Below are positions 1 through 64,000 of a stretch of 64,000 nt of DNA, piece after piece. The notes beneath the pieces are model-generated. The model made no database searches and was not told the origin of the DNA. It saw only the letters and a list, made by a program, of their open reading frames with translations. This DNA comes from Solirubrobacterales bacterium. GTDB taxonomy: Bacteria; Actinomycetota; Thermoleophilia; Solirubrobacterales; 70-9. The stretch spans positions 1 to 64,000 of the forward strand of contig JANWHW010000002.1 in the NCBI GenBank assembly GCA_025450195.1, in the 5' to 3' direction. The position numbers were made by a program, and so were the translations under genes. Within the stretch, counting starts at the first letter, position 1. Each line of letters opens with the position of its first letter.

Positions 1-2
1 CC

Positions 3-127
3 GCGGCCCTCTCGGGATGGATCGAGCGCTACAACTACCGCAGACGACATGGCGCCCTCGGCCACCGGCCGCCTATTGCGCGGCTCAGGGAGCTAGCCGG
101 AACAACGTGACTGGCATCTACAGCTAG
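3..127 (+). pseudogene. IS481-type transposase, C-terminal remnant
   Basis: The window opens inside a reading frame that gives IERYNYRRRHGALGHRPP and then RLRELAG, the usual end of an IS481-family DDE transposase (integrase core, rve_3 region). This frame stops at 108-110. The neighbouring frame continues as NNVTGIYS and stops at 125-127, which is the tail expected for this family. The true C-terminus is therefore split between two frames by a one-base change near position 95-100. I infer a decayed element; the rest lies outside the window. No terminal inverted repeat is obvious downstream. Confidence 0.7.
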
Positions 128-153
128 GCCGGATGAGCAACGTGCTTAGGAGC

Positions 154-225
154 TATATCTAGGGGGCGGCCTTTACGACGGGTCGCCGCTTATATCTAGG
201 GTGCCATCTTTACGACGGTCGCCGT
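154..225. repeat. Tandem duplication of a gene 3' end (two ~35-bp copies)
   Basis: Two near-identical stretches lie side by side, 154-189 and 191-225. Both contain TATATCTAGGG followed by TTTACGACGG and TCGCCG. Copy 2 is the last codons and stop of the reverse-strand gene ending at 196 (VVKMAP-stop). Copy 1 reads VVKAAP-stop on the same strand and so looks like the last codons of a lost paralogue. The transposase remnant lies directly beside it, so a deletion linked to the insertion element is the likely cause. Confidence 0.6.
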
Positions 226-915
226 ATAGAGCAAGCGGGCGTTGGAGTAGTAGCAGCCGTAGGTCTTGGTCTTACCGACGCCTTGCTGGGGATGGCCTTC
301 CTGGATGTCGGCCTTGTCGGTGCACTCCCCCGGTTTGCGACTCCCGCGCCAGGTGTTGCTGTCCCCAATGTTGAAGGCAAACATCGGAGCCCAGGTTGGA
401 ATCGTCAGGGCGACCACCTGGCCACGCAGGATCGTCATCGGATGGTCGAGGGCGAAAATCACCCGGCGACCGAAATAGGGGTTGAGGATCTGCACCGGGC
501 TCTGGCGCAACAGCTTGTACGCAGGGGGGCGTGAGCCTTCGATCCGCCGCAGGACCCCAATCCGGGCCTTTGACGGGCTACCGAGGAATTCGTTGAAGAA
601 GGAGACCTCGTCGGTGGTATTGGTCCCATCGGCGCGCGACGGCCGCGCAAGCGTGATCGACCAGGCGACGATCTTGCCGTCGAACGGCGCCTCATACGGC
701 TGCGGCAGGCCCCCTGCGATCGCCTGGAAGCCGGTCACGTGCCCCTCCACCCGGCAGGGAACGACCTCGATGTTGTTGACGACTTTGCCGGGGCACGAGG
801 GTGGCGGCGTCGTCTCAGTGAGGCCAAGCTCCACAACGCGAGTCGGTGCTGAGCTGGCGGCCCCCGGCCGGATCGAGAAAACCAGCACGGCAAGCAGGCA
901 CGCAAAGGCCGCCAT
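196..915 (-). CDS. Secreted protein of unknown function
   Basis: This 239-residue protein starts with a hydrophobic stretch (ACLLAVLVFSI) and an Ala/Ser-rich region consistent with a signal peptide, followed by a globular region with four Cys (PPSCPGK, VVPCRVE, KPGECTD, TYGCYY) that could form two disulfides. I recognise no catalytic motif. The ATG at 915 leaves almost no positive N-region; a TTG at 963 would add residues with two Arg before the hydrophobic core and may be the real start. The open frame runs further upstream into the amidase region, but that part is antisense shadow. The 3' end is duplicated downstream, suggesting a former tandem paralogue. Confidence 0.6.
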   Translation of the reverse strand: MAAFACLLAVLVFSIRPGAASSAPTRVVELGLTETTPPPSCPGKVVNNIEVVPCRVEGHVTGFQAIAGGLPQPYEAPFDGKIVAWSITLARPSRADGTNTTDEVSFFNEFLGSPSKARIGVLRRIEGSRPPAYKLLRQSPVQILNPYFGRRVIFALDHPMTILRGQVVALTIPTWAPMFAFNIGDSNTWRGSRKPGECTDKADIQEGHPQQGVGKTKTYGCYYSNARLLYTATVVKMAP

Positions 916-1086
916 GACCAGCGCACGGGTGCGGGGAAGTCGGTTTTCGGCTGTTATCAGCAAGATCTCAACCTGCAACCCCGCCTCACAGCAAGGGTTG
1001 CGGCTCGGATTCTGCCGTTCGAGCCGGGCAGATGCGGGCCGCTGGGCATAACTGCACAATCCCGGCCAGGTAGGGTGCCAACCGAG

Positions 1087-1281
1087 ATGAGCGCTCCCGA
1101 CCAAGCCGCAAATTTCATTCCAGCCGGTCTTGCGTCGCTTGGAATCGAGGCCGATGAGGTCGAGTTGGCCGTGATCTCCGGCGCGCATCAGGTGTTCTGG
1201 CCCGGAATTCAGCAGCTGTTGGCTCTCGATACCCGAGATGTGGAGCCGGAGCGGAACCCCGACCTCTCCAAAGCGCCATGA
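1087..1281 (+). CDS. Small AtzG/DUF4089-like amidase partner
   Basis: This 64-residue acidic protein lies 46 bases upstream of an amidase. It has a helical N-terminal half (LASLGIEADEVELAVIS) and ends with LLALDTRDVEPERNPDL, a layout like the DUF4089/AtzG small subunits that accompany amidase-signature enzymes. The assignment rests on size, position and this weak resemblance, so it is tentative. ATG 1087 is preferred; GTG 1075 would add four residues. Its stop codon TGA (1279-1281) is the first part of a GC-rich repeat element that fills the gap to the amidase. Confidence 0.5.
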   Translation: MSAPDQAANFIPAGLASLGIEADEVELAVISGAHQVFWPGIQQLLALDTRDVEPERNPDLSKAP

Positions 1282-1322
1282 GCGCGGAGCGAGCGCAGCG
1301 CGTTCGTAAGCGAGCGAAGTAC
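1279..1322 (+). repeat. Post-stop GAGCG-rich intergenic element, copy 1
   Basis: The element begins on the TGA stop of the small upstream gene and reads TGAGCGCGGAGCGAGCGCAG, then continues with AAGCGAGCGAAG towards the amidase start. A 17-base core (ATGAGCGCGGAGCGAGC) is repeated exactly on the other strand at 31624-31640, and TGAGCGCGGAGCG recurs at 63958-63970. It contains no clear ribosome binding site for the amidase. Confidence 0.5.
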
Positions 1323-1327
1323 GAGCA

Positions 1328-2704
1328 GTGGCAGTGAGCGCCCTCGACCTGTCCCTTCGCGAGCAGGCGGCGGAAATCGCCGCCGGCGATTGCGATCCGG
1401 CCGACCTGCTCGACGAGACACTGGCGCGAATCGAGCAGCGCAACCCGGCGCTCAACGCCGTCGTCGAGACTTTCCCCGAGCACTCACGCGAGATGCTCGC
1501 CGCGGCTCCCAACGGCCCCCTGCATGGCGTGCCGATCGTGATCAAGGACGAGTGGCCGCTGCCCTGGCGAGCGCAGCGCTTCGGTGCCGCCGAACTGCTC
1601 GAGCCCACCACTCCTGGGGAATCCGGCCCTTACCGGGCGCTGCGCGATGCCGGGGCGGTGATCGTCGGTGTCGGCAACATGCATGAGCTCGGTGCCGGCA
1701 GCACCGGCAACGTGTCCGTCTACGGCCCCGCGCGAAACCCGTGGAACACGGAGCGTTGCCCGGGGGGCTCCTCCAGCGGACCTGCCTCCGCGGTGGCGGG
1801 GCGACTCGTCGCCGGAGCGGTTGGAGCCGATGGGCTCGGCTCGATCCGCTTTCCCGCCGCCTACTGTGGATTGACCGGGTTGAAGCCAACCTTTGACCGC
1901 TCGGCGATGGACGGTCATCACATGGCCCCGGTCACAACGTTGATCGTCTCTGGGCCACTCTGCGCCGACGCGGCCGACTGCCGGTTGCTCGGGTCGGCTC
2001 TACATGGCGAAGAGCTCGCCGCAGGCGATGCATCTGGGCTGCGGATCGGCGTGGTGCGCGATGTGGTCTCCGAAGACGTAACCGCCGACGTGCGCGAGGC
2101 CTGCGACGCCGCGATCGAGACTCTGCGGGCAGAGACAGGCGGCGAGGTGCAAGAGATCTCGCTGCCAGACCTCGAGCTCTCCGCACTGGCGGCAATCCTG
2201 ATCATCAACGCCGAGAGCCTCAACGGCACAACACCGCAGCAGTTCAATCATCTGCATCCCGACATCAGCCCGCTCAACCGCGGTGTCATGAAGTACCGGC
2301 TGCTGCTGCCCGCGGCGGCGATCGTGCAGGCCCAACGGGTGCGCACCCTGATGCGTCGCCGGCTTGCCGCGCTCTTTGAAGAGGTTGACGTGATCGCCTG
2401 GCCGACCATCCCCGCCCCCGCGCCGCCGCTCGAGTCCCCGGTCGTGGAGATCCCCTCCGGCATCCACAGCGCCGACCAGGCGAATGTGCGAGGAGCCGCG
2501 CTTGCCAACCTGACGGGGATCCCGGCGATCAGCGCCCCGGTCGGCTTCAGTGGCGAAGGCCTTCCGATCGCCCTTCAGCTTCAGGCCGCCTGGGGCCGCG
2601 ACGAGTTGCTGCTAGACGCGGCGGAAGTCCTGGAGCGGGGTAACGAACGGCGCTGGGTGGAGTCGCGGCCGCCGCTGGCAGAAGCTGAGCCGACGGAGGT
2701 CTGA
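1328..2704 (+). CDS. Amidase-signature family hydrolase
   Basis: This 458-residue protein is a full-length amidase-signature enzyme. The Ser-cisSer-Lys triad is visible: Lys in VIKDE near residue 72, cis-Ser in PGGSSSGPAS near 150, and the nucleophile in GLGSIRFPAAYCGLTGLKPT near 172-190. Members hydrolyse C-N bonds of amides, allophanate or amidated Glu/Asp. The absence of gatB/gatC nearby argues against the tRNA amidotransferase subunit. The substrate cannot be named. The GTG at 1328 is used; a second in-frame GTG at 1334 is equally possible. The ABC transporter gene starts four bases after its stop, so it is probably cotranscribed with the exporter. Confidence 0.85.
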   Translation: MAVSALDLSLREQAAEIAAGDCDPADLLDETLARIEQRNPALNAVVETFPEHSREMLAAAPNGPLHGVPIVIKDEWPLPWRAQRFGAAELLEPTTPGESGPYRALRDAGAVIVGVGNMHELGAGSTGNVSVYGPARNPWNTERCPGGSSSGPASAVAGRLVAGAVGADGLGSIRFPAAYCGLTGLKPTFDRSAMDGHHMAPVTTLIVSGPLCADAADCRLLGSALHGEELAAGDASGLRIGVVRDVVSEDVTADVREACDAAIETLRAETGGEVQEISLPDLELSALAAILIINAESLNGTTPQQFNHLHPDISPLNRGVMKYRLLLPAAAIVQAQRVRTLMRRRLAALFEEVDVIAWPTIPAPAPPLESPVVEIPSGIHSADQANVRGAALANLTGIPAISAPVGFSGEGLPIALQLQAAWGRDELLLDAAEVLERGNERRWVESRPPLAEAEPTEV

Positions 2705-2707
2705 CCA

Positions 2708-3679
2708 ATGCCCGCGATCGTGGTCGAGGGCCTCGAGCGCGCCTTCGATGAGGTCCTTGCGGTTCAAGGCGTCGACCTTGAGGTCGACAGCGGCGAAATC
2801 TATGGCTTCCTGGGCCCCAACGGCGCGGGCAAGACGACGACGGTGCGCATGCTGACCACGCTGTTGATGCCGACGGGAGGGCGGGCAACGGTCGCAGGCC
2901 ATGACGTGACTCATGAAGCGCGTGCGGTGCGTGCGTCGATCGGCGTCGCCCTCCAGGAGGCGGCACTCGACCCGCTGATGACGGGACGGGAGCTGATCCG
3001 CCTCCAGGCAACGCTGCAGGGGATCGGCAACGCCGAGGGCAAGCGCCGCGCCGATGCCCTGCTGGAGCGAGTCGACCTGATCGAGGCCGCGGATCGCAGG
3101 GTCGGCACCTATTCGGGCGGCATGCAGCGCCGCCTCGACCTCGCCGCGGCCCTGGTCCACGAACCGCGCGTGCTGTTCCTCGACGAGCCGACCACGGGCC
3201 TGGATCCGGTCAGCCGGAAAACGATCTGGGAGGAGGTTCGGCGCCTCAACGACGAGGGCACGACCGTATTCCTCACCACGCAGTACCTGGAGGAGGCAGA
3301 CCAGCTGGCCGACAACGTCGGAATCATCGACCGGGGTCGGATCGTCGCTGAGGGCACGCCCGAGGCCCTAAAGGACGAGGTGGGCAGCCCACACATCAGG
3401 CTCACCTTGGCCGAGGGCTCGATCGCGGCCGCCGAGGAGGCCTGCGCGAAGATCGGCAGGCTGCTGCCTCCCGTTGACGGCAAGACGGTGCTGGTCGAGG
3501 TCGAGAACGGCGCCGCAGACATCCCGCTCGTCGTGCGAGCACTCGACGGCGAGGGCATCGAGGTGGGCTCGCTGGAGCTGGTCCAGCCGACGCTCGACGA
3601 CGTTTTCGTCGCCAAGACCGGCTACCACCTCGCAGAGGAGGGCGAGGAGGGCACCGAGCAGGAGCAGGCCGAGAAGTGA
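2708..3679 (+). CDS. DrrA-like ABC transporter ATP-binding protein
   Basis: This 323-residue protein is a complete ABC ATPase: Walker A GPNGAGKTTT near residue 37, signature SGGMQRRLDLAAALVHEP near 138, Walker B VLFLDEPTTGLDP near 158, and an H-loop-position Q (LTTQYLEEADQLAD). The C-terminal third resembles the DUF4162 extension of daunorubicin-resistance (DrrA) type exporters. It should energise the two permeases encoded directly downstream. The stop overlaps the GTG of the first permease, so the three transporter genes are translationally coupled. The transported compound is unknown. Confidence 0.92.
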   Translation: MPAIVVEGLERAFDEVLAVQGVDLEVDSGEIYGFLGPNGAGKTTTVRMLTTLLMPTGGRATVAGHDVTHEARAVRASIGVALQEAALDPLMTGRELIRLQATLQGIGNAEGKRRADALLERVDLIEAADRRVGTYSGGMQRRLDLAAALVHEPRVLFLDEPTTGLDPVSRKTIWEEVRRLNDEGTTVFLTTQYLEEADQLADNVGIIDRGRIVAEGTPEALKDEVGSPHIRLTLAEGSIAAAEEACAKIGRLLPPVDGKTVLVEVENGAADIPLVVRALDGEGIEVGSLELVQPTLDDVFVAKTGYHLAEEGEEGTEQEQAEK

Positions 3680-4461
3680 GGCGGCTGGCGACCAACATCC
3701 GAGTGGTGCGGGCGCTCGGAATGCGCTCTGTCCGCCAGACCTTCCGCCGCCCGCAGCTGATGGCGCCGATCATCGTCTTCCCCACGCTTCTACTGGCCAT
3801 CCAAACCGGCGGCGCGGGCTCTGCCGTCAACCTCCCGGGCTTCCCGGAAGTGCAGAGCTTCCTCCAGTTCATGCTTGCCGGGGCGATGATGCAATCGCTG
3901 ATGCTGGCCGGCAACAGCGGCGGCATCGCCCTCGCGGTCGACATCGAGATGGGGTTCACCGACCGCCTTTTTGCGGCGCCAATCCCCCGCTTCACAATCG
4001 TCTTGGGGCGGCTGGCGGGCACCGCGGCGCTGGGGCTGTTCGCGTCGCTGTGGTTCCTGGCGATCGGCCTGATCTTCGGGGCGGAGATCGAGAGTGGCGT
4101 AGCGGGAGCGCTGATCGCGATCGTCCTGGTGACCACCTCGGCGATGGCGGTTGGAGGAATCGGCGCGGCGATCGCCCTGCGAACCGGTAGCGCGAGCGTC
4201 GTTCAGGGCCTCTTCCCGCTCGTCCTCGTCGTCCTCTTCATATCCACCGCCTTCTTCCCCCAGGAACTGATGATCGAGCCGGCGAAGACGCTCGCCGGGT
4301 ACAACCCGCTCAGCTTCATCGTCGACGGGATCCGCGACCCGATGATCTCTGGGATCACTGCCTCCGACATGATCGGCGCGGTGCTGTCGATACTTGGCAT
4401 CGTCGTGCTGGGGCTGGCGCTGAGCGCGCGAGCGCTGCGGCACCGGCTGAGGGTCGGCTGA
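3676..4461 (+). CDS. ABC-2 type transporter permease
   Basis: This 261-residue membrane protein has about six hydrophobic segments and the ABC-2/DrrB pattern: a soluble N-terminal arm (RRLATNIRVVRALGMRSVRQTFRRP), a conserved GFTDRLFAAPIPR turn after TM2, and the PLSFIVDGIRDPMI loop before the last TM. It starts with GTG overlapping the ATPase stop and its own stop overlaps the next ATG. With the ATPase and the second permease it should form an exporter. Confidence 0.88.
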   Translation: MRRLATNIRVVRALGMRSVRQTFRRPQLMAPIIVFPTLLLAIQTGGAGSAVNLPGFPEVQSFLQFMLAGAMMQSLMLAGNSGGIALAVDIEMGFTDRLFAAPIPRFTIVLGRLAGTAALGLFASLWFLAIGLIFGAEIESGVAGALIAIVLVTTSAMAVGGIGAAIALRTGSASVVQGLFPLVLVVLFISTAFFPQELMIEPAKTLAGYNPLSFIVDGIRDPMISGITASDMIGAVLSILGIVVLGLALSARALRHRLRVG

Positions 4462-5249
4462 TGGAGGCGACAGTGACAGCTCCGTGGCGAACGAACCTGG
4501 CGATGATCAGGGCACTGATGGCACGGGCTAGGAACGAGCTGCTGCGGGTGCCGGGGGCGGCAATCCCAGGCGTGCTGGCGCCAACCATCTTCTTCTTGGG
4601 GCTGAATGGGGTGTTTGGCGCGCTCATCCAGCTGAACGGCTTCACCACCGGCAACTACGAGAGCTTCATCGTCCCGATCAGCATGATGCAGGGCGCGGGC
4701 TTCACCGGTGCGGCGGCCGGCGTCAACCTGGCTCGCGACATCGAACAGGGCTGGCTCGACCGGCTGCTCGTCTCCCCCGCTCCACGCTGGGTGCTGCTGG
4801 CCGGCACCGTGCTCGCCGCCAGCGCCCGCTCCCTGATCCCGGCCACCTTCGTGTTCTGCGTTGCGCTGGCGCTCGGCGCCACCTTTCCAGGCCTCGATGG
4901 CCTCCTCGTCACCTACGCAATGGTCGTCTCGATGGCGGCGGTGGCCGCCTGCTGGGGCTCGTTTCTGGCGCTTCGCTTCAAGAGCCAATCCGCGGCGCCG
5001 CTGATGCAGGCAGGGATGATGGCCGTGATCCTGACCACGACCGCGTACGCGCCGCTGGCGCTGCTGCAGGGCTGGCTTCAGGACATCGCCCGGATCAATC
5101 CGGTGACTCAGGTGGTCGAAGCAGCCCGCCAGGGTTTCATCGGCGGCGTCAGCTGGGCGGAAACCTGGCCGGGAGCGCTGGCGCTGGCGGGACTGCTGGT
5201 CGTGCTGGGCACCCTCGCACTGCGCGAAATGAACCGCACTGGGGCGTGA
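4461..5249 (+). CDS. ABC-2 type transporter permease (second subunit)
   Basis: This 262-residue membrane protein is a paralogue of the preceding permease: the equivalent loop reads EQGWLDRLLVSPAPRWVLL and the late loop INPVTQVVEAARQGF. Together with its neighbour it supplies the two membrane halves of a DrrAB-like exporter. The ATG overlaps the preceding stop by one base, and the stop overlaps the GTG of the downstream glycoside hydrolase, so all are read as one operon. Confidence 0.88.
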   Translation: MEATVTAPWRTNLAMIRALMARARNELLRVPGAAIPGVLAPTIFFLGLNGVFGALIQLNGFTTGNYESFIVPISMMQGAGFTGAAAGVNLARDIEQGWLDRLLVSPAPRWVLLAGTVLAASARSLIPATFVFCVALALGATFPGLDGLLVTYAMVVSMAAVAACWGSFLALRFKSQSAAPLMQAGMMAVILTTTAYAPLALLQGWLQDIARINPVTQVVEAARQGFIGGVSWAETWPGALALAGLLVVLGTLALREMNRTGA

Positions 5250-6445
5250 ATCGCAAATCACCGCACCGACGGGCTGTCGACATCGCCGAACGAGTGCTGC
5301 GGCAGAACTGGATGGAGGGCGAGCGCGACGGCATCCGCTATGGCTACACCCAGCCCAGTCCAAGCCGCTATCCATGGCAGTGGTACTGGGACTCATGCTT
5401 CGCGGCAATCGTCTGGCGCCGCTTCGACCGTGAGCGCTCAAGGGCCGAGCTGGAGAGCCTGCTCGCGGCACAGCGACCCAACGGCTTCATCGGCCACACC
5501 ATCTTTTGGGACCGCTCCGTCTCGCTGACCCGGCTCCCCTTCTACAACGTCACCTCCCGCAGCTCGTTTCAAACCGAGACGATCCAGCCGCCGCTGCTCG
5601 CCTGGGCCTGGCGAATCGCCGTTGGGGACCCCGCGAAGGAGCCCCGCATTGCGGCACAGGCTGACTGGTTGGCGGCCAACCGAGACCTGGACGGCGATGG
5701 GCTGCTGTGGATCGTCCAGCCCGACGAGTCGGGGTTGGACGCCTCGCCAAAGTTCGATCCGATCTGGGGCCGCAGGGCAAACGGGCGCATCGGCTTTCCC
5801 TGCCTGGTACGCCGCAACCGCCAGCTCGGCTTCGACGCACGGCGCGTGCGCGACCACGGCGGTCCGGTCGTCTGCGAGGTCCTGGTCAACACGATGTGGT
5901 CCCTCTCGCTGCAAGCGCTGGGCAGGCCATCGTCGACCGGGGCGATGGTCGAGCGCCTCTGGGACGAGCGGCGGGGCGTCTTCCTCGACGAGGCGCAGCC
6001 TGGCGCGGTCCGGCCCGGCGTCCTCACCTGGGCCGCGCTTGCGCCCCTGGCCCTGCCCGATTTGCCCGAGGAGATCGGCCGGCGACTGGTTGAGGAGCAC
6101 CTGCTGAACGAGCGCGAGTTCCTGACTCCGGTGGCTCCGCCCTCGGTCGCCGCTTCGGAGCCGAGCTATGAGCCCGGAGGAGGCCGTCGCCTGCCGCGGC
6201 GCTACTGGCGAGGACCAACCTGGGTCAACTCGGCGTGGCTCGTTTGGCTCGGGCTGCAACGCCTCGGCTACGAGGAGGAGGCGATGCGGCTGGCAAACGG
6301 CCTGATCGGCGCGGTGGAGCGTGAAGGCCTGCGCGAGTACTACGACCCCCGCACCGGCGCCGGGCTAGGCGCAAAGGACTTCGCCTGGTCAGCCCTCATC
6401 GCGGAGCTGGCCGACCCAAGGACGCCGCCAGGCGGCTATTTGTAG
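5246..6445 (+). CDS. GH63 / MGH1-like glycoside hydrolase
   Basis: This 399-residue protein has the (alpha/alpha)6 barrel signatures of the GH63 C-terminal/MGH1-like family: [20 protein letters not shown] near residue 43, [19 protein letters not shown] near 318, and [19 protein letters not shown] near the end. Characterised relatives of this length hydrolyse mannosylglycerate or glucosylglycerate, compatible solutes of thermotolerant actinobacteria. Trehalase-like activity is the alternative. There is no signal peptide, so it should be cytoplasmic. It starts with GTG overlapping the permease stop, and its 3' end overlaps the convergent infA gene by ten bases. Confidence 0.8.
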
Positions 6446-6654
6446 CGGTAGGTGATTCGACCGCGGTCGAGGTCGTAAGGCGAAAGCTCGATCTTCACCC
6501 TGTCGCCGGGGAGGATGCGGATGTAATGGCGGCGCATCTTGCCGGAGATGTGGCCGAGCACCTCATGGTCGTTATCGAGTTTCACTCGAAACATCGTGTT
6601 GGGGAGGGCCTCGGTGATCTCGCCCTCCATCTCGATCTTCTCCTCTTTACCCAT
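6436..6654 (-). CDS. infA: Translation initiation factor IF-1
   Basis: This 72-residue protein matches IF-1 throughout: an S1/OB-fold domain with [40 protein letters not shown] and ending [17 protein letters not shown]-1 binds the 30S A site and assists IF-2/IF-3 in initiation. In many actinobacteria infA lies with ribosomal protein genes; here a two-gene accessory module separates it from the cca-alr block upstream. The 94 bases before its ATG are free of genes and can hold its promoter. Confidence 0.97.
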
Positions 6655-6747
6655 GCGCGGGGCAGCGTACCTGAACCCGCGGCGCGCCCTTCATGTAAAC
6701 GCCGATCCACAGCGCCGATCTATTGAACAGCTAGTCATTGTTACCCC

Positions 6748-7614
6748 TCATTGGCTGCCCGTATGGCTGAAGCGCTTTGTGATCCTGAGCCGAGTTGCCT
6801 CTGGCCGCCGTTCGAACCATGCCAGCTCCAGGCCAGCAATCGTGTGAATGCGATCGCTAATCCGCGGAGCGATCAGCGCCGCTAGTCGCTCGGCGTAGTC
6901 GCGTAGCTCGAACCAGATGGGGCTGCGCTCCGGTGGCTCCCCGATCAAGAGATAGAGGTTGAGTTGTTTTGCCTTGGGATCAAGCCAGCCTTCAGGATCT
7001 TGCATGGAGCGCCTAAGGCGACTGAGCTGGGTTGGTGGCAAGAGATACGTTGCGCTAGCAAGTGCTTGGATCAACGCGAAGAAGGGGTCCTTATCTGGGG
7101 CTCCGTGGTTGGTCAGCTTGACCTCGCCGAGAATGGGAAGGCGAGAGGTCGCATTTGCGAGAAGTAGGTCGAGTCGCGGGCCCCTTGCAGTGCTGGCGCC
7201 TCCTTTAAGCCGCGCCCCCAGGGCTCGAGTCGAAACGAGCTCCCGGTCCAAGTAGTAGAAGCTCAACGACTCATCGCCAAGCACCTGCCATGGCTTCTTA
7301 CGCTGATGTGGCTTCTCACGCCGACTGTGGAGATAATGACCGAGGGCATCGGTGCTCTCGATGCCCGGCGGCTTTTTAAACGGACGTTTCTTGGGATAGA
7401 AGTCTTGGTCGCTGTAGTCATGCTGGCCAAAGTAGTTCTCGGTTTCGGCCAAGCTATCGCTGAACATGTCGACCAACGCTTGGGGGTCTTTCAAGAGGCG
7501 CTTAGCCTTTGAGAGACGCTGTGCGTACACCTTTTCACCACGCTTGCCAGCACCCTTGAAATGAAGATCCGTGTAGGCGCGGAAGAGGGGCGTGATAGGG
7601 ATCGAGTCGTTCAT
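6748..7614 (-). CDS. PD-(D/E)XK nuclease-like protein
   Basis: This 288-residue protein is not one I can name. Its middle carries a pattern typical of PD-(D/E)XK nucleases: PRLDLLL (Asp near residue 149), then PILGEVKLT (Glu and Lys of the E-x-K pair, 15 and 17 residues later), then a helix with Gln in FFALIQALASATYL. The N-terminal third is basic (KKRPFKKPP, RREKPHQRKKP), suited to nucleic acid binding. ATG 7614 overlaps the stop of the upstream metallo-beta-lactamase gene (TGATG), with GGGAG upstream; ATG 7629 is the longer alternative. GC content is visibly lower than in flanking housekeeping genes, suggesting acquisition by transfer. Function is inference. Confidence 0.6.
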   Translation of the reverse strand: MNDSIPITPLFRAYTDLHFKGAGKRGEKVYAQRLSKAKRLLKDPQALVDMFSDSLAETENYFGQHDYSDQDFYPKKRPFKKPPGIESTDALGHYLHSRREKPHQRKKPWQVLGDESLSFYYLDRELVSTRALGARLKGGASTARGPRLDLLLANATSRLPILGEVKLTNHGAPDKDPFFALIQALASATYLLPPTQLSRLRRSMQDPEGWLDPKAKQLNLYLLIGEPPERSPIWFELRDYAERLAALIAPRISDRIHTIAGLELAWFERRPEATRLRITKRFSHTGSQ

Positions 7615-8867
7615 CAGATCTCCCACCATTCTCCGTTGGGATGTGCCTCGACGTGTTTGAAGATGGATGTGAAGCGTCGCGGGGCGTCGGTATGGATGGG
7701 AACGACCTTATTAGCGTTGATGGCTGCCGCAAAGCGCTGAAGGTCTTTGACGCTGGCATGCCCGGAGGCATGAACGACGGTTAGGCCGATTCCCAGATCC
7801 TCCAAGTCTTGACGGGTCTGCTCACCCAACTTCCCATCTAGATAGCCGGGCCACATCGACCACAAAGCCCAGGCGCCTTGCAGGCATCCTGCTCTCTCAA
7901 GCTCCCACGTCATTGACGATCGAAAGCTCATTACCCACCGGCTTGGGTCATGAGAAAGCTCCTCGGTGTAGATACGTGAGGCGCCAAGGTCATTGACGCG
8001 CCAAAACTCTTTGGCTTCCTTGACTCGCACACGCTGGGACTGCGGAACGTAGACACGGATCCGCTCCCAATCGGCCTGGGGAATCGAGTCGCGACCGGTA
8101 GCCGCAACGACGGCAGCTCCGTAGAGGTCGAGGACTAGATCCCTGCCGGAGCGCACTGCAGCCCTGAAGACACTCACCAGTCGATCGATGTTTTGCGGCG
8201 AATAACAGACCAGGGCCATACCGGCGGTGTCGCGGAACAACTTCACGCAACGCTCCTCCACCCCCTTCTCATCCTTTGGAGCAGAGGCACCGTCTGGCTT
8301 TCGCCCGACCGTCGTCCCCTCTAAGACCAGCGTGTTGACTCCTTCCGGTGGGCGATTGACCAAGCGATTGAAGGTACCCGCCTTACGGCCGTGGGCCCGA
8401 AGGTCGCCGCTATAGAAGAGACGACGATCGTTGGCCTCCACCAGCAACGCGTAGGCGTCAAAGGCGCTGTGGTCCACTAGGAAGGGCGTCACGGTGAAGG
8501 AACCAAGCTGCAGAGACTGACGATCAGCGAGAGTTCCAGCGAGCTCGCAGTCCAAGCCCATTGGGGTGAAGAAGCTTGCTTCTTTCAAGATCCGCGACGT
8601 AGCTGCGCCCATGTAGATGGGCACGTCAGCTGAGATGGATCCGATCAGGCCGTAGTGATCCGGATGCGCGTGGGACAACAGCACCCCGAGTAGGGAAGAG
8701 TCGTTTCCGTCTCGCAGACCCGACACCGAGGGCAGCGGCACTTCCTCATCTGGCTGAGCCCAAAGCGGAAGCCCTAGATCGAGAACCAAGCGCTCGCCAG
8801 TCGCAGCTTCGAGCTCGACGCAACTGCCGCCAACCTCAGTGGCACCACGATGGATACGGGCTCTCAT
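7614..8867 (-). CDS. Beta-CASP metallo-beta-lactamase (RNase J-like) protein
   Basis: This 417-residue protein has the metallo-beta-lactamase metal site SHAHPDH (residues 65-71), His in LVDHSAFD near 133 and Asp in YSGDLRAHG near 155. Beta-CASP hallmarks follow: Glu in LVLEGTTVGR near 183, HASGHASVKDL near 366-376 and PIHTD near 391. This is the architecture of RNase J/CPSF-type nucleases, but it is shorter than RNase J (about 550 residues) and lacks its C-terminal region. It is translationally coupled to the PD-(D/E)XK-like gene, so the two probably act together on RNA or DNA. Lower GC than the neighbours and placement between cca and infA point to an accessory origin. Confidence 0.78.
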   Translation of the reverse strand: MRARIHRGATEVGGSCVELEAATGERLVLDLGLPLWAQPDEEVPLPSVSGLRDGNDSSLLGVLLSHAHPDHYGLIGSISADVPIYMGAATSRILKEASFFTPMGLDCELAGTLADRQSLQLGSFTVTPFLVDHSAFDAYALLVEANDRRLFYSGDLRAHGRKAGTFNRLVNRPPEGVNTLVLEGTTVGRKPDGASAPKDEKGVEERCVKLFRDTAGMALVCYSPQNIDRLVSVFRAAVRSGRDLVLDLYGAAVVAATGRDSIPQADWERIRVYVPQSQRVRVKEAKEFWRVNDLGASRIYTEELSHDPSRWVMSFRSSMTWELERAGCLQGAWALWSMWPGYLDGKLGEQTRQDLEDLGIGLTVVHASGHASVKDLQRFAAAINANKVVPIHTDAPRRFTSIFKHVEAHPNGEWWEI

Positions 8868-8892
8868 TGGTGTGAGCTGTAAGGAGAGCTAA

Positions 8893-8922
8893 CGAAGACC
8901 TGAAGCATTCGAATGGTCTTCG
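8893..8922 (-). terminator. Hairpin after cca, before the two-nuclease module
   Basis: CGAAGACC (8893-8900) and GGTCTTCG (8915-8922) form a perfect 8-bp stem, with the palindrome CATTCGAATG inside and overlapping the loop. It lies downstream of the cca stop and upstream of the metallo-beta-lactamase start on the same strand, so it may end the housekeeping transcript and isolate the module. No long T-tract follows. Confidence 0.45.
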
Positions 8923-8962
8923 ACTCCCGGGAATTCCAACCTTAATGGCGGAATTAGCATCA

Positions 8963-10387
8963 TCAGCCCCGGATGCGGCGCAGGTGGTCGAGGGCCTCCT
9001 CGCGGGTGCTCACCTCGCCGGCGTACTGGGCTGCCTCGAGCTCCGCCAGCAGGCTTCCGACCTCCCGGCCAGGAGAGATCCCAAGCTCGGCGACCAGGTC
9101 GTCGCCCCTCAGAAGCGGCTCCGGAGGGCCGTCGCGGCGCCAGTCGAGAGCCGCCGCAAGCATTTGCCTGGCCAGCTTCAGGTGCGCCTCGATCGCCTCG
9201 TCCGTGGCGAACGGGCCCGAGCCGCGAGCCGAAAGCCGATCGGCGACGGTGAGCAACGTCACGTCGGCGGCAACCGGCTCGGTCGCACGCAGGTACTCGT
9301 GAATGCGGCGCGGAGGCAGCGGCGCCTCATGCACCAAGAAGCCAAGGCGCAGGTGATGGCGCGTCAGCTCCTGAAGCTGCCGCGTCAACACCCGGCTGGC
9401 CCGCAGGCGCAGGCAGAGCTCCTCGACCATTTCGGCCCCCACGCTGTCGTGGCCGATGAAGGTCACAAAGCCATCGCCCTGCTGCCGCGTCGCGGGCTTG
9501 CCGACATCGTGCAAGAGCGCCCCAAAGCGAAGTGCGGTGCCGCGGCTCATCTCGTCGGCGAGCGGCTCCTCGAGCAGCTCGCGAACATCGGTGGCGCGCT
9601 CACCGGCAAAGCGCTCGAGGTCCGCCTCCACCTCGAGCAGTCGCTCGAGGACCGCCAGGGTGTGCCCGTGGACATCGAGATGGTGATTCGGGCCTTGCTC
9701 GACTCCACGCAGCGACCCCAGCTCGGGCAAGACCGCCGCCGTAACGCTTAGCTCTTCGAGCAGCTCAATCCCGCGCAGCGGGCGAGGGCCCGCTAGGAGG
9801 CCCCGCAACTCGGCCAGCTGGCGCTCACCCGCGGGGTCAGCCGCTCGCGACGCTTCCGCTCTGGCAAGGCTCCGAGTGCCGGGGTCGAGCTCGAGTTCGA
9901 GGTCGGCCGCGAGTCGAGCGGCGCGAAGCAACCGAAGCGGGTCAAGCGAGAAGCTGCTCTCACCGACGACGCGCAGGATCCGGCGCTCGAGGTCGTCGAG
10001 GCCGCCGAAGGGATCGACCGGCTCTCCACCGACCAAGGGAACGGCAACGGCGCCGATCGTGAAATCGCGGGCCGCAAGGTCGGCCTCGATCGTCTCGCCA
10101 CGCAGCGTCGATGCGTCGACCTGCCATGAATTGTCGCCCGCCACTGCCCGCCAGGTCCCAAACTCCGCCGAGAGCTCGAAGGCATGGCCATCGCCCGCAC
10201 CCGCGATCGCCCGAACCGCAGCCCTCGGATCCCCCGCAACGGCGAGGTCGAGGTCGGAGACTTCGCGACCCAAGGCAGCGTCCCGCACGGCGCCCCCGGC
10301 TATCCAGGCGGTCTCCGCTTCGGCCCCCAGCGCTCGCCGTGCCAGGTCAACGAGGGGAGAAGCAAAGAGACGATCGGCGAGCGTCAC
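8963..10387 (-). CDS. CCA tRNA nucleotidyltransferase / poly(A) polymerase family
   Basis: This 474-residue protein has the class II nucleotidyltransferase head (AWIAGGAVRDAALGR, then SDLDLAV with the metal-binding Asp pair), RDFTIGAVAV, and the tRNA-binding motif DPLRLLRAARLAADL. An HD domain follows (FGALLHDVGKPATR near 290, FIGHDSVGAEM). It probably adds or repairs the 3' CCA of tRNAs; the family also includes A-adding and poly(A) enzymes, which cannot be separated by eye. Its ATG overlaps the alr stop (ATGA), so the two genes are coupled. Confidence 0.9.
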   Translation of the reverse strand: MTLADRLFASPLVDLARRALGAEAETAWIAGGAVRDAALGREVSDLDLAVAGDPRAAVRAIAGAGDGHAFELSAEFGTWRAVAGDNSWQVDASTLRGETIEADLAARDFTIGAVAVPLVGGEPVDPFGGLDDLERRILRVVGESSFSLDPLRLLRAARLAADLELELDPGTRSLARAEASRAADPAGERQLAELRGLLAGPRPLRGIELLEELSVTAAVLPELGSLRGVEQGPNHHLDVHGHTLAVLERLLEVEADLERFAGERATDVRELLEEPLADEMSRGTALRFGALLHDVGKPATRQQGDGFVTFIGHDSVGAEMVEELCLRLRASRVLTRQLQELTRHHLRLGFLVHEAPLPPRRIHEYLRATEPVAADVTLLTVADRLSARGSGPFATDEAIEAHLKLARQMLAAALDWRRDGPPEPLLRGDDLVAELGISPGREVGSLLAELEAAQYAGEVSTREEALDHLRRIRG

Positions 10388-11496
10388 TCAAAGACCACCC
10401 GGGGGACCCTCGCTGAGATCCCACAGGTCACCTCGTAGTTGATCGTCCCCAGCCGCGCCGCCAAGTCCTCCGCGAGGATGGTCTCGTCGCCTTGCGTGCC
10501 GATCAGAACGGCCTCGTCACCCGGCTCGACGTCGGTCTCCGGCCCAAGGTCGATCGTGACGTTGTCCATCGAAACCGTGCCAACCAGCGGATGGCGCCGG
10601 CCACGAACCAGGACCTCGGCATTGTTGGACAGACCGCGCCTTACCCCGTCGCCATAGCCCAGGGGCAGGACGCCGACACACGTCCCGGCAGCGGCTTGCC
10701 AGGTTCGTCCGTAGCCCGCGCTGTTGCCGGTCTCGAAGCGCTTCACGTCCGCCACATAGGACCGCAGCGAAAGAGCCGGGGAAAGGCCGTGGTCAGCGGG
10801 ATCGCGCTGAAAGGGATCGAGCCCGTAGACCGCCACGCCACAACGCGCCATGTCGAAGTGGGAGCGCCGATCGCGGAGCACCGCAGCGCTATTGGCGGCA
10901 TGGGCCTTGACGTCTGGAAACTTTGACTTGACCGCCCCTGCGACCACCTCAAAGCGATCGATCTGCTCATCGAAGAAGGGAGACTCGGGTTCGTCGGCGG
11001 TCGCAAAGTGCGTCCAGATACCCGCCAGCTCGAGCTCGGAGCTCTCAGCGCAGGCACGAGCAAGGGCCATCACCTCAGTGGGGTCGGGGTTGCCGAGACG
11101 ACCCATGCCGCTGTCGTACTTGACGTGGACGCGAGCCACGCGACCCTGCGCTCGAGCCCGATCGGCGAGCGGTTGAAGAAATCCCTGTCGCCAGACGGTG
11201 ACCTCAGACCCAGCCGAGAGCGCCGTGTCGAGCTCCTCCGGCGTCAACGCCCCCATCGTCAGCAGCGGTATGTGTGGAAATCCGTGTCCGATTCGCTCCG
11301 CCTCGGTGGCCGTCGCCACCGCCAGCCTCGTCGCGCCACCGTTCAAGGCCGCGCTGGCACAGTCATCGGCCCCGTGCCCATAGCCGTCGGCCTTGACCAC
11401 CGCGCACAGCTCCACGCCATCGCCGAGCTCAGCGTTAAGACGCAGGCAGTTGCGCTGCACTGCGCCGAGATCGATCCGGGCGATCGCCCGCGTCAT
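10384..11496 (-). CDS. alr: Alanine racemase
   Basis: This 370-residue PLP enzyme interconverts L- and D-alanine for peptidoglycan. The PLP lysine is in CAVVKADGYGHG near residue 35, the catalytic tyrosine region is GNSAGYGRTW near 255, and the C-terminal domain carries GTVSMDNVTIDLG and GTINYEVTCGISARVPRV. Length is normal for the family. It lies two bases from the CBS gene upstream and overlaps cca downstream, within a run of envelope and tRNA genes. Confidence 0.96.
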   Translation of the reverse strand: MTRAIARIDLGAVQRNCLRLNAELGDGVELCAVVKADGYGHGADDCASAALNGGATRLAVATATEAERIGHGFPHIPLLTMGALTPEELDTALSAGSEVTVWRQGFLQPLADRARAQGRVARVHVKYDSGMGRLGNPDPTEVMALARACAESSELELAGIWTHFATADEPESPFFDEQIDRFEVVAGAVKSKFPDVKAHAANSAAVLRDRRSHFDMARCGVAVYGLDPFQRDPADHGLSPALSLRSYVADVKRFETGNSAGYGRTWQAAAGTCVGVLPLGYGDGVRRGLSNNAEVLVRGRRHPLVGTVSMDNVTIDLGPETDVEPGDEAVLIGTQGDETILAEDLAARLGTINYEVTCGISARVPRVVFE

Positions 11497-11498
11497 GA

Positions 11499-11960
11499 TC
11501 AGGCGTCGATGAGCGCGGCCAGCGCGTCGGCCCGCGTAACCAATCCGGCGAGGTGGCCCTCGCCGTCTACCACGGGCAGGTGGTTGTGGTGCTTCTCGGC
11601 AATCGTCCTCGCCACGGTCTCGACATCGTCGTCAACCTTGACCGTGGTCGGATCAGCGGTCATCAGATCCGAGACCTTCGTCGCGAAGGCCTTGTTGAGC
11701 CGCTCCTCGAAGCCCTTCATCGAGCCGATGAAGACGATGCCGCCCATGATGTCGATGTAGTGAGGCAGGTGGAGGTCGGCCTGCTCCTCGCTGAGGATCA
11801 GGTCCGACTCGCTGACAATCCCAACCACGCGGCCATCCCCGTCGATCACCGGGATCGCCCCCTTGTCTGTCTTCGCCAGCAGCTCGATCGCCTCGCGGGC
11901 ATCGGCCCCAGGGGAGACGCTCGGCGCGGTGCTGTCCATGATGTCAGCGGCGGTCTGCAT
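11499..11960 (-). CDS. CBS-domain pair protein
   Basis: This 153-residue protein consists almost entirely of two CBS motifs: the first around TAPSVSPGADAREAIELL...GAIPVIDGDGRVVGIVSESDL, the second around TADPTTVKVDDDVETVARTI...HLPVVDGEGHLAGLVTRADAL. Such Bateman modules bind adenine nucleotides and sense energy or cofactor state. No partner domain is fused. ATG 11960 is preferred to TTG 11966. It sits between nnr and alr; a link to either is not evident. Confidence 0.85.
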   Translation of the reverse strand: MQTAADIMDSTAPSVSPGADAREAIELLAKTDKGAIPVIDGDGRVVGIVSESDLILSEEQADLHLPHYIDIMGGIVFIGSMKGFEERLNKAFATKVSDLMTADPTTVKVDDDVETVARTIAEKHHNHLPVVDGEGHLAGLVTRADALAALIDA

Positions 11961-12040
11961 CAGCAAGTGTCAGCGTAGGGAGCGTGCATATCTGATTCTT
12001 CGCGACTGGAGCTGACGCGCAGCCCAGCGCTTATCCGAGA

Positions 12041-13561
12041 CTATTCGACCGGGCGGGCGGGGGACATTCCCGCAGGGATCGCGGCGATCACATCGGTGGC
12101 GATCACCGACTCCGCGGTGCCCACCTGGGCGGCGGCCTCCAGGCCCGCCCTGGCGTGGGCGATGACGGCGGCGCATGCGGCGGCATAGGGATCGAGGCCG
12201 CGCGCGAGCAGGGCGGCAACCATCCCCGACAGAACGTCCCCGGTGCCGGCCGTCGCAAGCGCCGGCGCAGAGAGGATGTTGACCGCGACCCGGTCACCAT
12301 CCGTGACGATCGTGTCGTCGCCCTTCAATACGACGACGGCATCGGCCGCCTGCGCCGCTTCCCGCGCCGAAGAGAGCCGAGAGCTTGAGATCTCCTCCGA
12401 AGCTCGGTCCAGCAAACTGCCCAGCTCACCGACATGCGGCGTCAGGATCGTCGGTGCCTCACGAGCGACGAGGTCGCCGATCCGCCCAGCAAAGGCGTTC
12501 AAGCCATCCGCATCGAGCACAAGCGGGGCGGGAATCGACCCAACGACCTCGCGCGCCAGCTCGATCGACCCCGGGTCACGACCCAGGCCGGGACCGAAGA
12601 CCCCGGCGGCGGCCCGCTCGAATGCTTTCAGCACCGCCTTTGCCGATGCTGGCGCGAGACAGCCATCCCCACCGGGGCAACCGGCCGACATCACCTCGGG
12701 CTGAGCCAGCTCGAAGATCGACTCCAGGTCCGCCGGCACGGCGACCGTGGCGTAGCCGGCGCCTGCGCGGATCGCGGCTTGTGAGGCCATCCGAACGGCC
12801 CCCGTCAAACCTCGGGAGCCACCGGCTATCGCGACCTGCCCCGAGCTGAACTTGGTGGAGCGCGAGCCACGACCGGGGGCGAGCTCAAGGACCGACGCGT
12901 CGATCGCTCCGGCCGCCGGCTCGACCGGTGCGCCCTCTGGGATCCCGATCGGGGCGACAACGAGCTCACCGGTGTGCCACTTGCCAGGGGCTATCAGGTG
13001 TCCGAGCTTCGGCGCGTGGAAGCTGACCGTGATTGCAGCTTCGATGGCCACATCCCCTGCCTCGCCGCTGGAAGCATCGACTCCCGAGGCGATGTCACAG
13101 GCGACGACCGGCGCCCCGCATCGGTTGATCGCGTCGATTGCTCCGGCCGCCGGCTCGCGTGGCGCCCCCGAAAAGCCGGTGCCGAAGATCGCGTCGACGA
13201 TTGCGCCGGAATCCTCCAAGCGCCCCATCAGATCTCCGTCGAGGTGCTCGGCCTCGAAGCGCTCGAGGTTGGAGGCCGCATCGCCGCTCAAGTCATCTCC
13301 CGACCAGAGCAAGAACACCTCGGTCTCGAACCCCATCTCAGCCAGGTGCCGAGCCGCCACCAGACCGTCGCCCGCATTGTTTCCCTTGCCGCACACCACC
13401 CGCACTGGCCCCTCGGGCGCAAGGCCCGCAACCGCCTCGGCAACCGCCCTACCGGCCTCCTCCATCAGCTCCAGAGAGGGAATCCCGAGCTCCTCGATCG
13501 CCCACCGATCGATCGCCCGCATGCCCTCGGCGTCGTAAAGCGGCGTGAGCCAGGGCTCCAT
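12041..13561 (-). CDS. nnr: Bifunctional NAD(P)H-hydrate epimerase / ADP-dependent dehydratase
   Basis: This 506-residue protein fuses both repair activities for hydrated NAD(P)H. The N-terminal YjeF_N epimerase domain has MRAIDRWAIEELGIPSLELM and VVCGKGNNAGDGLVAARHL. The C-terminal ribokinase-like dehydratase domain has FSSGQVAIAGGSRGLTGAVRM, GPGLGRDPGS, VVVLKGDDTIVTDG and the nucleotide-site motif ATAGTGDVLSGMVAALLARG. Length and domain order match bacterial fusions. It overlaps acpS by one base (TGATG), a common pairing in actinobacteria. Confidence 0.94.
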   Translation of the reverse strand: MEPWLTPLYDAEGMRAIDRWAIEELGIPSLELMEEAGRAVAEAVAGLAPEGPVRVVCGKGNNAGDGLVAARHLAEMGFETEVFLLWSGDDLSGDAASNLERFEAEHLDGDLMGRLEDSGAIVDAIFGTGFSGAPREPAAGAIDAINRCGAPVVACDIASGVDASSGEAGDVAIEAAITVSFHAPKLGHLIAPGKWHTGELVVAPIGIPEGAPVEPAAGAIDASVLELAPGRGSRSTKFSSGQVAIAGGSRGLTGAVRMASQAAIRAGAGYATVAVPADLESIFELAQPEVMSAGCPGGDGCLAPASAKAVLKAFERAAAGVFGPGLGRDPGSIELAREVVGSIPAPLVLDADGLNAFAGRIGDLVAREAPTILTPHVGELGSLLDRASEEISSSRLSSAREAAQAADAVVVLKGDDTIVTDGDRVAVNILSAPALATAGTGDVLSGMVAALLARGLDPYAAACAAVIAHARAGLEAAAQVGTAESVIATDVIAAIPAGMSPARPVE

Positions 13562-13914
13562 CAGCCCGACCTGACCGCGACCGCGGCGGCGAAATCGCGT
13601 GAGTGAGTGAGTGAGACCTCAACGCCCTTACCGGCCGCGGCCTCGGCGATGCCGCCCGAGAGGCGCACCGTCGGCGGCTCACCGGCAAGGATCTCGATCT
13701 CGCCTAGGCCAAAAGCACCGGAGAGGCCAAGCGCCTTGACCACCGCCTCCTTGGCGACGAAGCGAGCAGCCAGATGGCGCGCGGGGCGAGCTCGTGCAGC
13801 CGCGTACTCCCGCTCTGCCTTGGTGAAAACCCGCTCTGCCAGTCGGGGGTGGCGCGCAAGCGCGCGCTCCAGCCGATCGATCTCCAGCAGATCGATACCG
13901 ACACCGACCGCCAT
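13561..13914 (-). CDS. acpS: Holo-[acyl-carrier-protein] synthase
   Basis: This 117-residue protein is a complete AcpS-type phosphopantetheinyl transferase. The Mg-binding Asp is in GVGIDLLEIDRLERAL, the second motif is RFVAKEAVVKALGL, and the end has VSLTHSRDFAAAVAV. It transfers the 4'-phosphopantetheine arm of CoA onto acyl carrier protein for fatty acid synthesis. It is coupled to nnr downstream. Confidence 0.95.
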   Translation of the reverse strand: MAVGVGIDLLEIDRLERALARHPRLAERVFTKAEREYAAARARPARHLAARFVAKEAVVKALGLSGAFGLGEIEILAGEPPTVRLSGGIAEAAAGKGVEVSLTHSRDFAAAVAVRSG

Positions 13915-13924
13915 CAGACGCCAG

Positions 13925-15487
13925 CTACTTCTTCAGTCCAACGATCAGCTTCGCGGTCGCCAGATCGCCTTCGGAGCCCGAGCCGATGGCAATGAAGCGA
14001 ATCGCCTTCAGATAGCGCTTCGCCTCTTCGAACCCAGTGTCGGAACTGGGCACGAAGGAGTCTGCAAGCTGCAGGGCGCTGTCGCCCTTGACGAAGCCAC
14101 TGATCTGCGTGTCGCCAAGCGCCGCGACCGCATCCTTGTAGTCCGGAGTGTCGGCAAGGGTCGAGCCGCTTCGGGCGGCCAGGCCCTGCAGCGTCTGCTT
14201 GACGCCGTAGCCGATTGCCACGCGATCGCCCTTTGTCGCCACGACCAAGGGCTGCGGGCCAAGCTCCTCCGAATCCCGTATGGAGAAGCCAGTGGCACCA
14301 TTGCTGCTCAGCGCCGTTACCCCCGGGGTGTCGGACTGGCGAATCAGCACCCCGATCACCCGCACGGCAGTTGCAACTTCGCGCGAGTCATCGGTCGTCA
14401 GCACAAATGCCCCACCGATATTGGCTTCACTGCTTCCACTGGCGAAGACCCCGGCGTCTTCGAGCGAGGCGGCCACTTCATCCAGATTGAAGCCAAGTTC
14501 CTCGATGCCTTCCTTCAGCTGCCCGGGTGGAATCTGCCCGGGGACGCCTTTCTTGTCGAGTTCGTCGACCGCTTCCTCGAGCTGTTCGCCGAAGTCGGAG
14601 ACTGCGAAGGCCGCAAAGGAGTCGCCCGGCAGGGAGCCAAGCAGCTCGGTGGCATTGCCGGTGGGGGCTTCCTCCTCGCCGGTTTCGCTGCTGATGTCGA
14701 CTTCGACCTGATCGGAGCCTGGGACGATGCTCGCCACCGCAGTCGCTTCACGAGGGTTTATGCCGGCGCTTTTCAGCGCCTGCAAGACCTGATCGTCGAC
14801 CTCTCCTTCGCCCTGCTCGATCAGAGCCCCAATGTCGACGAAGACATCGGCGAGGCTGCCCTCCGCCGCACCCGAGATGGCGTCTTCAAAGGCACTCTCG
14901 TCGGCCAGCGAATCGCCTTCGCTGGCATCAACTGCATGCTCGAAAGCCCGCTTGCCTTCGGTCTGGACGTAGAAGTCGCCAATCAGGCCGATGACCTCGT
15001 CGTCTCCCGTGTCGACCCAGTAATCGACACCCTCATAGGAACCATCTTCGACGGGGTCGTTGTTGCCCTCGACCTGGCTGTCAATGAAGGCCTGCGTCGC
15101 GTCGGTGTCGGTGCTGGGCAGAACGAACCCGGAGCTGGTCAAGTCCTCGCCATCGAAGTGCTCGAAGAAGGCGCCCGCCCGTTCACCCAACCATGGCTTG
15201 ACTTCCTTGTCGAAGTCAAACGATTCGCCTTCGTCGCTGGCTGAGCTTTCCAGCTCGGACACGATCAGATCTCCGAGATTGTCGACCCCTGCGACCGTGC
15301 TTGCGATCTGATCGACGTCCGCCTGCAACTGTCCTTTCGGCAACACAGTGCCTTCGATGAACAGCGGGGACTCCGGGGGAGCCAGGCTCGCCGGATCGGA
15401 GCTGGAAGGACCGCTATCGCCACAACCCGTCACCAAGAGTCCAAGGACGATCGAAAGGGCGACTGGAACGCTGCGACTAACCCTCAT
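13925..15487 (-). CDS. DUF3352 lipoprotein
   Basis: This 520-residue protein starts with a lipoprotein signal (positive start, VALSIVLGLLVTGC with the lipobox Cys near residue 22), so it should be anchored outside the membrane. The rest is an acidic, repeat-like domain with SPLFIEGTVLPKGQLQADVD early and a second half that restates the pattern, as in DUF3352 proteins. Function of the family is unknown. It lies between acpS and glmS on the same strand, suggesting an envelope role by association only. Confidence 0.8.
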   Translation of the reverse strand: MRVSRSVPVALSIVLGLLVTGCGDSGPSSSDPASLAPPESPLFIEGTVLPKGQLQADVDQIASTVAGVDNLGDLIVSELESSASDEGESFDFDKEVKPWLGERAGAFFEHFDGEDLTSSGFVLPSTDTDATQAFIDSQVEGNNDPVEDGSYEGVDYWVDTGDDEVIGLIGDFYVQTEGKRAFEHAVDASEGDSLADESAFEDAISGAAEGSLADVFVDIGALIEQGEGEVDDQVLQALKSAGINPREATAVASIVPGSDQVEVDISSETGEEEAPTGNATELLGSLPGDSFAAFAVSDFGEQLEEAVDELDKKGVPGQIPPGQLKEGIEELGFNLDEVAASLEDAGVFASGSSEANIGGAFVLTTDDSREVATAVRVIGVLIRQSDTPGVTALSSNGATGFSIRDSEELGPQPLVVATKGDRVAIGYGVKQTLQGLAARSGSTLADTPDYKDAVAALGDTQISGFVKGDSALQLADSFVPSSDTGFEEAKRYLKAIRFIAIGSGSEGDLATAKLIVGLKK

Positions 15488-15509
15488 TCGGCGGGCATCC
15501 TACCCGGTC

Positions 15510-17369
15510 TCACTCGACCGTAACCGTCTTTGCCAGATTGCGCGGCTGGTCGACGTTGAGTCCACGCTCGCGGGCAATGTCATAGGCAAGAAGCTGCAGG
15601 GGAAGGATCGCGAGGATCGGCTGCAGGATCCAATCGGTGCGGGCGACCTCGATCATCTGGTCCGCCACCTCCCCGACACGCTCGCAGCCTTCGGTCGCGA
15701 TGGCGATGGTCTTGGCGCCGCGGGCGCGCACCTCTTCGATGTTCGAGAGCACCTTGTCGAGAACGGGACTCTCAGTCGCCACACAAACGACCGGCGTCGA
15801 CTCGTCGAGCAGCGCGATCGGGCCGTGCTTCATCTCTCCGGCCGCGTAGGCGTCGGTGGGGATGTAGGAGATCTCCTTCAGCTTCAACGCACCCTCCAGG
15901 CACACCGGCAGGCCGATGTGGCGACCGAGATAGAGGAAGAACTGTTGGTCGTGATGGCTCAGGGCAACCTCACGCACGCGCTCCTCGCTGCCGGTAAGAG
16001 TGGCCTCGATCTTCGAGGGGATGCCCTTCATCTCGACAACCAGCTCGGAGAGGCGTCCTGGCTCAAGCGTTCCTCGCACCTCAGCCAGGCGCAACCCGAC
16101 CAGATACATCGTCGCGACCTGAGCGACGAAGGTCTTGGTCGCGGCGACGCCGACCTCCAGCCCTGCCCGGGTGTAGAGGACGGCGTCGGCGTCGCGCGTT
16201 GCCTGGCTGCCCCTGCTGTTGGTGATCGCCAGCACCCTGGCGCCTCGTTCACGGGCCAACCGCATCGCCGCAAGCGTGTCGGCGGTCTCACCCGACTGGG
16301 TCATCCCGATCACCAGGTCGCCGGGACCGACAACCGGGTTGCGATAGCGGTACTCGGAGGCGATGTCCATCTCTACCGGGACCCGTGCCCACTCCTCGAT
16401 CGCGTAGCGGCCGACAAGCCCCGCGTGGTAGGAGGTGCCGCAGGCGACGATCACGATTCGTTTCAGGTCACGCAGGAAGGAGTCGTCCAACCCAGTCTCG
16501 GAGAGGTCGACGCCATCGTCGGTCGGGAGACGATCGGCAATCGTTTCGGCGACAGCGTCCGCCTGTTCGTGGATCTCCTTCAGCATGAAGGTCTCGTAGC
16601 CGCCCTTCTCCGCAGCTGCCTCGTCCCAGGAGATCTCCTCGACTTCGCGCTCGACCGGGTTGCCTTCGGCGTCGGTGATGCTGAACCCGGAGGCGTCGAT
16701 CGTCACCACCTCGCCGTTCTCGATCATCACCGCTTCGCGAGTCTCCGCCAGGAAGGCGGGGATCGCGGAGGCCAGGAAACTCTCGCCCTCACCCACTCCA
16801 GCCACCAATGGGCACTCCTTGCGCGCCCCAACCAGCTGGCCCGGCTCATCGGCGTGCATCACGACGAAGGCGTAGTGACCACGCAGCTCCGCGAAGGAGG
16901 CGCGAACGGCGTCGGCAAGATCGCCTTCGTAGTGGCTCGCAATCAGGTGGGCAACTACCTCGGCGTCGGTTTCGGAGCTGAACTGCTGCCCTTCGCCTTC
17001 GAGGCGGCGACGCAGCTTGGCGTGGTTCTCCACGATCCCGTTGAGGACGATGTGAACGCGGTCGGAGCTGTCGCTGTGTGGATGGGCGTTCTCCTCGGTG
17101 ACCCGACCATGGGTGGCCCACCTGGTGTGGGCAACGCCGGTCGTCGCCGGCGGGGCGGCAACCGCGACGGCGCCGCTGCTCTCGTCGCGCTCCTTCATCG
17201 CGGCACGCAGGTTGGCGAGGTTGCCGACGGCGCGCACGCTGTCAACCCGACCGTCCTCGATCACCGAAACCCCGGCCGAGTCATAGCCGCGGTATTCGAG
17301 CTTCTCGAGGCCCGCGACAAGCAGCTCGCGACAGGGGCGCGCGCCGACGTATCCGACTATTCCGCACAT
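15510..17369 (-). CDS. glmS: Glutamine-fructose-6-phosphate aminotransferase (isomerizing)
   Basis: This 619-residue enzyme makes glucosamine-6-phosphate for peptidoglycan. It starts MCGIVGYVG, so the catalytic Cys is residue 2 after Met removal; RYRGYDSAG-like REYRGYDSAGVSV follows near 28. Two SIS domains carry ACGTSYHAG and the region SGETADTLAAM. The end LNVDQPRNLAKTVTVE is the family C-terminus. No glmS ribozyme-like leader is seen in the short gap to glmM, as expected outside Firmicutes. Confidence 0.97.
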   Translation of the reverse strand: MCGIVGYVGARPCRELLVAGLEKLEYRGYDSAGVSVIEDGRVDSVRAVGNLANLRAAMKERDESSGAVAVAAPPATTGVAHTRWATHGRVTEENAHPHSDSSDRVHIVLNGIVENHAKLRRRLEGEGQQFSSETDAEVVAHLIASHYEGDLADAVRASFAELRGHYAFVVMHADEPGQLVGARKECPLVAGVGEGESFLASAIPAFLAETREAVMIENGEVVTIDASGFSITDAEGNPVEREVEEISWDEAAAEKGGYETFMLKEIHEQADAVAETIADRLPTDDGVDLSETGLDDSFLRDLKRIVIVACGTSYHAGLVGRYAIEEWARVPVEMDIASEYRYRNPVVGPGDLVIGMTQSGETADTLAAMRLARERGARVLAITNSRGSQATRDADAVLYTRAGLEVGVAATKTFVAQVATMYLVGLRLAEVRGTLEPGRLSELVVEMKGIPSKIEATLTGSEERVREVALSHHDQQFFLYLGRHIGLPVCLEGALKLKEISYIPTDAYAAGEMKHGPIALLDESTPVVCVATESPVLDKVLSNIEEVRARGAKTIAIATEGCERVGEVADQMIEVARTDWILQPILAILPLQLLAYDIARERGLNVDQPRNLAKTVTVE

Positions 17370-17396
17370 CAGGCCGTTAAGGGTAGACGGAGAGCT

Positions 17397-18731
17397 TCAG
17401 CCGAGCTCTCGCTTGACAAGCGTGGCAAGGCGCCCGCAGATCTCATCAGCCTCCCCGACGCTGGGAGCCTCGACCATCACGCGGACCAGCGGCTCGGTGC
17501 CGGAGGGGCGAAGCAGGACACGGCCTCTGCCCTCGAGTTGTGCGCCCTCGCCCTCCACCGCCTCCCAGACTGCCTTTGCACCGGCGATGGCGTTCCGATC
17601 GGCGACCTCGACGTTGACCAGCGTCTGGGGCAGCTTCTCCATCGGCTCCGCCTTAGCGAGGTCGCGACCGTCGAGCTCGCGCATCGTCATCAGCGCTGCC
17701 GCAATGCCATCCCCGGTCGCCGCGAAACCCATGTCGATGATGTGCCCAGACTGCTCGCCGCCCAGCGCCCAACCGCGCCGTCGCAGCTCCTCCAGCACGT
17801 AGCGATCGCCAACATCGGCAACCGCGACGTCGATCCCGGCATCCTCCATCGCTCGGTGAAATCCGTAGTTGCTCATAACCGTCACCGCAACTCCCCCACC
17901 GTCAAGCTCTCCGCGCGCCTTTCGCCCAACCGCGATCAGCGCGATCAGCTCATCGCCGTCGAAGGCACGCCCGCTTCCGTCAACGGCAAGCACCCGATCT
18001 CCGTCGCCGTCGAAAGCGAATCCGATCGTCGCTTCGGAGCTGGCGAGATGCTCCGTAAGGCAGTCGAGGTGTGTGGAGCCGCAGCCATCGTTGATGTTGC
18101 GGCCGTCTGGCTCGACTGCGATTGGCTCGACGGTCGCGCCGAGCCGCTCGAAGATCGCCGGCGCGGCGCGATAGGTCGCCCCGTTGGCACAGTCGAGGGC
18201 AATGGTGGTTCCGGACAGGTCGAGATCGAACGCGGACTCCAGCGCTCGCAGGTAATCCTCGAGCCCACCGTTCAGCTCGCGGACGTGCCCTGGCGATCCC
18301 GATGCCGGGATCGACTCAGGCGTGGAGTCGCTGCCGAGCAGCGACTCCATCCTTGCCTCGGTCGCGTCGTCGAGCTTCGTTCCCTCGCGGCTGAAGAACT
18401 TGATGCCGTTGTCCCCGTAGGGATTGTGGGACGCGGACACAACCGCGGCGAGATCGAGACCGAGCCGCCGTACGAGAATGGCGGCGGCGGGCGTCGGCAA
18501 CACCCCTCCCAGCAGCGCGTCCCCGCCTGCCGCAGCGATCCCGGCTGCCAGGGCCGATTCCAGCATCGGCCCCGACTCGCGGGTATCTCTCACGATCAAT
18601 ACCTGCGGTCGCTCGACATCCAGCGATTGGACAGCGGCGCGTCCAAGTGCGGTTGCAAGCTCCGCGGTGAGGAACGTTCCCGCCTGCCCTCGGACCCCAT
18701 CGGTTCCGAAGAGCTTGCGCTCCGGCGTCAC
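17397..18731 (-). CDS. glmM: Phosphoglucosamine mutase
   Basis: This 444-residue enzyme converts glucosamine-6-phosphate to glucosamine-1-phosphate, the step after GlmS. Visible motifs are KLFGTDGVRG at the start, the phosphoserine loop VVSASHNPYGDNGIKFF near 95, the metal loop FAFDGDGDRVLAVD, the sugar loop GGEQSGHII and the phosphate loop LLRPSGTEPLVRVMVEA. The GTG at 18731 gives the standard N-terminus; the frame stays open upstream but overlaps rpsI. The rpsI-glmM-glmS order is conserved in actinobacteria. Confidence 0.97.
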   Translation of the reverse strand: MTPERKLFGTDGVRGQAGTFLTAELATALGRAAVQSLDVERPQVLIVRDTRESGPMLESALAAGIAAAGGDALLGGVLPTPAAAILVRRLGLDLAAVVSASHNPYGDNGIKFFSREGTKLDDATEARMESLLGSDSTPESIPASGSPGHVRELNGGLEDYLRALESAFDLDLSGTTIALDCANGATYRAAPAIFERLGATVEPIAVEPDGRNINDGCGSTHLDCLTEHLASSEATIGFAFDGDGDRVLAVDGSGRAFDGDELIALIAVGRKARGELDGGGVAVTVMSNYGFHRAMEDAGIDVAVADVGDRYVLEELRRRGWALGGEQSGHIIDMGFAATGDGIAAALMTMRELDGRDLAKAEPMEKLPQTLVNVEVADRNAIAGAKAVWEAVEGEGAQLEGRGRVLLRPSGTEPLVRVMVEAPSVGEADEICGRLATLVKRELG

Positions 18732-18741
18732 ACAGCCCCCG

Positions 18742-19635
18742 TTAGCGCTTCGAGAACTGAGGCTTCTTGCGAGCCTTCTTAAGACCGGCCTTGCGACGCT
18801 CCTTGACCCGCGCATCCCGCGTCAGGAAGCCGCGGCGCTTCAGCTCGCCACGCAACTCCGGGTCGACCTCGGTCAGTGCCCGCGCGATTCCATGTCGAAC
18901 CGCTCCGGCCTGGCCGCTGATCCCGCCGCCCTGCACGCGAATGCGGATATCGACACTGCCCTCGTATCCGGTCGTCACCAACGGCTGACGTGCCATCGTC
19001 TGGTGCAGCGGGCGAGGAAAGAACTCCTCCAGGGAACGCTTGTTGATCTCGATCTTGCCGCTGCCCGGCAGCAACGTGACCCGCGCAATCGAGCGCTTGC
19101 GCTTCCCGGTGGCGAGATAGCGAGCGCCGCTCTCCATCTCGGCCGGAGCACGGCTCGAAGGGCTGGGCTCCTCCTCCGGGTCTCCGGTCAGAGCGGCCTC
19201 CCGGCGGGCGCGCTCTTCCTCGTCGGCCTCCCGGCGGGCGCGCTCCTCGGCGCTGAGTCGCTCCTCCTCGGGCTCGACCGCGATCGGCTCGAGGTCTGCC
19301 CCCGGAATAGCGTCCTTCTTCTTGTCCCCAGGCTTCTCAGCGACCGTCTCAGCCTCAGCCTCGTCGGCAGTTGGCTCCCCCTCCTCGGCTGCAACTGGCG
19401 CCTCGTCGGCCTCCGCGGGCTCCTCGTCGGCCTCACTGCCAGTATCTCCAGCCTCTACCTCAGACGCCTCATCCGCGGGTGGCGTAGGGGTGGGCTCGTC
19501 ATCCGCAGCTTGCGAGGACGACGAGTCCTCCTCTGCGACAGGACCCGCGGTTGACGCGTCTGAATTCTCGACGCTGGGGGTCTCGTCTACAGCCTCGGGC
19601 TGCTCTGAAGTCTCTTTGTTCTCTTCGTCTGTCAT
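18742..19635 (-). CDS. rpsI: Ribosomal protein S9 with a long acidic N-terminal extension
   Basis: The last ~130 residues of this 297-residue protein are an ordinary S9: [56 protein letters not shown] and the basic tail ending [12 protein letters not shown] that reaches the P-site tRNA. The first ~165 residues are Glu/Asp/Ala/Ser/Pro-rich and predicted disordered, with [20 protein letters not shown] near 130-150. Actinobacterial S9 usually carries a far shorter extension. The ATG at 19635 overlaps the rplM stop (ATGA), and the codon-consistent frame is unbroken, so the extension appears genuine. Confidence 0.93.
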
Positions 19636-20066
19636 TCCTCGGTATCCATCGGTTTGGGTTGCTGCGCCGCGTGAGGGTGCTCCGGACCCGCATACACCTT
19701 GAGCTTGGTCAGCTGCTGGCGGGCAAGGCGATTGCGGGGGAGCATCCCCTTCACCGCCTTGCGGATCACCTCCTCGGGACGACGCTCGAGCATCTCGGCA
19801 AGGGTTCGTGACTTGATGCCACCCGGATAACCGCTGTGACGCCAGTAGCGCTTCTGCTCGAGCTTGCGGCCGGTGACATGGATTTTCTCGGCGTTGACCA
19901 CCACGATGAAGTCGCCGGTATCGACGTGGGGCGTGTACTCGGGCTTGCGCTTGCCGCGAAGCGCATCGGCGATTCGGGTTGCCAAGCGTCCGAGGGTCTG
20001 TCCCTCGGCATCGACCACATACCAGTCACGCTGGCGGTCGGCGGCGGTGGCTACATAGGTCTTCAT
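19632..20066 (-). CDS. rplM: Ribosomal protein L13
   Basis: This 144-residue protein is a standard L13: starts [21 protein letters not shown], then [42 protein letters not shown] and the C-terminal [20 protein letters not shown]. It is a primary assembly protein of the 50S subunit. The ATG at 20066 sets the usual N-terminus. The rplM-rpsI pair is coupled, and the genes head the long reverse-strand block that runs to cca. Confidence 0.97.
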
Positions 20067-20125
20067 CGTTGAAAAGCCGCGCAGTCTGCCCAGCGCGGCC
20101 GCATGATGATAGCCGTCTTCCCCTC

Positions 20126-20131
20126 TATACT
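20126..20131 (+). promoter_or_regulatory. Possible -10 box (TATACT) for the riboswitch transcript
   Basis: TATACT stands about 9-10 bases before the start of the riboswitch region in the divergent gap between rplM and the M23 peptidase gene. No convincing -35 is seen at 17 bases. Placement, not a mapped start, is the support. Confidence 0.4.
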
Positions 20132-20139
20132 GCCGCCCC

Positions 20140-20281
20140 AGCAAATGCCGAATCCCGACCGGACCAGCCGGACGGGAGCGGAGGAACCGCAGGGACCGTT
20201 GCAGGTCCCCGGGGCGAATCGGACGAATTGGTCCGTAGCGCATCTCTTTCAGCGCGAGCCCGACAGCTAACTCCGCAGGCG
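20140..20281 (+). ncRNA. c-di-AMP (ydaO/yuaA-type) riboswitch
   Basis: The leader carries the conserved blocks of the ydaO-yuaA RNA in order: GCCGAATCCC (20147-20156), GGAACC (20183-20188), GGGGCGAATC (20211-20220) and CGACAGCTAACTCCGCAGGC (20261-20280). The ribosome binding site AGAGGAG and GTG start of the M23 peptidase follow within 20 bases. In actinobacteria this c-di-AMP-sensing RNA commonly precedes cell-wall hydrolase genes and acts as a genetic OFF switch. I did not fold it; the match is by conserved blocks and context. Confidence 0.88.
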
Positions 20282-20298
20282 ATCGAAAGAGGAGCAAC

Positions 20299-21285
20299 GT
20301 GGCAAGCGGCAAGACGAGCGCCAAGCGTTGGTTGGCGCAGAAGGTGTTTACAACGGTCGCGGCAACCGCCGTGATTTTCGCGGTCTTGGGGGGCACGGCA
20401 TTTGCCATAACCGGCGGCGCCCCAACAGCGGCCGGGGGGCCGCCGCCTCCACCCAGCCCGACAGGCGAGCCCGCAGGAAGCCCCAGCTCCGGTGAAGTGA
20501 CCCTCCTCTCGGCCACCGCTGCGCCGCGCAAGACCTTCTACTACGGCTTTCGCTATCCGAGCCTCCAGTTCGCGATCGGAAGCACGCAGCCCGCGAACGA
20601 CCTGCGGATCGATGTGGTCGACTCCGCCGGTGCTGTGGTCAAGAGCTTTTTCCGCAACGACGTGGCGCCAGATGCCACCAGGACCATCCGCTGGGATGGC
20701 AGCGCCACCGACGGGCGGCCGGCTCGCAACGGGCACTACCGGTTCCAGATCGCCCCCCAGAGCGCCGAAGACACGGCAACGGCAGCGGGCAAGCCGGCCA
20801 CACGGGCGATTCGCCGCGGCTCCTCTTCCTCGCAGGCGGTCAGCCTCAGCTTCGACTTCTACGCGTTCGCGTTTCCCGTGCTCGGCCCCCACGACTTCGG
20901 CGACAGCGGGGCGCATTTTGGAGCGGGACGCTCAGGTCACACGCATCAGGGCCAGGACGTGATGGCCGACTGCGGCCTTCCATTGGTAGCTGCGCGGGGC
21001 GGCACGGTCCAGTACTCGGGCTACCACAGCGCCGCCGGCAACTACCTGGTGATCGACGGCAGGGGAACCGGGCTGGACTTCCTCTACGCCCACCTCGCCG
21101 AACCGCCGGCACTCAAAGCCGGCGAACGGGTCCGCACCGGGCAACCGCTCGGCCTGGTTGGCGAGACCGGCAACGCAAGCGCGTGCCACCTTCACTTCGA
21201 GATGTGGACCGCCCCGGGCTGGTACCAGGGAGGCAGTCCGATCGACCCATATCCCTTCCTCGCAAGGTGGGATCGCTACAGCTGA
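20299..21285 (+). CDS. Secreted M23-family peptidoglycan endopeptidase
   Basis: This 328-residue protein starts [20 protein letters not shown], a twin-free Sec signal, followed by a Pro/Gly-rich linker. Residues ~70-165 look like a FlgD-type Ig domain ([21 protein letters not shown]). The C-terminal LytM/M23 domain has the zinc motif [16 protein letters not shown] near 212 and HLHFEMW near 302; LYAHLAEP supplies the third conserved His. Such enzymes cut peptidoglycan cross-links during growth or division. GTG 20299 follows AGAGGAG at the right spacing. Expression is probably governed by c-di-AMP through the upstream riboswitch. Confidence 0.9.
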
Positions 21286-21341
21286 TCCGGGCACCGTGCC
21301 GCTGAGTGGTTGGACACCTGACCGTTGAGCGTGTTTCTAGG

Positions 21342-21354
21342 AATGAGTCTCATT
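21342..21354 (+). promoter_or_regulatory. Palindromic Fur/Zur-like operator
   Basis: AATGAGTCTCATT is a perfect palindrome (six-base arms around a single T) 19 bases before the Fur-family start. A TTGAGC hexamer at 21325 is a possible -35, so the site would overlap the core promoter. The position suits autorepression of the regulator and the coupled ZIP gene. Confidence 0.55.
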
Positions 21355-21373
21355 ATCTGATACGGTCCGCCCG

Positions 21374-21796
21374 ATGGGCTGGGCCGAGCATGCAACGCAT
21401 CGTCTCGAGCAGGCCGGCTACCGAAGCGGGGGCTCCCGCAGGCAAGTCGTCGAGCTGCTGGCAAGGGAACGCTGCGCGGTGACAGCACTGGAGATAGACC
21501 GCCGCCTCGACTCCGTTGGCAGGGCCAGCGTCTACCGCACGCTCGAGCAGCTGGAGAAACTCCATCTGGTTCACCGCGTCCAGATCGGAGGGGATTCGGT
21601 GGGCTTTGAGCGTCTCGATCCGAAGGCACACCACCACCACCTGGTCTGCGAGGAGTGTGGATTGCTTTCCCCGTTCTCCAGTCCGGACCTGGAGGAGGCA
21701 ATCGAGGCCGTTATCCGCCAGTCCGACTACACCGTGGCCGCACACGACGTGGTGCTGCGCGGGACATGCCCAAGCTGCTCGGAACAAGATGCCTGA
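21374..21796 (+). CDS. Fur-family metal-dependent regulator (Zur-like)
   Basis: This 140-residue protein has the Fur winged helix (GSRRQVVELLARERCAVTALEI, GRASVYRTLEQLEKLHLVHRV), the regulatory metal site HHHHLVCEECG, and a C-terminal structural zinc pair LRGTCPSCS. HHHHLVCEECG with CxxC pairs is shared by Fur and Zur; the coupled ZIP gene favours zinc as the signal. Its last eight bases overlap the ZIP start, so regulator and transporter are coordinately made. Confidence 0.88.
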   Translation: MGWAEHATHRLEQAGYRSGGSRRQVVELLARERCAVTALEIDRRLDSVGRASVYRTLEQLEKLHLVHRVQIGGDSVGFERLDPKAHHHHLVCEECGLLSPFSSPDLEEAIEAVIRQSDYTVAAHDVVLRGTCPSCSEQDA

Positions 21797-22526
21797 GGTC
21801 GCAATACCCCTCGCGGGACTCGCCGTCTTGGCGATCTTCAGTGGCGGTGCCGTTGCGCTGCGCCTGGCCCACTCGCTGCCGACGGTCGTCGCCCTGAGCG
21901 GCGGCATCGTCGTCGCCGTGGCGCTCCTGGAGATCCTTCCGGAGGCCATCGAGAGCATCGGTGACGCCCACGACGCGGTACCGCTGGTTGCGCTTGGCTT
22001 CGTCGCCTTCTTCCTGTTGGAGCGAGTCCTCGTCCTCCATCACCGCGACGACCCCGAGGAGGCAAGAGCGCATGGCCGGGTTGGCGTGCTCGGGGCGGTG
22101 GGCTTGTCGCTGCACACCTTCACCGACGGGGTCGGCATCGGGCTCGCCTTCAGCGTCAACGTCGAGACCGGGCTGCTGGTCCTGCTGGCCGTCGTCAGCC
22201 ACGGCTTCGCCGATGGGCTCAACACAGTTAGCTTCGTGCTGAGCCAATCGGGTGACCGCACGCGGGCGAAGCGCTGGCTGCGAATCGACGCCTTCGCGCC
22301 GCTTGCCGGCGCCGTCGTCGGATCTCTGATCTCGGTATCCGACCAGACTCTGGGCTACTTCCTCGCCCTCTACGCCGGCTTCTTCCTTTACATGGGAGCA
22401 ACCGACCTACTCCCCGCCGCCCACGCGCATGAGCACGACGGCAGCGGGTCATGGCTGCGCGTAGCTCTAACCGTGGCTGGGTTTTGCGCCATCTATGCGA
22501 TCACCTTGATCGGCCACCCCGGCTGA
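21789..22526 (+). CDS. ZIP-family metal transporter
   Basis: This 245-residue membrane protein has about eight TM segments. The ZIP signatures are LSLHTFTDGVGIGLAF in TM4 and VSHGFADGLNTVSFVL in TM5, containing the His/Asp residues of the binuclear metal site. A short His/acidic loop (LHHRDDPEEARAHGR) and AHAHEHDGSG may bind metal. It probably imports zinc or another divalent ion under control of the coupled Fur-family regulator. ATG 21789 overlaps that gene by eight bases. The 3' end overlaps a convergent gene by 60 bases. Confidence 0.88.
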   Translation: MPEVAIPLAGLAVLAIFSGGAVALRLAHSLPTVVALSGGIVVAVALLEILPEAIESIGDAHDAVPLVALGFVAFFLLERVLVLHHRDDPEEARAHGRVGVLGAVGLSLHTFTDGVGIGLAFSVNVETGLLVLLAVVSHGFADGLNTVSFVLSQSGDRTRAKRWLRIDAFAPLAGAVVGSLISVSDQTLGYFLALYAGFFLYMGATDLLPAAHAHEHDGSGSWLRVALTVAGFCAIYAITLIGHPG

Positions 22527-23276
22527 TCGTCTCCAGCTCACCAGTGCGAGGGCAAGCGCGACGGGAACGGTCGCCGGCAGCGTGTCGACCTCGAAGAAGA
22601 GCAAGTCGAAGACAAGCGCCAGAATCGCGACCAGGATCGCCGCACGCAGCTGAAGGCGAGGGCTAGCGGCGAGCAGGCAGCCGGCCAGCGCGGCGACGAA
22701 GATGTCGCCGAACCCCATCCGGGCAGAACCGAATTCCACGACCTGGAGCCGGGGCAGCCCAGCAGGGTCAGCGGCACTGAGCACCGAGCTGGGCTCCTGC
22801 AGGAGTTGGGCGCCGACCAACCAGGCATCGATCGCGGCCATCGCGTAGATCCCAATCCTCAGCCAGACCGCGGGTGCAACAGAGACCAGCAGCCAGCCAA
22901 GGCCGATGCAGGCGAGGGCCGAAAGCGTGGCCGCGGCTACCTCTCCCGCGAGCGCTCCCTGCAGGGCCCAGGCAAGCCCAAACAGGGGAACGGCAGCGAC
23001 AGCCCAGATCGGCTGCGCTCCCTGGACCAGGCATCCGAGCGCCACCGCAGCCAGGCCCGGCACCGCGACCAGCGCGAGGTAGGACAGTGCCGTCGCCGAG
23101 TCCGAGTCGAGCTCGATTGCCGCGATCACGACCACGATCGAAAGCGCCGGCACGAGCGCCCACCAACGGCTGTTCAGGCGCAGCGGCTCAGGCAACGTCG
23201 GGAGCGGCGAGCGCGGCAGTGCGACGAGCGCGGCCTGCAGCAAGCCCAACACCGATATGGATGTAGCGAAATTCAT
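22467..23276 (-). CDS. GxGD-type multi-pass membrane protein (presenilin-like intramembrane protease candidate)
   Basis: This 269-residue protein has roughly eight hydrophobic segments. Three features resemble GxGD aspartyl proteases: Asp150 inside a TM (IYAMAAIDAWLVGAQ), RMGFGDIFVAALAG with Asp191 at the start of the next TM, and a late DTLPATVPVAL that recalls the PAL motif of presenilin/signal peptide peptidases. The spacing (about 40 residues between the Asp residues) is plausible. It lacks the Cys motifs of prepilin peptidases. Identification is by motif only; it may be a membrane protein without protease activity. It is convergent with, and overlaps, the ZIP gene. Confidence 0.55.
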   Translation of the reverse strand: MNFATSISVLGLLQAALVALPRSPLPTLPEPLRLNSRWWALVPALSIVVVIAAIELDSDSATALSYLALVAVPGLAAVALGCLVQGAQPIWAVAAVPLFGLAWALQGALAGEVAAATLSALACIGLGWLLVSVAPAVWLRIGIYAMAAIDAWLVGAQLLQEPSSVLSAADPAGLPRLQVVEFGSARMGFGDIFVAALAGCLLAASPRLQLRAAILVAILALVFDLLFFEVDTLPATVPVALALALVSWRRSAGVADQGDRIDGAKPSHG

Positions 23277-23292
23277 GACGCGGTCAGGAGGT

Positions 23293-23379
23293 TGCCTGGG
23301 TAGGACGCAGGCAATTCGCTGCCGGGAGCGTAGGAGGCTCTACGTGACCAAGGCGAATTGCCGAGGACACCGCCAGGCA
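23293..23379 (-). terminator. Nested fold-back hairpin after guaA
   Basis: Three nested inverted repeats share one centre: TGCCTGG/CCAGGCA (outer), GGCAATTCGC (23310-23319) with GCGAATTGCC (23353-23362), and CGTAG/CTACG (inner). The 10-bp middle stem is perfect. The element lies downstream of guaA and upstream of the GxGD gene on the same strand, so a terminator is the simplest reading. No T-tract follows. Confidence 0.5.
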
Positions 23380-23395
23380 GCATCCTGGCCCGTCA

Positions 23396-24985
23396 CTACT
23401 CCCACTCGATGGTGGCTGGGGGCTTCGAGGAGATATCAAGCGCAACCCGATTGACATCGCGGACCTCGTTGATGATCCGATTGGAGACACGCTCCAGCAG
23501 GTCGTAGGGAAGGCGCGCCCAATCGGCGGTCATCGCATCCTCCGAAGTTACGGCCCGGATCACGATCGGGTAGGCGTAGGTGCGACCGTCTCCCTGCACG
23601 CCGACCGAGCGCACCACCGGCAGCACACAGAAGGATTGCCAGAGCTGTTTGTAGAGCCCCGCGGCCCGAATCTCCTCCTGCAGGATCGCGTCGGCGGCAC
23701 GAAGGATGTCGAGCCGCTCCTTCGTCACCTCTCCACCGACGATGCGAATGCCAAGCCCCGGCCCCGGGAAGGGCTGGCGCCAGACCAGCCGCTCGGGCAG
23801 CCCCAGCTCGGTGCCGACCGCACGCACCTCATCCTTGAAGAGCATCCGCAGCGGCTCGACCAGCTCGAAGTCCAGGTCCTCCGGCAACCCCCCGACGTTG
23901 TGGTGGGACTTGATCGTCGCCGCGTGGTCCGACCCTCCCGACTCGATCACGTCGGAGTAGAGCGTTCCCTGAACCAGGTAGCGGGCGTCCTCCAGCTTCG
24001 CCGCCTCCTCCTCGAAGACGCGGATGAACTCCTCGCCGATGATCTTGCGCTTGCGCTCGGGGTCGTCGACCCCGGCAAGCTTGGCGAGGAAACGCTCTTC
24101 GGCGTCGACGTGGACGAGCGGGATGCCGAACTGCTCGAACGCCTCGACCACCTGCTCGGCCTCGTTCAGCCGCATCAAGCCGTGGTCGACGAAGACGCAG
24201 GTCAGCCGCTCCCCAACCGCGCGGTGGACCAGCAAAGCCGCGACCGAGGAGTCAACGCCACCCGAGAGACCGCAGATCACCCGCCCCTCGCCCACCTGGG
24301 ACTGGACCTTCCCCACCTGCTCGGCGATCACCGAGCGTGGCGACCATTTCTGCTCGCAGCCCGCCACATCGCGCAGGAAGCGAGTCAGGACCTCGGTGCC
24401 GTAAGGCGTGTGGACGACCTCCGGGTGGAACTGGATGCCGTAGAGGCCGCGGTCGGGGTCCTCGCAGGCGGCGACCGGGGAACCGGGGGTGGAGGCAAGC
24501 GCCGAAAACCCCTGAGGTGGCTCGAAGACAGCGTCGCGGTGGCTCATCCAGCAGTGCTGCTCCTCCGGAAGCTCCCCCAACAAGCGCCCACCGCCGTTCG
24601 TCAAGGTGAGGTCGGTTCGCCCGAACTCTCCCGCCTCGGCCGCCTCGACCTTGCCGCCCAGCGCCTGGACCATTGCCTGCATCCCGTAGCAAATGCCCAG
24701 CATCGGGACGTCCAGATCGAGCAGCTCCATGGGGAAACGCGGGGCGCCCTCCTCATATACCGATGCCGGCCCCCCGGACAGCACCAGCCCCTTCGGTTTC
24801 CGGTCGCGGATTACCGCGGGTGCAGTATTCGCGGGCAGCAGCTCCGCGAACACCCCGCATTCACGGATCCGTCTTGCGATCAGCTGCGAGTACTGCCCCC
24901 CGAAATCGAGGACCAGAACCTCCTCGGCCAATTCCGGGGCCGGCGCCGAGGGGGCGCCGGCCTCAGTCGTCGGCGACTCCAACAC
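23396..24985 (-). CDS. guaA: GMP synthase (glutamine-hydrolysing)
   Basis: This 529-residue enzyme makes GMP from XMP. The class I glutamine amidotransferase domain starts [20 protein letters not shown], with the nucleophile Cys in MLGICYGMQ near 98 and His/Glu in [10 protein letters not shown]. The ATP-pyrophosphatase loop is [17 protein letters not shown] near 240, and the dimerisation domain ends [18 protein letters not shown]. The GTG at 24985 lies inside the end of the guaB3 gene (23-base overlap), so the two are coupled. Confidence 0.97.
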
Positions 24986-26168
24986 CGGCGGAGACCGCCG
25001 CGCGACCGTTCGAGCCCATCCCGACAGCCTGCTCGTTCTGGAGCTTCTTGCCCTCGCTCTGCAGGGCCGGCGCGACCATCACCTCAGCCCGCTGGAAGGA
25101 GCGGATGTCCTCGTAGCCGCATGTCGCCATCGAGGTGCGCAAAGCGCCCATCAGGTTGAAGGTCCCATCGTTGTCCTGCGCCGGGCCGAGCACGATCTCC
25201 TCCAGGGTCCCGTCCTGCTTCGTGGAAACGCGTGTGCCCCGCGGCAACGAGGGATGGAAGGTGGCCATCCCCCAGTGAAAGCCCCGCCCAGGAGCCTCCT
25301 TGGCACGGGCGAGCGGGGAGCCCACCATCACGGCGTCCGCCCCACAGGCGATCGCCTTTGAAACGTCCCCACCGGTCCGCATGCCACCGTCGGCGATCAC
25401 GTTCACGTACTCACCGGTCTCCAGCATCTGCTGGGCCCGGGCCGCCGCGACATCGGCGATCGCAGTCGCCTGGGGGACGCCGATCCCGAGCACTCCGCGG
25501 GTGGTGCATGCCGCCCCGGGGCCGACCCCGACCAGAACGCCGACGGCGCCGGTCCGCATCAGGTGCAACCCAGTCGAGTAGGAAGCGCAGCCACCGACCA
25601 CCGTTGGCACCGGCACTTCGGCGATGAACTCCTTCAAATTGAGCGGCTCAACCGTGGTCGAGACATGTTCCGCCGAGATCACCGTGCCCTGGATGACGAG
25701 GATGTCGATCCCGGCCTCGATCGCGATCTCGTAGTGCTCACGGACCTTCTGCGGAGTCAACGAGCCGCAGGCCACGGCCCCCTGGTCCTTGATTTCGGCG
25801 ATCCGCTGCCCGATCAGCTCGGGCTTCACCGGCTCGGCATATATCTCCTGCATGATCCGAGTCGCCAGGTGCTTTGGCGCAGCGGCGATCTTCTCCAGAT
25901 GCTCTTCGGCATTCTCGAAGCGAGTCCAGATGCCCTCGAGGTTGAGGACTCCGAGACCCCCCAACTGGTTGACGCGGATGGCTGTCTCCGGGCTGACGAC
26001 CCCATCCATCGCCGAGGCCACCAGCGGCAGCTCGAAGCGATAGGGGCCGAGGGTCCAGCTGATGTCTATGTCGTCGGGGTCACGGGTGCGACGCGACGGA
26101 ACGATCGCGATGTCATCGAATCCGTAGGCGCGCCTCCCTTTCTTGCCCCGACCGATCTCGATCTCCAA
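24963..26168 (-). CDS. GuaB3-family IMP dehydrogenase-related protein
   Basis: This 401-residue protein is a GuaB3-type IMPDH-like barrel: [34 protein letters not shown], the loop [20 protein letters not shown] that holds the catalytic-site Cys, and [20 protein letters not shown]. It lacks the CBS pair of classical IMPDH and has the shorter C-terminus of GuaB3 proteins. Many actinobacteria carry it beside guaB; its activity (IMPDH versus GMP reductase-like) is not settled by sequence. It overlaps guaA, linking it to guanine nucleotide supply. Confidence 0.9.
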
Positions 26169-26201
26169 TTAAGTCCTCCAGGGTGGCATTCTATTGCCAG
26201 C

Positions 26202-27158
26202 CTACACCTCTGCGTGGACCTCCAGATCCTGGACCTCGACCGCGTCGAGAAGACGCTCGACCTGGTTGGAATCAACGACCCCCGCACCGAAGTGCTGTGT
26301 CGACTCGGCTCCACAGGCAACGCCGTAGGCAAGGCAATCCTCATGCCCACGCCCTCCGTGACGGGCAGCAACGTAACCGGCCAGGAAGGCATCGCCCGAG
26401 CCGACCGTGGACACCGGATCGAGGGCCTTCGTGCGAGCTTCGAGAAAACGCCGCTCCGAGCCCTCGCCGACGACCGCCACGCATCCTTCCGGCTGCGTGA
26501 TGACAGCCTCCGTCGCGCCAAGTCGAACCAGCTCGGAAAGCCCCTGCGACAGGTCGCTGTCGTCAGAGAACTCCTGACCGACCAACTCCTCCGCCTCGCG
26601 CTCGTTGGGCGTAACGATCGAAGCGCCGGCTCGAAGACCCGCCACCATCGCCTCGCCCTCGGCATCGAGGACGACTGCAACGTCGCGCTCTCGCAGCATC
26701 TTGACGAGACGTGCGTAGAGGTCGTCGCCGGCACCCGGAGGCAGCGTCCCAGCCAGCACGCAGATACTGGCGCCGCGAGCCAGATAGTCGAGCCGATCGA
26801 CGAATCGATCGACCTCCTCCCGGCTGACGGCGGGGCCGCGCTCATTGATCTCAGTCTGGTCGTTGGACGTGGGGTCTATCACCGCAAGGTTGATCCGAGT
26901 TTCCCCCGCAATACGGGTGAAATCGGTGAGGACCGCCTCCTCGCGCAGCTGCTCGGCCACGCGGCTCCCGGTCGGCCCACCGACGAAGCCGGTCGCGATC
27001 ACCGGATGACCCAGCAGGCTCAGCGCGCGGGCGACATTGATTCCCTTGCCCCCGGCCACGGTGCGGCTCTCGACGGCTCGATGGCGATGCCCAAGGCGGA
27101 AGTTTGGAACCGCGATCGTGCGATCTATCGCGGCGTTGAGCGTGACGGTGAGAATCAT
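26202..27158 (-). CDS. 1-phosphofructokinase-like PfkB kinase
   Basis: This 318-residue PfkB sugar kinase begins MILTVTLNAAIDRTI and has TVAGGKGINVARALSLLG, the substrate-binding GG motif, TPNEREAEELVG, and the signature DPVSTVGSGDAFLAGYVAA with the catalytic Asp. The MI-TVTxNxAID start is typical of FruK/LacC kinases, so fructose-1-phosphate or tagatose-6-phosphate are candidate substrates; no PTS gene is nearby to decide. ATG 27158 follows GGAGGAGA closely and overlaps the carboxypeptidase stop (ATGA). Confidence 0.88.
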   Translation of the reverse strand: MILTVTLNAAIDRTIAVPNFRLGHRHRAVESRTVAGGKGINVARALSLLGHPVIATGFVGGPTGSRVAEQLREEAVLTDFTRIAGETRINLAVIDPTSNDQTEINERGPAVSREEVDRFVDRLDYLARGASICVLAGTLPPGAGDDLYARLVKMLRERDVAVVLDAEGEAMVAGLRAGASIVTPNEREAEELVGQEFSDDSDLSQGLSELVRLGATEAVITQPEGCVAVVGEGSERRFLEARTKALDPVSTVGSGDAFLAGYVAARHGGRGHEDCLAYGVACGAESTQHFGAGVVDSNQVERLLDAVEVQDLEVHAEV

Positions 27159-28423
27159 TCTCTCCTCCGACCCTGTGACACGTTGCGCCACAGCAAGACG
27201 GCACCTATCAGTATCACGAAAAGCGCAAGGGCGATTGGGGTGATGCCCGCGGTAAGGGAGGTGCGGATCCGGTCGAACGCGCCGGCCGCGGGAATCGTGC
27301 GGCCGGCCCTCAGCGGCACCGAGGTCACCTGAATCCCGTCGATGAAGACAAGCGCGCGCCCGAGTATCGCGCCGTGTTCGACCGGGCCCTCGACCTCGTC
27401 AGGCGCCTGCACCGCGAGTTTCAGTCGCTCGCCTCGCCGGACCCCCACCGTCGCCGAGCGCTCGGCGCGCAACGGGAGCTCACCGCCGGTATAGCGAATT
27501 GCAGGGTTCGCGAGGGCCTCTCCAGCGCGGATCGGAATCCGCTTGCGATAGAGAGAGAAGCCGTAGTTGAGCAACCGCACCGTCTCGAGATCGCGCTCGG
27601 CTTCAGTCGGCACCCCAACCACGGCGGAGATCAACTGCACTCCCTTTCGCTTCCCGGCACCGACCAGAACGTAACCTGCGTCGAAGGTGTGCCCCGTCTT
27701 GATCCCGTTCGCCCATGGCTCTCGCAGCAGTAGGTCATTCCGCGTGATGATCCGCCTTCGCGGGCGCAGGCTGCGCAGGGTGGCGCTTCGGGAGGCCGAG
27801 ATCTTCGCGAAGGTCGGAATGCCCAGGAGCCGCCGTCCCAGCGCGGTCAGGTCAAAAGCCGTCGAGTAGTTCCCGGGCTCATCCAGCCCGATCGGGTTGG
27901 CGTAGTGAGTACCGGAGAGTCCCAGTGCTGCCGCTCGCATATTCATCAGACGGACGAAACGAGCTTGAGAGCCCGCCGACGCGATCGCGAGGTCATAGGC
28001 GGCATCGTTGCCACTGCGGAGGATCAGCCCGTAGAGCAGGTCGCGAACGCTGATCCACTGCCCGGGGATCAGCCCCAGCAGCGACTCGCCATAGATCGGG
28101 GAATACGACGCGGCGCGCACTCTCTTCCCCAGAGGCAGCTCCTGCAGCGCGACGTAGGCGGTCATCATCTTCGTCGTGCTGGCAATCGGCAGGCGATGGG
28201 AAGCGGCATTCGAAGCCAGCACGTCGCCGTTGCTGGCATCGATCAGCGCCCAGGCGCGAGCGTCCAGCCGCGGCTTGGTCGGCATGACCGCGGGTCCTGT
28301 CGCCGCAGGGGACCCCCCACCCCCTCCGGTAGCTAAAGCTTCCTCGGGGGTGGGCAGCCCTACGGCGCCACCCCCGGCCATGCCGACCAACACGGCGAGC
28401 AAGGCGATAGTGCAACGCCGCAT
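27155..28423 (-). CDS. D-alanyl-D-alanine carboxypeptidase (S11 family)
   Basis: This 422-residue protein has a signal peptide (CTIALLAVLVGMAGGGAVGL), then the penicillin-binding motifs: SxxK in PIASTTKMMTAYVAL near residue 81, SxN in LRSGNDAAYDLAI near 136, and KTG in NGIKTGHTFDAGYVLVG near 240. A C-terminal TM (IALALFVILIGAVLLW) followed by Arg-rich residues anchors it outside the membrane. It trims terminal D-Ala from peptidoglycan peptides. It is coupled to the PfkB kinase gene downstream. Confidence 0.93.
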   Translation of the reverse strand: MRRCTIALLAVLVGMAGGGAVGLPTPEEALATGGGGGSPAATGPAVMPTKPRLDARAWALIDASNGDVLASNAASHRLPIASTTKMMTAYVALQELPLGKRVRAASYSPIYGESLLGLIPGQWISVRDLLYGLILRSGNDAAYDLAIASAGSQARFVRLMNMRAAALGLSGTHYANPIGLDEPGNYSTAFDLTALGRRLLGIPTFAKISASRSATLRSLRPRRRIITRNDLLLREPWANGIKTGHTFDAGYVLVGAGKRKGVQLISAVVGVPTEAERDLETVRLLNYGFSLYRKRIPIRAGEALANPAIRYTGGELPLRAERSATVGVRRGERLKLAVQAPDEVEGPVEHGAILGRALVFIDGIQVTSVPLRAGRTIPAAGAFDRIRTSLTAGITPIALALFVILIGAVLLWRNVSQGRRRE

Positions 28424-28427
28424 AGAT

Positions 28428-28751
28428 CTAGCGCAGCTTTAGCTTTTCGCCTGAGATCAGGATCTGCGGGTCGACGCCCGGGTTGAGGGCCTGGATCCGA
28501 GCCACCGAGACACCCGTGTCGTGGGCGATCGAGGTCAACGTATCGCCGTTTTGCACGACATAGGTCGTCGGAGCCTCCTTGCCCCCAGACGAGCTCCCAC
28601 CCGCGGCCTTCCCGGGCTGCGCGCCGTTCCCTCCCTGCGAGTCCTCTCCGCCGCTGAGCGAGCTCGCGATCACCACAACCAGAATCAGAAAGCCGCAGGC
28701 AACGGCAGTTACAGCGAAGGTCCGAGTCAGGGATGAGTAGCGCTGGGTCAT
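28428..28751 (-). CDS. Membrane-anchored LysM-domain protein
   Basis: This 107-residue protein has an N-terminal TM anchor (FAVTAVACGFLILVVVIASS), a Gly/Ser-rich linker and a single C-terminal LysM domain (TYVVQNGDTLTSIAHDTGVS ... ILISGEKLKLR) that binds peptidoglycan GlcNAc units. No enzymatic domain is present. It lies four bases from the carboxypeptidase gene, which fits a wall-associated role. ATG 28751 is chosen; it overlaps the stop of a possible 24-codon upstream frame. Confidence 0.88.
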   Translation of the reverse strand: MTQRYSSLTRTFAVTAVACGFLILVVVIASSLSGGEDSQGGNGAQPGKAAGGSSSGGKEAPTTYVVQNGDTLTSIAHDTGVSVARIQALNPGVDPQILISGEKLKLR

Positions 28752-28822
28752 GATTCGGATGCGAAGAGCAGATGAGCGGGAAGATCGTAGATGGTGAGTC
28801 CCGCCAGTGCGGGTGGGGTCAC
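28748..28822 (-). CDS. Possible 24-codon leader ORF coupled to the LysM gene
   Basis: A GTG at 28822 opens 24 codons reading MTPPALAGLTIYDLPAHLLF and four more, and its TGA overlaps the LysM start as ATGA. The overlap geometry is that of translationally coupled genes. No good ribosome binding site precedes the GTG, and the peptide has no features I recognise. It may be chance. Confidence 0.25.
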   Translation of the reverse strand: MTPPALAGLTIYDLPAHLLFASES

Positions 28823-28864
28823 CCGCTCGAACGACAGCGCCCAGCCGAGCCCTAGAACCCACTC

Positions 28865-29758
28865 TTAAGCGATCGCGCTGCTGCTCCACACGGTCGCCCG
28901 AAGGCGCTCCGCCGCGGCGGCGGGATCGGCATCGTTGGCAATCGAGCGCGAGGCCGGCACCAGGCCCGAGGCAGCACCGGGCCCAAAGGCGGCGCCGAGA
29001 GAGTCCGGCTTCCCCCCTTGCGCGCCGACGCCCGGAATCAAAAAGATCGCCCGCGGCATCAATTCGCGCAGGCGAGCGATGTGGCCGGGCTCGGTGGCTC
29101 CCACAACCGCGCCCATCCCGCTAAGGCCGGTCGCCCCCTGCAGCCGATCCGCGAACCCATCGACGATCTCCGCCAGCCGCTCGTGCAACGGGGCCTCTGG
29201 TGCCGGCAGGTCCTCGACGTCGGCGGCACCGGGGTTACTTGTGCGCACCAGGCAAAAGATCCCGGCCCCGGCGGTCTCGGCAGCGTCGATCAGCGGTTCG
29301 AGCGCGTCGCGACCCAGCAGCGGGTTGGCGGTGAAGGCGTCGACCCCGAGCCCCGCGACCGGCCCCCAGGGAGTGGGTGTCTCCCCAACCAGGGCCTGGG
29401 CGTAGGCTGCGGCCGTTACAGGCACGTCGCCTCGCTTGCAGTCGGCAACCACCAGCAGCCCGGCGGCGCGAGCCATCTCACAGACGTCCGCCAGCGCCTT
29501 CCAGCCCGGCGCTCCGAGTCGCTCGAAGCAGGCCAGCTGGGGCTTGACGGCGACGCAGGCCGGGCCCGCTTGCTCGATTAGAGCGCCGCAGTGTCGCGCG
29601 ACCGCGACAGCAGCCTGCTCGGCGGCTGCAGACGAATCGCCGGAGGCCTCCAAGGGGCCCGCCCAGCGCAGGTTCGCCGGGTCGGGGTCCAGGCCAAGGC
29701 AGATCTGGCTGCGACGCTCCTCTACGAGCGCCGCCAGCCGATCTGCAAAGGGCGTCAC
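28865..29758 (-). CDS. pyrF: Orotidine 5'-phosphate decarboxylase
   Basis: This 297-residue enzyme catalyses the last step of UMP synthesis. It is the longer subfamily common in actinobacteria: QICLGLDPDPANL at the start, ACVAVKPQLACFERLG, the catalytic VVADCKRGDVPVTAAAYAQA with the Asp-x-Lys-x-x-Asp arrangement, and IFLIPGVGAQGG at the phosphate site. GTG 29758 is the start. It stands between HU and the LysM gene. Confidence 0.95.
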   Translation of the reverse strand: MTPFADRLAALVEERRSQICLGLDPDPANLRWAGPLEASGDSSAAAEQAAVAVARHCGALIEQAGPACVAVKPQLACFERLGAPGWKALADVCEMARAAGLLVVADCKRGDVPVTAAAYAQALVGETPTPWGPVAGLGVDAFTANPLLGRDALEPLIDAAETAGAGIFCLVRTSNPGAADVEDLPAPEAPLHERLAEIVDGFADRLQGATGLSGMGAVVGATEPGHIARLRELMPRAIFLIPGVGAQGGKPDSLGAAFGPGAASGLVPASRSIANDADPAAAAERLRATVWSSSAIA

Positions 29759-29826
29759 AACCGGACTTAGCCCTCGCCCAGTAGCGAGGATTCAGACAGC
29801 GAGGCCCCTGGGCTCAAGTGCAGCGC

Positions 29827-30108
29827 TCAGCCGCCCTTGACCTTGGTCTTCAGCGCCGAACCGGCGGAGAAGCGAGGGACTTTGCCACCGGGGATCGTGA
29901 TCCGCTCTCCGGTGCGCGGGTTGACGCCCTGACGGGGCCCACGCTCGGCGACATGGAACTTGCCGAACCCAGTGAAGCTAACTTCACCGCCCCCGCTCAG
30001 GGTGTCGGTGATCGCATCGAGCACCGAGTCAAGCGCATCGCTTGCGGCTCTCTTGCTGCCCACCCTGTTGTCCGCTGCCAGTCGGTCCAGAAACTCAGCC
30101 TTTGTCAC
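29827..30108 (-). CDS. HU-family DNA-binding protein
   Basis: This 93-residue protein is a complete HU: TKAEFLDRLAADN, SGGGEVSFTGFGKFHVAERGP, GVNPRTGERITIPGGKVPRFSAG and a short Lys tail (ALKTKVKGG). It compacts and bends DNA as a dimer. It lacks the long Lys/Ala-rich tail of mycobacterial HupB. The GTG at 30108 follows GGAGGAG; the frame upstream is not coding. Confidence 0.95.
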   Translation of the reverse strand: MTKAEFLDRLAADNRVGSKRAASDALDSVLDAITDTLSGGGEVSFTGFGKFHVAERGPRQGVNPRTGERITIPGGKVPRFSAGSALKTKVKGG

Positions 30109-30191
30109 GTCGAAGCTCCTCCGTCGTCGTTGAGGTCGGGCGCAATCTAACAGTGGGATCGGGCGTAAGGCGTGCCTGTGAGCCGCCTGGC

Positions 30192-31565
30192 TCAGGAGCC
30201 GCTGATCGTCATCTCGTCGATCAGCAGCGGCGCGGTCCGGACCGAGCCCCCGAAAGGGACCCACCGAGCAGTGGCGCCAACGGCCCGAATGGCGCGCAAC
30301 ATCGAGACGAGATCGCTGGCGATCGTGAACTCCCGCACCGGCTCGGCCAGCTCCCCGCCGCTGATCACTCGCCCGGAAGCTCCGACCGAAAAGACGCCAG
30401 AGATCGGGTTGACACCCGAGTGAAGGCCGGCAACGTCGGTGATGCAGATTCCCTCACCCACCTCGGCGAGCAGGTCCTCGAAGCTGAGCGAGCCGGGGGT
30501 GACAATCAGGTTGGAGGCAGAGACCGAAGGGCTCGTGCGGTAGCCGGCGCGACCGGCGTTCCCAGTGGATTCGGTGCCGCCGCGCCGTGCGGCGTATGTG
30601 TCGTAGAGGAAGGTTCGCAACCGGCCCTCCTCGATCAACGCCGTGCGTCGGTGCGGCACGCCCTCGCCATCCACGGGCGAGGAGGCGGGCCCACCAGGAT
30701 CGAGACCGTCGTCATGCAAGACGAACGCCTCGCCGGCCACCTCGTCCCCAAGCCGCTCCGCCAGTGGCGAGCGTCCGCGCTGCACCGAATCGGCCCCCAG
30801 GGTGCCGCCGAGAAGCCCAACGAAGCTGGCCGCAACGGTTGGGTCCAAAATCACAGGGCAGGCACGGGAGTCGGGCTTTGACGCCCCGATCATCTCGGTC
30901 GCGCGCTCCGCGGCCTCCTGGCCAATCGCCGCTGGGTCCAGGCCTGCCGGTCCACGTGCAAGGCCGAAGCCCAATCCGGTCTCTCGGCTTCGCTCTCCTT
31001 CCGCGAGCGCCTGCGTGTATGCATAGGCAGTGGATGCCTCGAACTCACCGGCGATGCCAGTGGAGCCTGCTATCCCGACCCGCTCAACACCATCGACATA
31101 GACGGCCTGCGTTACTCCAGCGACACGGGGGTCAGCTTGGGTAGCCGCTCGCTCGACGGCCAGGGCCAGCTCGATTGCCTCCGCGGTCTCCCATTCGCTC
31201 GCTGAGGAATCGCTCAGCCCCGCCACCACAGGAGTCTCGCCCGCAGACGCCGGGGGGCCGGCGAACTCGTCTGGATCTGCCGCCTCCGCTGTGCTGACAG
31301 CTCGTGCTGCTGCTTGCGCGAGCCCGTCCGGTGAAAGGTCAGTTCCAAAGCCGTAGCCCACCCGGCTCCCAATCCACGCGCGGATGCCGATCCCCCGCTG
31401 CGACGCGGCCGTAAGGCTTTCGACCTCCTCCCCATAGACGCTTATCTCCCGCCTCGTCTCCTCAATCGCGTAGGCCTCCGCGTCGTCGGCCCCATTTGCG
31501 ACAGCCGTCTCAACCGCTCGCTTCGCCAGATCGACGTCGACAGCGCTCACGTCCACCCCGCGCAC
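30192..31565 (-). CDS. TldE/PmbA-family protein
   Basis: This 457-residue protein is the non-catalytic TldE/PmbA partner: early EISVYGEEVESLTAASQRGIG, middle PVILDPTVAASFVGLLG, and C-terminal GTESTGNAGRAGYRTSPSVS and LHSGVNPISGVFSVGASGRVI. It lacks the HExxxH motif carried by TldD, encoded just upstream. The pair forms a peptidase that, in other bacteria, matures modified peptides or degrades toxins. The first GTG (31565) is used; GTG codons three and five residues later are alternatives. Confidence 0.88.
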   Translation of the reverse strand: MRGVDVSAVDVDLAKRAVETAVANGADDAEAYAIEETRREISVYGEEVESLTAASQRGIGIRAWIGSRVGYGFGTDLSPDGLAQAAARAVSTAEAADPDEFAGPPASAGETPVVAGLSDSSASEWETAEAIELALAVERAATQADPRVAGVTQAVYVDGVERVGIAGSTGIAGEFEASTAYAYTQALAEGERSRETGLGFGLARGPAGLDPAAIGQEAAERATEMIGASKPDSRACPVILDPTVAASFVGLLGGTLGADSVQRGRSPLAERLGDEVAGEAFVLHDDGLDPGGPASSPVDGEGVPHRRTALIEEGRLRTFLYDTYAARRGGTESTGNAGRAGYRTSPSVSASNLIVTPGSLSFEDLLAEVGEGICITDVAGLHSGVNPISGVFSVGASGRVISGGELAEPVREFTIASDLVSMLRAIRAVGATARWVPFGGSVRTAPLLIDEMTISGS

Positions 31566-31574
31566 AAATCAATG

Positions 31575-31704
31575 AGTTCGCGCTTTGCTCGCGGCGCAAA
31601 CTGGACCAGAGGCAGTATGGGGGCTCGCTCCGCGCTCATCCAATCATTCGCGCTTCGCTCAGTCGCATAGAGCCAGATCGTGTTGCTCCTTCGCTTCGCG
31701 CTCA
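31575..31704 (-). repeat. GAGCG-rich intergenic element, multi-copy segment between tldD and tldE
   Basis: On the reverse strand the tldD stop TGA is followed directly by GCGCGAAGCGAAG, then by TGAGCGAAGCGCGAA (31661-31647), ATGAGCGCGGAGCGAGC (31640-31624) and GCGAGCAAAGCGCG (about 31593-31580). The third copy is identical over 17 bases to the element in front of the amidase at 1278-1294. The 137-base gap is open in one frame but gives no recognisable protein. Confidence 0.5.
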
Positions 31705-33102
31705 CAGATCCGTGCCGCCCACCGTCATCGCGGCGATCCGAACGTGGCCCTGGCCGGTCCCAACCGGGACCCATTGACCGCCCTTGCCGCAAGTGCCGGA
31801 TTTCATCTCGAAGTCGGTGCCGACCGCATCGATCGCCTCCAAGGCGTCTAGGCAGTTCCCAATCAGAGTCGCACCCCGACAGGGCCGGGTCACCTGGCCG
31901 CCCTCGATCAGGTAGCCCTCGGAGACGCCAAACACAAAGTCGCCAGTCGCTGGATCGACCTGACCGCCGGCAAAGGAGGCCGCATAGAAGCCTTTATCCA
32001 CCTCGCCGATCATTGCCTCGGGCGATGCGTCACCGGGCGCGATGTAGGTATTGGTCATCCGCGGGATCGGCAGATGCCGAAAGCTTTCGCGCCGGCCATT
32101 GCCCGTGGAGACCACGCCATCGCGCTCCGCCCGCACACGGTCGTAGAGGAAGGAAGTCAGCCTGCCGTCCTCGATCACGAGCGTCTTCTGCGTGGGGGTT
32201 CCCTCGTCGTCGATCGCATCGGACCCCCACTCACCGGGCATGCAACCGTCGTCGTAAGCATTGAGCAGCGGCTGGGCGACCCGCTCGCCGAGCTTGCCGG
32301 CGTAGACGCTCGCGTCCTTTTGGATGTGGTCGGCCTCCAGCCCGTGACCGGTCATCTCGTGGAATAGAACGCCCCCAAAGCCGCCGCCGACCACCACCGG
32401 CATCGAGCCGGCCGGCGCGGGGCCTGCATCGAGGAGGGTGAGGGCCCTGCGCGCAGCGCTCGCGGCGATCTCAGCCGGATCGTCGTCGAACAGCTCAAAT
32501 CCTCGGTGACCGCCAAGCGTCTCGAGACCGGTCTCGACTTTGTCATCGCTGCGCGCAACCGCCTGGGCGCTGATCCGGAGACGCGTGCGATCGTCGCCCG
32601 TAAAGAGACCCTCCGAGTTGGCAACCGCGATCTCCCGGCGAGCCTCTCCATAGCTCGCCACAAACTGCGCGATCAGGCTTCCCTCGGCGCGGCCACGCTC
32701 GTCGAGCTCGTGCAGCAGCTGCGCCTTGCGCTTGACGGGGATCTCCTCGGGTCGCTGCGCGATCGACTGCGGAGACGGAGCCACTGCCCGTAGGGATCGT
32801 GGCTCGACACGATCCCCGCGCAACGCGGCCGCTGCCTCTGAAGCGGCGCGCTCCAGATCGTCGGGGTCGAGACCATCGACATGGGCGAAATAGGTCGTGC
32901 CGTCCTGAAGTACGCGGATGCCGGCCCCCTCCTCCGCACCGGATTCCACCGATTCGATCCGCGACTCGTCGATCTTCATGGTCGTACCACCGCGGCGTTC
33001 GGCATAGATCTCAGCGAAGTCACCGCCGCTGGCCAGTGCCCGGCTCAGCACCCTCTCCGCAATGTCCGCGTCCACGACCCGGTCGGACTGCCCGCTCCCC
33101 AT
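31702..33102 (-). CDS. TldD-family metalloprotease
   Basis: This 466-residue protein is the catalytic TldD subunit: MKIDESRIESVESGAEEGAG early, the zinc motif LFHEMTGHGLEADH near 265 (HExxxH), and C-terminal GVVSTGNGRRESFRHLPIPR, MTNTYIAPGDAS and MKSGTCGKGGQWVPVGTGQ. With TldE it forms a peptidase acting inside the cell. ATG 33102 overlaps the stop of the preceding small gene (TGATG), so it is coupled to that gene and, through it, to the roadblock-like gene. Confidence 0.92.
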   Translation of the reverse strand: MGSGQSDRVVDADIAERVLSRALASGGDFAEIYAERRGGTTMKIDESRIESVESGAEEGAGIRVLQDGTTYFAHVDGLDPDDLERAASEAAAALRGDRVEPRSLRAVAPSPQSIAQRPEEIPVKRKAQLLHELDERGRAEGSLIAQFVASYGEARREIAVANSEGLFTGDDRTRLRISAQAVARSDDKVETGLETLGGHRGFELFDDDPAEIAASAARRALTLLDAGPAPAGSMPVVVGGGFGGVLFHEMTGHGLEADHIQKDASVYAGKLGERVAQPLLNAYDDGCMPGEWGSDAIDDEGTPTQKTLVIEDGRLTSFLYDRVRAERDGVVSTGNGRRESFRHLPIPRMTNTYIAPGDASPEAMIGEVDKGFYAASFAGGQVDPATGDFVFGVSEGYLIEGGQVTRPCRGATLIGNCLDALEAIDAVGTDFEMKSGTCGKGGQWVPVGTGQGHVRIAAMTVGGTDL

Positions 33103-33371
33103 CAATGCTCCCGCTTCGCCCGCTCGCGAAGAGACTGTGATGGACGCTCACTCGCTCCGCGCTTGCCGGCAACCTCGATCAGCCTCCCGGCCGCCACGAA
33201 GAGCTCCCCGCCCGCATCCGAGTCGGTGGCGTGATCCTTCGCACGCCCACCCGAGTAATAGAGACGGGCGAAGGGACGGCGGGATGCACGGCGACGACGC
33301 ATGTAGGCGGCGGCCTCATCGGCGTAGCCGGAGACCCTGTCGAGCAGGACGCGATGTGGCTTGGGGCTCAC
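33102..33371 (-). CDS. Small basic protein of unknown function
   Basis: This 89-residue protein (KPHRVLLDRVSGYADEAAAY, RRRRASRRPFARLYYSGGRA) is Arg-rich and matches nothing I know. It overlaps both neighbours: four bases with the roadblock-like gene and one with tldD, which supports real translation. Its last ~20 codons (KRGASERPSQSLRERAKREH) are encoded by a GAGCG-rich element like those in nearby gaps, so the C-terminus may have been extended by that repeat. Confidence 0.5.
   Translation of the reverse strand: MSPKPHRVLLDRVSGYADEAAAYMRRRRASRRPFARLYYSGGRAKDHATDSDAGGELFVAAGRLIEVAGKRGASERPSQSLRERAKREH
33151..33163 (-). repeat. GAGCG-rich element inside the small gene's 3' end
   Basis: The reverse strand reads AGCGCGGAGCGAG here, the same 13 bases as in the elements near 1281 and 31630, and GCGAGCGGGCGAAGCGGGAG follows near 33107-33126. 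Here the element is translated as the C-terminus of the small basic protein. Confidence 0.4.
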
Positions 33372-33745
33372 TCGCCCCCTCCATCGCCGCCGGCCGCCAG
33401 ATCGCGCAGCAACGAGCGCAAGTCGAAGAAGAACAGCGAGGCGAGGGCAAAGCGTTCGGTTACCGCGACCGCGGCCAGGCCGGCATGACGGAGGGCGAAT
33501 ACCTCGCCCTGCTCGGTCCCGATGTGGATCTGCTCCACGGGCTCCTCACCGGCGCGATCGGCGATCTCGAACAGCGCCGCGGAGTCCTCGTTCCAGCGCC
33601 TCAAATCGCCGCTGGCCGCCAGAACCGACCCTCCGGGCCCGAGGATCGCGGCGCCGCGGAGGTCGGGGGACATCTCGCCGAGAAAGGCGAGAGCGCTCTC
33701 CGCGGCATCGCCGGAAACCGTGTCGCTCGTCGCATCGTCGGGCAT
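33368..33745 (-). CDS. Roadblock/LC7-like protein
   Basis: This 125-residue protein fits a roadblock/LC7 fold: helix, then DLRGAAILGPGGSVLAASGD, a helix, EQIHIGTEQGEVFALRHAGLAAVAVT and a final helix FFFDLRSLLRDLA. In bacteria such proteins are often GTPase-activating partners (MglB-like) or scaffolds, but no small GTPase gene is seen. It starts the chain roadblock, small basic protein, tldD, tldE, in which the first three genes overlap. The family call is from the residue pattern, not a search. Confidence 0.55.
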   Translation of the reverse strand: MPDDATSDTVSGDAAESALAFLGEMSPDLRGAAILGPGGSVLAASGDLRRWNEDSAALFEIADRAGEEPVEQIHIGTEQGEVFALRHAGLAAVAVTERFALASLFFFDLRSLLRDLAAGGDGGGE

Positions 33746-33765
33746 CTGCGTGAAAATACCGACCC

Positions 33766-33915
33766 GTGACCGTTGCCCGCGCTTCCTGGATAACCGTAGT
33801 CGCGGTTTGTGCGATCGCCGTCGTGCTGTTTGCGATCAGCGGCTACACCGGCTATTCGATCACTGTCGCCGCAGTCGGCATCGCCGCCGCGATCAATCTG
33901 CTGCCAAGCCCTTAG
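33766..33915 (+). CDS. Small membrane protein (49 residues)
   Basis: A short frame starts GTG at 33766 and stops TAG at 33915. It reads TVARASWITVVAVCAIAVVL then FAISGYTGYSITVAAVGIAA and ends INLLPSP: two hydrophobic helices with a GYTGYS turn. The composition is protein-like, and the frame lies in the divergent/convergent gap between the roadblock-like gene and the CDF transporter gene. Function unknown. Confidence 0.5.
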   Translation: MTVARASWITVVAVCAIAVVLFAISGYTGYSITVAAVGIAAAINLLPSP

Positions 33916-33985
33916 AACCTGTTTCAGAATGAGTGCGGCCCGGGATGAGGCAGCCGGCCCATCCCGACGCGAGGGCAAGCGTTGT

Positions 33986-34897
33986 TTAGCCGGCCCTGAA
34001 CGGGCCCGAGCGGGCTCGCCGGGGATCGCGGACGGACGTCTCAGGCTCGGCGTGGATCAGCACTTCCGATCCCGGAATGGCCGACTCGATCGCGTCACGC
34101 AGCAGATGGGTCAGTTCATGTGCCCGCTCGAGGCTCGTGCCCGACCGGTACTGGACGTGGAGATCGATGTAGCGGCGCCTTCCCGCCCGCCGGGCTCGCA
34201 GCTTGTGGTAGCCGGCGACCTCCGGCGGGCGAGCGCCGGCGATCGCCGCCTCGATCTGGTCCATCTCCTCATCGGGAAGCGCTTCGTCGATCAGCACGCC
34301 CGACGAACGTCGAAGGATTCGCACGCCCGCAATGACGATCGCGGCGGCGACAATCAGCGCCGTGATCGAGTCGAAGGCGACGATCCCGGTCACCTCCACC
34401 AGCGCCAGCCCGACGAGGACGCCGACGGACGTGAGCGCGTCGGCGCGCAGGTGGGCGGCGTCTCCCTCCAGAGCCGGCGACTCATGGACCTTGGCCTGGC
34501 GCGAGAGGACCCCGGAAACGACCAGATTGGCCAACACCGAAAAGCCCATCACCGCGATGCCGATGCCAAGATCCTCGACCTCGGCGCCGATCGCCAATCG
34601 CCGGGTTGCCTCGTAGACGATCACACCGGCTCCGACCAAGATCAGCATTCCCTCGATCGTCGCCGCCAGGCTTTCGACCTTCTGGTGGCCATACGGGTGC
34701 TCCGCGTCGGCGGGTTCGTCTGCCTTGCGCACCGAGACGAAAGCGACCACCGAGGCAACCAGATCGATCAGCGAGTGGACCGCCTCGGTGAGGATCGCGA
34801 TCGATCCGGTGATCGCGCCGGCGGCCAGCTTGAGTGCGATCAGAATCGAGTTGGAGACAATCGAAAGCGCCGCGGCACCGCTCTTGGTGCGGATCAT
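33986..34897 (-). CDS. Cation diffusion facilitator (CDF) metal exporter
   Basis: This 303-residue protein has six TM segments and the CDF metal sites: SIAILTEAVHSLIDLVAS in TM2 and LEGDAAHLRADALTSVGVLV in TM5, with the HPYGHQKVESLA loop between TM2 and TM3. The C-terminal cytoplasmic domain has YIDLHVQYRSGTSLERAHEL and ends VLIHAEPE. It exports Zn or similar divalent ions in exchange for protons. ATG overlaps the rdgB stop. Confidence 0.92.
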   Translation of the reverse strand: MIRTKSGAAALSIVSNSILIALKLAAGAITGSIAILTEAVHSLIDLVASVVAFVSVRKADEPADAEHPYGHQKVESLAATIEGMLILVGAGVIVYEATRRLAIGAEVEDLGIGIAVMGFSVLANLVVSGVLSRQAKVHESPALEGDAAHLRADALTSVGVLVGLALVEVTGIVAFDSITALIVAAAIVIAGVRILRRSSGVLIDEALPDEEMDQIEAAIAGARPPEVAGYHKLRARRAGRRRYIDLHVQYRSGTSLERAHELTHLLRDAIESAIPGSEVLIHAEPETSVRDPRRARSGPFRAG

Positions 34898-35490
34898 TGG
34901 GTCTCCGATGCGATGCCCGCACGGAGGTGCTCGGCCAACAGCCGGGCGGCAAGCCCGCGATGGCTGATCCCATTCTTCTCCGCCTGGCTCAGCTCCGAAT
35001 AGGTGCGCATGTCGTCGGGCCCGGTCGCGTCCGGGACGAAGGCCGGGTCATAGCCAAACCCCCCCTCTCCACGCGGTGTCTCGATCAGATGGCCCTCGCA
35101 GTGAGCTTCGAAGACGTGCTCGCTGCCGTCCGGTTCGACCAAAGCCAGCGCGCAGGTGTAAAAGGCGCCCCGCCCACCGTCGACGCTTGCCACCTCACGC
35201 AGGAGCTTTTCCAGGTTCTCCTCGTCGGTTGCCCCCTCCCCTCCGTAGCGGGCGGAGTGGATGCCGGGGCGGCCATCGAGCGCCTCGGCGCCAATCCCAG
35301 AGTCATCGCCAATCGCACCCCTTCCCGTGGCGGCGTGCGCCGCCCGCGCCTTATCCAGCGCAATCGCGGCATAGCTGTCGCCTTCCTCTGGCGGCAGCTC
35401 CACATCCTCCGGCAGGGGTTCCAGCTCGACCTCCGGCAGCAGTTCGCGCATCTCGCGCAGCTTGTGCTTATTCCCGGTGGCGAATATCAA
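34894..35490 (-). CDS. rdgB: XTP/dITP diphosphatase (RdgB/HAM1)
   Basis: This 198-residue enzyme removes non-canonical purine triphosphates. It has the family start IFATGNKHKLREMRELL, the metal-site GDDSGIGAEALDGRPGIHSARY, and the C-terminal GEGGFGYDPAFVPD and SHRGLAARLLAEHL. The position next to rph is a widespread arrangement. Its stop overlaps the CDF gene start. Confidence 0.95.
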   Translation of the reverse strand: MIFATGNKHKLREMRELLPEVELEPLPEDVELPPEEGDSYAAIALDKARAAHAATGRGAIGDDSGIGAEALDGRPGIHSARYGGEGATDEENLEKLLREVASVDGGRGAFYTCALALVEPDGSEHVFEAHCEGHLIETPRGEGGFGYDPAFVPDATGPDDMRTYSELSQAEKNGISHRGLAARLLAEHLRAGIASETQ

Positions 35491-35501
35491 GTCCCGCTAC
35501 C

Positions 35502-36227
35502 TCAAATTCCGGCTACCCGCTCCTGTGCCTGCCGCAACCTGGATATCCCCATCTCGGCAAGGCCGAGCAGCTCGTCCAGAGATGCCCGGGAAAGGGGCGT
35601 CCTCTCCGCCGTCGCCTGGACCTCGACAAGGCCTCCGTCTCCGGTCATCACCACGTTGGCGTCGACCTCTGCGCGAGAGTCCTCGCTGTAGTCGAGGTCG
35701 CACAGAGCCCGCCCATCGACCATCCCGACGCTGACCGCCGCAACCGATCCGTTCAGCGGCATCTCAGCGATCAACTTGGCATCGAGCAACTTCTGCAGGG
35801 CAAGCCGCAGGGCGACGTACCCGCCGGTGATCGCGGCGCAGCGAGTGCCGCCATCAGCCTCGAGCACATCGCAATCGACGTAGACGCTGCGTTCGCCCAG
35901 CGCTTCGAAATCGACGACGACCCGCAGCGATCGACCGATCAAGCGCTGGATCTCCACTCCACGCCCATCCTGCTTGCCGCGCGAGATATCGCGAGCCTTG
36001 CGATCACCGGTGGACGCCGGCAGCATCGCGTACTCAGCGGTGAGCCAACCCTTGCCGCGACCCTGCATCCACTTCGGCACCGACTCGTTTACCGATGCGG
36101 TGCAGATCACCCTGGTTCCACCGATGGAGATCAGCGCCGAGCCGTCAGCGCTGCTGACGAATCCGGGGTCGATCGTCACCGGCCGGATATCGGCCGGTGC
36201 GCGGTCATAGCTGCGCGATGCTGGCAT
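35502..36227 (-). CDS. rph: Ribonuclease PH
   Basis: This 241-residue phosphorolytic exoribonuclease trims tRNA 3' ends. It starts [20 protein letters not shown], then [39 protein letters not shown], the phosphate/RNA-binding [37 protein letters not shown] and [22 protein letters not shown] 36227 gives the family N-terminus; ATG 36269 would add 14 unusual residues. It is followed by rdgB and the CDF gene. Confidence 0.95.
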
Positions 36228-36309
36228 CAGGCTTCCACCTTCACGGCGTTCACGGCGCGAGTCTGTCATGAGTCATGGGCGGCCGGGCGGCAAGCCGCCC
36301 GGCCCAGCC

Positions 36310-36558
36310 TCATTTGAACGTAACCTTGTCGACCGCCTCCTTGATCTTGTCGACGATCACACCGGCCAACTCGGTCCCCTGTTTGCCGTTGAAGCCTTTC
36401 ATCGCCGCCACCATCCCAACCATCAGCAGCGAGACGAGCAGAATCAGGCCCACATACTCGACGGTGCCCTGCCCTCGCTCTCCCTCTGCAAGCGCACGAA
36501 TCGCCCGAGTCCGCTGTGCAACGGCGGCATGCACATAGCCAATCAACGCATAGAACAT
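36310..36558 (-). CDS. Flp/TadE-type pilin-like small protein
   Basis: This 82-residue protein has a basic leader ending in ERGQG, then TVEYVGLILLVSLLMVGMVA. The Gly-Gln-Gly-Thr-Val-Glu-Tyr run with Glu five residues into a hydrophobic helix is the class IVb (Flp) pilin processing pattern. AAGGAGG stands eight bases before ATG 36558. No prepilin peptidase or Tad assembly genes are in the window, so assembly must be encoded elsewhere if it is a pilin. Confidence 0.75.
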   Translation of the reverse strand: MFYALIGYVHAAVAQRTRAIRALAEGERGQGTVEYVGLILLVSLLMVGMVAAMKGFNGKQGTELAGVIVDKIKEAVDKVTFK

Positions 36559-36705
36559 TCGGTGCCTCCTTTCGATTTGCGCCGATGCTGGATGAGCCGG
36601 TGTCACCGATCTAGACCCGGGAGCATCAATCTCGCGTCGTCCCTGTGACGAAATCGCAATGCCCGGCGGGCGGATTCCAGCCGTCGCGCGGATACCCTCA
36701 TCCCG

Positions 36706-37653
36706 GTGCGCATCCTCGTTGTGACCAATTTCCAGGCCGATCCGTCTACGCCTCAGTTGGGGCGCTGGGTGCACGATCAGGTCGAGGAGATCCAGCGCCG
36801 GGAAACCGACATGGAGATCGAGGTGTTCAGCTTCCCTCCCGGATCGCGGCACTACATCCCGGCCACCCGCCGGCTTCGCCGCCTGCTGCGCCAGGAGAGC
36901 TTCGACCTCATCCACGCCCACTACGGACTGCCGGGCTGGTGCGCGCGGCTTGCCGGAGCAAAGCCGTTGATCGTCAGCTTTCACGGGACAGACGTACGCC
37001 ATGGCATCGTCGGGCCGCTCTCGCACCGCCTCGTTTGGCGCGTCGACCTGGTCGCCGCGGTTTCGCGTGCTCTCTTCGAACCCGAAGCCGGGAGGCCGGG
37101 GCTGCCACATGTCGGCGGATCGGTGGTCCTCCCCTGCGGAGCGGACCTCAGTCGCTTTCGCCCGATACCGAGACCCGATGCTCGACGAGCACTTGGCCTC
37201 GACCCAGATGGCCGTTTCCTCTTCTTCCCCGCCAACCCCGAGCGAGCGGAGAAGAGAGTGGATCGGGCAGCCGAGCTGGCTGCTGCTTGCGGTGCCGACC
37301 TGTTGACCGGCGGCTCGATCAAGCCGGATGAGATGCCTCTCTGGATCAATGCCGCCAACGTCGTCGTCGTCACCTCCGACTACGAGGGCTTCAGCCTTCC
37401 CTGTGTCGAGGCGCTCGCCTGCGACGTGCCGGTCCTCTCCACCCCCGTCGGGATCGCGCCATTCGCTCTCGAGGGGGTAGCCGGGACGCTTTGCGCTCCC
37501 TTCGATCAGGCCACCTGGAGCGCTGTCGCGCATCCCCATCTTGAGGCGGAGGACCCACGAGTCGCCGGCTTGGATCGAGCCGCCGCCCTGTCCGCCGCGA
37601 GGATGGCCGAGCGAACCGCCGTCGTTTATCGCGACGTAATCGCTCGGTCGTAA
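36706..37653 (+). CDS. GT4-type glycosyltransferase
   Basis: This 315-residue protein has the GT-B fold pattern: N-terminal RILVVTNFQADPSTPQLGRW and DLIHAHYGLPGWCARL, SFHGTDVRHG, then the C-terminal nucleotide-sugar site PANPERAEKRVDRAAELAAA and SDYEGFSLPCVEALACDVPVLS with the E-x7-E motif. The acceptor and sugar are unknown. The GTG at 36706 begins the conserved start. It is slightly shorter than typical GT4 enzymes (about 370). Confidence 0.85.
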   Translation: MRILVVTNFQADPSTPQLGRWVHDQVEEIQRRETDMEIEVFSFPPGSRHYIPATRRLRRLLRQESFDLIHAHYGLPGWCARLAGAKPLIVSFHGTDVRHGIVGPLSHRLVWRVDLVAAVSRALFEPEAGRPGLPHVGGSVVLPCGADLSRFRPIPRPDARRALGLDPDGRFLFFPANPERAEKRVDRAAELAAACGADLLTGGSIKPDEMPLWINAANVVVVTSDYEGFSLPCVEALACDVPVLSTPVGIAPFALEGVAGTLCAPFDQATWSAVAHPHLEAEDPRVAGLDRAAALSAARMAERTAVVYRDVIARS

Positions 37654-37665
37654 TAGATTGAGCGC

Positions 37666-38118
37666 ATGACCGAGAACACCGGGCACGCTGGAACCCAAGG
37701 CCTGGGGGATACCGGCGATGAGATTGCCGATGCCGAACGCAAGCTGCAGGGGGCCGCTCAATCAGCCGCCGTCGCAGAACAGCGCGCAGTCGCAGAGATC
37801 CAAGCCCTGGAAGCCGATCTCGAGAAGGCACGCCTTCAGACCGCTGAAGAGCTGGAGAAGCTTCGCGCCGAGCACAGCGCGGCACTGAGGCGGGAGCGGG
37901 ACGCAAAGGAGCTGGCGATCGCCGCGGCGGAGAACCGCCTCACAGAGATTGAAGAGCAAGCCTCGGCAGCCGAGCAGCGCGTGGAAGCGGCTGAACGTCG
38001 TGCGGCCGAGGCCGAACAGCAGGTCACTGACGCCAGCGCTCGCGCACGCGAATCCGCCGCCGCCTGGCTGCGCACCCAAATCGAGGAGATTCGCCGAGAG
38101 GCGGGGCAGCAGCAATAG
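37666..38118 (+). CDS. Coiled-coil protein
   Basis: This 150-residue protein is almost entirely Ala/Glu/Arg heptads (AERRAAEAEQQVTDASARAR, EDLEKARLQTAEELEKLRAE-type repeats) and forms a long coiled coil. It has no TM or enzymatic motif. It starts 12 bases after the glycosyltransferase and its stop TAG overlaps the first codon of the nadB frame, so it is part of the same transcript. The role is unknown. Confidence 0.65.
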   Translation: MTENTGHAGTQGLGDTGDEIADAERKLQGAAQSAAVAEQRAVAEIQALEADLEKARLQTAEELEKLRAEHSAALRRERDAKELAIAAAENRLTEIEEQASAAEQRVEAAERRAAEAEQQVTDASARARESAAAWLRTQIEEIRREAGQQQ

Positions 38119-39560
38119 CGGCAACCGCCGAATTCGACGTCGTCGTCATCGGCGGCGGCGCGGCGGGCTTGTGGACAGCGCTGCGTGCGGCCGAACTGGG
38201 GGCTGAGACCTGCGTGGTCTCCCGCACCCCACTCTCCCAGAGCGCCAGCTTCTGGGCGCAAGGCGGTTTGGCGGCCGCGCTCGAGTCGGGTGACTCGCCA
38301 GAGCAGCACGCCGCCGACACGATCGCGGCCGGGCGAGGCCTGTGCCGCCCTTCCGCGGTTCAGGTGCTGGTTGGGGAGGCCCCGAGCGCCGTTCGAGAGC
38401 TGCTCGAGCGGGGGGTGGCCTTCGATCTGGACCCCGACGGCGAGCTTGCGCTTGGGCTGGAGGGCGGCCATACCCGGCGTCGCATCGTCCATTCAGGTGG
38501 CAGCCAGACCGGCGCCGAGATCACCTCGAAGCTGGCTGAGATGGTCGACGCCGAGCCTCGGATCGCGGCTCGCGAGGAGGCATCGGCGACGGCGCTGTGG
38601 AGCGATGGTGAGCGCTGCTACGGGGTGCTGACCGGTACCGAGCAAATCGCGGCGGCGACGACGGTAATGGCGACGGGCGGTGCCGCGGCCCTTTGGCAGC
38701 GAAGCACCAACCCGTGGGGGGCGATCGGCGCCGGACCTGTCCTCGCGAGCGCCGCCGGCGCCAACCTCGCCGACCTCGAGTTCTGTCAGTTCCACCCCAC
38801 CGCGCTGGCGCTCTCCGGAACCCGCTACGACGGGCTGCTGATCACAGAGGCCGTGCGTGGCGAGGGCGCAAAGCTCCTCGACTCCTCCGGCCAGCGGTTC
38901 ACCGACGAGCTTGCCCCTCGCGACGCCGTCACCGCGGCGATCCTCGACCGGATGACCGCCGACGGCACCGACAGCGTCCAGCTCGACCTGCGCGAGTTGG
39001 ATCCGGATCGCTTCCCGAACGTCTTCGCGTCCCTGTCCGAGGCTGGGCTGGACCCCAGCTCGCAACCGGTCCCAGTCGCACCGGCGGCGCACTACATGAT
39101 GGGTGGCATCGCCGTCGACCTCGACGGTCGGTCTTCTCTGCCCGGCCTATTCGCAGTCGGCGAGTGCTCATGCACCGGCCTGCACGGCGCCAACCGCCTC
39201 GCCTCCAACTCGCTCAGCGAGTGCTTCGTGTTCGGCGGGCGCACCGCGGTCGCGGCGCAGGGAGAAGCTCCCGCGACTACACGGCCCCCACTCCCGAACT
39301 GGCGGTTCGAGTCGCCAACCGAGGCCACTCGCGAGGCGCTCTGGCGTCTCGCGGGTCCGCTGCGACACGCCGATCAGCTGCAGGAGCTTCGCAGCGATCC
39401 CTATCCCCTGGCCCAAGCGATCGCCCACAGCGCCCTGGAGCGCCGCGAGTCACGCGGCGGCCATCGCCGCACCGACTTCCCCAACCTCGACCACGGGCTC
39501 GACGGCGTCCACCTCGTCTTTGCCCCCGACGGCCGCGTCCACCAGGAGCAATGGCAATGA
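38115..39560 (+). CDS. nadB: L-aspartate oxidase
   Basis: This ~481-residue flavoprotein should oxidise L-aspartate to iminoaspartate for NAD synthesis. FAD motifs are DVVVIGGGAAGLWTALRAAE, SFWAQGGLAAAL, EFCQFHPTAL and LFAVGECSCTGLHGANRLAS; the C-terminus has ESRGGHRRTDFP. It is shorter than E. coli NadB (540). No ATG, GTG or TTG lies in frame between the last upstream stop (38028) and codon 19: the first TTG (38169) would cut off the FAD-binding glycines. An ATA at 38115 that overlaps the preceding TAG stop is the best-placed start. No nadA or nadC is nearby; a related fumarate reductase flavoprotein is the alternative. Confidence 0.85.
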   Translation: MAATAEFDVVVIGGGAAGLWTALRAAELGAETCVVSRTPLSQSASFWAQGGLAAALESGDSPEQHAADTIAAGRGLCRPSAVQVLVGEAPSAVRELLERGVAFDLDPDGELALGLEGGHTRRRIVHSGGSQTGAEITSKLAEMVDAEPRIAAREEASATALWSDGERCYGVLTGTEQIAAATTVMATGGAAALWQRSTNPWGAIGAGPVLASAAGANLADLEFCQFHPTALALSGTRYDGLLITEAVRGEGAKLLDSSGQRFTDELAPRDAVTAAILDRMTADGTDSVQLDLRELDPDRFPNVFASLSEAGLDPSSQPVPVAPAAHYMMGGIAVDLDGRSSLPGLFAVGECSCTGLHGANRLASNSLSECFVFGGRTAVAAQGEAPATTRPPLPNWRFESPTEATREALWRLAGPLRHADQLQELRSDPYPLAQAIAHSALERRESRGGHRRTDFPNLDHGLDGVHLVFAPDGRVHQEQWQ

Positions 39561-39595
39561 GCACAACGGGGGGCAAGCGTCGACATCTGACTCCT

Positions 39596-39614
39596 CGCAG
39601 CGAGCGAAGCGCGA
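39596..39614 (+). repeat. GAGCG-rich intergenic element between nadB and hydantoinase A
   Basis: CGCAGCGAGCGAAGCGCGA lies in the 79-base gap before the hydantoinase A gene. It shares GAGCGAAGCGCGA with the reverse-strand copy near 31650. Unlike others, it is 36 bases after the nadB stop rather than on it. Confidence 0.4.
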
Positions 39615-39639
39615 TTTATTTGTTCTAGCGTCCACATCG

Positions 39640-41619
39640 ATGCTGCTTGGAGTCGACGTGGGCGGGACCTTCACCGACGCGGCGCTGGTCGATGGGGGGC
39701 AGGTCTACACCGCGAAGCTGCCCAGCACCCCCGCGGACCAGTCGGTGGCGGTGATCGAAGCCATCAAAGAGGTGCTGCGACGCGCGGGTGCCGAGCCGAG
39801 TCAGGTCACGGCGTTCGCGCACGGGATGACCGTTGGCACCAATGCACTGCTCGAGGAACGCGGCGCGCGGACGGCGCTGATCGCGACCCGGGGCTTCTCG
39901 GACCTTCTCGAGATCGGCCGTCAGGACCGCCCCGAGCTCTACCGGCTCTGCACTCCCAAGCCGGCGCCTCTGATCGACACTGAGCTGCACTTCGAGGCGG
40001 CGGAGCGAGTCGGCCCTGAGGGAATCCTCGAACCACTGGAGCAGGAAGAGCCTGAGCGGCTCGCGGAGCTCGTCCGCGCCAGCGGCGCCGAGGCCGTTGC
40101 CCTCTGCCTTCTCTTCTCCTACCTCGACCCCTCGCACGAGCAGCGGATCGCGGAGCACCTGCGCAGTGAGCTGCCCGGCGTTCACGTCTCCGCTTCTCAT
40201 GAGGTACTGCCCCACTTCCGCGAGTACGAGCGCTGCTCGACCACCGCTATCGACGCCTATCTCTCCCCCCTGCTCAGCTGCTACCTCGAAAGGCTCGGCG
40301 AGTCCGCGGAGACAGTCGGCCTTCCGCGACCCGTCGTGATGCAGTCCTCCGGGGGCGTTGCCGACGCCGAGGCTGCGTCGCGGGCCGGCGCCTGGAGCGT
40401 GCTCTCAGGACCCGCCGGTGGGGCCGTGGGTGCGGGGCTGCTGGCTCGAGCCTGCGGCGATGGCAACGCGCTCGGCTTCGACATGGGAGGTACCTCGTGC
40501 GATGTCTGCGTGGTCGAGTCCGGCGAGGTAAGTCGGACCGGCTCGCGGCGGATCGCCGGCCGGGTGATCCAGCTGCCGATGGTCGACGTCCACACGGTCG
40601 GGGCGGGAGGCGGCTCGATCGCCTGGCGGGACCCGGGTGGAGCGCTTCAGGTCGGCCCGCAATCAGCCGGCGCCGACCCCGGCCCCGCCTGCTACGGGCG
40701 CGGCGGAGCAAAGCCCACCGTCACCGACGCCAACCTGGTGCTCGGCAACCTCGCACCGGACTCGACCCTCGCCGGAGGCATCCGGCTCGATGGCGACGCC
40801 GCGCACGCGACAATCGAGGCACTGGCCGGCTTGCTGGACCTCGGGACGCTGGAGACCGCCGAGGGGATCGTGCGCATCGCAAACCAGGAGATGCTGCGGG
40901 CGCTGCGCGTCGTCACGGTCGAGCGCGGCGTTGACCCGCGCCGCTTTGCGCTGATGCCGTTCGGAGGCGCCGGGCCGATGCACGCGGCGGCGATCGCGAC
41001 AGAGCTCGGAGTCCGTCGCATCCTCTGCCCACGAGCCAGCGGCGTCCTTTCGGCCCTCGGCCTGTGCGCCTCCGAGCATCGCCGCGACACCATCCGCACG
41101 GTGATGCTGAGCGGAGCCGACCTCAGCGCCGAGCGAATCGCAACCGCGGTCGACGATCTGATCGCCGGCCTCGGCGAGGGCTTGGCCGACGCCAGCGCCG
41201 AGGTCATCTACGAGATGCGCTACGCGGGCCAGGCCTTCGAGCTGCCGGTTCCCGGAACGACGCGCCCCGACCCAGACGATCTCACCGCGCGCTTTGAGTC
41301 TGCTCATCTCGAGCGATATGGCCACCGAGACTCCGAGGGCGAGGTCGTTCTGGTCCACATTCGTCTGGCGATGGTCGCGCCGGGACCGGAGCCACGACCC
41401 ACAGCCGCAACCGAGGGTCAACTCGATGAGTCCGTGCGTGAGGTCTACTTCGACGGAGAGTGGACAGAGACGAGGGTCCTGCGGGGCGACCCCACAACTG
41501 GGGTGGACGCCGAGGGGCCCGCCATCTTCGAACTGCCCGAGGCAACCTTCGTCGTTCCGCCGGGATGGAATGCGGAGGTCGATGCCACCGGAACGATCCA
41601 TGCCGAGGTCTCACCATGA
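39640..41619 (+). CDS. hyuA: Hydantoinase/oxoprolinase subunit A
   Basis: This 659-residue ATP-dependent protein has the actin-like ATPase start LLGVDVGGTFTDAALVDGGQ, AHGMTVGTNALLEERGARTA, GFSDLLEIGRQDRPELYRLC, GGTSCDVCVVESGEV and DVHTVGAGGGSIAW, and the C-terminal MPFGGAGPMHAAAIATELGV. With HyuB it opens hydantoin or 5-oxoproline rings or related substrates such as N-methylhydantoin; the true substrate is not deducible. ATG 39640 gives the family start. HyuB follows 12 bases later. Confidence 0.92.
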   Translation: MLLGVDVGGTFTDAALVDGGQVYTAKLPSTPADQSVAVIEAIKEVLRRAGAEPSQVTAFAHGMTVGTNALLEERGARTALIATRGFSDLLEIGRQDRPELYRLCTPKPAPLIDTELHFEAAERVGPEGILEPLEQEEPERLAELVRASGAEAVALCLLFSYLDPSHEQRIAEHLRSELPGVHVSASHEVLPHFREYERCSTTAIDAYLSPLLSCYLERLGESAETVGLPRPVVMQSSGGVADAEAASRAGAWSVLSGPAGGAVGAGLLARACGDGNALGFDMGGTSCDVCVVESGEVSRTGSRRIAGRVIQLPMVDVHTVGAGGGSIAWRDPGGALQVGPQSAGADPGPACYGRGGAKPTVTDANLVLGNLAPDSTLAGGIRLDGDAAHATIEALAGLLDLGTLETAEGIVRIANQEMLRALRVVTVERGVDPRRFALMPFGGAGPMHAAAIATELGVRRILCPRASGVLSALGLCASEHRRDTIRTVMLSGADLSAERIATAVDDLIAGLGEGLADASAEVIYEMRYAGQAFELPVPGTTRPDPDDLTARFESAHLERYGHRDSEGEVVLVHIRLAMVAPGPEPRPTAATEGQLDESVREVYFDGEWTETRVLRGDPTTGVDAEGPAIFELPEATFVVPPGWNAEVDATGTIHAEVSP

Positions 41620-41631
41620 AGGGACACGGCG

Positions 41632-43134
41632 ATGAGCATTGACCCGATCACGCTTCAGGTACTGATCGGCGGGCTGCGTGCCGCCTGCGACGAGATGGGC
41701 GCGACGCTGATCCGCTCGGCCTACTCGGCCAACATCAAGGAGCGCCACGACTGCTCGACTGCCCTCTTCGACGCCGGCGGAGAGCTCGTAATGCAGGCCG
41801 AGCACATCCCCGTCCATCTGGGGTCGATGCCAGATGCGGTGGCAGCCGTGCTGGGCGAGGAGCACCGGCCCGGTGTCGCCTGGATCCTCAACGACCCCTA
41901 CCAGGGCGGGACCCACCTGCCAGACGTGACGCTGATCGAGCCCATCTTCATCGAGGGCGAGCAACTCGGGTTCGCTGCCTGCCGCGCCCACCACGCCGAC
42001 ATCGGCGGGCCGAGCCCGGCCGGGATGCCGGCGCACTCGAGAATCCTCGACGAAGAGGGGGTCGTGATTCCGCCGACCCGGATCGGCACGGAAGAGCTGG
42101 AGCGGCTTGCAGGGCAGATGCGCTCGCCCCGCCAGCGCCTCGCCGATCTGCGAGCTCAGCAGGCGGCAAACCGGGTCGGCCAAATGCGCCTCACCGAACT
42201 CGCCGAGCGCCACGGGCTAGACCTGCTCAGAGACGGTATGGCGGAGATCCTCACCTACGCCGAGCGCCGCGCCAAGGCCGCCCTAGCCGGACTGCCCGAC
42301 GGCTCCTACACAGCCGAGGACATACTCGAAGACGACGATGCCAACGCCCAGCGCGATGTGACGGTGCGGGTGAAGGCAACCGTTTCCGGCGACCGCCTCA
42401 TCCTCGACTTCAGTGGAACGGACGATCAAATCGAGGGCAATCTCAACTGCCCTCTCTCGGTTACGAAGTCGGCGGCATTCTTCGCCGTTCGCGTGCTGAC
42501 CGACCCCGATGCACCGCCCTCGGCAGGCGCCTACCGGCCGATCGAAGTGGTCGCACCCGAGGGTTGCCTTCTCAACGCCCGCTTCCCGGCCGCGGTCGCC
42601 GCCGGCAACGTCGAGACCTCGAGCCGCGTCGCCGATCTGGTGATCGCTGCCTTGGGTGGCGCCAAGCCGGTCCCCGCGCAAGGCCAGGGCACGATGAACA
42701 ACCTCACCCTCGCGGGTGACGGCTTCACCTACTACGAGACCCTCGGCGGCGGCCAGGGCGCCTGCCCCGATGCCGATGGGCCGAGCGCTGTCCACGTCAC
42801 GATGTCCAACACGCTGAACACGCCCGTCGAGGCCTTGGAGGCGGAATTTCCGCTTCGTGTGCGCAATCTCTCACTAAGGCACGGCAGCGGTGGCGAGGGG
42901 CGGCACAGCGGAGGCGACGGGATCGTGCGTGAGATCGAAGCACTGGTCCCGATGCGCTACACGCTGATCACCGAGCGGCGGCGACACTCCCCACGCGGCC
43001 ATGCAGGTGGCACAAATGGCGCTCCTGGGCACAATCTCCTCAACGACGAGCCGCTAGCGAGCAAGGCGGAAGGAGATCTCCTTCCCGGTGACAGGCTGCG
43101 AATTGAAACCCCAGGAGGCGGTGGCAGCGGTTGA
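41632..43134 (+). CDS. hyuB: Hydantoinase/oxoprolinase subunit B
   Basis: This 500-residue protein is the B subunit: DPITLQVLIGGLRAACDEMG, SANIKERHDCSTALFDAGGE, HIPVHLGSMPDAV, LNDPYQGGTHLPDVTLIEP, the metal-site SGNVETSSRV-like region AAGNVETSSRVADLV, and ETLGGGQGACPDADGPSAVH. It works with HyuA. Length is at the short end of the family. A 188-base AT-richer gap follows before the next gene. Confidence 0.92.
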   Translation: MSIDPITLQVLIGGLRAACDEMGATLIRSAYSANIKERHDCSTALFDAGGELVMQAEHIPVHLGSMPDAVAAVLGEEHRPGVAWILNDPYQGGTHLPDVTLIEPIFIEGEQLGFAACRAHHADIGGPSPAGMPAHSRILDEEGVVIPPTRIGTEELERLAGQMRSPRQRLADLRAQQAANRVGQMRLTELAERHGLDLLRDGMAEILTYAERRAKAALAGLPDGSYTAEDILEDDDANAQRDVTVRVKATVSGDRLILDFSGTDDQIEGNLNCPLSVTKSAAFFAVRVLTDPDAPPSAGAYRPIEVVAPEGCLLNARFPAAVAAGNVETSSRVADLVIAALGGAKPVPAQGQGTMNNLTLAGDGFTYYETLGGGQGACPDADGPSAVHVTMSNTLNTPVEALEAEFPLRVRNLSLRHGSGGEGRHSGGDGIVREIEALVPMRYTLITERRRHSPRGHAGGTNGAPGHNLLNDEPLASKAEGDLLPGDRLRIETPGGGGSG

Positions 43135-43180
43135 GACAGTCCTTAATCGCTGAATAATCAACTTAAGCGTCCAATAATTT

Positions 43181-43248
43181 GGCGATTTCGCCTGCCTCGT
43201 CTAAAATGCCCACTCTGGGCGGGCCTTCCGCCTGCAGGGCACGAGGCA
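43181..43248 (+). other. Structured segment in the leader of the DUF1802 gene
   Basis: Three hairpins follow one another: GGCGA-TT-TCGCC (43181-43192); GGCGG/CCGCC around 43218-43232; and TGCCTCGT (43193-43200) with ACGAGGCA (43241-43248), which encloses the second. The segment lies 47-114 bases after the hyuB stop and 75-142 bases before the DUF1802 start, so it could terminate hyuAB or act as a leader. Confidence 0.35.
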
Positions 43249-43322
43249 CTCTCTTCCCAGTCTGCTTCACACCAACCTTTCTAGACACAGATTCACCAAC
43301 CTTCTCTCAGGTACGACTTCAA

Positions 43323-43952
43323 ATGCCAATCGCTCTAAAGGAATGGGCTGTAACGGTCCGCGCGCTCGCTGAGGGTGAGCAGCTTCTCACCCTTCGTAAG
43401 GGCGGCATTCGCGAGGAGCACAAGCATTTCGAGCTCGAGCACGAGCGCTTCTTCCTCTACCCCACCTTCGATCACCAACGCAACAACCTCGTTCGCGAGT
43501 CTCACCATCCGGAGCTGCGTCGCGCTCTGGAGGAGGGAGTCTGGCCCGACGAAGAGCCGCCCCCCGGAGCGTTGCTCCGCGATGGCGGCATCCCGCAGCC
43601 CGACCGCGTCCGGCTGCGCTGCTGGGCTGAGGTGACCGATCACCTCACAATCACGAATCCCCGCGTGGTCGACGAGCTCTCGCCCTTCTATGTATGGACT
43701 CCCGATTACGCCGAGAAGCGGCTCAACTGGAAGCGGCGCCACCCTCTGCACATCCTGCTGCTGCGGGTTCACCGCATCCCCCGCCCGGTAACGGTTCGGG
43801 TCCGCGACGAGTACCACGGCTGCAGGTCGTGGGTGGAAATCGACCGAGACCTGCCCTTCGAGGGCACGCCGGTGATGGCAGACGAGGAGTTCGATCGCGC
43901 CCGCCAGGAGATCCACTCGCTTTGCACCGACTCCGAGCCCGTCCTGGTCTGA
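43323..43952 (+). CDS. DUF1802 family protein
   Basis: This 209-residue protein begins PIALKEWAVTVRALAEGEQL and continues LRKGGIREEHKHFELEHERF, FLYPTFDHQ and WTPDYAEKRLNWKRRHPLHI, the DUF1802 pattern. The function of the family is unknown; the LxLRKGGI segment with acidic residues is conserved across it. ATG 43323 matches the family start, though the frame is open for 48 codons upstream. Confidence 0.82.
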   Translation: MPIALKEWAVTVRALAEGEQLLTLRKGGIREEHKHFELEHERFFLYPTFDHQRNNLVRESHHPELRRALEEGVWPDEEPPPGALLRDGGIPQPDRVRLRCWAEVTDHLTITNPRVVDELSPFYVWTPDYAEKRLNWKRRHPLHILLLRVHRIPRPVTVRVRDEYHGCRSWVEIDRDLPFEGTPVMADEEFDRARQEIHSLCTDSEPVLV

Positions 43953-44049
43953 GACTGTCTGACCAGCGCATGTCGGCGTCCTCGGTCGCTCGCGTGCGGC
44001 GCACGCCACGCTCCCTGCGTTCTGGACCTGCTTGGCCAGGCAGTCTCAG
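43949..44049 (+). terminator. Long fold-back hairpin over the DUF1802 stop
   Basis: CTGAGACTGTCTGACC (43949-43964) pairs with GGCCAGGCAGTCTCAG (44034-44049) with two non-Watson-Crick positions. At the centre GCGTGC-GGC-GCACGC forms a perfect tip. The outer arm includes the TGA stop of the DUF1802 gene. A terminator is the simplest role. Confidence 0.5.
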
Positions 44050-44092
44050 TTAGCGAGCTTGGTGAGTCAGCCTCACCAAATAGTCTCGACCC

Positions 44093-44848
44093 ATGCCGTG
44101 GGTTGAGACACATTCACTCAGCTTTGCCGCGCGTCACGACAGCGGCGACACCGCCTTCGCGGAGCGCACGCTGGACCGTATGGAGGACCTTCGCCTCCGG
44201 CTCGAGGATCACTTCGCGAATGTGCCAGGCGACGTCACCGTCGTAGTCCACACCCACCCGGCCCTGCTGGCGATGGCCCATCCATTCTTGCCGGCAGCAC
44301 GCTGGTCCGCAGCACCGGCCGGCCGCAGGTATCTCGCCGGCTGGGCGATGGCGACCGAGCTGCATGTGCTCAACGACCTCCACATGGCACGCCGTGCCGC
44401 TGGAGACGATTCGCGCGAGGCATTGCGTGGAACGGCTGAGCGCCTCTACGCCCAACTGGTGATCGCCGCCAACAACCCCGATCTCCCCCCCTCCTGGACG
44501 CCACGCCGCTTTGCCCGCTACCTGGGCTGGGCCTGGCTCGCCGAGGGTGGTGCTCAGTATTTCGCCCGCCAGGTCGGCCTCTACCGAGCCGCCGTGATCC
44601 GCCGCCTGCGCGAGAGCGCCAGGCCTTCCTTTCCGCCGTCGCGTCGCGATGCAGTGATCCTGGGTGGCACGATCTTCGATCTACTGGAGACCGAAAGAGG
44701 TCCGAATGCGTGTGAGCGCCTCGCCGTGGAGCTGCATCCAGGCGGCCCGGCCCCAACGCTCGAAGCCGCCTTCGAGGGACGGATAGGCGACATCGAGGCG
44801 GCTTGGCGCGACTACCTGAGGGCAATCGCCCGCCCGGGGACTGGCTAG
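44093..44848 (+). CDS. Peptidase-like protein lacking the HExxH motif
   Basis: This 251-residue protein has a layout like gluzincin metallopeptidases: an Asp-rich start (THSLSFAARHDSGDTAFAER), VTVVVHTHPALLAMAHP, and a later GWAWLAEGGAQYFARQ resembling the WLxEGxAxY helix that supplies the third zinc ligand. The helix that should carry HExxH reads GTAERLYAQLVIAANN, with neither His nor Glu in place. It is therefore probably not an active zinc peptidase. No close relatives come to mind, so the fold is an inference. Its end meets the convergent DUF2007 gene. Confidence 0.6.
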   Translation: MPWVETHSLSFAARHDSGDTAFAERTLDRMEDLRLRLEDHFANVPGDVTVVVHTHPALLAMAHPFLPAARWSAAPAGRRYLAGWAMATELHVLNDLHMARRAAGDDSREALRGTAERLYAQLVIAANNPDLPPSWTPRRFARYLGWAWLAEGGAQYFARQVGLYRAAVIRRLRESARPSFPPSRRDAVILGGTIFDLLETERGPNACERLAVELHPGGPAPTLEAAFEGRIGDIEAAWRDYLRAIARPGTG

Positions 44849-45171
44849 TCGCCGCCCGGAGTCCCCTCGAGCACTTCGCGCGCTTCCCCAGCGACCCGGG
44901 CAGCAACGAAGATCTGCCGCGGGCCGACAGGCATGAATTCGGGTATGTCGAACCCGGGACCTCGCTTGACCAAGCTGGGAATTCCGTGCGCGGAGAGAAG
45001 CCCCTGGATCATTTCCGCCTCCACCTGGCTCGGGGCAAAGGCGATTTTGACCAGCCGGTCGCCGTCGCCGTCGCCGCCACCACCCTCGTCGCCGCCGACC
45101 GAACCTCCGCCGCCACCTGGGGCGATGGGTCCGACACTACGACTGCGATTAGGCGATGTCGATCTCGGCAT
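44845..45171 (-). CDS. DUF2007-domain protein
   Basis: This 108-residue protein has a low-complexity Gly/Asp start (APGGGGGSVGGDEGGGGDGD) and a C-terminal DUF2007 domain: LVKIAFAPSQVEAEMIQGLL, SAHGIPSLVKRGPG and PRQIFVAARVAGEAREVL. Such small domains are proposed signal-transducing modules; the role is unproven. The start (ATG 45171, or TTG 45174) lies inside the end of mec, so the two are coupled. Confidence 0.7.
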   Translation of the reverse strand: MPRSTSPNRSRSVGPIAPGGGGGSVGGDEGGGGDGDGDRLVKIAFAPSQVEAEMIQGLLSAHGIPSLVKRGPGFDIPEFMPVGPRQIFVAARVAGEAREVLEGTPGGD

Positions 45172-45550
45172 CAACGATCTTATTGTCCCTCAGCCAGAAG
45201 CCTTTAACTACCGGTACATCAGCATTTTGAAGAGACACGATGATGTACATCGGTTCTGGCCATGCCACCGCTTCGTTTAGATCCGTTTGCGATGGATAGG
45301 CAGCAGACCGCGTATGCGAGTGGTAGATCCCGACCACGTCCTCGCCCGCCCCGCGCATTTCTTTTTCCTGGATCCGCAGCTGATCGCCAGTGTGGATCTT
45401 GTATCGAAGGGGGCTCGCGAATTCGTTGCGCGCCCGATAGACGGTCGTAGCCTTCCCATCGTGACCACCCACCAGCCCACAGCACTCGTTTGGGTCTTCC
45501 TCCTGGGCGTGGGCGACCATCTCATCAATCAAGCTTTGAGAGATCCGCAT
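45149..45550 (-). CDS. mec: JAMM/Mov34 metalloprotease (Mec-like, releases cysteine from CysO)
   Basis: This 133-residue MPN+ protein has the full JAMM set: Glu in PNECCGLVGG near residue 22, and the HxHx7SxxD motif in GIYHSHTRSAAYPSQTD near 80-96. In mycobacteria the neighbour-conserved Mec protease removes the C-terminal cysteine added to the sulfur carrier CysO. Here cysM and cysO lie next door, supporting that role. ATG 45550 is chosen; ATG 45577 would start inside cysM. Confidence 0.88.
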   Translation of the reverse strand: MRISQSLIDEMVAHAQEEDPNECCGLVGGHDGKATTVYRARNEFASPLRYKIHTGDQLRIQEKEMRGAGEDVVGIYHSHTRSAAYPSQTDLNEAVAWPEPMYIIVSLQNADVPVVKGFWLRDNKIVDAEIDIA

Positions 45551-45567
45551 CGGTTGCTTGATACCGG

Positions 45568-46533
45568 CTACCACCAAACGGTGGAGTCGAGGTTCTCGAT
45601 CTCCTCGATCGGCTTGGTGTAGACCCCGGAGGAGAGGTCCTTCCAGCCGTCGTCAGGGATCAGGAAGACGACGTTTCCGCCCTCTAGCTCACCCGCGATC
45701 CGCACCGCGATCGCTGCGATCGCGCCGGAGGAGACCCCGGCGAAGATCCCCTCCTCGTCGAGCAGTCGCTTCGTCCAGACGATCGCATCGCGGTTGGAGA
45801 CCATGATCTTCCGGTCAAACAGCGAGATATCGATGATCGGGGGGATGAAGCCGTCGTCGAGCGAGCGCAGGCCCTGCACCAGCTCGCCCTGCATCGGCTC
45901 GGCGGCGACGATCAAGGTCTTCGGGTCAGCCTCCTTCAGCCGCCGGCCATTGCCCATCAGCGTGCCACCGGTGCCGAGCCCTCCGACGAATGCAGCCACC
46001 TCGTCCAGCTCGTTGAGGATCTCCACGGCGGTGCCGTCGTAGTGGGCCCGAGGGTTCGCCTCATTGCCGTACTGGTAGGGCATGAAATACGCGGGGTCCT
46101 CCGCCATCTCCAACGCCACCTCAACCGCACCGTTTGACCCCTTGGCTCCCTCCGAGTAGACGATCTCCGCCCCGTACATCTTCAGAAGCTGGGTGCGCTC
46201 CTCGGTGACGTTGTCCGGCATCACAACCTTCAGGGGGTAGCCCTTGCGCCGGCAGATCATCGCCAGCGAGATGCCGGTGTTGCCGGAGGTCGGCTCGAGA
46301 ATGGTCTTCCCGGACTCAATCGCGCCTTCGGCCTCGGCGGCCTCGATCATCGAACGGGCGACGCGGTCCTTGACCGAGCCGGTCGGGTTATGGCCCTCGA
46401 GCTTCGCGTAGATCCGCACCTCGGGCTTAGGCGAAAGGCGCGGCAGCTCAACCAGTGGCGTGTTGCCGATCGACGCGACGATGTCGCCGAAGCGACCCCC
46501 ACAGGGCCGGTTGAGTAGGTCGTCGCGCGGCAT
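45568..46533 (-). CDS. cysM: O-phosphoserine sulfhydrylase-type cysteine synthase
   Basis: This 321-residue PLP enzyme has the lysine in NPTGSVKDRVARSMI near 52, EPTSGNTGISLAM, and AFVGGLGTGGTLMGNGRRL, and ends EEIENLDSTVWW. Overall it follows mycobacterial CysM, which uses O-phosphoserine and CysO-thiocarboxylate rather than free sulfide, closely (PYQYGNEAN, GVYTKPIEEIEN region). CysO and Mec encoded nearby fit that. ATG 46533 is preferred to GTG 46536. The promoter element 46546-46564 precedes it. Confidence 0.92.
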   Translation of the reverse strand: MPRDDLLNRPCGGRFGDIVASIGNTPLVELPRLSPKPEVRIYAKLEGHNPTGSVKDRVARSMIEAAEAEGAIESGKTILEPTSGNTGISLAMICRRKGYPLKVVMPDNVTEERTQLLKMYGAEIVYSEGAKGSNGAVEVALEMAEDPAYFMPYQYGNEANPRAHYDGTAVEILNELDEVAAFVGGLGTGGTLMGNGRRLKEADPKTLIVAAEPMQGELVQGLRSLDDGFIPPIIDISLFDRKIMVSNRDAIVWTKRLLDEEGIFAGVSSGAIAAIAVRIAGELEGGNVVFLIPDDGWKDLSSGVYTKPIEEIENLDSTVWW

Positions 46534-46545
46534 CACGAAATCCCG

Positions 46546-46564
46546 TTACTTCAAAAAGTATAGC
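46546..46564 (-). promoter_or_regulatory. Shared promoter/operator element, cysM copy
   Basis: TTACTTCAAAAAGTATAGC (+ strand) recurs identically at 48482-48500. On the reverse strand it gives TATACT, a good -10, 24 bases before the cysM ATG. TACTT-CAAA-AAGTA (46547-46560) is a perfect 5-4-5 inverted repeat overlapping the -10, a natural operator. Confidence 0.6.
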
Positions 46565-46679
46565 TAGGTCCAGCCGGGGCGGATCGTTCTACCGAAACTG
46601 CGAAATCCGCAAGATCGCGGCGTACCCGATTGCGTAGCGTCGCGTGCCTAGCTAAGTCCAGCCGACGAAGGGAATCGAC

Positions 46680-46925
46680 ATGGCGATCGACCAAACGCAG
46701 CTCGGGCAACAGATCACGGCCCTGATGGAGGAGATCGAAAACGATCCGGAAATCCCGGACGAGGGCGCCATCAATCGAGTCGTCGTGATCGTCGAGGTAG
46801 TTAGCCAAGACGGAGAGGAGCAGTCCTTCAATCTCCGCGTCAACTCCAGTGCCAGCCCACATGTATCGATCGGATTCCTCGAGGTCGCAAAGGCGATCCA
46901 GTTCAAAATGATGGGTCTCGGATAA
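46680..46925 (+). CDS. Small protein of unknown function, divergent from cysM
   Basis: This 81-residue acidic protein (AIDQTQLGQQITALMEEIEN, INRVVVIVEVVSQDGEEQ, IGFLEVAKAIQFKM) has alternating helix and strand character and no known motif. GAAGGGA precedes the ATG by six bases. It is the only forward gene inside the cysteine cluster and is divergent from cysM, with which it shares the promoter gap. Confidence 0.6.
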   Translation: MAIDQTQLGQQITALMEEIENDPEIPDEGAINRVVVIVEVVSQDGEEQSFNLRVNSSASPHVSIGFLEVAKAIQFKMMGLG

Positions 46926-46961
46926 CTGGATTTTCCGGGGCGAGCGGCGCTTCGCGGTAGC

Positions 46962-47234
46962 TCAGCCGCCGGCCATCGCCGGCAGGATCACGACGGTGTC
47001 GCCGTCGGAAACACCGGTCTCGAGGCCCTGAAGCACCCGCACATCCTCGTCGTTGAGGTAGACGTTGACGTAGCGGTTGAGGTCGCCATCGGCGCCAAAG
47101 AGCTGAGCCTCGGTGTCTGGATGTGCCCCCGTCAAAGTGCGCAGCACCTCGCCCACTGTGGAGCCGGTGGCCTCAACCTCGGCCTCCCCCCCGGTTTGGG
47201 GACGCAGCACGGGTGGGATTCGAACGGTCGCCAT
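46962..47234 (-). CDS. cysO: Sulfur-carrier protein CysO
   Basis: This 90-residue ubiquitin-fold protein ends in the diglycine tail ILPAMAGG needed for adenylation and thiocarboxylation. RIPPVLRPQTGG at the start and RYVNVYLNDEDVRVLQGLET in the middle follow mycobacterial CysO. It should carry sulfide to CysM. It could be called MoaD/ThiS-like by fold, but the neighbours cysM and mec define the cysteine route. Confidence 0.93.
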   Translation of the reverse strand: MATVRIPPVLRPQTGGEAEVEATGSTVGEVLRTLTGAHPDTEAQLFGADGDLNRYVNVYLNDEDVRVLQGLETGVSDGDTVVILPAMAGG

Positions 47235-47284
47235 GGCGCGGGAGATTACTCAGTGCTTCCGGTTGCAAGTACCGTCGCCGGCGC

Positions 47285-48448
47285 TTAACCCGCGCAGAAG
47301 AGCTCGTAGTCGGGGAACTTGCCCAACTCGGAGTCTGGAACCTCGGGTGCGTTCTCACCGCAGATCGGGCACTCCGGATCGCGGCGGACCTTGAGCTCGG
47401 TGAAGCGAGTGCTGAGCGCCTCGAAGAGCAGCAGACGACCGATCAGCGGCTCGCCGATCCCGAGCACCAGCTTCAGCACCTCGTTTGCCTGCAGCAGGCC
47501 CATCGTTCCGGCCATTGCGCCGAGCACTCCGTTTGCCGAGCAGCTCGGCGCCAGCTCGGCCGGCGGCGGCGTTGGGTAGAGGCAGCGATAGCAAGGGCCC
47601 TCGTAGGGAACGAAGGTCGAGATCTGGCCGTCGAAGCTGAGGATCGAAGCAGAGACCACGGGCTTGCGCAGCCGCACCGAGGCGTCGTTGAGCAGGTAGC
47701 GAGTGGGGAAGTTGTCGGCGCCGTCGACGATCACGTCGTACTCGCCGATGATCTCGATGATGTTGGAGGCATCGAGTCGGCCCTGGTGCTCGACGACGTT
47801 GATGTCGGGGTTGAGCGCTTCGATCGTCAGCCGCGCCGACTCGGTCTTCGGCATTCCGATCCGCTCGGTGTTGTGGATCACCTGGCGCTGCAGGTTGGAA
47901 GCGTCGACGACGTCGTCATCGACCAAGCCCATCGTGCCGATTCCAGCTGCGGCGAGGTAGAGCGCGGTCGGGGCGCCAAGCCCTCCGGCGCCCACCAACA
48001 GCACCTTCGCGTTGAGCATCTTCAGCTGGCCGTCGACCCCGACCTCCGGCAGCAGTGTGTGGCGGGAGTAGCGGTCGCGCTGCTCCGGGGTCATCCCCTC
48101 GGTTGCGACCACCGGCAACCCCTGCTCCTGCCAAGCGAGGATTCCACCCGCCATCGAGGCGACGTTCTCATAGCCGAGCGCCTGCATCTGCTCAGCCGCC
48201 TTATAGGAGCGATTGCCGCTGCGGCAGTAGAGGATGGTGCGCGCCGACTTGTCGGGGGCGGCAGTGGCGATTTCGTCGCCTAGCAGCCCCGGTGGCACCA
48301 ACTTTCCTCCCTCGAGGCGCGCCTCCTGGAACTCATGGGGCTCGCGGGTGTCGATTAGGACGACGTCGCCGCCCTCAATCTCCTGCGACGCCTCAAACGG
48401 CTCGATCTCCTCAACCTGCTGCGTGATCTGCGCGCCCCCAGCGTTCAT
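47285..48448 (-). CDS. Rhodanese-ThiF fusion, activates CysO
   Basis: This 387-residue protein starts with a rhodanese domain (DVVLIDTREPHEFQEA; catalytic Cys in ILYCRSGNRSYKAAEQM near 74), followed by a ThiF/MoeB E1-like domain (RYSRHTLLPEVGVDGQ, VLLVGAGGLGAPTALYLAAA, the Cys loop APSCSANGVLGAMAG, and two CxxC zinc pairs in CYRCLYP and CPICGE). MoeZ normally has these domains in the opposite order. It should adenylate CysO and load sulfur onto it. It starts the operon with cysO and, beyond the forward gene, cysM and mec. Confidence 0.9.
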   Translation of the reverse strand: MNAGGAQITQQVEEIEPFEASQEIEGGDVVLIDTREPHEFQEARLEGGKLVPPGLLGDEIATAAPDKSARTILYCRSGNRSYKAAEQMQALGYENVASMAGGILAWQEQGLPVVATEGMTPEQRDRYSRHTLLPEVGVDGQLKMLNAKVLLVGAGGLGAPTALYLAAAGIGTMGLVDDDVVDASNLQRQVIHNTERIGMPKTESARLTIEALNPDINVVEHQGRLDASNIIEIIGEYDVIVDGADNFPTRYLLNDASVRLRKPVVSASILSFDGQISTFVPYEGPCYRCLYPTPPPAELAPSCSANGVLGAMAGTMGLLQANEVLKLVLGIGEPLIGRLLLFEALSTRFTELKVRRDPECPICGENAPEVPDSELGKFPDYELFCAG

Positions 48449-48481
48449 GCGTCTCCTAAATACCTAAATTCCGATCCGGCT

Positions 48482-48500
48482 TTACTTCAAAAAGTATAGC
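48482..48500 (-). promoter_or_regulatory. Shared promoter/operator element, rhodanese-ThiF copy
   Basis: The 19-base element is identical to the one before cysM. The reverse strand gives TATACT at 48498-48493, 44 bases before the ATG at 48448. The inverted repeat TACTT-CAAA-AAGTA lies at 48483-48496. The same regulator could control both transcripts. Confidence 0.6.
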
Positions 48501-48548
48501 GAGTGGTTTTCCCCCGAGGCTATGCGGTCAACTGCGACTAGCGTGCCA

Positions 48549-48657
48549 CCGGAGGGCCGGCTGGCCAAGCTGGGTGCCACACGCGGCCGCAGTGCGTAGC
48601 AGCGCTACGCGCAAGGCCGTGGGTGGCGATCCAGCGCTGTGCCAGACGGCCCTCCGG
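48549..48657. repeat. 109-nt fold-back element between htpX and the rhodanese-ThiF gene
   Basis: The two halves are an imperfect inverted repeat over about 52 bases each. CCGGAGGGCCG (48549-48559) pairs with the end at 48647-48657; CTGGC/GCCAG, TGG/CCA and CGGCC/GGCCG pair in order inside; and the tip is GCGTAGC-AGC-GCTACGC. It is longer and more regular than a terminator and has no coding frame. It could be a small structured RNA or a mobile fold-back element. Confidence 0.6.
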
Positions 48658-48681
48658 GGTGAGATAGGAGGAGTTGCCCGC

Positions 48682-49539
48682 CTAGCCGAGGGACGGGCGC
48701 ATCTGGCGCAGACGCTTGACCCGCTCTTCGATTGGGGGGTGGGTCGAGAAGAGGCCGGCGATCCCCTTGCCGGAGAACGGCTTGACGATGTAGAGAGGCT
48801 CAGCCGCCTGATTCACTTTCATCGGGATCGCTTCAGCTCCCTGCTCGAGGCGCAGCAGGGCGCTTGCCAGCGACTCCGGATTGCCGCAGATTTCGGCGCC
48901 GCCGGCGTCCGCCGCGTACTCCCGCTGGCGAGAGATGGAGAGCTGGATGATGCTTGCCGCTATCGGCGCCAGCAGGACCATCGCCAGCGAGCCGACCAGG
49001 CCGAGCGGCGACTCGTCGTCGCCGAACCACATCAGCATGTAGGCGATGTAGGTGATCGCGGCGCCAATCGCGGCCGCCACCGACTGGATCAGGATGTCGC
49101 GGTGCTTTACGTGCGCGAGCTCGTGGGCGAGCACACCGCGAAGCTCATCCTCAGAGAGCAATTTGGTGATGCCCCGGGTGACGGCAACGGCCGAGTGCTT
49201 GGGATTGCGGCCGGTCGCGAAGGCGTTGGGCTGATCCTGGGGGATCATGTAGAGGCGCGGCATCGGCAGGTCGGCACGCGTCGTCAGTTCCCGCACGATT
49301 TGGTAGAGCCGGGGCGCCTCGGACTCCTCGATCGGCTCAGCGCGGCTCATTTTGAGCGCGAGTTTGTCGCTGAAGAAGTAGGAGCCGAGGTTTATCAGGA
49401 GGGCAATGCCAAGAAAGAGCGCCGCCGTGCTTGGCCCCCCAATCAGCGCGCCGATCAGAACCAGCAGCCCAGAGAGGGATGCCAACAGGATCGTGGTGCG
49501 CAGCGTTGCTCCCCATGTGGATTGCTTGGTCGTTGTCAT
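48682..49539 (-). CDS. htpX: Membrane zinc protease HtpX
   Basis: This 285-residue M48 protease has two N-terminal TM segments (LLASLSGLLVLIGALI, TAALFLGIALLINLGSYFF), the zinc motif LAHELAHVKHRD near 136, two further TM segments and the third ligand Glu in REYAADAGGAEICG. It ends FSTHPPIEERVKRL as HtpX does. It degrades misfolded membrane proteins under stress. Start ATG 49539 follows AGGAGCGGAGAGG. Confidence 0.94.
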   Translation of the reverse strand: MTTTKQSTWGATLRTTILLASLSGLLVLIGALIGGPSTAALFLGIALLINLGSYFFSDKLALKMSRAEPIEESEAPRLYQIVRELTTRADLPMPRLYMIPQDQPNAFATGRNPKHSAVAVTRGITKLLSEDELRGVLAHELAHVKHRDILIQSVAAAIGAAITYIAYMLMWFGDDESPLGLVGSLAMVLLAPIAASIIQLSISRQREYAADAGGAEICGNPESLASALLRLEQGAEAIPMKVNQAAEPLYIVKPFSGKGIAGLFSTHPPIEERVKRLRQMRPSLG

Positions 49540-49636
49540 ACCTCTCCGCTCCTTGGGTGGATTGCCCTGTGTGCAGTATGGCCCGCTCTCGCCACCTCGG
49601 CCATAGGGGAGAACCCCCCGTTTGCAACCAGGAGGC

Positions 49637-49738
49637 CCCTAGATGGTTCCCGGCCGACGCCGGGAAATCTAGGGACGTGTTTCAAAAATGCGATCGTACT
49701 CCAGCTCACGTACTTGGACTCAACGAGTCCTTGGTGAG
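49637..49738. other. Two hairpins in the divergent gap before htpX and the lipoprotein gene
   Basis: CCCTAGAT-GG-TTCCCGGC (49637-49654) pairs with GCCGGGAA-ATCTAGGG (49659-49674) around a 4-base loop. A second hairpin follows: CTCAC (49706-49710) with GTGAG (49734-49738), enclosing GGACTC-AAC-GAGTCC. The 289-base gap contains no other gene. Both genes diverge, so these are not simple terminators of either. Confidence 0.5.
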
Positions 49739-49828
49739 ACCGAGTGAATGATGAGCATCGCCAACAAGCTCATTGACATCTTCGACTCGATGCGATGCCA
49801 AGCCCAGGGAGCAGCTAGCCTGCGGCAG

Positions 49829-50747
49829 ATGCGGCGCGGTTTCGCGATCTCGATTTTGAGCCTGCTCAGTGTGATTGTCTACGGCTGCGGTTCTTCGGAA
49901 ACCACAGTCGAGACAAGGACCGTCACCGAGAGTGTCGAGGAGCTCCCTGGAGCGGGGTAATCCTGCTGAGCCTGCGGGCCTCGCTCTGTGTCTTAAGCGC
50001 TCAGGATTCACAGCGGTGAGCTACAAGGAAGGCCGTGTAAAAGGCATCGCTCCAGATGGCACTCAGCTTGTGGCGGCGACCGGGGATGATCCGTTGCTCG
50101 CGTTAGCGATCGTGCGGCACTACAACAACCGCCCGTCACCGCCGCCTCTTAGCGCGGAAGTGGCGCCAGATGGCGTAACGGCACTAGTGGCTAAGTCAAG
50201 TGAGAATGCGGCTCTGAATCTGGCGGCGGCCTGCACATCCCCTCAGTCAGGTGGTGAGTCGAGCGTAAAAGAGGAAAGCTCCGAGAAGGACGACCTGGAT
50301 CAGCTCGGGATTTCTGCAGCGCAAAAGGACAGGCTTCGGGAGTCCATTGAGAATCTCAGTGAAGCCGGGCAATCCTTCGTGGTGACCACGGGTGATTGCC
50401 TAGGCCTCAATAAGTCGACCGAGGAATACGTGCTGTGTGTCAGCGCTACGAAATCAGCTTTTGATGAGCAGGCAGCAGATACACGGGGGAAGATCACTGA
50501 GTCCACAACCTTGACAGCGGGAGAATGTCGCGCCTATCTCGAAGATGCCGGGCAAGCACTAGACCAGGTAAGCCACGCGGTTACTGCCGGATACGAAGCA
50601 ACAAGGGCGGTTATGGAAGCAGCTGAGGCTTCAGATCTTGGTGAAGGAAAAACACAGAAGGCGATTTCAGAAGAAGCTGATCTTCAAGCGAGCCAGGCCC
50701 TCGGGAAAATGGCAACGGCACTACGCGGCGTAGACGTTAGTTGCTGA
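49829..50747 (+). pseudogene. Lipoprotein gene split by a one-base frameshift
   Basis: Frame one starts RRGFAISILSLLSVIVYGC, a lipoprotein signal with lipobox Cys, continues GSSETTVETRTVTESVEELP and stops at 49958-49960. The second frame takes over without overlap in sense: NPAEPAGLALCLKRSGFTAV and runs to 50747, ending ALRGVDVSC. Removing one G from the GGGG run at 49954-49957 joins them into one ~305-residue lipoprotein. This may be a true inactivating mutation, phase variation at a short homopolymer, or a sequencing error. The function is unknown; the second half is Ser/Glu/Ala-rich helical. Confidence 0.7.
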
Positions 50748-50923
50748 GTGCTGGCCTAACCAAGAGCACAACCACAGCATCCGGCGCCTTGGTTGAAGGC
50801 GAATCTGTCTACAGGTGTAGCGGCGTCAAGAGTCCGTTCCCACTTCACGTCCATCCGCAAGTGCTTCGGGGGCGGTTCCGACGCATTTTTCAAACTGGAA
50901 GTCGGCCCTCTAGGCTTTGGCCG

Positions 50924-51928
50924 GTGCGCCGCCGTGGCCTCTTCGCGCAGGTTCTGACGCTCAACGCCGTGCTCGTCTGCATCGCGGTCGGCCTTTCCAT
51001 CGCCATCGCCGGCTCGAGCTCCGCCAACGCGCTGGTCGCTGTCGCGATCGCCCTCGTTGCCGGCGCCGCCAACCTGATCGCCAACCTCTTCGTGCTGCGC
51101 CGCCGGTTCACCCCGCTGGAGCGGCTGATCGAGGAGATGGAGAAGGTCGACCTCAGCCGCCAAGGGAGCGCTCTGCCGCGCTCGATCGACGGCGTCGGGG
51201 AGACCGAGGAGGTGGAGCGCCTCGAGCTCGCCTTCCTGCGGATGATGCGGCGCCTGGAGGCTGAGCGGCTGCGGGCGGGCTCCGCCGCCCTCCGCGCCCA
51301 GGAGCAGGAGCGGACGCGAGTCGCGCGCGACCTCCACGACGAGGTGAACCAGTCGCTGACCGGCCTGCTGCTGCGACTGGAGGCGGTGCGCGAGGCGGCA
51401 CCCCCCGCGCTGGAGCCCGAGCTTGCGGCGACCAAGGCGCTCGCCAACCAGGCGATGCGCGAGTTGCTCTCGCTGGCTCGGCAACTACGGCCCACCGCCC
51501 TCGACGACCTCGGCCTCGTTGCCGCGATTGCCGGACAGGTCGAGCAGCTCGACCAGGGGGGGATCGAGGCACGGCTCCGCGAGGAAGGGCGCTTCTCCGA
51601 CCTCGACGACGACGTGCAGTTGGTCATCTACCGAGTCGCCCAGGAGGCGCTTTCCAACGCTGCCCGCCACAGCGACGCGACGCGGATAGAGGTGAGCCTG
51701 CGCCGCGCCGAGAGCGAGGTCGAGCTGACGATCTCCGACGACGGCCGCGGCTTCGCCTTCGAGGAATCCGAGAGCGGCCTTGGAATCGCAGGTATGAGGG
51801 AGAGGGCCCTGCTGGTTGGGGGCGACTTGACGATCGAGTCACCGGGACGGGGCACCACCGTCCGACTGACGATCAAGCCACCCCCGGACGCGGGAGCGAG
51901 GGAGCGCCAATTTGCCGGTGATCACTAA
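50924..51928 (+). CDS. NarL-type sensor histidine kinase
   Basis: This 334-residue kinase has two TM segments near the N-terminus (LFAQVLTLNAVLVCIAVGLS, ANALVAVAIALVAGAANLIA) with almost no external loop, a HAMP-like linker, the HisKA_3 box RTRVARDLHDEVNQSL near 190 with the phosphorylated His, and a HATPase domain (VAQEALSNAARHSDA, ISDDGRGFAF, GLGIAGMRERA). Lack of a sensory loop suggests intramembrane sensing. GTG 50924 is used because the frame upstream is atypical. The response regulator follows 30 bases later. Confidence 0.9.
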   Translation: MRRRGLFAQVLTLNAVLVCIAVGLSIAIAGSSSANALVAVAIALVAGAANLIANLFVLRRRFTPLERLIEEMEKVDLSRQGSALPRSIDGVGETEEVERLELAFLRMMRRLEAERLRAGSAALRAQEQERTRVARDLHDEVNQSLTGLLLRLEAVREAAPPALEPELAATKALANQAMRELLSLARQLRPTALDDLGLVAAIAGQVEQLDQGGIEARLREEGRFSDLDDDVQLVIYRVAQEALSNAARHSDATRIEVSLRRAESEVELTISDDGRGFAFEESESGLGIAGMRERALLVGGDLTIESPGRGTTVRLTIKPPPDAGARERQFAGDH

Positions 51929-51958
51929 CGCGACCGAGCGGAAGCAGAGGAGGCGACG

Positions 51959-52588
51959 TTGCGTATTTTGATCGCAGACGACCACGGGATCGTCCGCTCC
52001 GGCCTACGCCTCCTGCTCGAGCGCCAGCCCGACATCGAGGTAATCGCCGAGGCGGCGGACGGAGTCGAGGCCCGCGAGATGGCGATTCGGGAGCGCCCCG
52101 ACCTGGCCATTCTCGATGTGAAGATGCCGAAGCTGACCGGCCTGCAGGCGACGCGTGCGATCCGTGCCCACGCGCCCGACGTTGCGGTCCTGATCCTCTC
52201 GATGCACGATGACGAGCGCTATCTGTTCGAGGCGCTAAAGGCCGGCGCCTCCGGCTACGTGCTCAAGGCGCAAGCCGACACCGACCTCCTGGCCGCGATC
52301 CGCGCGATCGAGCGCGGCGAGCCGTTCCTCACACCCAAAGCGCAACGACTTCTGATCAAGGACGTGCTCGAGCGAGGCTCGGTCGGGGAGGAGGAGCTGA
52401 CTCCGCGAGAGGAGGAAATCGTCAAGCTGGTGGCCGAGGCCCACACGACGAAGGAGATCGCCGGGATCCTCCACCTCTCCGAGAAGACGGTCGAGAACCA
52501 CCGCGCCAACGCGATGCGGAAGCTGGGAATGCGCGACCGGGTCGAGCTGGTCCGCTACGCGATCCGTCGCGGCCTGATCGAGCCTTAG
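51959..52588 (+). CDS. NarL/FixJ-type response regulator
   Basis: This 209-residue regulator has a receiver domain (RILIADDHGIVRSGLRLLLE; phosphoacceptor Asp in DLAILDVKMPKLTGLQ near 53; KAGASGYVLKAQ) and a LuxR-type HTH (LTPREEEIVKLVAEAHTTKE, HLSEKTVENHRANAMRKLGM). It starts with TTG, supported by AGAGGAGG at the right spacing. It is the partner of the preceding kinase and probably regulates nearby genes, perhaps the MFS exporter. Confidence 0.93.
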   Translation: MRILIADDHGIVRSGLRLLLERQPDIEVIAEAADGVEAREMAIRERPDLAILDVKMPKLTGLQATRAIRAHAPDVAVLILSMHDDERYLFEALKAGASGYVLKAQADTDLLAAIRAIERGEPFLTPKAQRLLIKDVLERGSVGEEELTPREEEIVKLVAEAHTTKEIAGILHLSEKTVENHRANAMRKLGMRDRVELVRYAIRRGLIEP

Positions 52589-52660
52589 CGGGCGACGACC
52601 AGAACGCCGTTCCTTCGACAAGCCGATACCGCCGCTTTGATTGACTGCGTGGCCCACCCG

Positions 52661-54121
52661 ATGGCCCCCACCGAAGACTTCCAAGAGAAGCGTTGGCTCG
52701 CGCTGATCCTGCTCTGTTCGGCGCAGTTCGTCGTCGTTCTCGACGCCTCGATCGTCAACGTGGCCCTGCCCTCGATCGGCAAAGCACTCGACTTCTCCCA
52801 GGAGAACCTGCCCTGGGTAGTCAACGCCTACGTGCTGACCTTCGGCGGCTTCCTGCTGCTGGGAGGCCGCACCGCGGACCTGCTCGGCCGCAGGCGTGTG
52901 TTCATGGCGGGGCTGCTGCTGGTCGCGGTTGCCTCCCTCTTCGCCGGCTTCGCCGCCACCGAAGGACAGCTGATCGCCGCCCGAGCGGCCCAGGGGCTCG
53001 GCGCCGCGATTATTTCGCCGGCGGCGCTCTCGATCGTCACCACCACCTTCAAAGACGGGGCGGAGCGCAACAAGGCGCTCGGGGTTTGGGGGGCGGTCGC
53101 CGGCTCGGGCGGAGCGGCGGGGGTCCTGCTCGGCGGGGTGCTCACCGACGGGCTCGGCTGGGAGTGGGTGCTCTGGGTCAACGTCCCGGTCGCCCTGATC
53201 GCCTTCGCGCTCTCCCCCAGGCTGATCGCGGAAAGTCGCGCCGAGGCCCAGACGCGAGCCTTCGACATCGCCGGCGCCGTCACGGTCACCGCGGCGCTCT
53301 CGATCCTCGTCTACGCGCTCGTCGACGCCAACGACGCCGGCTGGGGCTCAAGCCAGACGATCGGCCTGATCGCGCTGTCCATCTTGCTGATGGCCTCGTT
53401 CGTGGCGATCGAGCTCCGCTCTGCCAAGCCGCTGGTCCCGTTCTCGATCTTCCGGATCCGGACGCTGACCGGCGCCAACGTGGTTGGGCTGCTGGTCGGC
53501 GCCTCGCTCTTCTCGATGTTCTTCTTCATCTCCCTCTACATGCAGCAGGTGCTCGGCTACAGCGCGATCCACGCTGGGCTCTCCTACCTGCCGCTGGCGC
53601 TGGTGATCATGGCCTCGGCGGGGATTGCCTCCCAGCTCGTCACCAAGCTCGGCTACAAGCCGGTACTCGCTGCCGGCCTCCTCTTCATCGTCATCGGTCT
53701 GACCTGGTTCAGCCGGGTCTCGGTCGGGGGCAGCTTCACGACCGACATCCTCGGGCCGTCGCTCTTCGCCGCCGCGGGGCTCGGCTTTTCCTTCGTGACA
53801 ACGACGATCGCCGCGGTCTCCGGCGTCGAGGAGAACGAGGCCGGCCTGGCCAGCGGGTTGATCAACACCTCGCAGCAAATTGGTGGCGCGCTCGGCCTCG
53901 CGGTTCTCTCAGCCGTGGCGATCTCGCGCACCAATGACGTCACCACCGGCGCCTCTCCTTCCCTCAGCGGCCTCACCGAGGGATTCCAGGCGGCCTTCCT
54001 GGGCGGTGCGGCATTCGCCTTGCTTGGCTTTGTGCTGACGCTCGTCCTGATCCGCGGCAGCGACAGCCGCGCCCATGTGGCGCTCGGCAAGGAGGAGGCG
54101 GCCGATGCCGCCTCCGCATAA
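52661..54121 (+). CDS. MFS drug exporter, DHA2 (EmrB/QacA) type
   Basis: This 486-residue protein has 14 TM segments and DHA2 signatures: motif D1 LDASIVNVALPSIGKAL in TM1, motif A GGRTADLLGRRRVFMAG, and motif C GSGGAAGVLLGGVLTDGLGW. It exports hydrophobic compounds or drugs against protons. ATG 52661 is preferred to the earlier ATG/TTG frame start at 52637. The gene ends next to an Rrf2 regulator site; its stop overlaps the start of that 25-bp site. Confidence 0.9.
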   Translation: MAPTEDFQEKRWLALILLCSAQFVVVLDASIVNVALPSIGKALDFSQENLPWVVNAYVLTFGGFLLLGGRTADLLGRRRVFMAGLLLVAVASLFAGFAATEGQLIAARAAQGLGAAIISPAALSIVTTTFKDGAERNKALGVWGAVAGSGGAAGVLLGGVLTDGLGWEWVLWVNVPVALIAFALSPRLIAESRAEAQTRAFDIAGAVTVTAALSILVYALVDANDAGWGSSQTIGLIALSILLMASFVAIELRSAKPLVPFSIFRIRTLTGANVVGLLVGASLFSMFFFISLYMQQVLGYSAIHAGLSYLPLALVIMASAGIASQLVTKLGYKPVLAAGLLFIVIGLTWFSRVSVGGSFTTDILGPSLFAAAGLGFSFVTTTIAAVSGVEENEAGLASGLINTSQQIGGALGLAVLSAVAISRTNDVTTGASPSLSGLTEGFQAAFLGGAAFALLGFVLTLVLIRGSDSRAHVALGKEEAADAASA

Positions 54122-54142
54122 CCGACCGCTTCAGTAGGATTT
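54118..54142 (+). promoter_or_regulatory. Rrf2/IscR-type operator in front of rrf2
   Basis: ATAACCGAC-N7-GTAGGATTT is an imperfect inverted repeat of 25 bp, seven bases before the rrf2 ATG. The 9-7-9 geometry and the CCGAC/GTAGGATT arms match the site at 58356-58380. The arms resemble the ATCCGAC...GTCGGAT consensus of IscR-like Rrf2 proteins. Confidence 0.6.
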
Positions 54143-54148
54143 AAATCG

Positions 54149-54616
54149 ATGCTGTTTTCGACCAAAGCCGAGTACGGAGTTCGACTGATGGTCGAGCTCG
54201 GGCGCCAATCCGACTCGTCCCCGGTTTCCCTCAGCGCTGTCGCCGAGGCGGAGCGGTTGCCGCTCTCCTACCTCGAGCACCTGGTGGCAAAGCTGCGCAA
54301 GGCGGGGCTCGTCATCTCTACCCGGGGAGCCCACGGTGGCTACAGCCTCGCCAAACCGGCCGAGGAGATCACCCTGGACATCGTGGTGGAGGCGCTGGAA
54401 GGCCAGATCGCGCCGATGGAGTGCTTTCACGAGACCCCCGAGGGAAAAGTGCTCTGCTCGCACGAGAGCGATGGCGACCACGCCTGCGCCACGAAGCTGC
54501 TCTGGACTCGCGTCCAGGGAGGCGTAACCAAAGCGCTGGCCGGTACGACGCTCGCAGAGCTGGTCGAGTTCGCCGGCGGAGCCACCGAGAAGACGCCGGT
54601 CGGCAGCGCCGCTTAA
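54149..54616 (+). CDS. Rrf2-family Fe-S regulator (IscR/SufR-like)
   Basis: This 155-residue protein has the Rrf2 winged helix (LFSTKAEYGVRLMVELGRQ, LPLSYLEHLVAKLRKAGLV, RGAHGGYSLAKPAEEIT) and three cysteines placed to bind a cluster: PMECFHET, KVLCSHESD and HACATKLLW (near residues 91-112). It opens the Suf region and has its own operator directly upstream, so it should repress itself and other suf genes in response to Fe-S status. sufC starts 24 bases later. Confidence 0.92.
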   Translation: MLFSTKAEYGVRLMVELGRQSDSSPVSLSAVAEAERLPLSYLEHLVAKLRKAGLVISTRGAHGGYSLAKPAEEITLDIVVEALEGQIAPMECFHETPEGKVLCSHESDGDHACATKLLWTRVQGGVTKALAGTTLAELVEFAGGATEKTPVGSAA

Positions 54617-54640
54617 CCCGCAATCAGGAACGGAGTGACA

Positions 54641-55426
54641 TTGGCTGAGCTGGAGATTCGCAACCTGCATGTGAGCGCCGAAGGCAAGGAGATCCTTCGC
54701 GGTCTCGATCTCGATGTCGAGAAAGGCAAGGTCCACGCCCTTATGGGTCCGAATGGATCGGGCAAGTCGACCCTTGCCAACGCGATCATGGGTCATCCGT
54801 CGCTCGAGGTGACGGAGGGGTCGATCGCCTTCAAGGGAGAGGACATCACTGAGGCCGACCCCGACGAGCGCTCCCGCGCCGGCCTCTTCATGGCCTTCCA
54901 GTACCCGGTGGCGATTCCCGGCGTCTCGGTCAGCAAGTACCTGCGGATGATCCTCAACGCCCGCCGCGAGGCGAACGGCGAAGGCGAGATCAAGATCAAA
55001 GAGTTCGCGAAGGTCGCCCAGGAGGCGATGGCGCTGGCGAACATCCCGAAAGACTTCTCCAGCCGCTACCTGAACGACGGCTTCTCAGGAGGCGAGAAGA
55101 AGCGGATGGAGCTCCTGCAGCTGGCGCTCCTGCGACCGGAGCTCGCAGTGCTTGACGAGACGGACTCGGGTCTCGACATCGACGCGCTGCGCACCGTGGC
55201 CGAGGGGGTCAACAAGTTCGCCGGCCCCGACATGGGCGTCCTGATCATCACCCACTACCAGCGCATCCTGCACATGGTCAAGCCCGACTCGGTCCACGTG
55301 ATGTTCGAGGGTCGGATCGTCAAGGAGGGTGGCCCGGAGCTGGTCGCCCAGCTCGAGGAGAAGGGCTACGGCTGGATCCGCGAGGAGGTTGCCGCGAGCC
55401 CGAGTGGAGGGAGCGTCGCAGTCTGA
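54641..55426 (+). CDS. sufC: Fe-S assembly ATPase SufC
   Basis: This 261-residue ABC ATPase belongs to the SufBCD scaffold: Walker A MGPNGSGKSTLANAIMG, Q-loop AFQYPVAIPGVSV, signature FSGGEKKRMELLQLALLRPE, Walker B AVLDETDSGLDIDAL and H-loop ITHYQRIL. The ETDSGLD Walker B form is diagnostic for SufC. TTG 54641 follows GGAG at seven bases; GTG 54635 is the alternative. Confidence 0.95.
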   Translation: MAELEIRNLHVSAEGKEILRGLDLDVEKGKVHALMGPNGSGKSTLANAIMGHPSLEVTEGSIAFKGEDITEADPDERSRAGLFMAFQYPVAIPGVSVSKYLRMILNARREANGEGEIKIKEFAKVAQEAMALANIPKDFSSRYLNDGFSGGEKKRMELLQLALLRPELAVLDETDSGLDIDALRTVAEGVNKFAGPDMGVLIITHYQRILHMVKPDSVHVMFEGRIVKEGGPELVAQLEEKGYGWIREEVAASPSGGSVAV

Positions 55427-55460
55427 TGATTCGCGACCGGAACTCGGGCGAAGCATTTGT

Positions 55461-56720
55461 ATGGGGCGCCGCCCGATGACGGTCTCGACTGGTCTGTTCC
55501 CGATCGAGAAGGTCCGCGCCGCCTTCCCGGCGCTCGAGCGCGAGGTGCACGGGCGCCCGGTCGCCTACCTCGACAGCGGCGCCAGCTCCCAGCGGGTGCT
55601 CGCCTCGATCCAGGCGGTCGACCGTTACGAGCGGGCGCACCATTCCAACGTGCACCGCGGTTCCCACACGCTCTCGGCGGAGGCAACCGCCGCCTACGAG
55701 GGGGCACGAGCAACAGTCGCCGACCACATCGGCGCCTCCGACCGCCGCGAGGTGATCTTCGTCCGCAACGCCACCGAGGCGATCAACCTGGTGGCGCGGA
55801 CATGGGGCGACGCAAACGTTGGCGAGGGAGACCGCATCGTCCTCACCGAGATGGAGCACCACTCGAACATCGTCCCCTGGCAGCAACTCGCCGAGCGGGT
55901 TGGCGCCGAGATCGACTGGGTCCCGGTCGGCGAAGGCGGCCTGCTCGATATGGACGCATTCAAAGCCTTGCTGGAACGAAGCCCGAAGCTTGTCGCCGTC
56001 ACCCATATCTCCAACGTGCTCGGCAGCGAGAACCCACTGGCCGAGATCACCCGACTAGCACACGATGCTGGGGCGCTAGTCCTCGCGGACGGCGCTCAGG
56101 CGACCCCGAAGCTGCCGATCGATGTGAGTGCCCTGGGCGTCGACTTCTACGCAATGACGGGTCACAAGCTCTACGCGCCAACCGGAATCGGCGCTCTTTG
56201 GGGACGCCTGGACCTGCTGCGCGCCATGCCTCCCTTCCTTGGCGGCGGCTCGATGATCCGCAAGGTCACCAAGGAGAGAACGACCTACGCCGACCCCCCC
56301 GCTCGCTTCGAGGCGGGGACGCCGGCGATCGCCCAGGCGATCGGAATGGCCTCAGCCCTGCGCTGGCTCGACGGGCTCGGGATGGAGGCCGTGCTGGCGC
56401 ACGAGCGCCAGATCACCGAGTACGCGCTGCAAAGGATCGCCGAGGTCCCGGGCCTGCAGGTCTTCGGCCCACCTGATGGGCCTGACAGGGTCGGACCGGT
56501 TTCTTTCGAGCTACACGGCGTCCACGCCCACGATGTCTCGGAGATCCTCGACCGCCACGGCGTCGCCGTCCGCGCCGGCCATCACTGCGCGCAGCCGCTG
56601 ATGGATCGCCTCGGGGTTGCCGCCACCGCTCGCGCCAGCTTTGGCGTCTATACAACCCCCGAGGAGATCGACCGCCTCATCGAGGGTCTCCACGACGCCC
56701 GCAAGGTCTTCGGCCTCTAA
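55461..56720 (+). CDS. sufS: Cysteine desulfurase SufS
   Basis: This 419-residue PLP enzyme supplies sulfur from cysteine. The PLP lysine is in AMTGHKLYAPTGIGALWG near 235 and the persulfide Cys is in VRAGHHCAQPLMDRLG near 375. ERAHHSNVHRGSHTLSAEAT and EMEHHSNIVPWQQLAE are family hallmarks (group II desulfurase). ATG 55461 is used; ATG 55476 would remove five residues. A 208-base gap with two hairpins separates it from sufU. Confidence 0.95.
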   Translation: MGRRPMTVSTGLFPIEKVRAAFPALEREVHGRPVAYLDSGASSQRVLASIQAVDRYERAHHSNVHRGSHTLSAEATAAYEGARATVADHIGASDRREVIFVRNATEAINLVARTWGDANVGEGDRIVLTEMEHHSNIVPWQQLAERVGAEIDWVPVGEGGLLDMDAFKALLERSPKLVAVTHISNVLGSENPLAEITRLAHDAGALVLADGAQATPKLPIDVSALGVDFYAMTGHKLYAPTGIGALWGRLDLLRAMPPFLGGGSMIRKVTKERTTYADPPARFEAGTPAIAQAIGMASALRWLDGLGMEAVLAHERQITEYALQRIAEVPGLQVFGPPDGPDRVGPVSFELHGVHAHDVSEILDRHGVAVRAGHHCAQPLMDRLGVAATARASFGVYTTPEEIDRLIEGLHDARKVFGL

Positions 56721-56788
56721 GACCCCTGGCACCCCTAGGTCCTCGCACCCCGCTCTGGATCCTGTGCTCTAGTCGGGCGGTCGAATCT

Positions 56789-56861
56789 GTTGACGAGTTT
56801 TGGTCCCTATAGGTTCACTAACTCGTCAACAAAACGGATTGGCTCACCCAGGGGGTGAGCT
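56789..56861 (+). other. Two tandem hairpins between sufS and sufU
   Basis: TGTTGACGAGTT (56789-56800) and AACTCGTCAACA (56821-56832) form a perfect 12-bp stem around a 20-base loop that holds CCTATAGG. Eleven bases later GCTCACCC-AGG-GGGTGAGC (56843-56861) is a perfect 8-bp hairpin. A leader or attenuator before sufU and a terminator after sufS are both possible. Confidence 0.5.
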
Positions 56862-56928
56862 CCATGCGTTAGCGCTTAGCTCGGCGGCCGGGCGAGGCCC
56901 AAACGAGGGCTTCGCTAGCCTCGGACAG

Positions 56929-57366
56929 ATGGACGAGCTCTACCGCGACCAGATCCTCGAGCACTACAAGCGGCCGCACAACTTCGGCCGGCTGGACGAT
57001 CCCGACCTCGAGTTCGAGGACAACAACCCCTTCTGCGGCGATGAGCAGCACGTGACGATCCGGCTCGACGAGGACGGGCGGGTCGCCGAGATCGCCTTCG
57101 ACGGAAAAGGATGCGCGATCTCCACCGCGGCGACCTCGCTGCTCACCGACGAGCTGGCAGGCAAGTCCCGCGATGAGCTGCTGCAGTTGCCGAAAGAGTT
57201 CGTCCTCGAGCTGCTCGGGATCGACATCTCGGCGACCCGGATGAAGTGCGCGATGCTGGGCCTCAAGGTGGTGAAGAGCGCCAGTCTCGGCCAGTCGGCC
57301 GAATGGGAGGACGAGGGCAAGGCCGGCGACCCCTCCGAAGCTGCTGCCGACCTCGGCTCGATCTGA
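56929..57366 (+). CDS. sufU: Fe-S assembly sulfurtransferase SufU
   Basis: This 145-residue protein is a SufU: DELYRDQILEHYKRPHNFG, the zinc ligands Cys in NNPFCGDE near 41, Cys in GKGCAIS near 66 and Cys in RMKCAMLG near 128, and the GLKVVKS end. It accepts persulfide sulfur from SufS. ATG 56929 begins the family N-terminus; there is no obvious ribosome binding site other than GGACAG. Confidence 0.94.
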   Translation: MDELYRDQILEHYKRPHNFGRLDDPDLEFEDNNPFCGDEQHVTIRLDEDGRVAEIAFDGKGCAISTAATSLLTDELAGKSRDELLQLPKEFVLELLGIDISATRMKCAMLGLKVVKSASLGQSAEWEDEGKAGDPSEAAADLGSI

Positions 57367-57447
57367 CGCTCCGCCTACGAAGCCCCGACGATCTGACGCC
57401 CCCGCCTAGCTTGCGCTGCGGGCTGGCCTCGTAGAAGCTGCCTCTCC

Positions 57448-58245
57448 CTAGGTGTTTTCGAGCGCTTCGTCGCTGAGTGCGATCACCGCGAAGCTCGCCC
57501 CATGGGGATCAGTGAGGATCGCGAAGCGACCAGCGGGGATGTCAATCGGCTCGACCATGACGCTGCCGCCTCCCTGCTTGGCCTGCTCGACCGCCGCGTC
57601 GGTGTCGTCGACCGCAAAGTAGACCTGCCAGTGAGCGGGCACCTCCTCGGGAACGCCTCGTCCCGTCATGTCGAGCATGCCGCCAACCGGGCTGTCGCCC
57701 AGCTTGAGGCTGGTGTACGTGCCCATCTCCCCCATGTCGTTGTCTTCGAAATCCCAGCCGAAGACGACGCCATAGAAAGCCTTGGCAGCCTCGGTGTCGC
57801 GGGTGTTGAGCTCATTCCAGGAGAGCGCGCCGTGCTCGTTGACGACGCCGGCTCCCGCGAATGTCCCAGGCTGCCAAATGCCGAACACGGCACCGGCGGG
57901 ATCGGCGAATATCGCCATCCGACCGAGGTCCATCACGTCCATCGGCTCGGCGATCACGCTGCCTCCAGCCTCCTTGACCGCGGCGGCGGTCGCGTCAGCG
58001 TCCTCGACCGAGACATAGGTGGTCCAGGCCGGAGGCTGGCCCTCCTGCATCAGCGGCATCATCCCGCTGGCCGGCTTGCCTTCCTTCATCGCCTGGCGGT
58101 AACCGCCGGTTTGCTCGGCGTTCTCAGGCTCTGGAACGTCCCAGCCAAACAGAGCGGAGTAGAAGGCGATCGACGCGTCCAGGTCGGGGGAGCCATGGTC
58201 GACCCAGGATGGGGTTCCCGGCGCGTAACTGGTTATCTGACTCAT
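57448..58245 (-). CDS. Two-domain VOC (glyoxalase/bleomycin-resistance fold) protein
   Basis: This 265-residue protein has two VOC repeats: the first with PSWVDHGSPDLDASIAFYSA ... FGWDVPEPEN, the second LSWNELNTRDTEAAKAFYGV ... FGWDFEDND, each ending near a GxxFGI or GASFAVI strand. Such tandem VOC proteins bind a metal or small ligand; the substrate is unknown. It is the only reverse gene in the Suf region. ATG 58245 follows GGAGGG. Confidence 0.82.
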   Translation of the reverse strand: MSQITSYAPGTPSWVDHGSPDLDASIAFYSALFGWDVPEPENAEQTGGYRQAMKEGKPASGMMPLMQEGQPPAWTTYVSVEDADATAAAVKEAGGSVIAEPMDVMDLGRMAIFADPAGAVFGIWQPGTFAGAGVVNEHGALSWNELNTRDTEAAKAFYGVVFGWDFEDNDMGEMGTYTSLKLGDSPVGGMLDMTGRGVPEEVPAHWQVYFAVDDTDAAVEQAKQGGGSVMVEPIDIPAGRFAILTDPHGASFAVIALSDEALENT

Positions 58246-58355
58246 CTTCACCCTCCGATCGTCGACGTATCGCTTCTGGCCTGATCCTCTCATCCCCGGC
58301 CTTGCTTTGGTCAAACCTTTGTTACGCGATTCAGGCCGATCCGGCTCGAGCGCTA

Positions 58356-58380
58356 AAATCCGACCGGATAAGTAGGATTA
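58356..58380 (+). promoter_or_regulatory. Rrf2/IscR-type operator in front of Rieske-sufB-sufD
   Basis: AAATCCGAC-N7-GTAGGATTA is a 25-bp imperfect inverted repeat with the same arm length and spacing as the site before rrf2. It lies 28 bases before the Rieske start. Confidence 0.65.
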
Positions 58381-58408
58381 AGTCTCAACCCGCACTAGCG
58401 CACTTCTA

Positions 58409-58756
58409 GTGGGAGCGATTCGCCCCTTGACCGATACCGCAGGAACATCGATACCCGTCTGCCCGCTGTCCGAGCTGCCGCCCGGAGAGATGCGGCTGAT
58501 CGAGCACGAGGATCGCAAGATCGGCGTCTTCAACTGCGACGGGGCGCTCTACGCGATCGAGGATCGCTGCTCACACGACGACGGGCCGCTCGCCGAGGGC
58601 GAGTTCGATCCCGCGACCTGCACAGTCGAGTGTCCTCGTCACGGCTCGCTCTTTGACCTGACCACCGGCAGGCCGAAGACGCTCCCCGCCTATGCTCCGG
58701 TGCAGACGTTCTCGACAGCCGTCGAGGACGACACGATCGTCTTGGAGGTCGATTGA
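58409..58756 (+). CDS. Rieske-type [2Fe-2S] ferredoxin
   Basis: This 115-residue protein has the Rieske ligands CSH in [15 protein letters not shown] and CPRH in [15 protein letters not shown], spaced as in small non-haem Rieske ferredoxins. It is likely an electron donor or Fe-S sensing component in the Suf operon, where such genes are common. GTG 58409 lies inside a short hairpin (CACTAG/CTAGTG). Its stop overlaps the TTG that precedes the sufB ATG. Confidence 0.88.
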
Positions 58757-58758
58757 CC

Positions 58759-60192
58759 ATGGCAACGCCTGAGGTCGTCGCAGAGAAAAGAGAGCTCGCC
58801 GGCATCAATGCCGACTACAAGGAGAAGTTCGGCTTCCACGACTCCGAGAGCGGTTACGCCTACAAAGCCCCGAAGGGCCTCAGCCGCGAGGTGGTCGAAT
58901 CGATCTCCGAGTACAAGGACGAGCCGCAGTGGATGCGGGACTTCCGCCTCAAGGCGCTGGAGCACTTCTACTCGCGCCCAACCCCGGCCTGGGGCGGCAA
59001 CCTCGCCCAGATCGACTGGGACGACATCCACTACTTCGTGCGCGCCTCGGAGAAGAACAGCCGCGACTGGAGCGAGGTCCCCGAGGACATTAAAAACACC
59101 TTCGACCGGCTCGGCATCCCAGAGGCGGAGCGCAAATTCCTCTCTGGGGTGGGTGCCCAATACGAGTCCGAGGTCGTCTACCACCAGGTCAACGAGAAGC
59201 TCGAGGCCCAGGGCGTGATCTTCACCGACATGGATACCGCGCTGCGCGAGCACGAGGATCTCGTCCGCGAGTACTGGGCGACGATCATTCCCGCCAACGA
59301 CAACAAATTGGCGGCGCTCAACTCCGCCGTCTGGTCGGGTGGCTCCTTCGTCTATGTGCCGGCCGGGGTCAAGGTCGAGATGCCGCTGCAGGCCTACTTC
59401 CGGATCAACACCGAGAACATGGGCCAGTTCGAGCGGACGCTGATCATCTGCGAGGAGGGCGCCGACGTCCACTACATCGAGGGCTGCACGGCGCCCGTCT
59501 ACTCGAGCGACTCGCTGCACTCGGCAGTGGTCGAGATCGTCGCCAAGCCAAGCTCACGCGTCCGCTACACGACGGTCCAGAACTGGTCGCAGAATGTCTT
59601 CAACCTGGTCACCAAGCGCGCCGTCGCCCACGAGAAGGCGACGATGGAGTGGGTCGATTGCAACCTCGGCTCGAAACTGACGATGAAGTACCCGTCGATC
59701 TACCTGCTCGGGCCCGAAGCCCACGGCGAGATTCTCTCGATCGCCTTCGCTGGCGACGGCCAACACCAGGACGCTGGCGGCAAGATCATCCACGCCGCGC
59801 CTCGCACCTCCTCCTCGATCTTCTCCAAGTCGATCTCCAAGGACGGCGGGCGAGCGACCTACCGCGGCCTGCTTGAGGTGGCCGATGGGGCGACCGAGTC
59901 GCGCTCCAAGGTCGTCTGCGACGCGCTGCTGCTCGACGAGGACTCGCGCTCTGACACGTATCCCACGATCCGCATCGACGAGAACGACGCCGACGTCGGC
60001 CACGAGGCAACGGTCTCCAAAATCGGCGACGAGCAGCTCTTCTACCTGCAGAGCCACGGGCTCGACGAGGAGGAGGCCTCGAAGATGATCGTCAACGGCT
60101 TCATCGAGCCGGTCACCAAAGAGCTGCCGATGGAGTACGCGGTCGAGCTCAACCGGCTGATCGAGCTGCAGATGGAGGGCTCGATTGGCTGA
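58759..60192 (+). CDS. sufB: Fe-S assembly scaffold SufB
   Basis: This 477-residue protein is Suf[81 protein letters not shown] and [20 protein letters not shown]. It forms the cluster-building scaffold with SufC and SufD. ATG 58759 is used; TTG 58753 is also in frame. Its end overlaps the sufD start. Confidence 0.96.
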
Positions 60193-61345
60193 GGTCGCAA
60201 CCGATCCCGCTTGGCTTTCGGAGAGGCGCCAGCGGGGCGCCTCTCTCGCGCAGGAGCTCCCCCTCCCCGATCAGAAGGCAAAGGGGTGGGAATTCACCGA
60301 CCTCTCCGGGCTCGAGATCGACTCTTTCGCACCCGCCGCTGCCAACGTCTCGCTTGCCGGAGTCGAGGGCGCGACGGTTGTGCCGCTCGCCGAGGCGATC
60401 GAGTCCCACGATGAGCTGCTGCACGAGCGGCTCGGGTCGCTGGTGCCGATCGAGGATCCCTTCGTCGCTCGCAACGAGGCGGGCTGGCGCGACGGGGTTC
60501 TCATCCACATCCCCCGCGGCGTCAAGGTCACTGAGCCGATCCGGATCGAGCTGCCGCTCGACGAGGACGGTGCCGCCGTCTCCTGGCGCACCCTGATCGT
60601 CCTCGAGGAAGGAGCCGAGGTCGAGGTCTGGGAGCACTGCACTTCCCAGGGCGACCAGACCGAGGCGCTGATCAACTCGGTGGTTGAGCTGCACGTCGGC
60701 CAAGCGGCGACGCTGCGCTACGTAAGCACCCAGGACATCTCCGAGCGGGCCTGGATCTTCGCCACCCAGCGAGCGCAGGTTGAGCGCGACGGCCGGCTCG
60801 ACTGGACGGCGCTCGGCTTCGGCTCCGCTCGCGGCAAGGTGCGAATGGAGACCAACCTCGCCGGCCCCGGCTCGGAGGCACGGGTGACCGGCGGCTACGC
60901 CGGCGGCCCCGGACAACACCTCGACTTCGACACCACCCAGGAGCACGCCGCCCCCAACACCTTCTCCGACCTCGCCTTCCGGGGCGTCCTCGCCGCCGGG
61001 GCAACGGCGGTCTGGCGCGGAATGATCCGCGTCGACCCCGGCGCCCAGGGAACCGACGCCTTCCAGGAGTGCCGCAACCTGCTGCTCTCCACCGACGCCC
61101 ACGCCGACGCGATCCCCGGCCTCGAGATCGAAGCCGACGACGTGCGCTGCACCCATGCCGCTGCGATCGCCCAGATCGACCGCGATCAGCTCTTCTACCT
61201 GACTTCGCGCGGGCTCGACCCGGCGAATGCGAAACAGTTGATCATCGAGGGGTTCCTCGAGTCCTTGGTCGAGCGCCTCGCCGCGGGCCCAGTGCGAGAT
61301 TCGATCTCAGCCGCGCTCGAGAAGCGCCTCGCCGAGATCCTTTAG
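60185..61345 (+). CDS. sufD: Fe-S assembly protein SufD
   Basis: This 386-residue protein is Suf[54 protein letters not shown] and the beta-helix region with [19 protein letters not shown]. It starts with TTG at 60185 inside the sufB end. It completes the SufBCD scaffold although sufC lies far upstream in the same cluster. Confidence 0.95.
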
Positions 61346-61354
61346 GTCTTCCAT

Positions 61355-62365
61355 CTAGCGACGGCGGTATCGCTCGCAGCCAGGACCGAGACGATCGTGG
61401 GATTCGCGCTCGACCTCGTCCACGCCGGAGCCGCAGCGGATTTGGTCCGCTTGGCCGTTGCGGTCGGAAAGGATGTCAGCGCCAGGCCCGCCGTACAGTC
61501 GGTCCGGCACGTCGGGGGACCGCTTGCCGAGCCCTATGAATTCGTAGAAGAGCCCGTCGCGGCCGAGGCCGCCGTAGACGGTGTCGTGGCCAGGCCCAAA
61601 CGCGATGGCGTCGTCGCCACCGCCAGCATTAATGAGATCGTCACCCGGTCCGTCTTCGAACTCCTCTTCCTCGATACCACCGAGAATCGTGTCGTCGCCA
61701 GCTCCACCGATGAGCCGAATCCGGCTAGTGAGGTAAACGTTGTCGCCGATTCCGGTGAGGCGCCGCGCATCGATCAGGTCGTCGCCTTGCTCTCCGTACA
61801 GCTTGACGGCTTTGAATTCGTCGCTCCGCACCGTCACGTCTTGGTCAGGGGCGCCGCTGTCGGCAACTGGATTCAGGTTGAGCGCGACGCTGCCGTTGGC
61901 GCGAGTCCCGATTCGCATCGAATTGCGCTGGCGGCCTCCGTACACCGTCAGCTTGCTGGCTCTGTAGACGTCGACCTCGATCTCCGAGCCGGAGTGCTCG
62001 CTGGTGGCGCCGGGCGCAAAGTCGCCCCGACGCTCGCTGAGGCTCACCCGGGAATCTTCAACCCTCAGCACGACCCGATCCACATTGTGGACGGTCGCCT
62101 GCCGTCCTGTGCAGTGCACGGTGGGGTCGTGGACGAGGATCGCGTTGCCTCGGCGGACGAGCCATGGTTCAACAGCGCCGACGACCACGAGTCGGTTGCC
62201 CTTGGGACCGGGCGCTCCCGCCTCGACGTATTCGCAGCGTTCGCCGAACGGCCCGCCCGCCGCCGGCACAATGCCCGAGATGCCGAACAGCAGTGCCCCC
62301 GCAACCGCCACAGTCCAGGCTCGGCGCGTTAGCCGGCCATTAGTCGCCCCCACGGCGACCCCCAC
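61355..62365 (-). CDS. Secreted RTX-like calcium-binding repeat protein
   Basis: This ~336-residue protein has an N-terminal signal (RRAWTVAVAGALLFGISGIV) and two groups of RTX nonapeptide-like repeats: GGAGDDTILGG, GPGDDLINAGGGDDAIAFGP, HDTVYGGLGRDG and later YGGPGADILSDRNGQAD. Two Cys late (IRCGSG, GPGCERY) may pair. It is probably extracellular and binds Ca2+. The start is uncertain: GTG 62365 or 62353 place the signal correctly. It overlaps a 44-residue upstream gene. Confidence 0.8.
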   Translation of the reverse strand: MGVAVGATNGRLTRRAWTVAVAGALLFGISGIVPAAGGPFGERCEYVEAGAPGPKGNRLVVVGAVEPWLVRRGNAILVHDPTVHCTGRQATVHNVDRVVLRVEDSRVSLSERRGDFAPGATSEHSGSEIEVDVYRASKLTVYGGRQRNSMRIGTRANGSVALNLNPVADSGAPDQDVTVRSDEFKAVKLYGEQGDDLIDARRLTGIGDNVYLTSRIRLIGGAGDDTILGGIEEEEFEDGPGDDLINAGGGDDAIAFGPGHDTVYGGLGRDGLFYEFIGLGKRSPDVPDRLYGGPGADILSDRNGQADQIRCGSGVDEVERESHDRLGPGCERYRRR

Positions 62366-62474
62366 GGCGCTCTGAGAAGGTTGTCCGCAGGATGCTGCCA
62401 ATGACGATCAGGATCGGGGGCAGGTAGAGGACCCATAGCCAGTGCGCAACATGGGCGAGCGGAAGCACCGCCAC
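62340..62474 (-). CDS. Small membrane protein (44 residues)
   Basis: A short frame from GTG 62474 to TAA 62340 reads AVLPLAHVAHWLWVLYLPPI then LIVIGSILRTTFSERRGGRR and GGD. It has one clear TM helix followed by an Arg-rich tail, so the tail should face the cytoplasm. The codon choice is protein-like. It lies between the large membrane protein and the RTX gene on the same strand. Function unknown. Confidence 0.5.
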   Translation of the reverse strand: MAVLPLAHVAHWLWVLYLPPILIVIGSILRTTFSERRGGRRGGD

Positions 62475-62492
62475 AGGGTAGAGCGGGCGGGG

Positions 62493-62543
62493 GGACGTGC
62501 CGGGAGTTAACCCTCCCTGTGTTGGTCAACTCCCGGCACGTCC
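62493..62543 (-). terminator. Strong 19-bp hairpin after the large membrane protein gene
   Basis: GGACGTGCCGGGAGTTAAC (62493-62511) pairs with GTCAACTCCCGGCACGTCC (62525-62543): 19 positions with one mismatch and a 13-base loop. It directly follows the stop of the 62551 gene on the reverse strand. Confidence 0.65.
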
Positions 62544-62550
62544 ACGTCCC

Positions 62551-63945
62551 TCAGGAGTTGGCGACCGAGAGCAGGTAGAGGCCGAAGCAGGTGAAGGCAA
62601 CCATCACGGCGAGCATCCAGTACTGGGAGCGCGCGGCCTGGCGGTAGTTGCCCCAGTAGGCGGTGGCGCGATCGTGGGCGAGCGTGAGGGCAACCACATG
62701 GCCGATGACCAGAGCACCAACCTGGACGTACCAGATCGTGTTGGCGCTGAGGACTTTGTAGTCGACGCTCCCCGACGCCGTGCCGAAGAGGTCGGTCGTC
62801 GTGGTTCCCAGTGGGTCGGACAGCAGATAGGTGAACTGCGCCTGCTCCTGGAAGACGAAGGCGCTGAAGTAGTGAGCGACCAGGTAGGCAAAGGCAATCG
62901 GGATCAGGGTGTGCGCGAAACCGGAGAGCAGTTTCCTCCAAGGAGGAGCACCGGCCACCGTCGACATCCCCCGCACGCCGAGTAGATAGACAAGCCAGAC
63001 TCCCGCAAAGCAGAGCAGGAGAAAGATCGTGCTGGTCAAGCGCTGCGAGGTGACCGGGCTCAGACCAAGATCGCCGAGCCATTCGAAGACCTTTTCCATC
63101 CCCCCCTTGAAGGCGCCCTCCTGCGCTCCGTCGAAGCTGGTCGTTGCGATCGAGGCGATCACCACGGCGACCGAACCCGGCAATGTCGCCCAGCTCGTCG
63201 CCGCCGAGAACGGCCGCCTCCTCCCCAGCCGACCATCCTTGACGCCAAACGAGCCAAGCCGGGCGAACATGCCGAAGTAGACGGAGAAGACCTCCCCTCG
63301 ATCGCACCACTTCTCGACGCCGAACAGCGCCATCATCGTCAGCGTGTACGCCGAGTAGAGGAGGGCGGCAAAGGCGGTGGTCTCTGGAGTCACGCCCGCG
63401 GTCAGGCCGCCGCTGGATCCGTAGACGACCTCGAGCCAGACGAATGCGAGCAGCCCTATCGCCGCCGGCCAGCGACCCAGCGCCTCCGGATAGGCGAGGT
63501 GGGAAGGGCGTTGGCCGGCCAACGCCGTAAAGGCGCCCCCGACCACGCGGCCAATCGCCCGCCACGGATTGAAAGCGCGGAAGACATTGCCGAGCAGAAT
63601 GCTCAGCAAGGGAAAACCGAGCCAAAAGGTGACGAAGATGAAGGTGACGGAGAAGTTGCGATCGGGCGCTTCGGTTCCGCGCAACCCGGCGTAGACGGTG
63701 ACCCCGAGGAGAAACACCGAGATCGTCCCGCAGAGAATCTGTGCTGGCAGTCCAACCAGGGCCTGCGAGAGCCGCGCCCCGAGGGGACGCCATCGTTCCT
63801 CCTCGAAGCGGGGCTCACGCCATCCAATGGACAGTGCGAAGAAGGAGACGATCAGGACGATCGACGCCCCCCACGCGAACAGCCAGGCCGGGATCGGCAG
63901 ATCCTCCCGAGCGACCAGCGCATGTGCGAACGGCAGGAAGCTCAT
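62551..63945 (-). CDS. Multi-pass membrane protein of unknown function
   Basis: This 464-residue protein has about twelve TM segments (SIVLIVSFFALSIGW; ILCGTISVFLLGVTVYAG; FIFVTFWLGFPLLSILLGN) and conserved-looking polar stretches GNVFRAFNPWRAIGR and ANTIWYVQVGALVIGHVVAL. Homologues in actinobacteria are sometimes labelled fenitrothion hydrolase, a transfer I would not rely on. The many His/Trp/Tyr residues near TM ends might bind metal or haem, which is speculation. A TGAGCGCGGAGCG element separates it from the upstream gene. Confidence 0.7.
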   Translation of the reverse strand: MSFLPFAHALVAREDLPIPAWLFAWGASIVLIVSFFALSIGWREPRFEEERWRPLGARLSQALVGLPAQILCGTISVFLLGVTVYAGLRGTEAPDRNFSVTFIFVTFWLGFPLLSILLGNVFRAFNPWRAIGRVVGGAFTALAGQRPSHLAYPEALGRWPAAIGLLAFVWLEVVYGSSGGLTAGVTPETTAFAALLYSAYTLTMMALFGVEKWCDRGEVFSVYFGMFARLGSFGVKDGRLGRRRPFSAATSWATLPGSVAVVIASIATTSFDGAQEGAFKGGMEKVFEWLGDLGLSPVTSQRLTSTIFLLLCFAGVWLVYLLGVRGMSTVAGAPPWRKLLSGFAHTLIPIAFAYLVAHYFSAFVFQEQAQFTYLLSDPLGTTTTDLFGTASGSVDYKVLSANTIWYVQVGALVIGHVVALTLAHDRATAYWGNYRQAARSQYWMLAVMVAFTCFGLYLLSVANS

Positions 63946-63950
63946 TGTCT

Positions 63951-63970
63951 AGCTTCGCGCTCCGCGCTCA
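63951..63970 (-). repeat. Post-stop GAGCG-rich element, window-end copy
   Basis: On the reverse strand TGAGCGCGGAGCGCGAAGCT begins on the stop codon of the cut-off upstream gene and ends six bases before the next ATG (63945). The first 13 bases equal those at 1279-1291. Confidence 0.5.
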
Positions 63971-64000
63971 CGGATTGACTTGGATCTCCGCGATCTGCTC
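63968..64000 (-). CDS. C-terminal end of a gene cut by the window edge
   Basis: The last ten codons before TGA read EQIAEIQVNP. Too little is left to name the product. The codon pattern and its position just before the membrane-protein gene suggest a real gene. Confidence 0.4.
   Translation of the reverse strand, partial: EQIAEIQVNP

Follow-up and report, generated by a model that had tools for sequence, protein, structure and literature searches.

On the minus strand of the window, as we call the whole 64,000-nt stretch of DNA analyzed, two coupled genes follow each other between cca and infA, in the order cca, metallo-beta-lactamase (MBL) ORF, P0002 ORF, infA. The features of the locus are as follows.

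8963..10387, minus strand: cca (tRNA nucleotidyltransferase), native flank, 78% identity to congener G202
8868..8962, minus strand: 95-bp leader from cca to the MBL gene, read directly in the sequence
7614..8867, minus strand: MBL gene, first of the pair, 417 aa, predicted RNase J-class beta-CASP metallo-beta-lactamase nuclease, constant component
7612..7616, minus strand: TGATG stop/start overlap coupling the MBL and P0002 genes, read in the sequence
6748..7614, minus strand: P0002 gene, second of the pair, 288 aa, putative PD-(D/E)XK partner, exchangeable component
6436..6654, minus strand: infA (IF-1), native flank, 96.6% identity over residues 14-72 to G202 and G192
6678..8962, no strand assigned: inserted segment from infA to cca, about 2.28 kb, edges approximate, placed from the empty sites in G202 and G192 and the GC minimum

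On re-reading, the coordinates, strand, TGATG coupling and cca/infA flanks given in the first-pass annotation were all exact; for the P0002 ORF, an alternative start is possible 15 nt upstream. The leader contains an inverted repeat (GAAGACC...GGTCTTC, approximately 8893-8920), which is a possible operator or hairpin. No consensus sigma-70 promoter and no Rfam match were found in the 95-bp leader, and no repeat array was found in 6600-9050.

The module was described as differing in base composition from both sides, and this was confirmed. The window averages 0.661 GC (sd 0.021), and the module, at 0.590, has the lowest value among 248 comparable stretches of 2.1 kb. The GC content is 0.60 for the MBL ORF and 0.58 for the P0002 ORF, while GC3 is approximately 0.67, compared to 0.75 to 0.89 in the surrounding genes. 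The stretch with the second-lowest GC content (approximately 0.60; 48751-51370) covers an HtpX-like membrane protease ORF (48682-49539, minus strand) and is probably ordinary. In congener G202 and in G192, only about 80 bp separate cca from infA, an empty site showing that the module at this position was not vertically inherited and placing the extent of the insert at approximately 6678-8962. Several other members of the family, from other genera (L121, L123, L124, and L127), have about 1.3 kb between the two genes, which, where read, encodes an enoyl-CoA hydratase-like protein. Since the gene content between cca and infA differs in other genera, the site tolerates different genes. No transposon-diagnostic flanking repeats or transposon ends were found around the module. 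Rather than being vertically conserved between cca and infA, the pair was thus acquired, as originally proposed, and the view that neither nuclease has a housekeeping role here was also supported.

The module is patchily distributed. MBL homologs (E ≤ 1e-20) were present in 11 of 299 genomes sampled from the class, and a P0002-like protein was present in 5 of 299, one of which (G210) was discarded: the match (L007) was a 717-aa open frame in an apparently unrelated oxidoreductase gene. In G135, which belongs to another family of the class, an MBL and a partner 55% and 32% identical to the window pair show the same overlap and have a sugar-kinase-like gene on one side and a guaB-like gene on the other. 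Because this site is unrelated, the MBL and P0002 genes recur as a unit. The exact pair was also detected in one Bipolaricaulota genome, and in Neomarinimicrobiota and Bacteroidota, MBLs are preceded by P0002-family partners. Broken MBL remnants were observed in two genomes of the class, at L011/L020 (G003) and L015 (G274), one of them beside a PD-(D/E)XK-like ORF. G003 is a genus mate of G135 and has kept only its broken remnant; judged by these loci, the module appears to have been lost as well as gained.

The two proteins

In the window MBL, the metal ligands of the MBL fold are complete: H66, H68, D70 and H71 (HxHxDH, 66-71), H133 and D155 were invariant in 14 homologs. The same was true for beta-CASP motifs A, B and C (E183, H370, and H392), and a His at motif C marks an RNA-type member. 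Pfam analysis matched Lactamase_B_2 (2.7e-12) and, at 21.1 bits and thus just under the cut-off of 21.6, RMMBL. RNase J1 was the best NCBIfam match (44.5 bits, with the cut-off at 820), and the closest solved relatives by profile were EF2904 (2az4) and RNase J structures. With all motifs invariant and RNase J as the main matched family, the earlier beta-CASP assignment was upheld, and we conclude that the window MBL is predicted to be a complete RNA-type beta-CASP nuclease.

P0002 had been assigned by eye to the PD-(D/E)XK proteins. In an alignment of seven homologs, gathered by coupling to an MBL or by similarity search, D149, E164, K166 and Q183 were invariant. A first AlphaFold model, based on four sequences, was unusable (pLDDT 59); after three homologs were added, a fair model was obtained (seven sequences; pLDDT 82.3, pTM 0.87). 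It comprises a strand at 119-127, a strand at 147-154 carrying D149, a strand at 160-166 carrying E164 and K166, and a helix at 177-191 carrying Q183, which is the order of the PD-(D/E)XK core. The structure prediction, which could have shown no nuclease fold, therefore agreed with the assignment by eye. Foldseek returned no PDB or viral match for this model at E ≤ 0.001; its weak, nonsignificant matches included HincII, MunI and several viral PD-(D/E)XK proteins. Sequence searches of Pfam, NCBIfam, PADLOC and PDB gave no match by which the P0002 family could be named. Thus, membership of P0002 in the PD-(D/E)XK superfamily is well supported by motif and predicted topology, although not proven. 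The family of P0002 itself is rare, since a single-protein scan of genome contigs gave no match, and a search of 396 genomes of the phylum with its profile (E 1e-5) detected no further genome, nor did viral contigs yield a match.

The MBL family and its partners

A profile scan recovered relatives of the MBL at 80 loci in many bacterial phyla and some archaea. Furthermore, relatives were found on 6 viral contigs and in approximately 30 plasmid records, the plasmid set including distant relatives, and in one scan at least 194 stretches were confirmed. Of 88 MBL loci scored, 75 have a same-strand ORF of 180 aa or more next to the MBL, in many cases with an overlap of 4 or 16 nt, and in 52 of the 88 an MBL-adjacent ORF, upstream or downstream, carried a PD-(D/E)XK signature. 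Counted per ORF, the signature was present in 54 of 103 adjacent but only 28 of 503 nonadjacent ORFs (Fisher P = 5e-28), a comparison to be read in light of the facts that the pattern was written after some partners had been seen, that the loci are interrelated and that the ORF calls are mechanical. In the alignment of 61 partners, most of them chosen by the D/E/K signature, the D was conserved in 61, the E in 60 and the K in 58. A downstream Q (37/61) and a Y four residues later (47/61), neither of which was used for selection, correspond to QxxxY, a motif of RecB/Cas4-type nucleases. A few partners, in L115, L030, and L096, have variant motifs (EVE, EIE or EIG).

Some MBL loci lack a PD-(D/E)XK neighbor, and a few harbor a metallophosphoesterase or another gene instead. 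Metallophosphoesterase genes follow the MBL at L025 (9197-9850), L026 (9455-10021) and L045 (11307-12452), with or without a PD-(D/E)XK neighbor, and could represent a further partner class. Neighbors with a conserved HCxxxY...C (group H), which we take to be PcfJ-like, were observed near MBL genes at L041 (9393-9884), L043 (11215-11733) and L112 (46-915).

The partners fall into approximately 18 sequence groups without mutual similarity by phmmer. Profile-profile comparison united only groups A and F and groups C and G, and therefore we make no claim that all partners share an ancestor beyond having the same fold. On a quick MBL tree, the groups were scattered, with 20 changes among the seven multimember groups, and partner position (upstream or downstream of the MBL) changed 6 times. 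In 11 of 22 pairs of MBLs that are at least 58% identical, the partners showed no BLASTP similarity at E 1e-3 and mostly belonged to different groups. The clearest example is L108 and L056: their MBLs are 83% identical, the homologous DNA of both loci starts with the MBL start codon, and the coupled partners, one from group E (the P0002 family) and one from group F, show no similarity. L084 and L086 (MBLs 70% identical) and L074 and L078 (MBLs 76% identical; partner groups C and D) resemble this case. Many of the exchange loci come from metagenome bins, and each case lies within a single contig. Where partners were homologous, their identity was below that of the MBLs in 135 of 150 comparisons, which are not independent of each other. 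Sequence comparison thus indicates that the PD-(D/E)XK partner has been repeatedly exchanged while the MBL stayed, and this is the most informative fact about the module.

Possible roles of the module

The pair had been suggested to be of a defense type. The part of this claim that describes two coupled nucleases of different folds in an acquired module stood; a defense role was not borne out at the locus itself, which has no defense neighbors and lies outside any defense island. PADLOC models matched near MBL homologs included SoFic, AbiLi, AriA, PDC-S01, HEC-01A and pAgo. A control set of 80 genes of the window's class likewise matched 21 PADLOC models, mostly cyclases and DrmC-type; the two sets differ in taxon and size, and they were compared by models matched rather than by distinct members. 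Restriction-modification genes were located near an MBL homolog on Rhizobium pRphaN671a, and an RlaP (RNA repair) gene near one MBL locus. WYL regulators recurred near several homologs, which suggests regulated expression of MBL loci. On plasmid pCY186 of Butyrivibrio proteoclasticus (L155, 4074-7158), a WYL regulator, a PD-(D/E)XK-like protein (KCDLVSFDNNCFTILELK) and an MBL were found in tandem. None of the 14 MBLs tested, nor P0002, matched a PADLOC 2.0.0 model. In summary, the neighborhoods are only suggestive of a defense role.

The explanation toward which we lean is that the locus harbors an acquired two-gene conflict module, most likely directed against mobile elements, which combines a constant MBL nuclease with an exchangeable PD-(D/E)XK targeting or cutting subunit. 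The sequences themselves show the catalytic residues of both proteins, the coupling, the acquisition, the recurrence of the pair, and the exchange and faster evolution of the partner. An acquired, patchily distributed pair that joins a constant, slowly evolving nuclease to an exchangeable, fast-evolving partner is what one sees in conflict systems whose variable part meets the target, and from this pattern we infer complex formation, division of labor, substrate and an anti-element purpose as follows. The MBL gene would supply the constant RNA-type beta-CASP nuclease, and the coupled gene would supply a fast-evolving, exchangeable PD-(D/E)XK subunit that recognizes invader nucleic acid and probably nicks or cuts it. 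Made together, the two proteins would probably act as a complex, in which the PD-(D/E)XK subunit would pick the target and the MBL subunit would degrade the target or its transcripts. We put forward tentatively, as a possibility, the wider proposal of a phylum-spanning, undescribed immune system with one conserved RNase J-like beta-CASP effector. In such a system, unrelated PD-(D/E)XK genes would take the place of the coupled partner gene, with the break at the gene boundary, and thereby alter the target, so that two nucleases would set specificity by subunit swapping.

The same facts were weighed against other explanations. The pair could instead serve accessory nucleic acid processing or repair, such as processing of broken DNA ends or RNA repair, and have spread horizontally without being immune. 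In line with this, repair and RNA-processing enzymes are found among the beta-CASP proteins, repair exonucleases have the RecB/Cas4-like QxxxY seen in most partners, and RlaP is encoded near one MBL locus. However, the very patchy spread in the class (MBL in 11/299 genomes, partner in 5/299) and the repeated replacement and fast evolution of the partner are atypical of repair pathways, and we consider this role unlikely, if worth keeping in view. Still less probable is a toxin-antitoxin or addiction pair, in which one toxic nuclease is restrained by the coupled protein and the genes are kept by selfish maintenance rather than for targeted immunity. Two small coupled genes with a mobile distribution and plasmid carriage, inserted on their own into a housekeeping operon, would fit such a pair, but complete catalytic sites in both proteins are unusual if one is an antitoxin, and toxin and antitoxin normally coevolve, unlike the present pair, in which only one gene is retained and its neighbor is swapped.

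A different question is whether both proteins cut. The PD-(D/E)XK protein could be a nucleic acid binder or sensor, with the MBL as the only nuclease, an idea compatible with the conflict-module explanation. The rapid divergence of the partners into many groups without a detectable family and the few variant motifs (L115, L030, and L096) could be explained in this way, but D, E and K are kept in nearly all 61 partners, though most were selected by that signature, and we judge a noncutting partner to be improbable on the whole. Finally, a housekeeping RNase pair that was inherited vertically and drifted in composition would account for the codirectional position within a housekeeping operon, but the pair is absent at cca-infA in the sampled relatives and is an outlier in GC and GC3. 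The empty cca-infA sites rule this explanation out, and its probability is close to nil.

If the conflict-module explanation is true, a widespread conflict system has a common, unnamed MBL family as its constant half, while its other half goes unannotated, being replaced and diverging faster than family models can follow. MBLs that are 83% identical and have unrelated partners offer a direct way to ask which subunit sets the target. Furthermore, looking next to MBLs of this family is a practical way to discover new PD-(D/E)XK families.

Comparison with known systems

The first-pass annotation knew of no system with this pair, and our searches agree: no family or defense model covers the MBL and P0002 together, and no description of an MBL and PD-(D/E)XK pair was found in the open literature, although most subscription journals lay outside the search and absence is not proof. 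Shedu SduA is a stand-alone PD-(D/E)XK defense nuclease, and Shedu is not known to include an MBL partner. P0002 gave no Pfam or PADLOC match to the SduA family; Shedu ranked sixth (E = 0.5) with the early poor model of P0002 and was absent among the best 50 matches for the better one. Cas14 of type VII CRISPR is a beta-CASP nuclease in a conflict system. The window MBL matched its model (NF045584) weakly, at 14.8 bits against a cut-off of 800, and thus falls outside this family; moreover, the partner architecture differs, and no repeat array was found around the module (6600-9050).

The PADLOC models PDC-S11 and PDC-S18 are single-gene candidate phage-defense models. They were matched weakly by up to 7/61 and 4/61 partners, respectively (best 6.8e-8), and by neither the 14 MBLs tested nor P0002; the partner matches point weakly toward defense. 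With RecB/Cas4/lambda-exonuclease-like nucleases, the partners share D...ExK and a downstream Q, most of them also QxxxY, and the P0002 model shares the order of the core. P0002 differs from them in having no Tyr, no library match and no significant Foldseek match.

The nearest solved structure to the window MBL by sequence is EF2904 (PDB 2az4), an MBL of Enterococcus. The MBL in record OL539428, which is taken to be of the EF2904 type, is part of an ABC-transporter gene cluster and has no PD-(D/E)XK partner there; its identity to P0001 is approximately 23%. With RNase J and the bacterial beta-CASP ribonucleases, the window MBL shares HxHxDH, the acidic residue of motif A and the His residues of motifs B and C. 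However, it has 417 aa compared to approximately 550 aa in RNase J, the sequence match to RNase J covers only about the first 245 residues, and the score is far under the family cut-off. Without the full length including the C-terminal domain and the family score, it is not an RNase J member. Unlike RNase J, the window MBL is coupled to a putative nuclease partner, patchy in its distribution and acquired.
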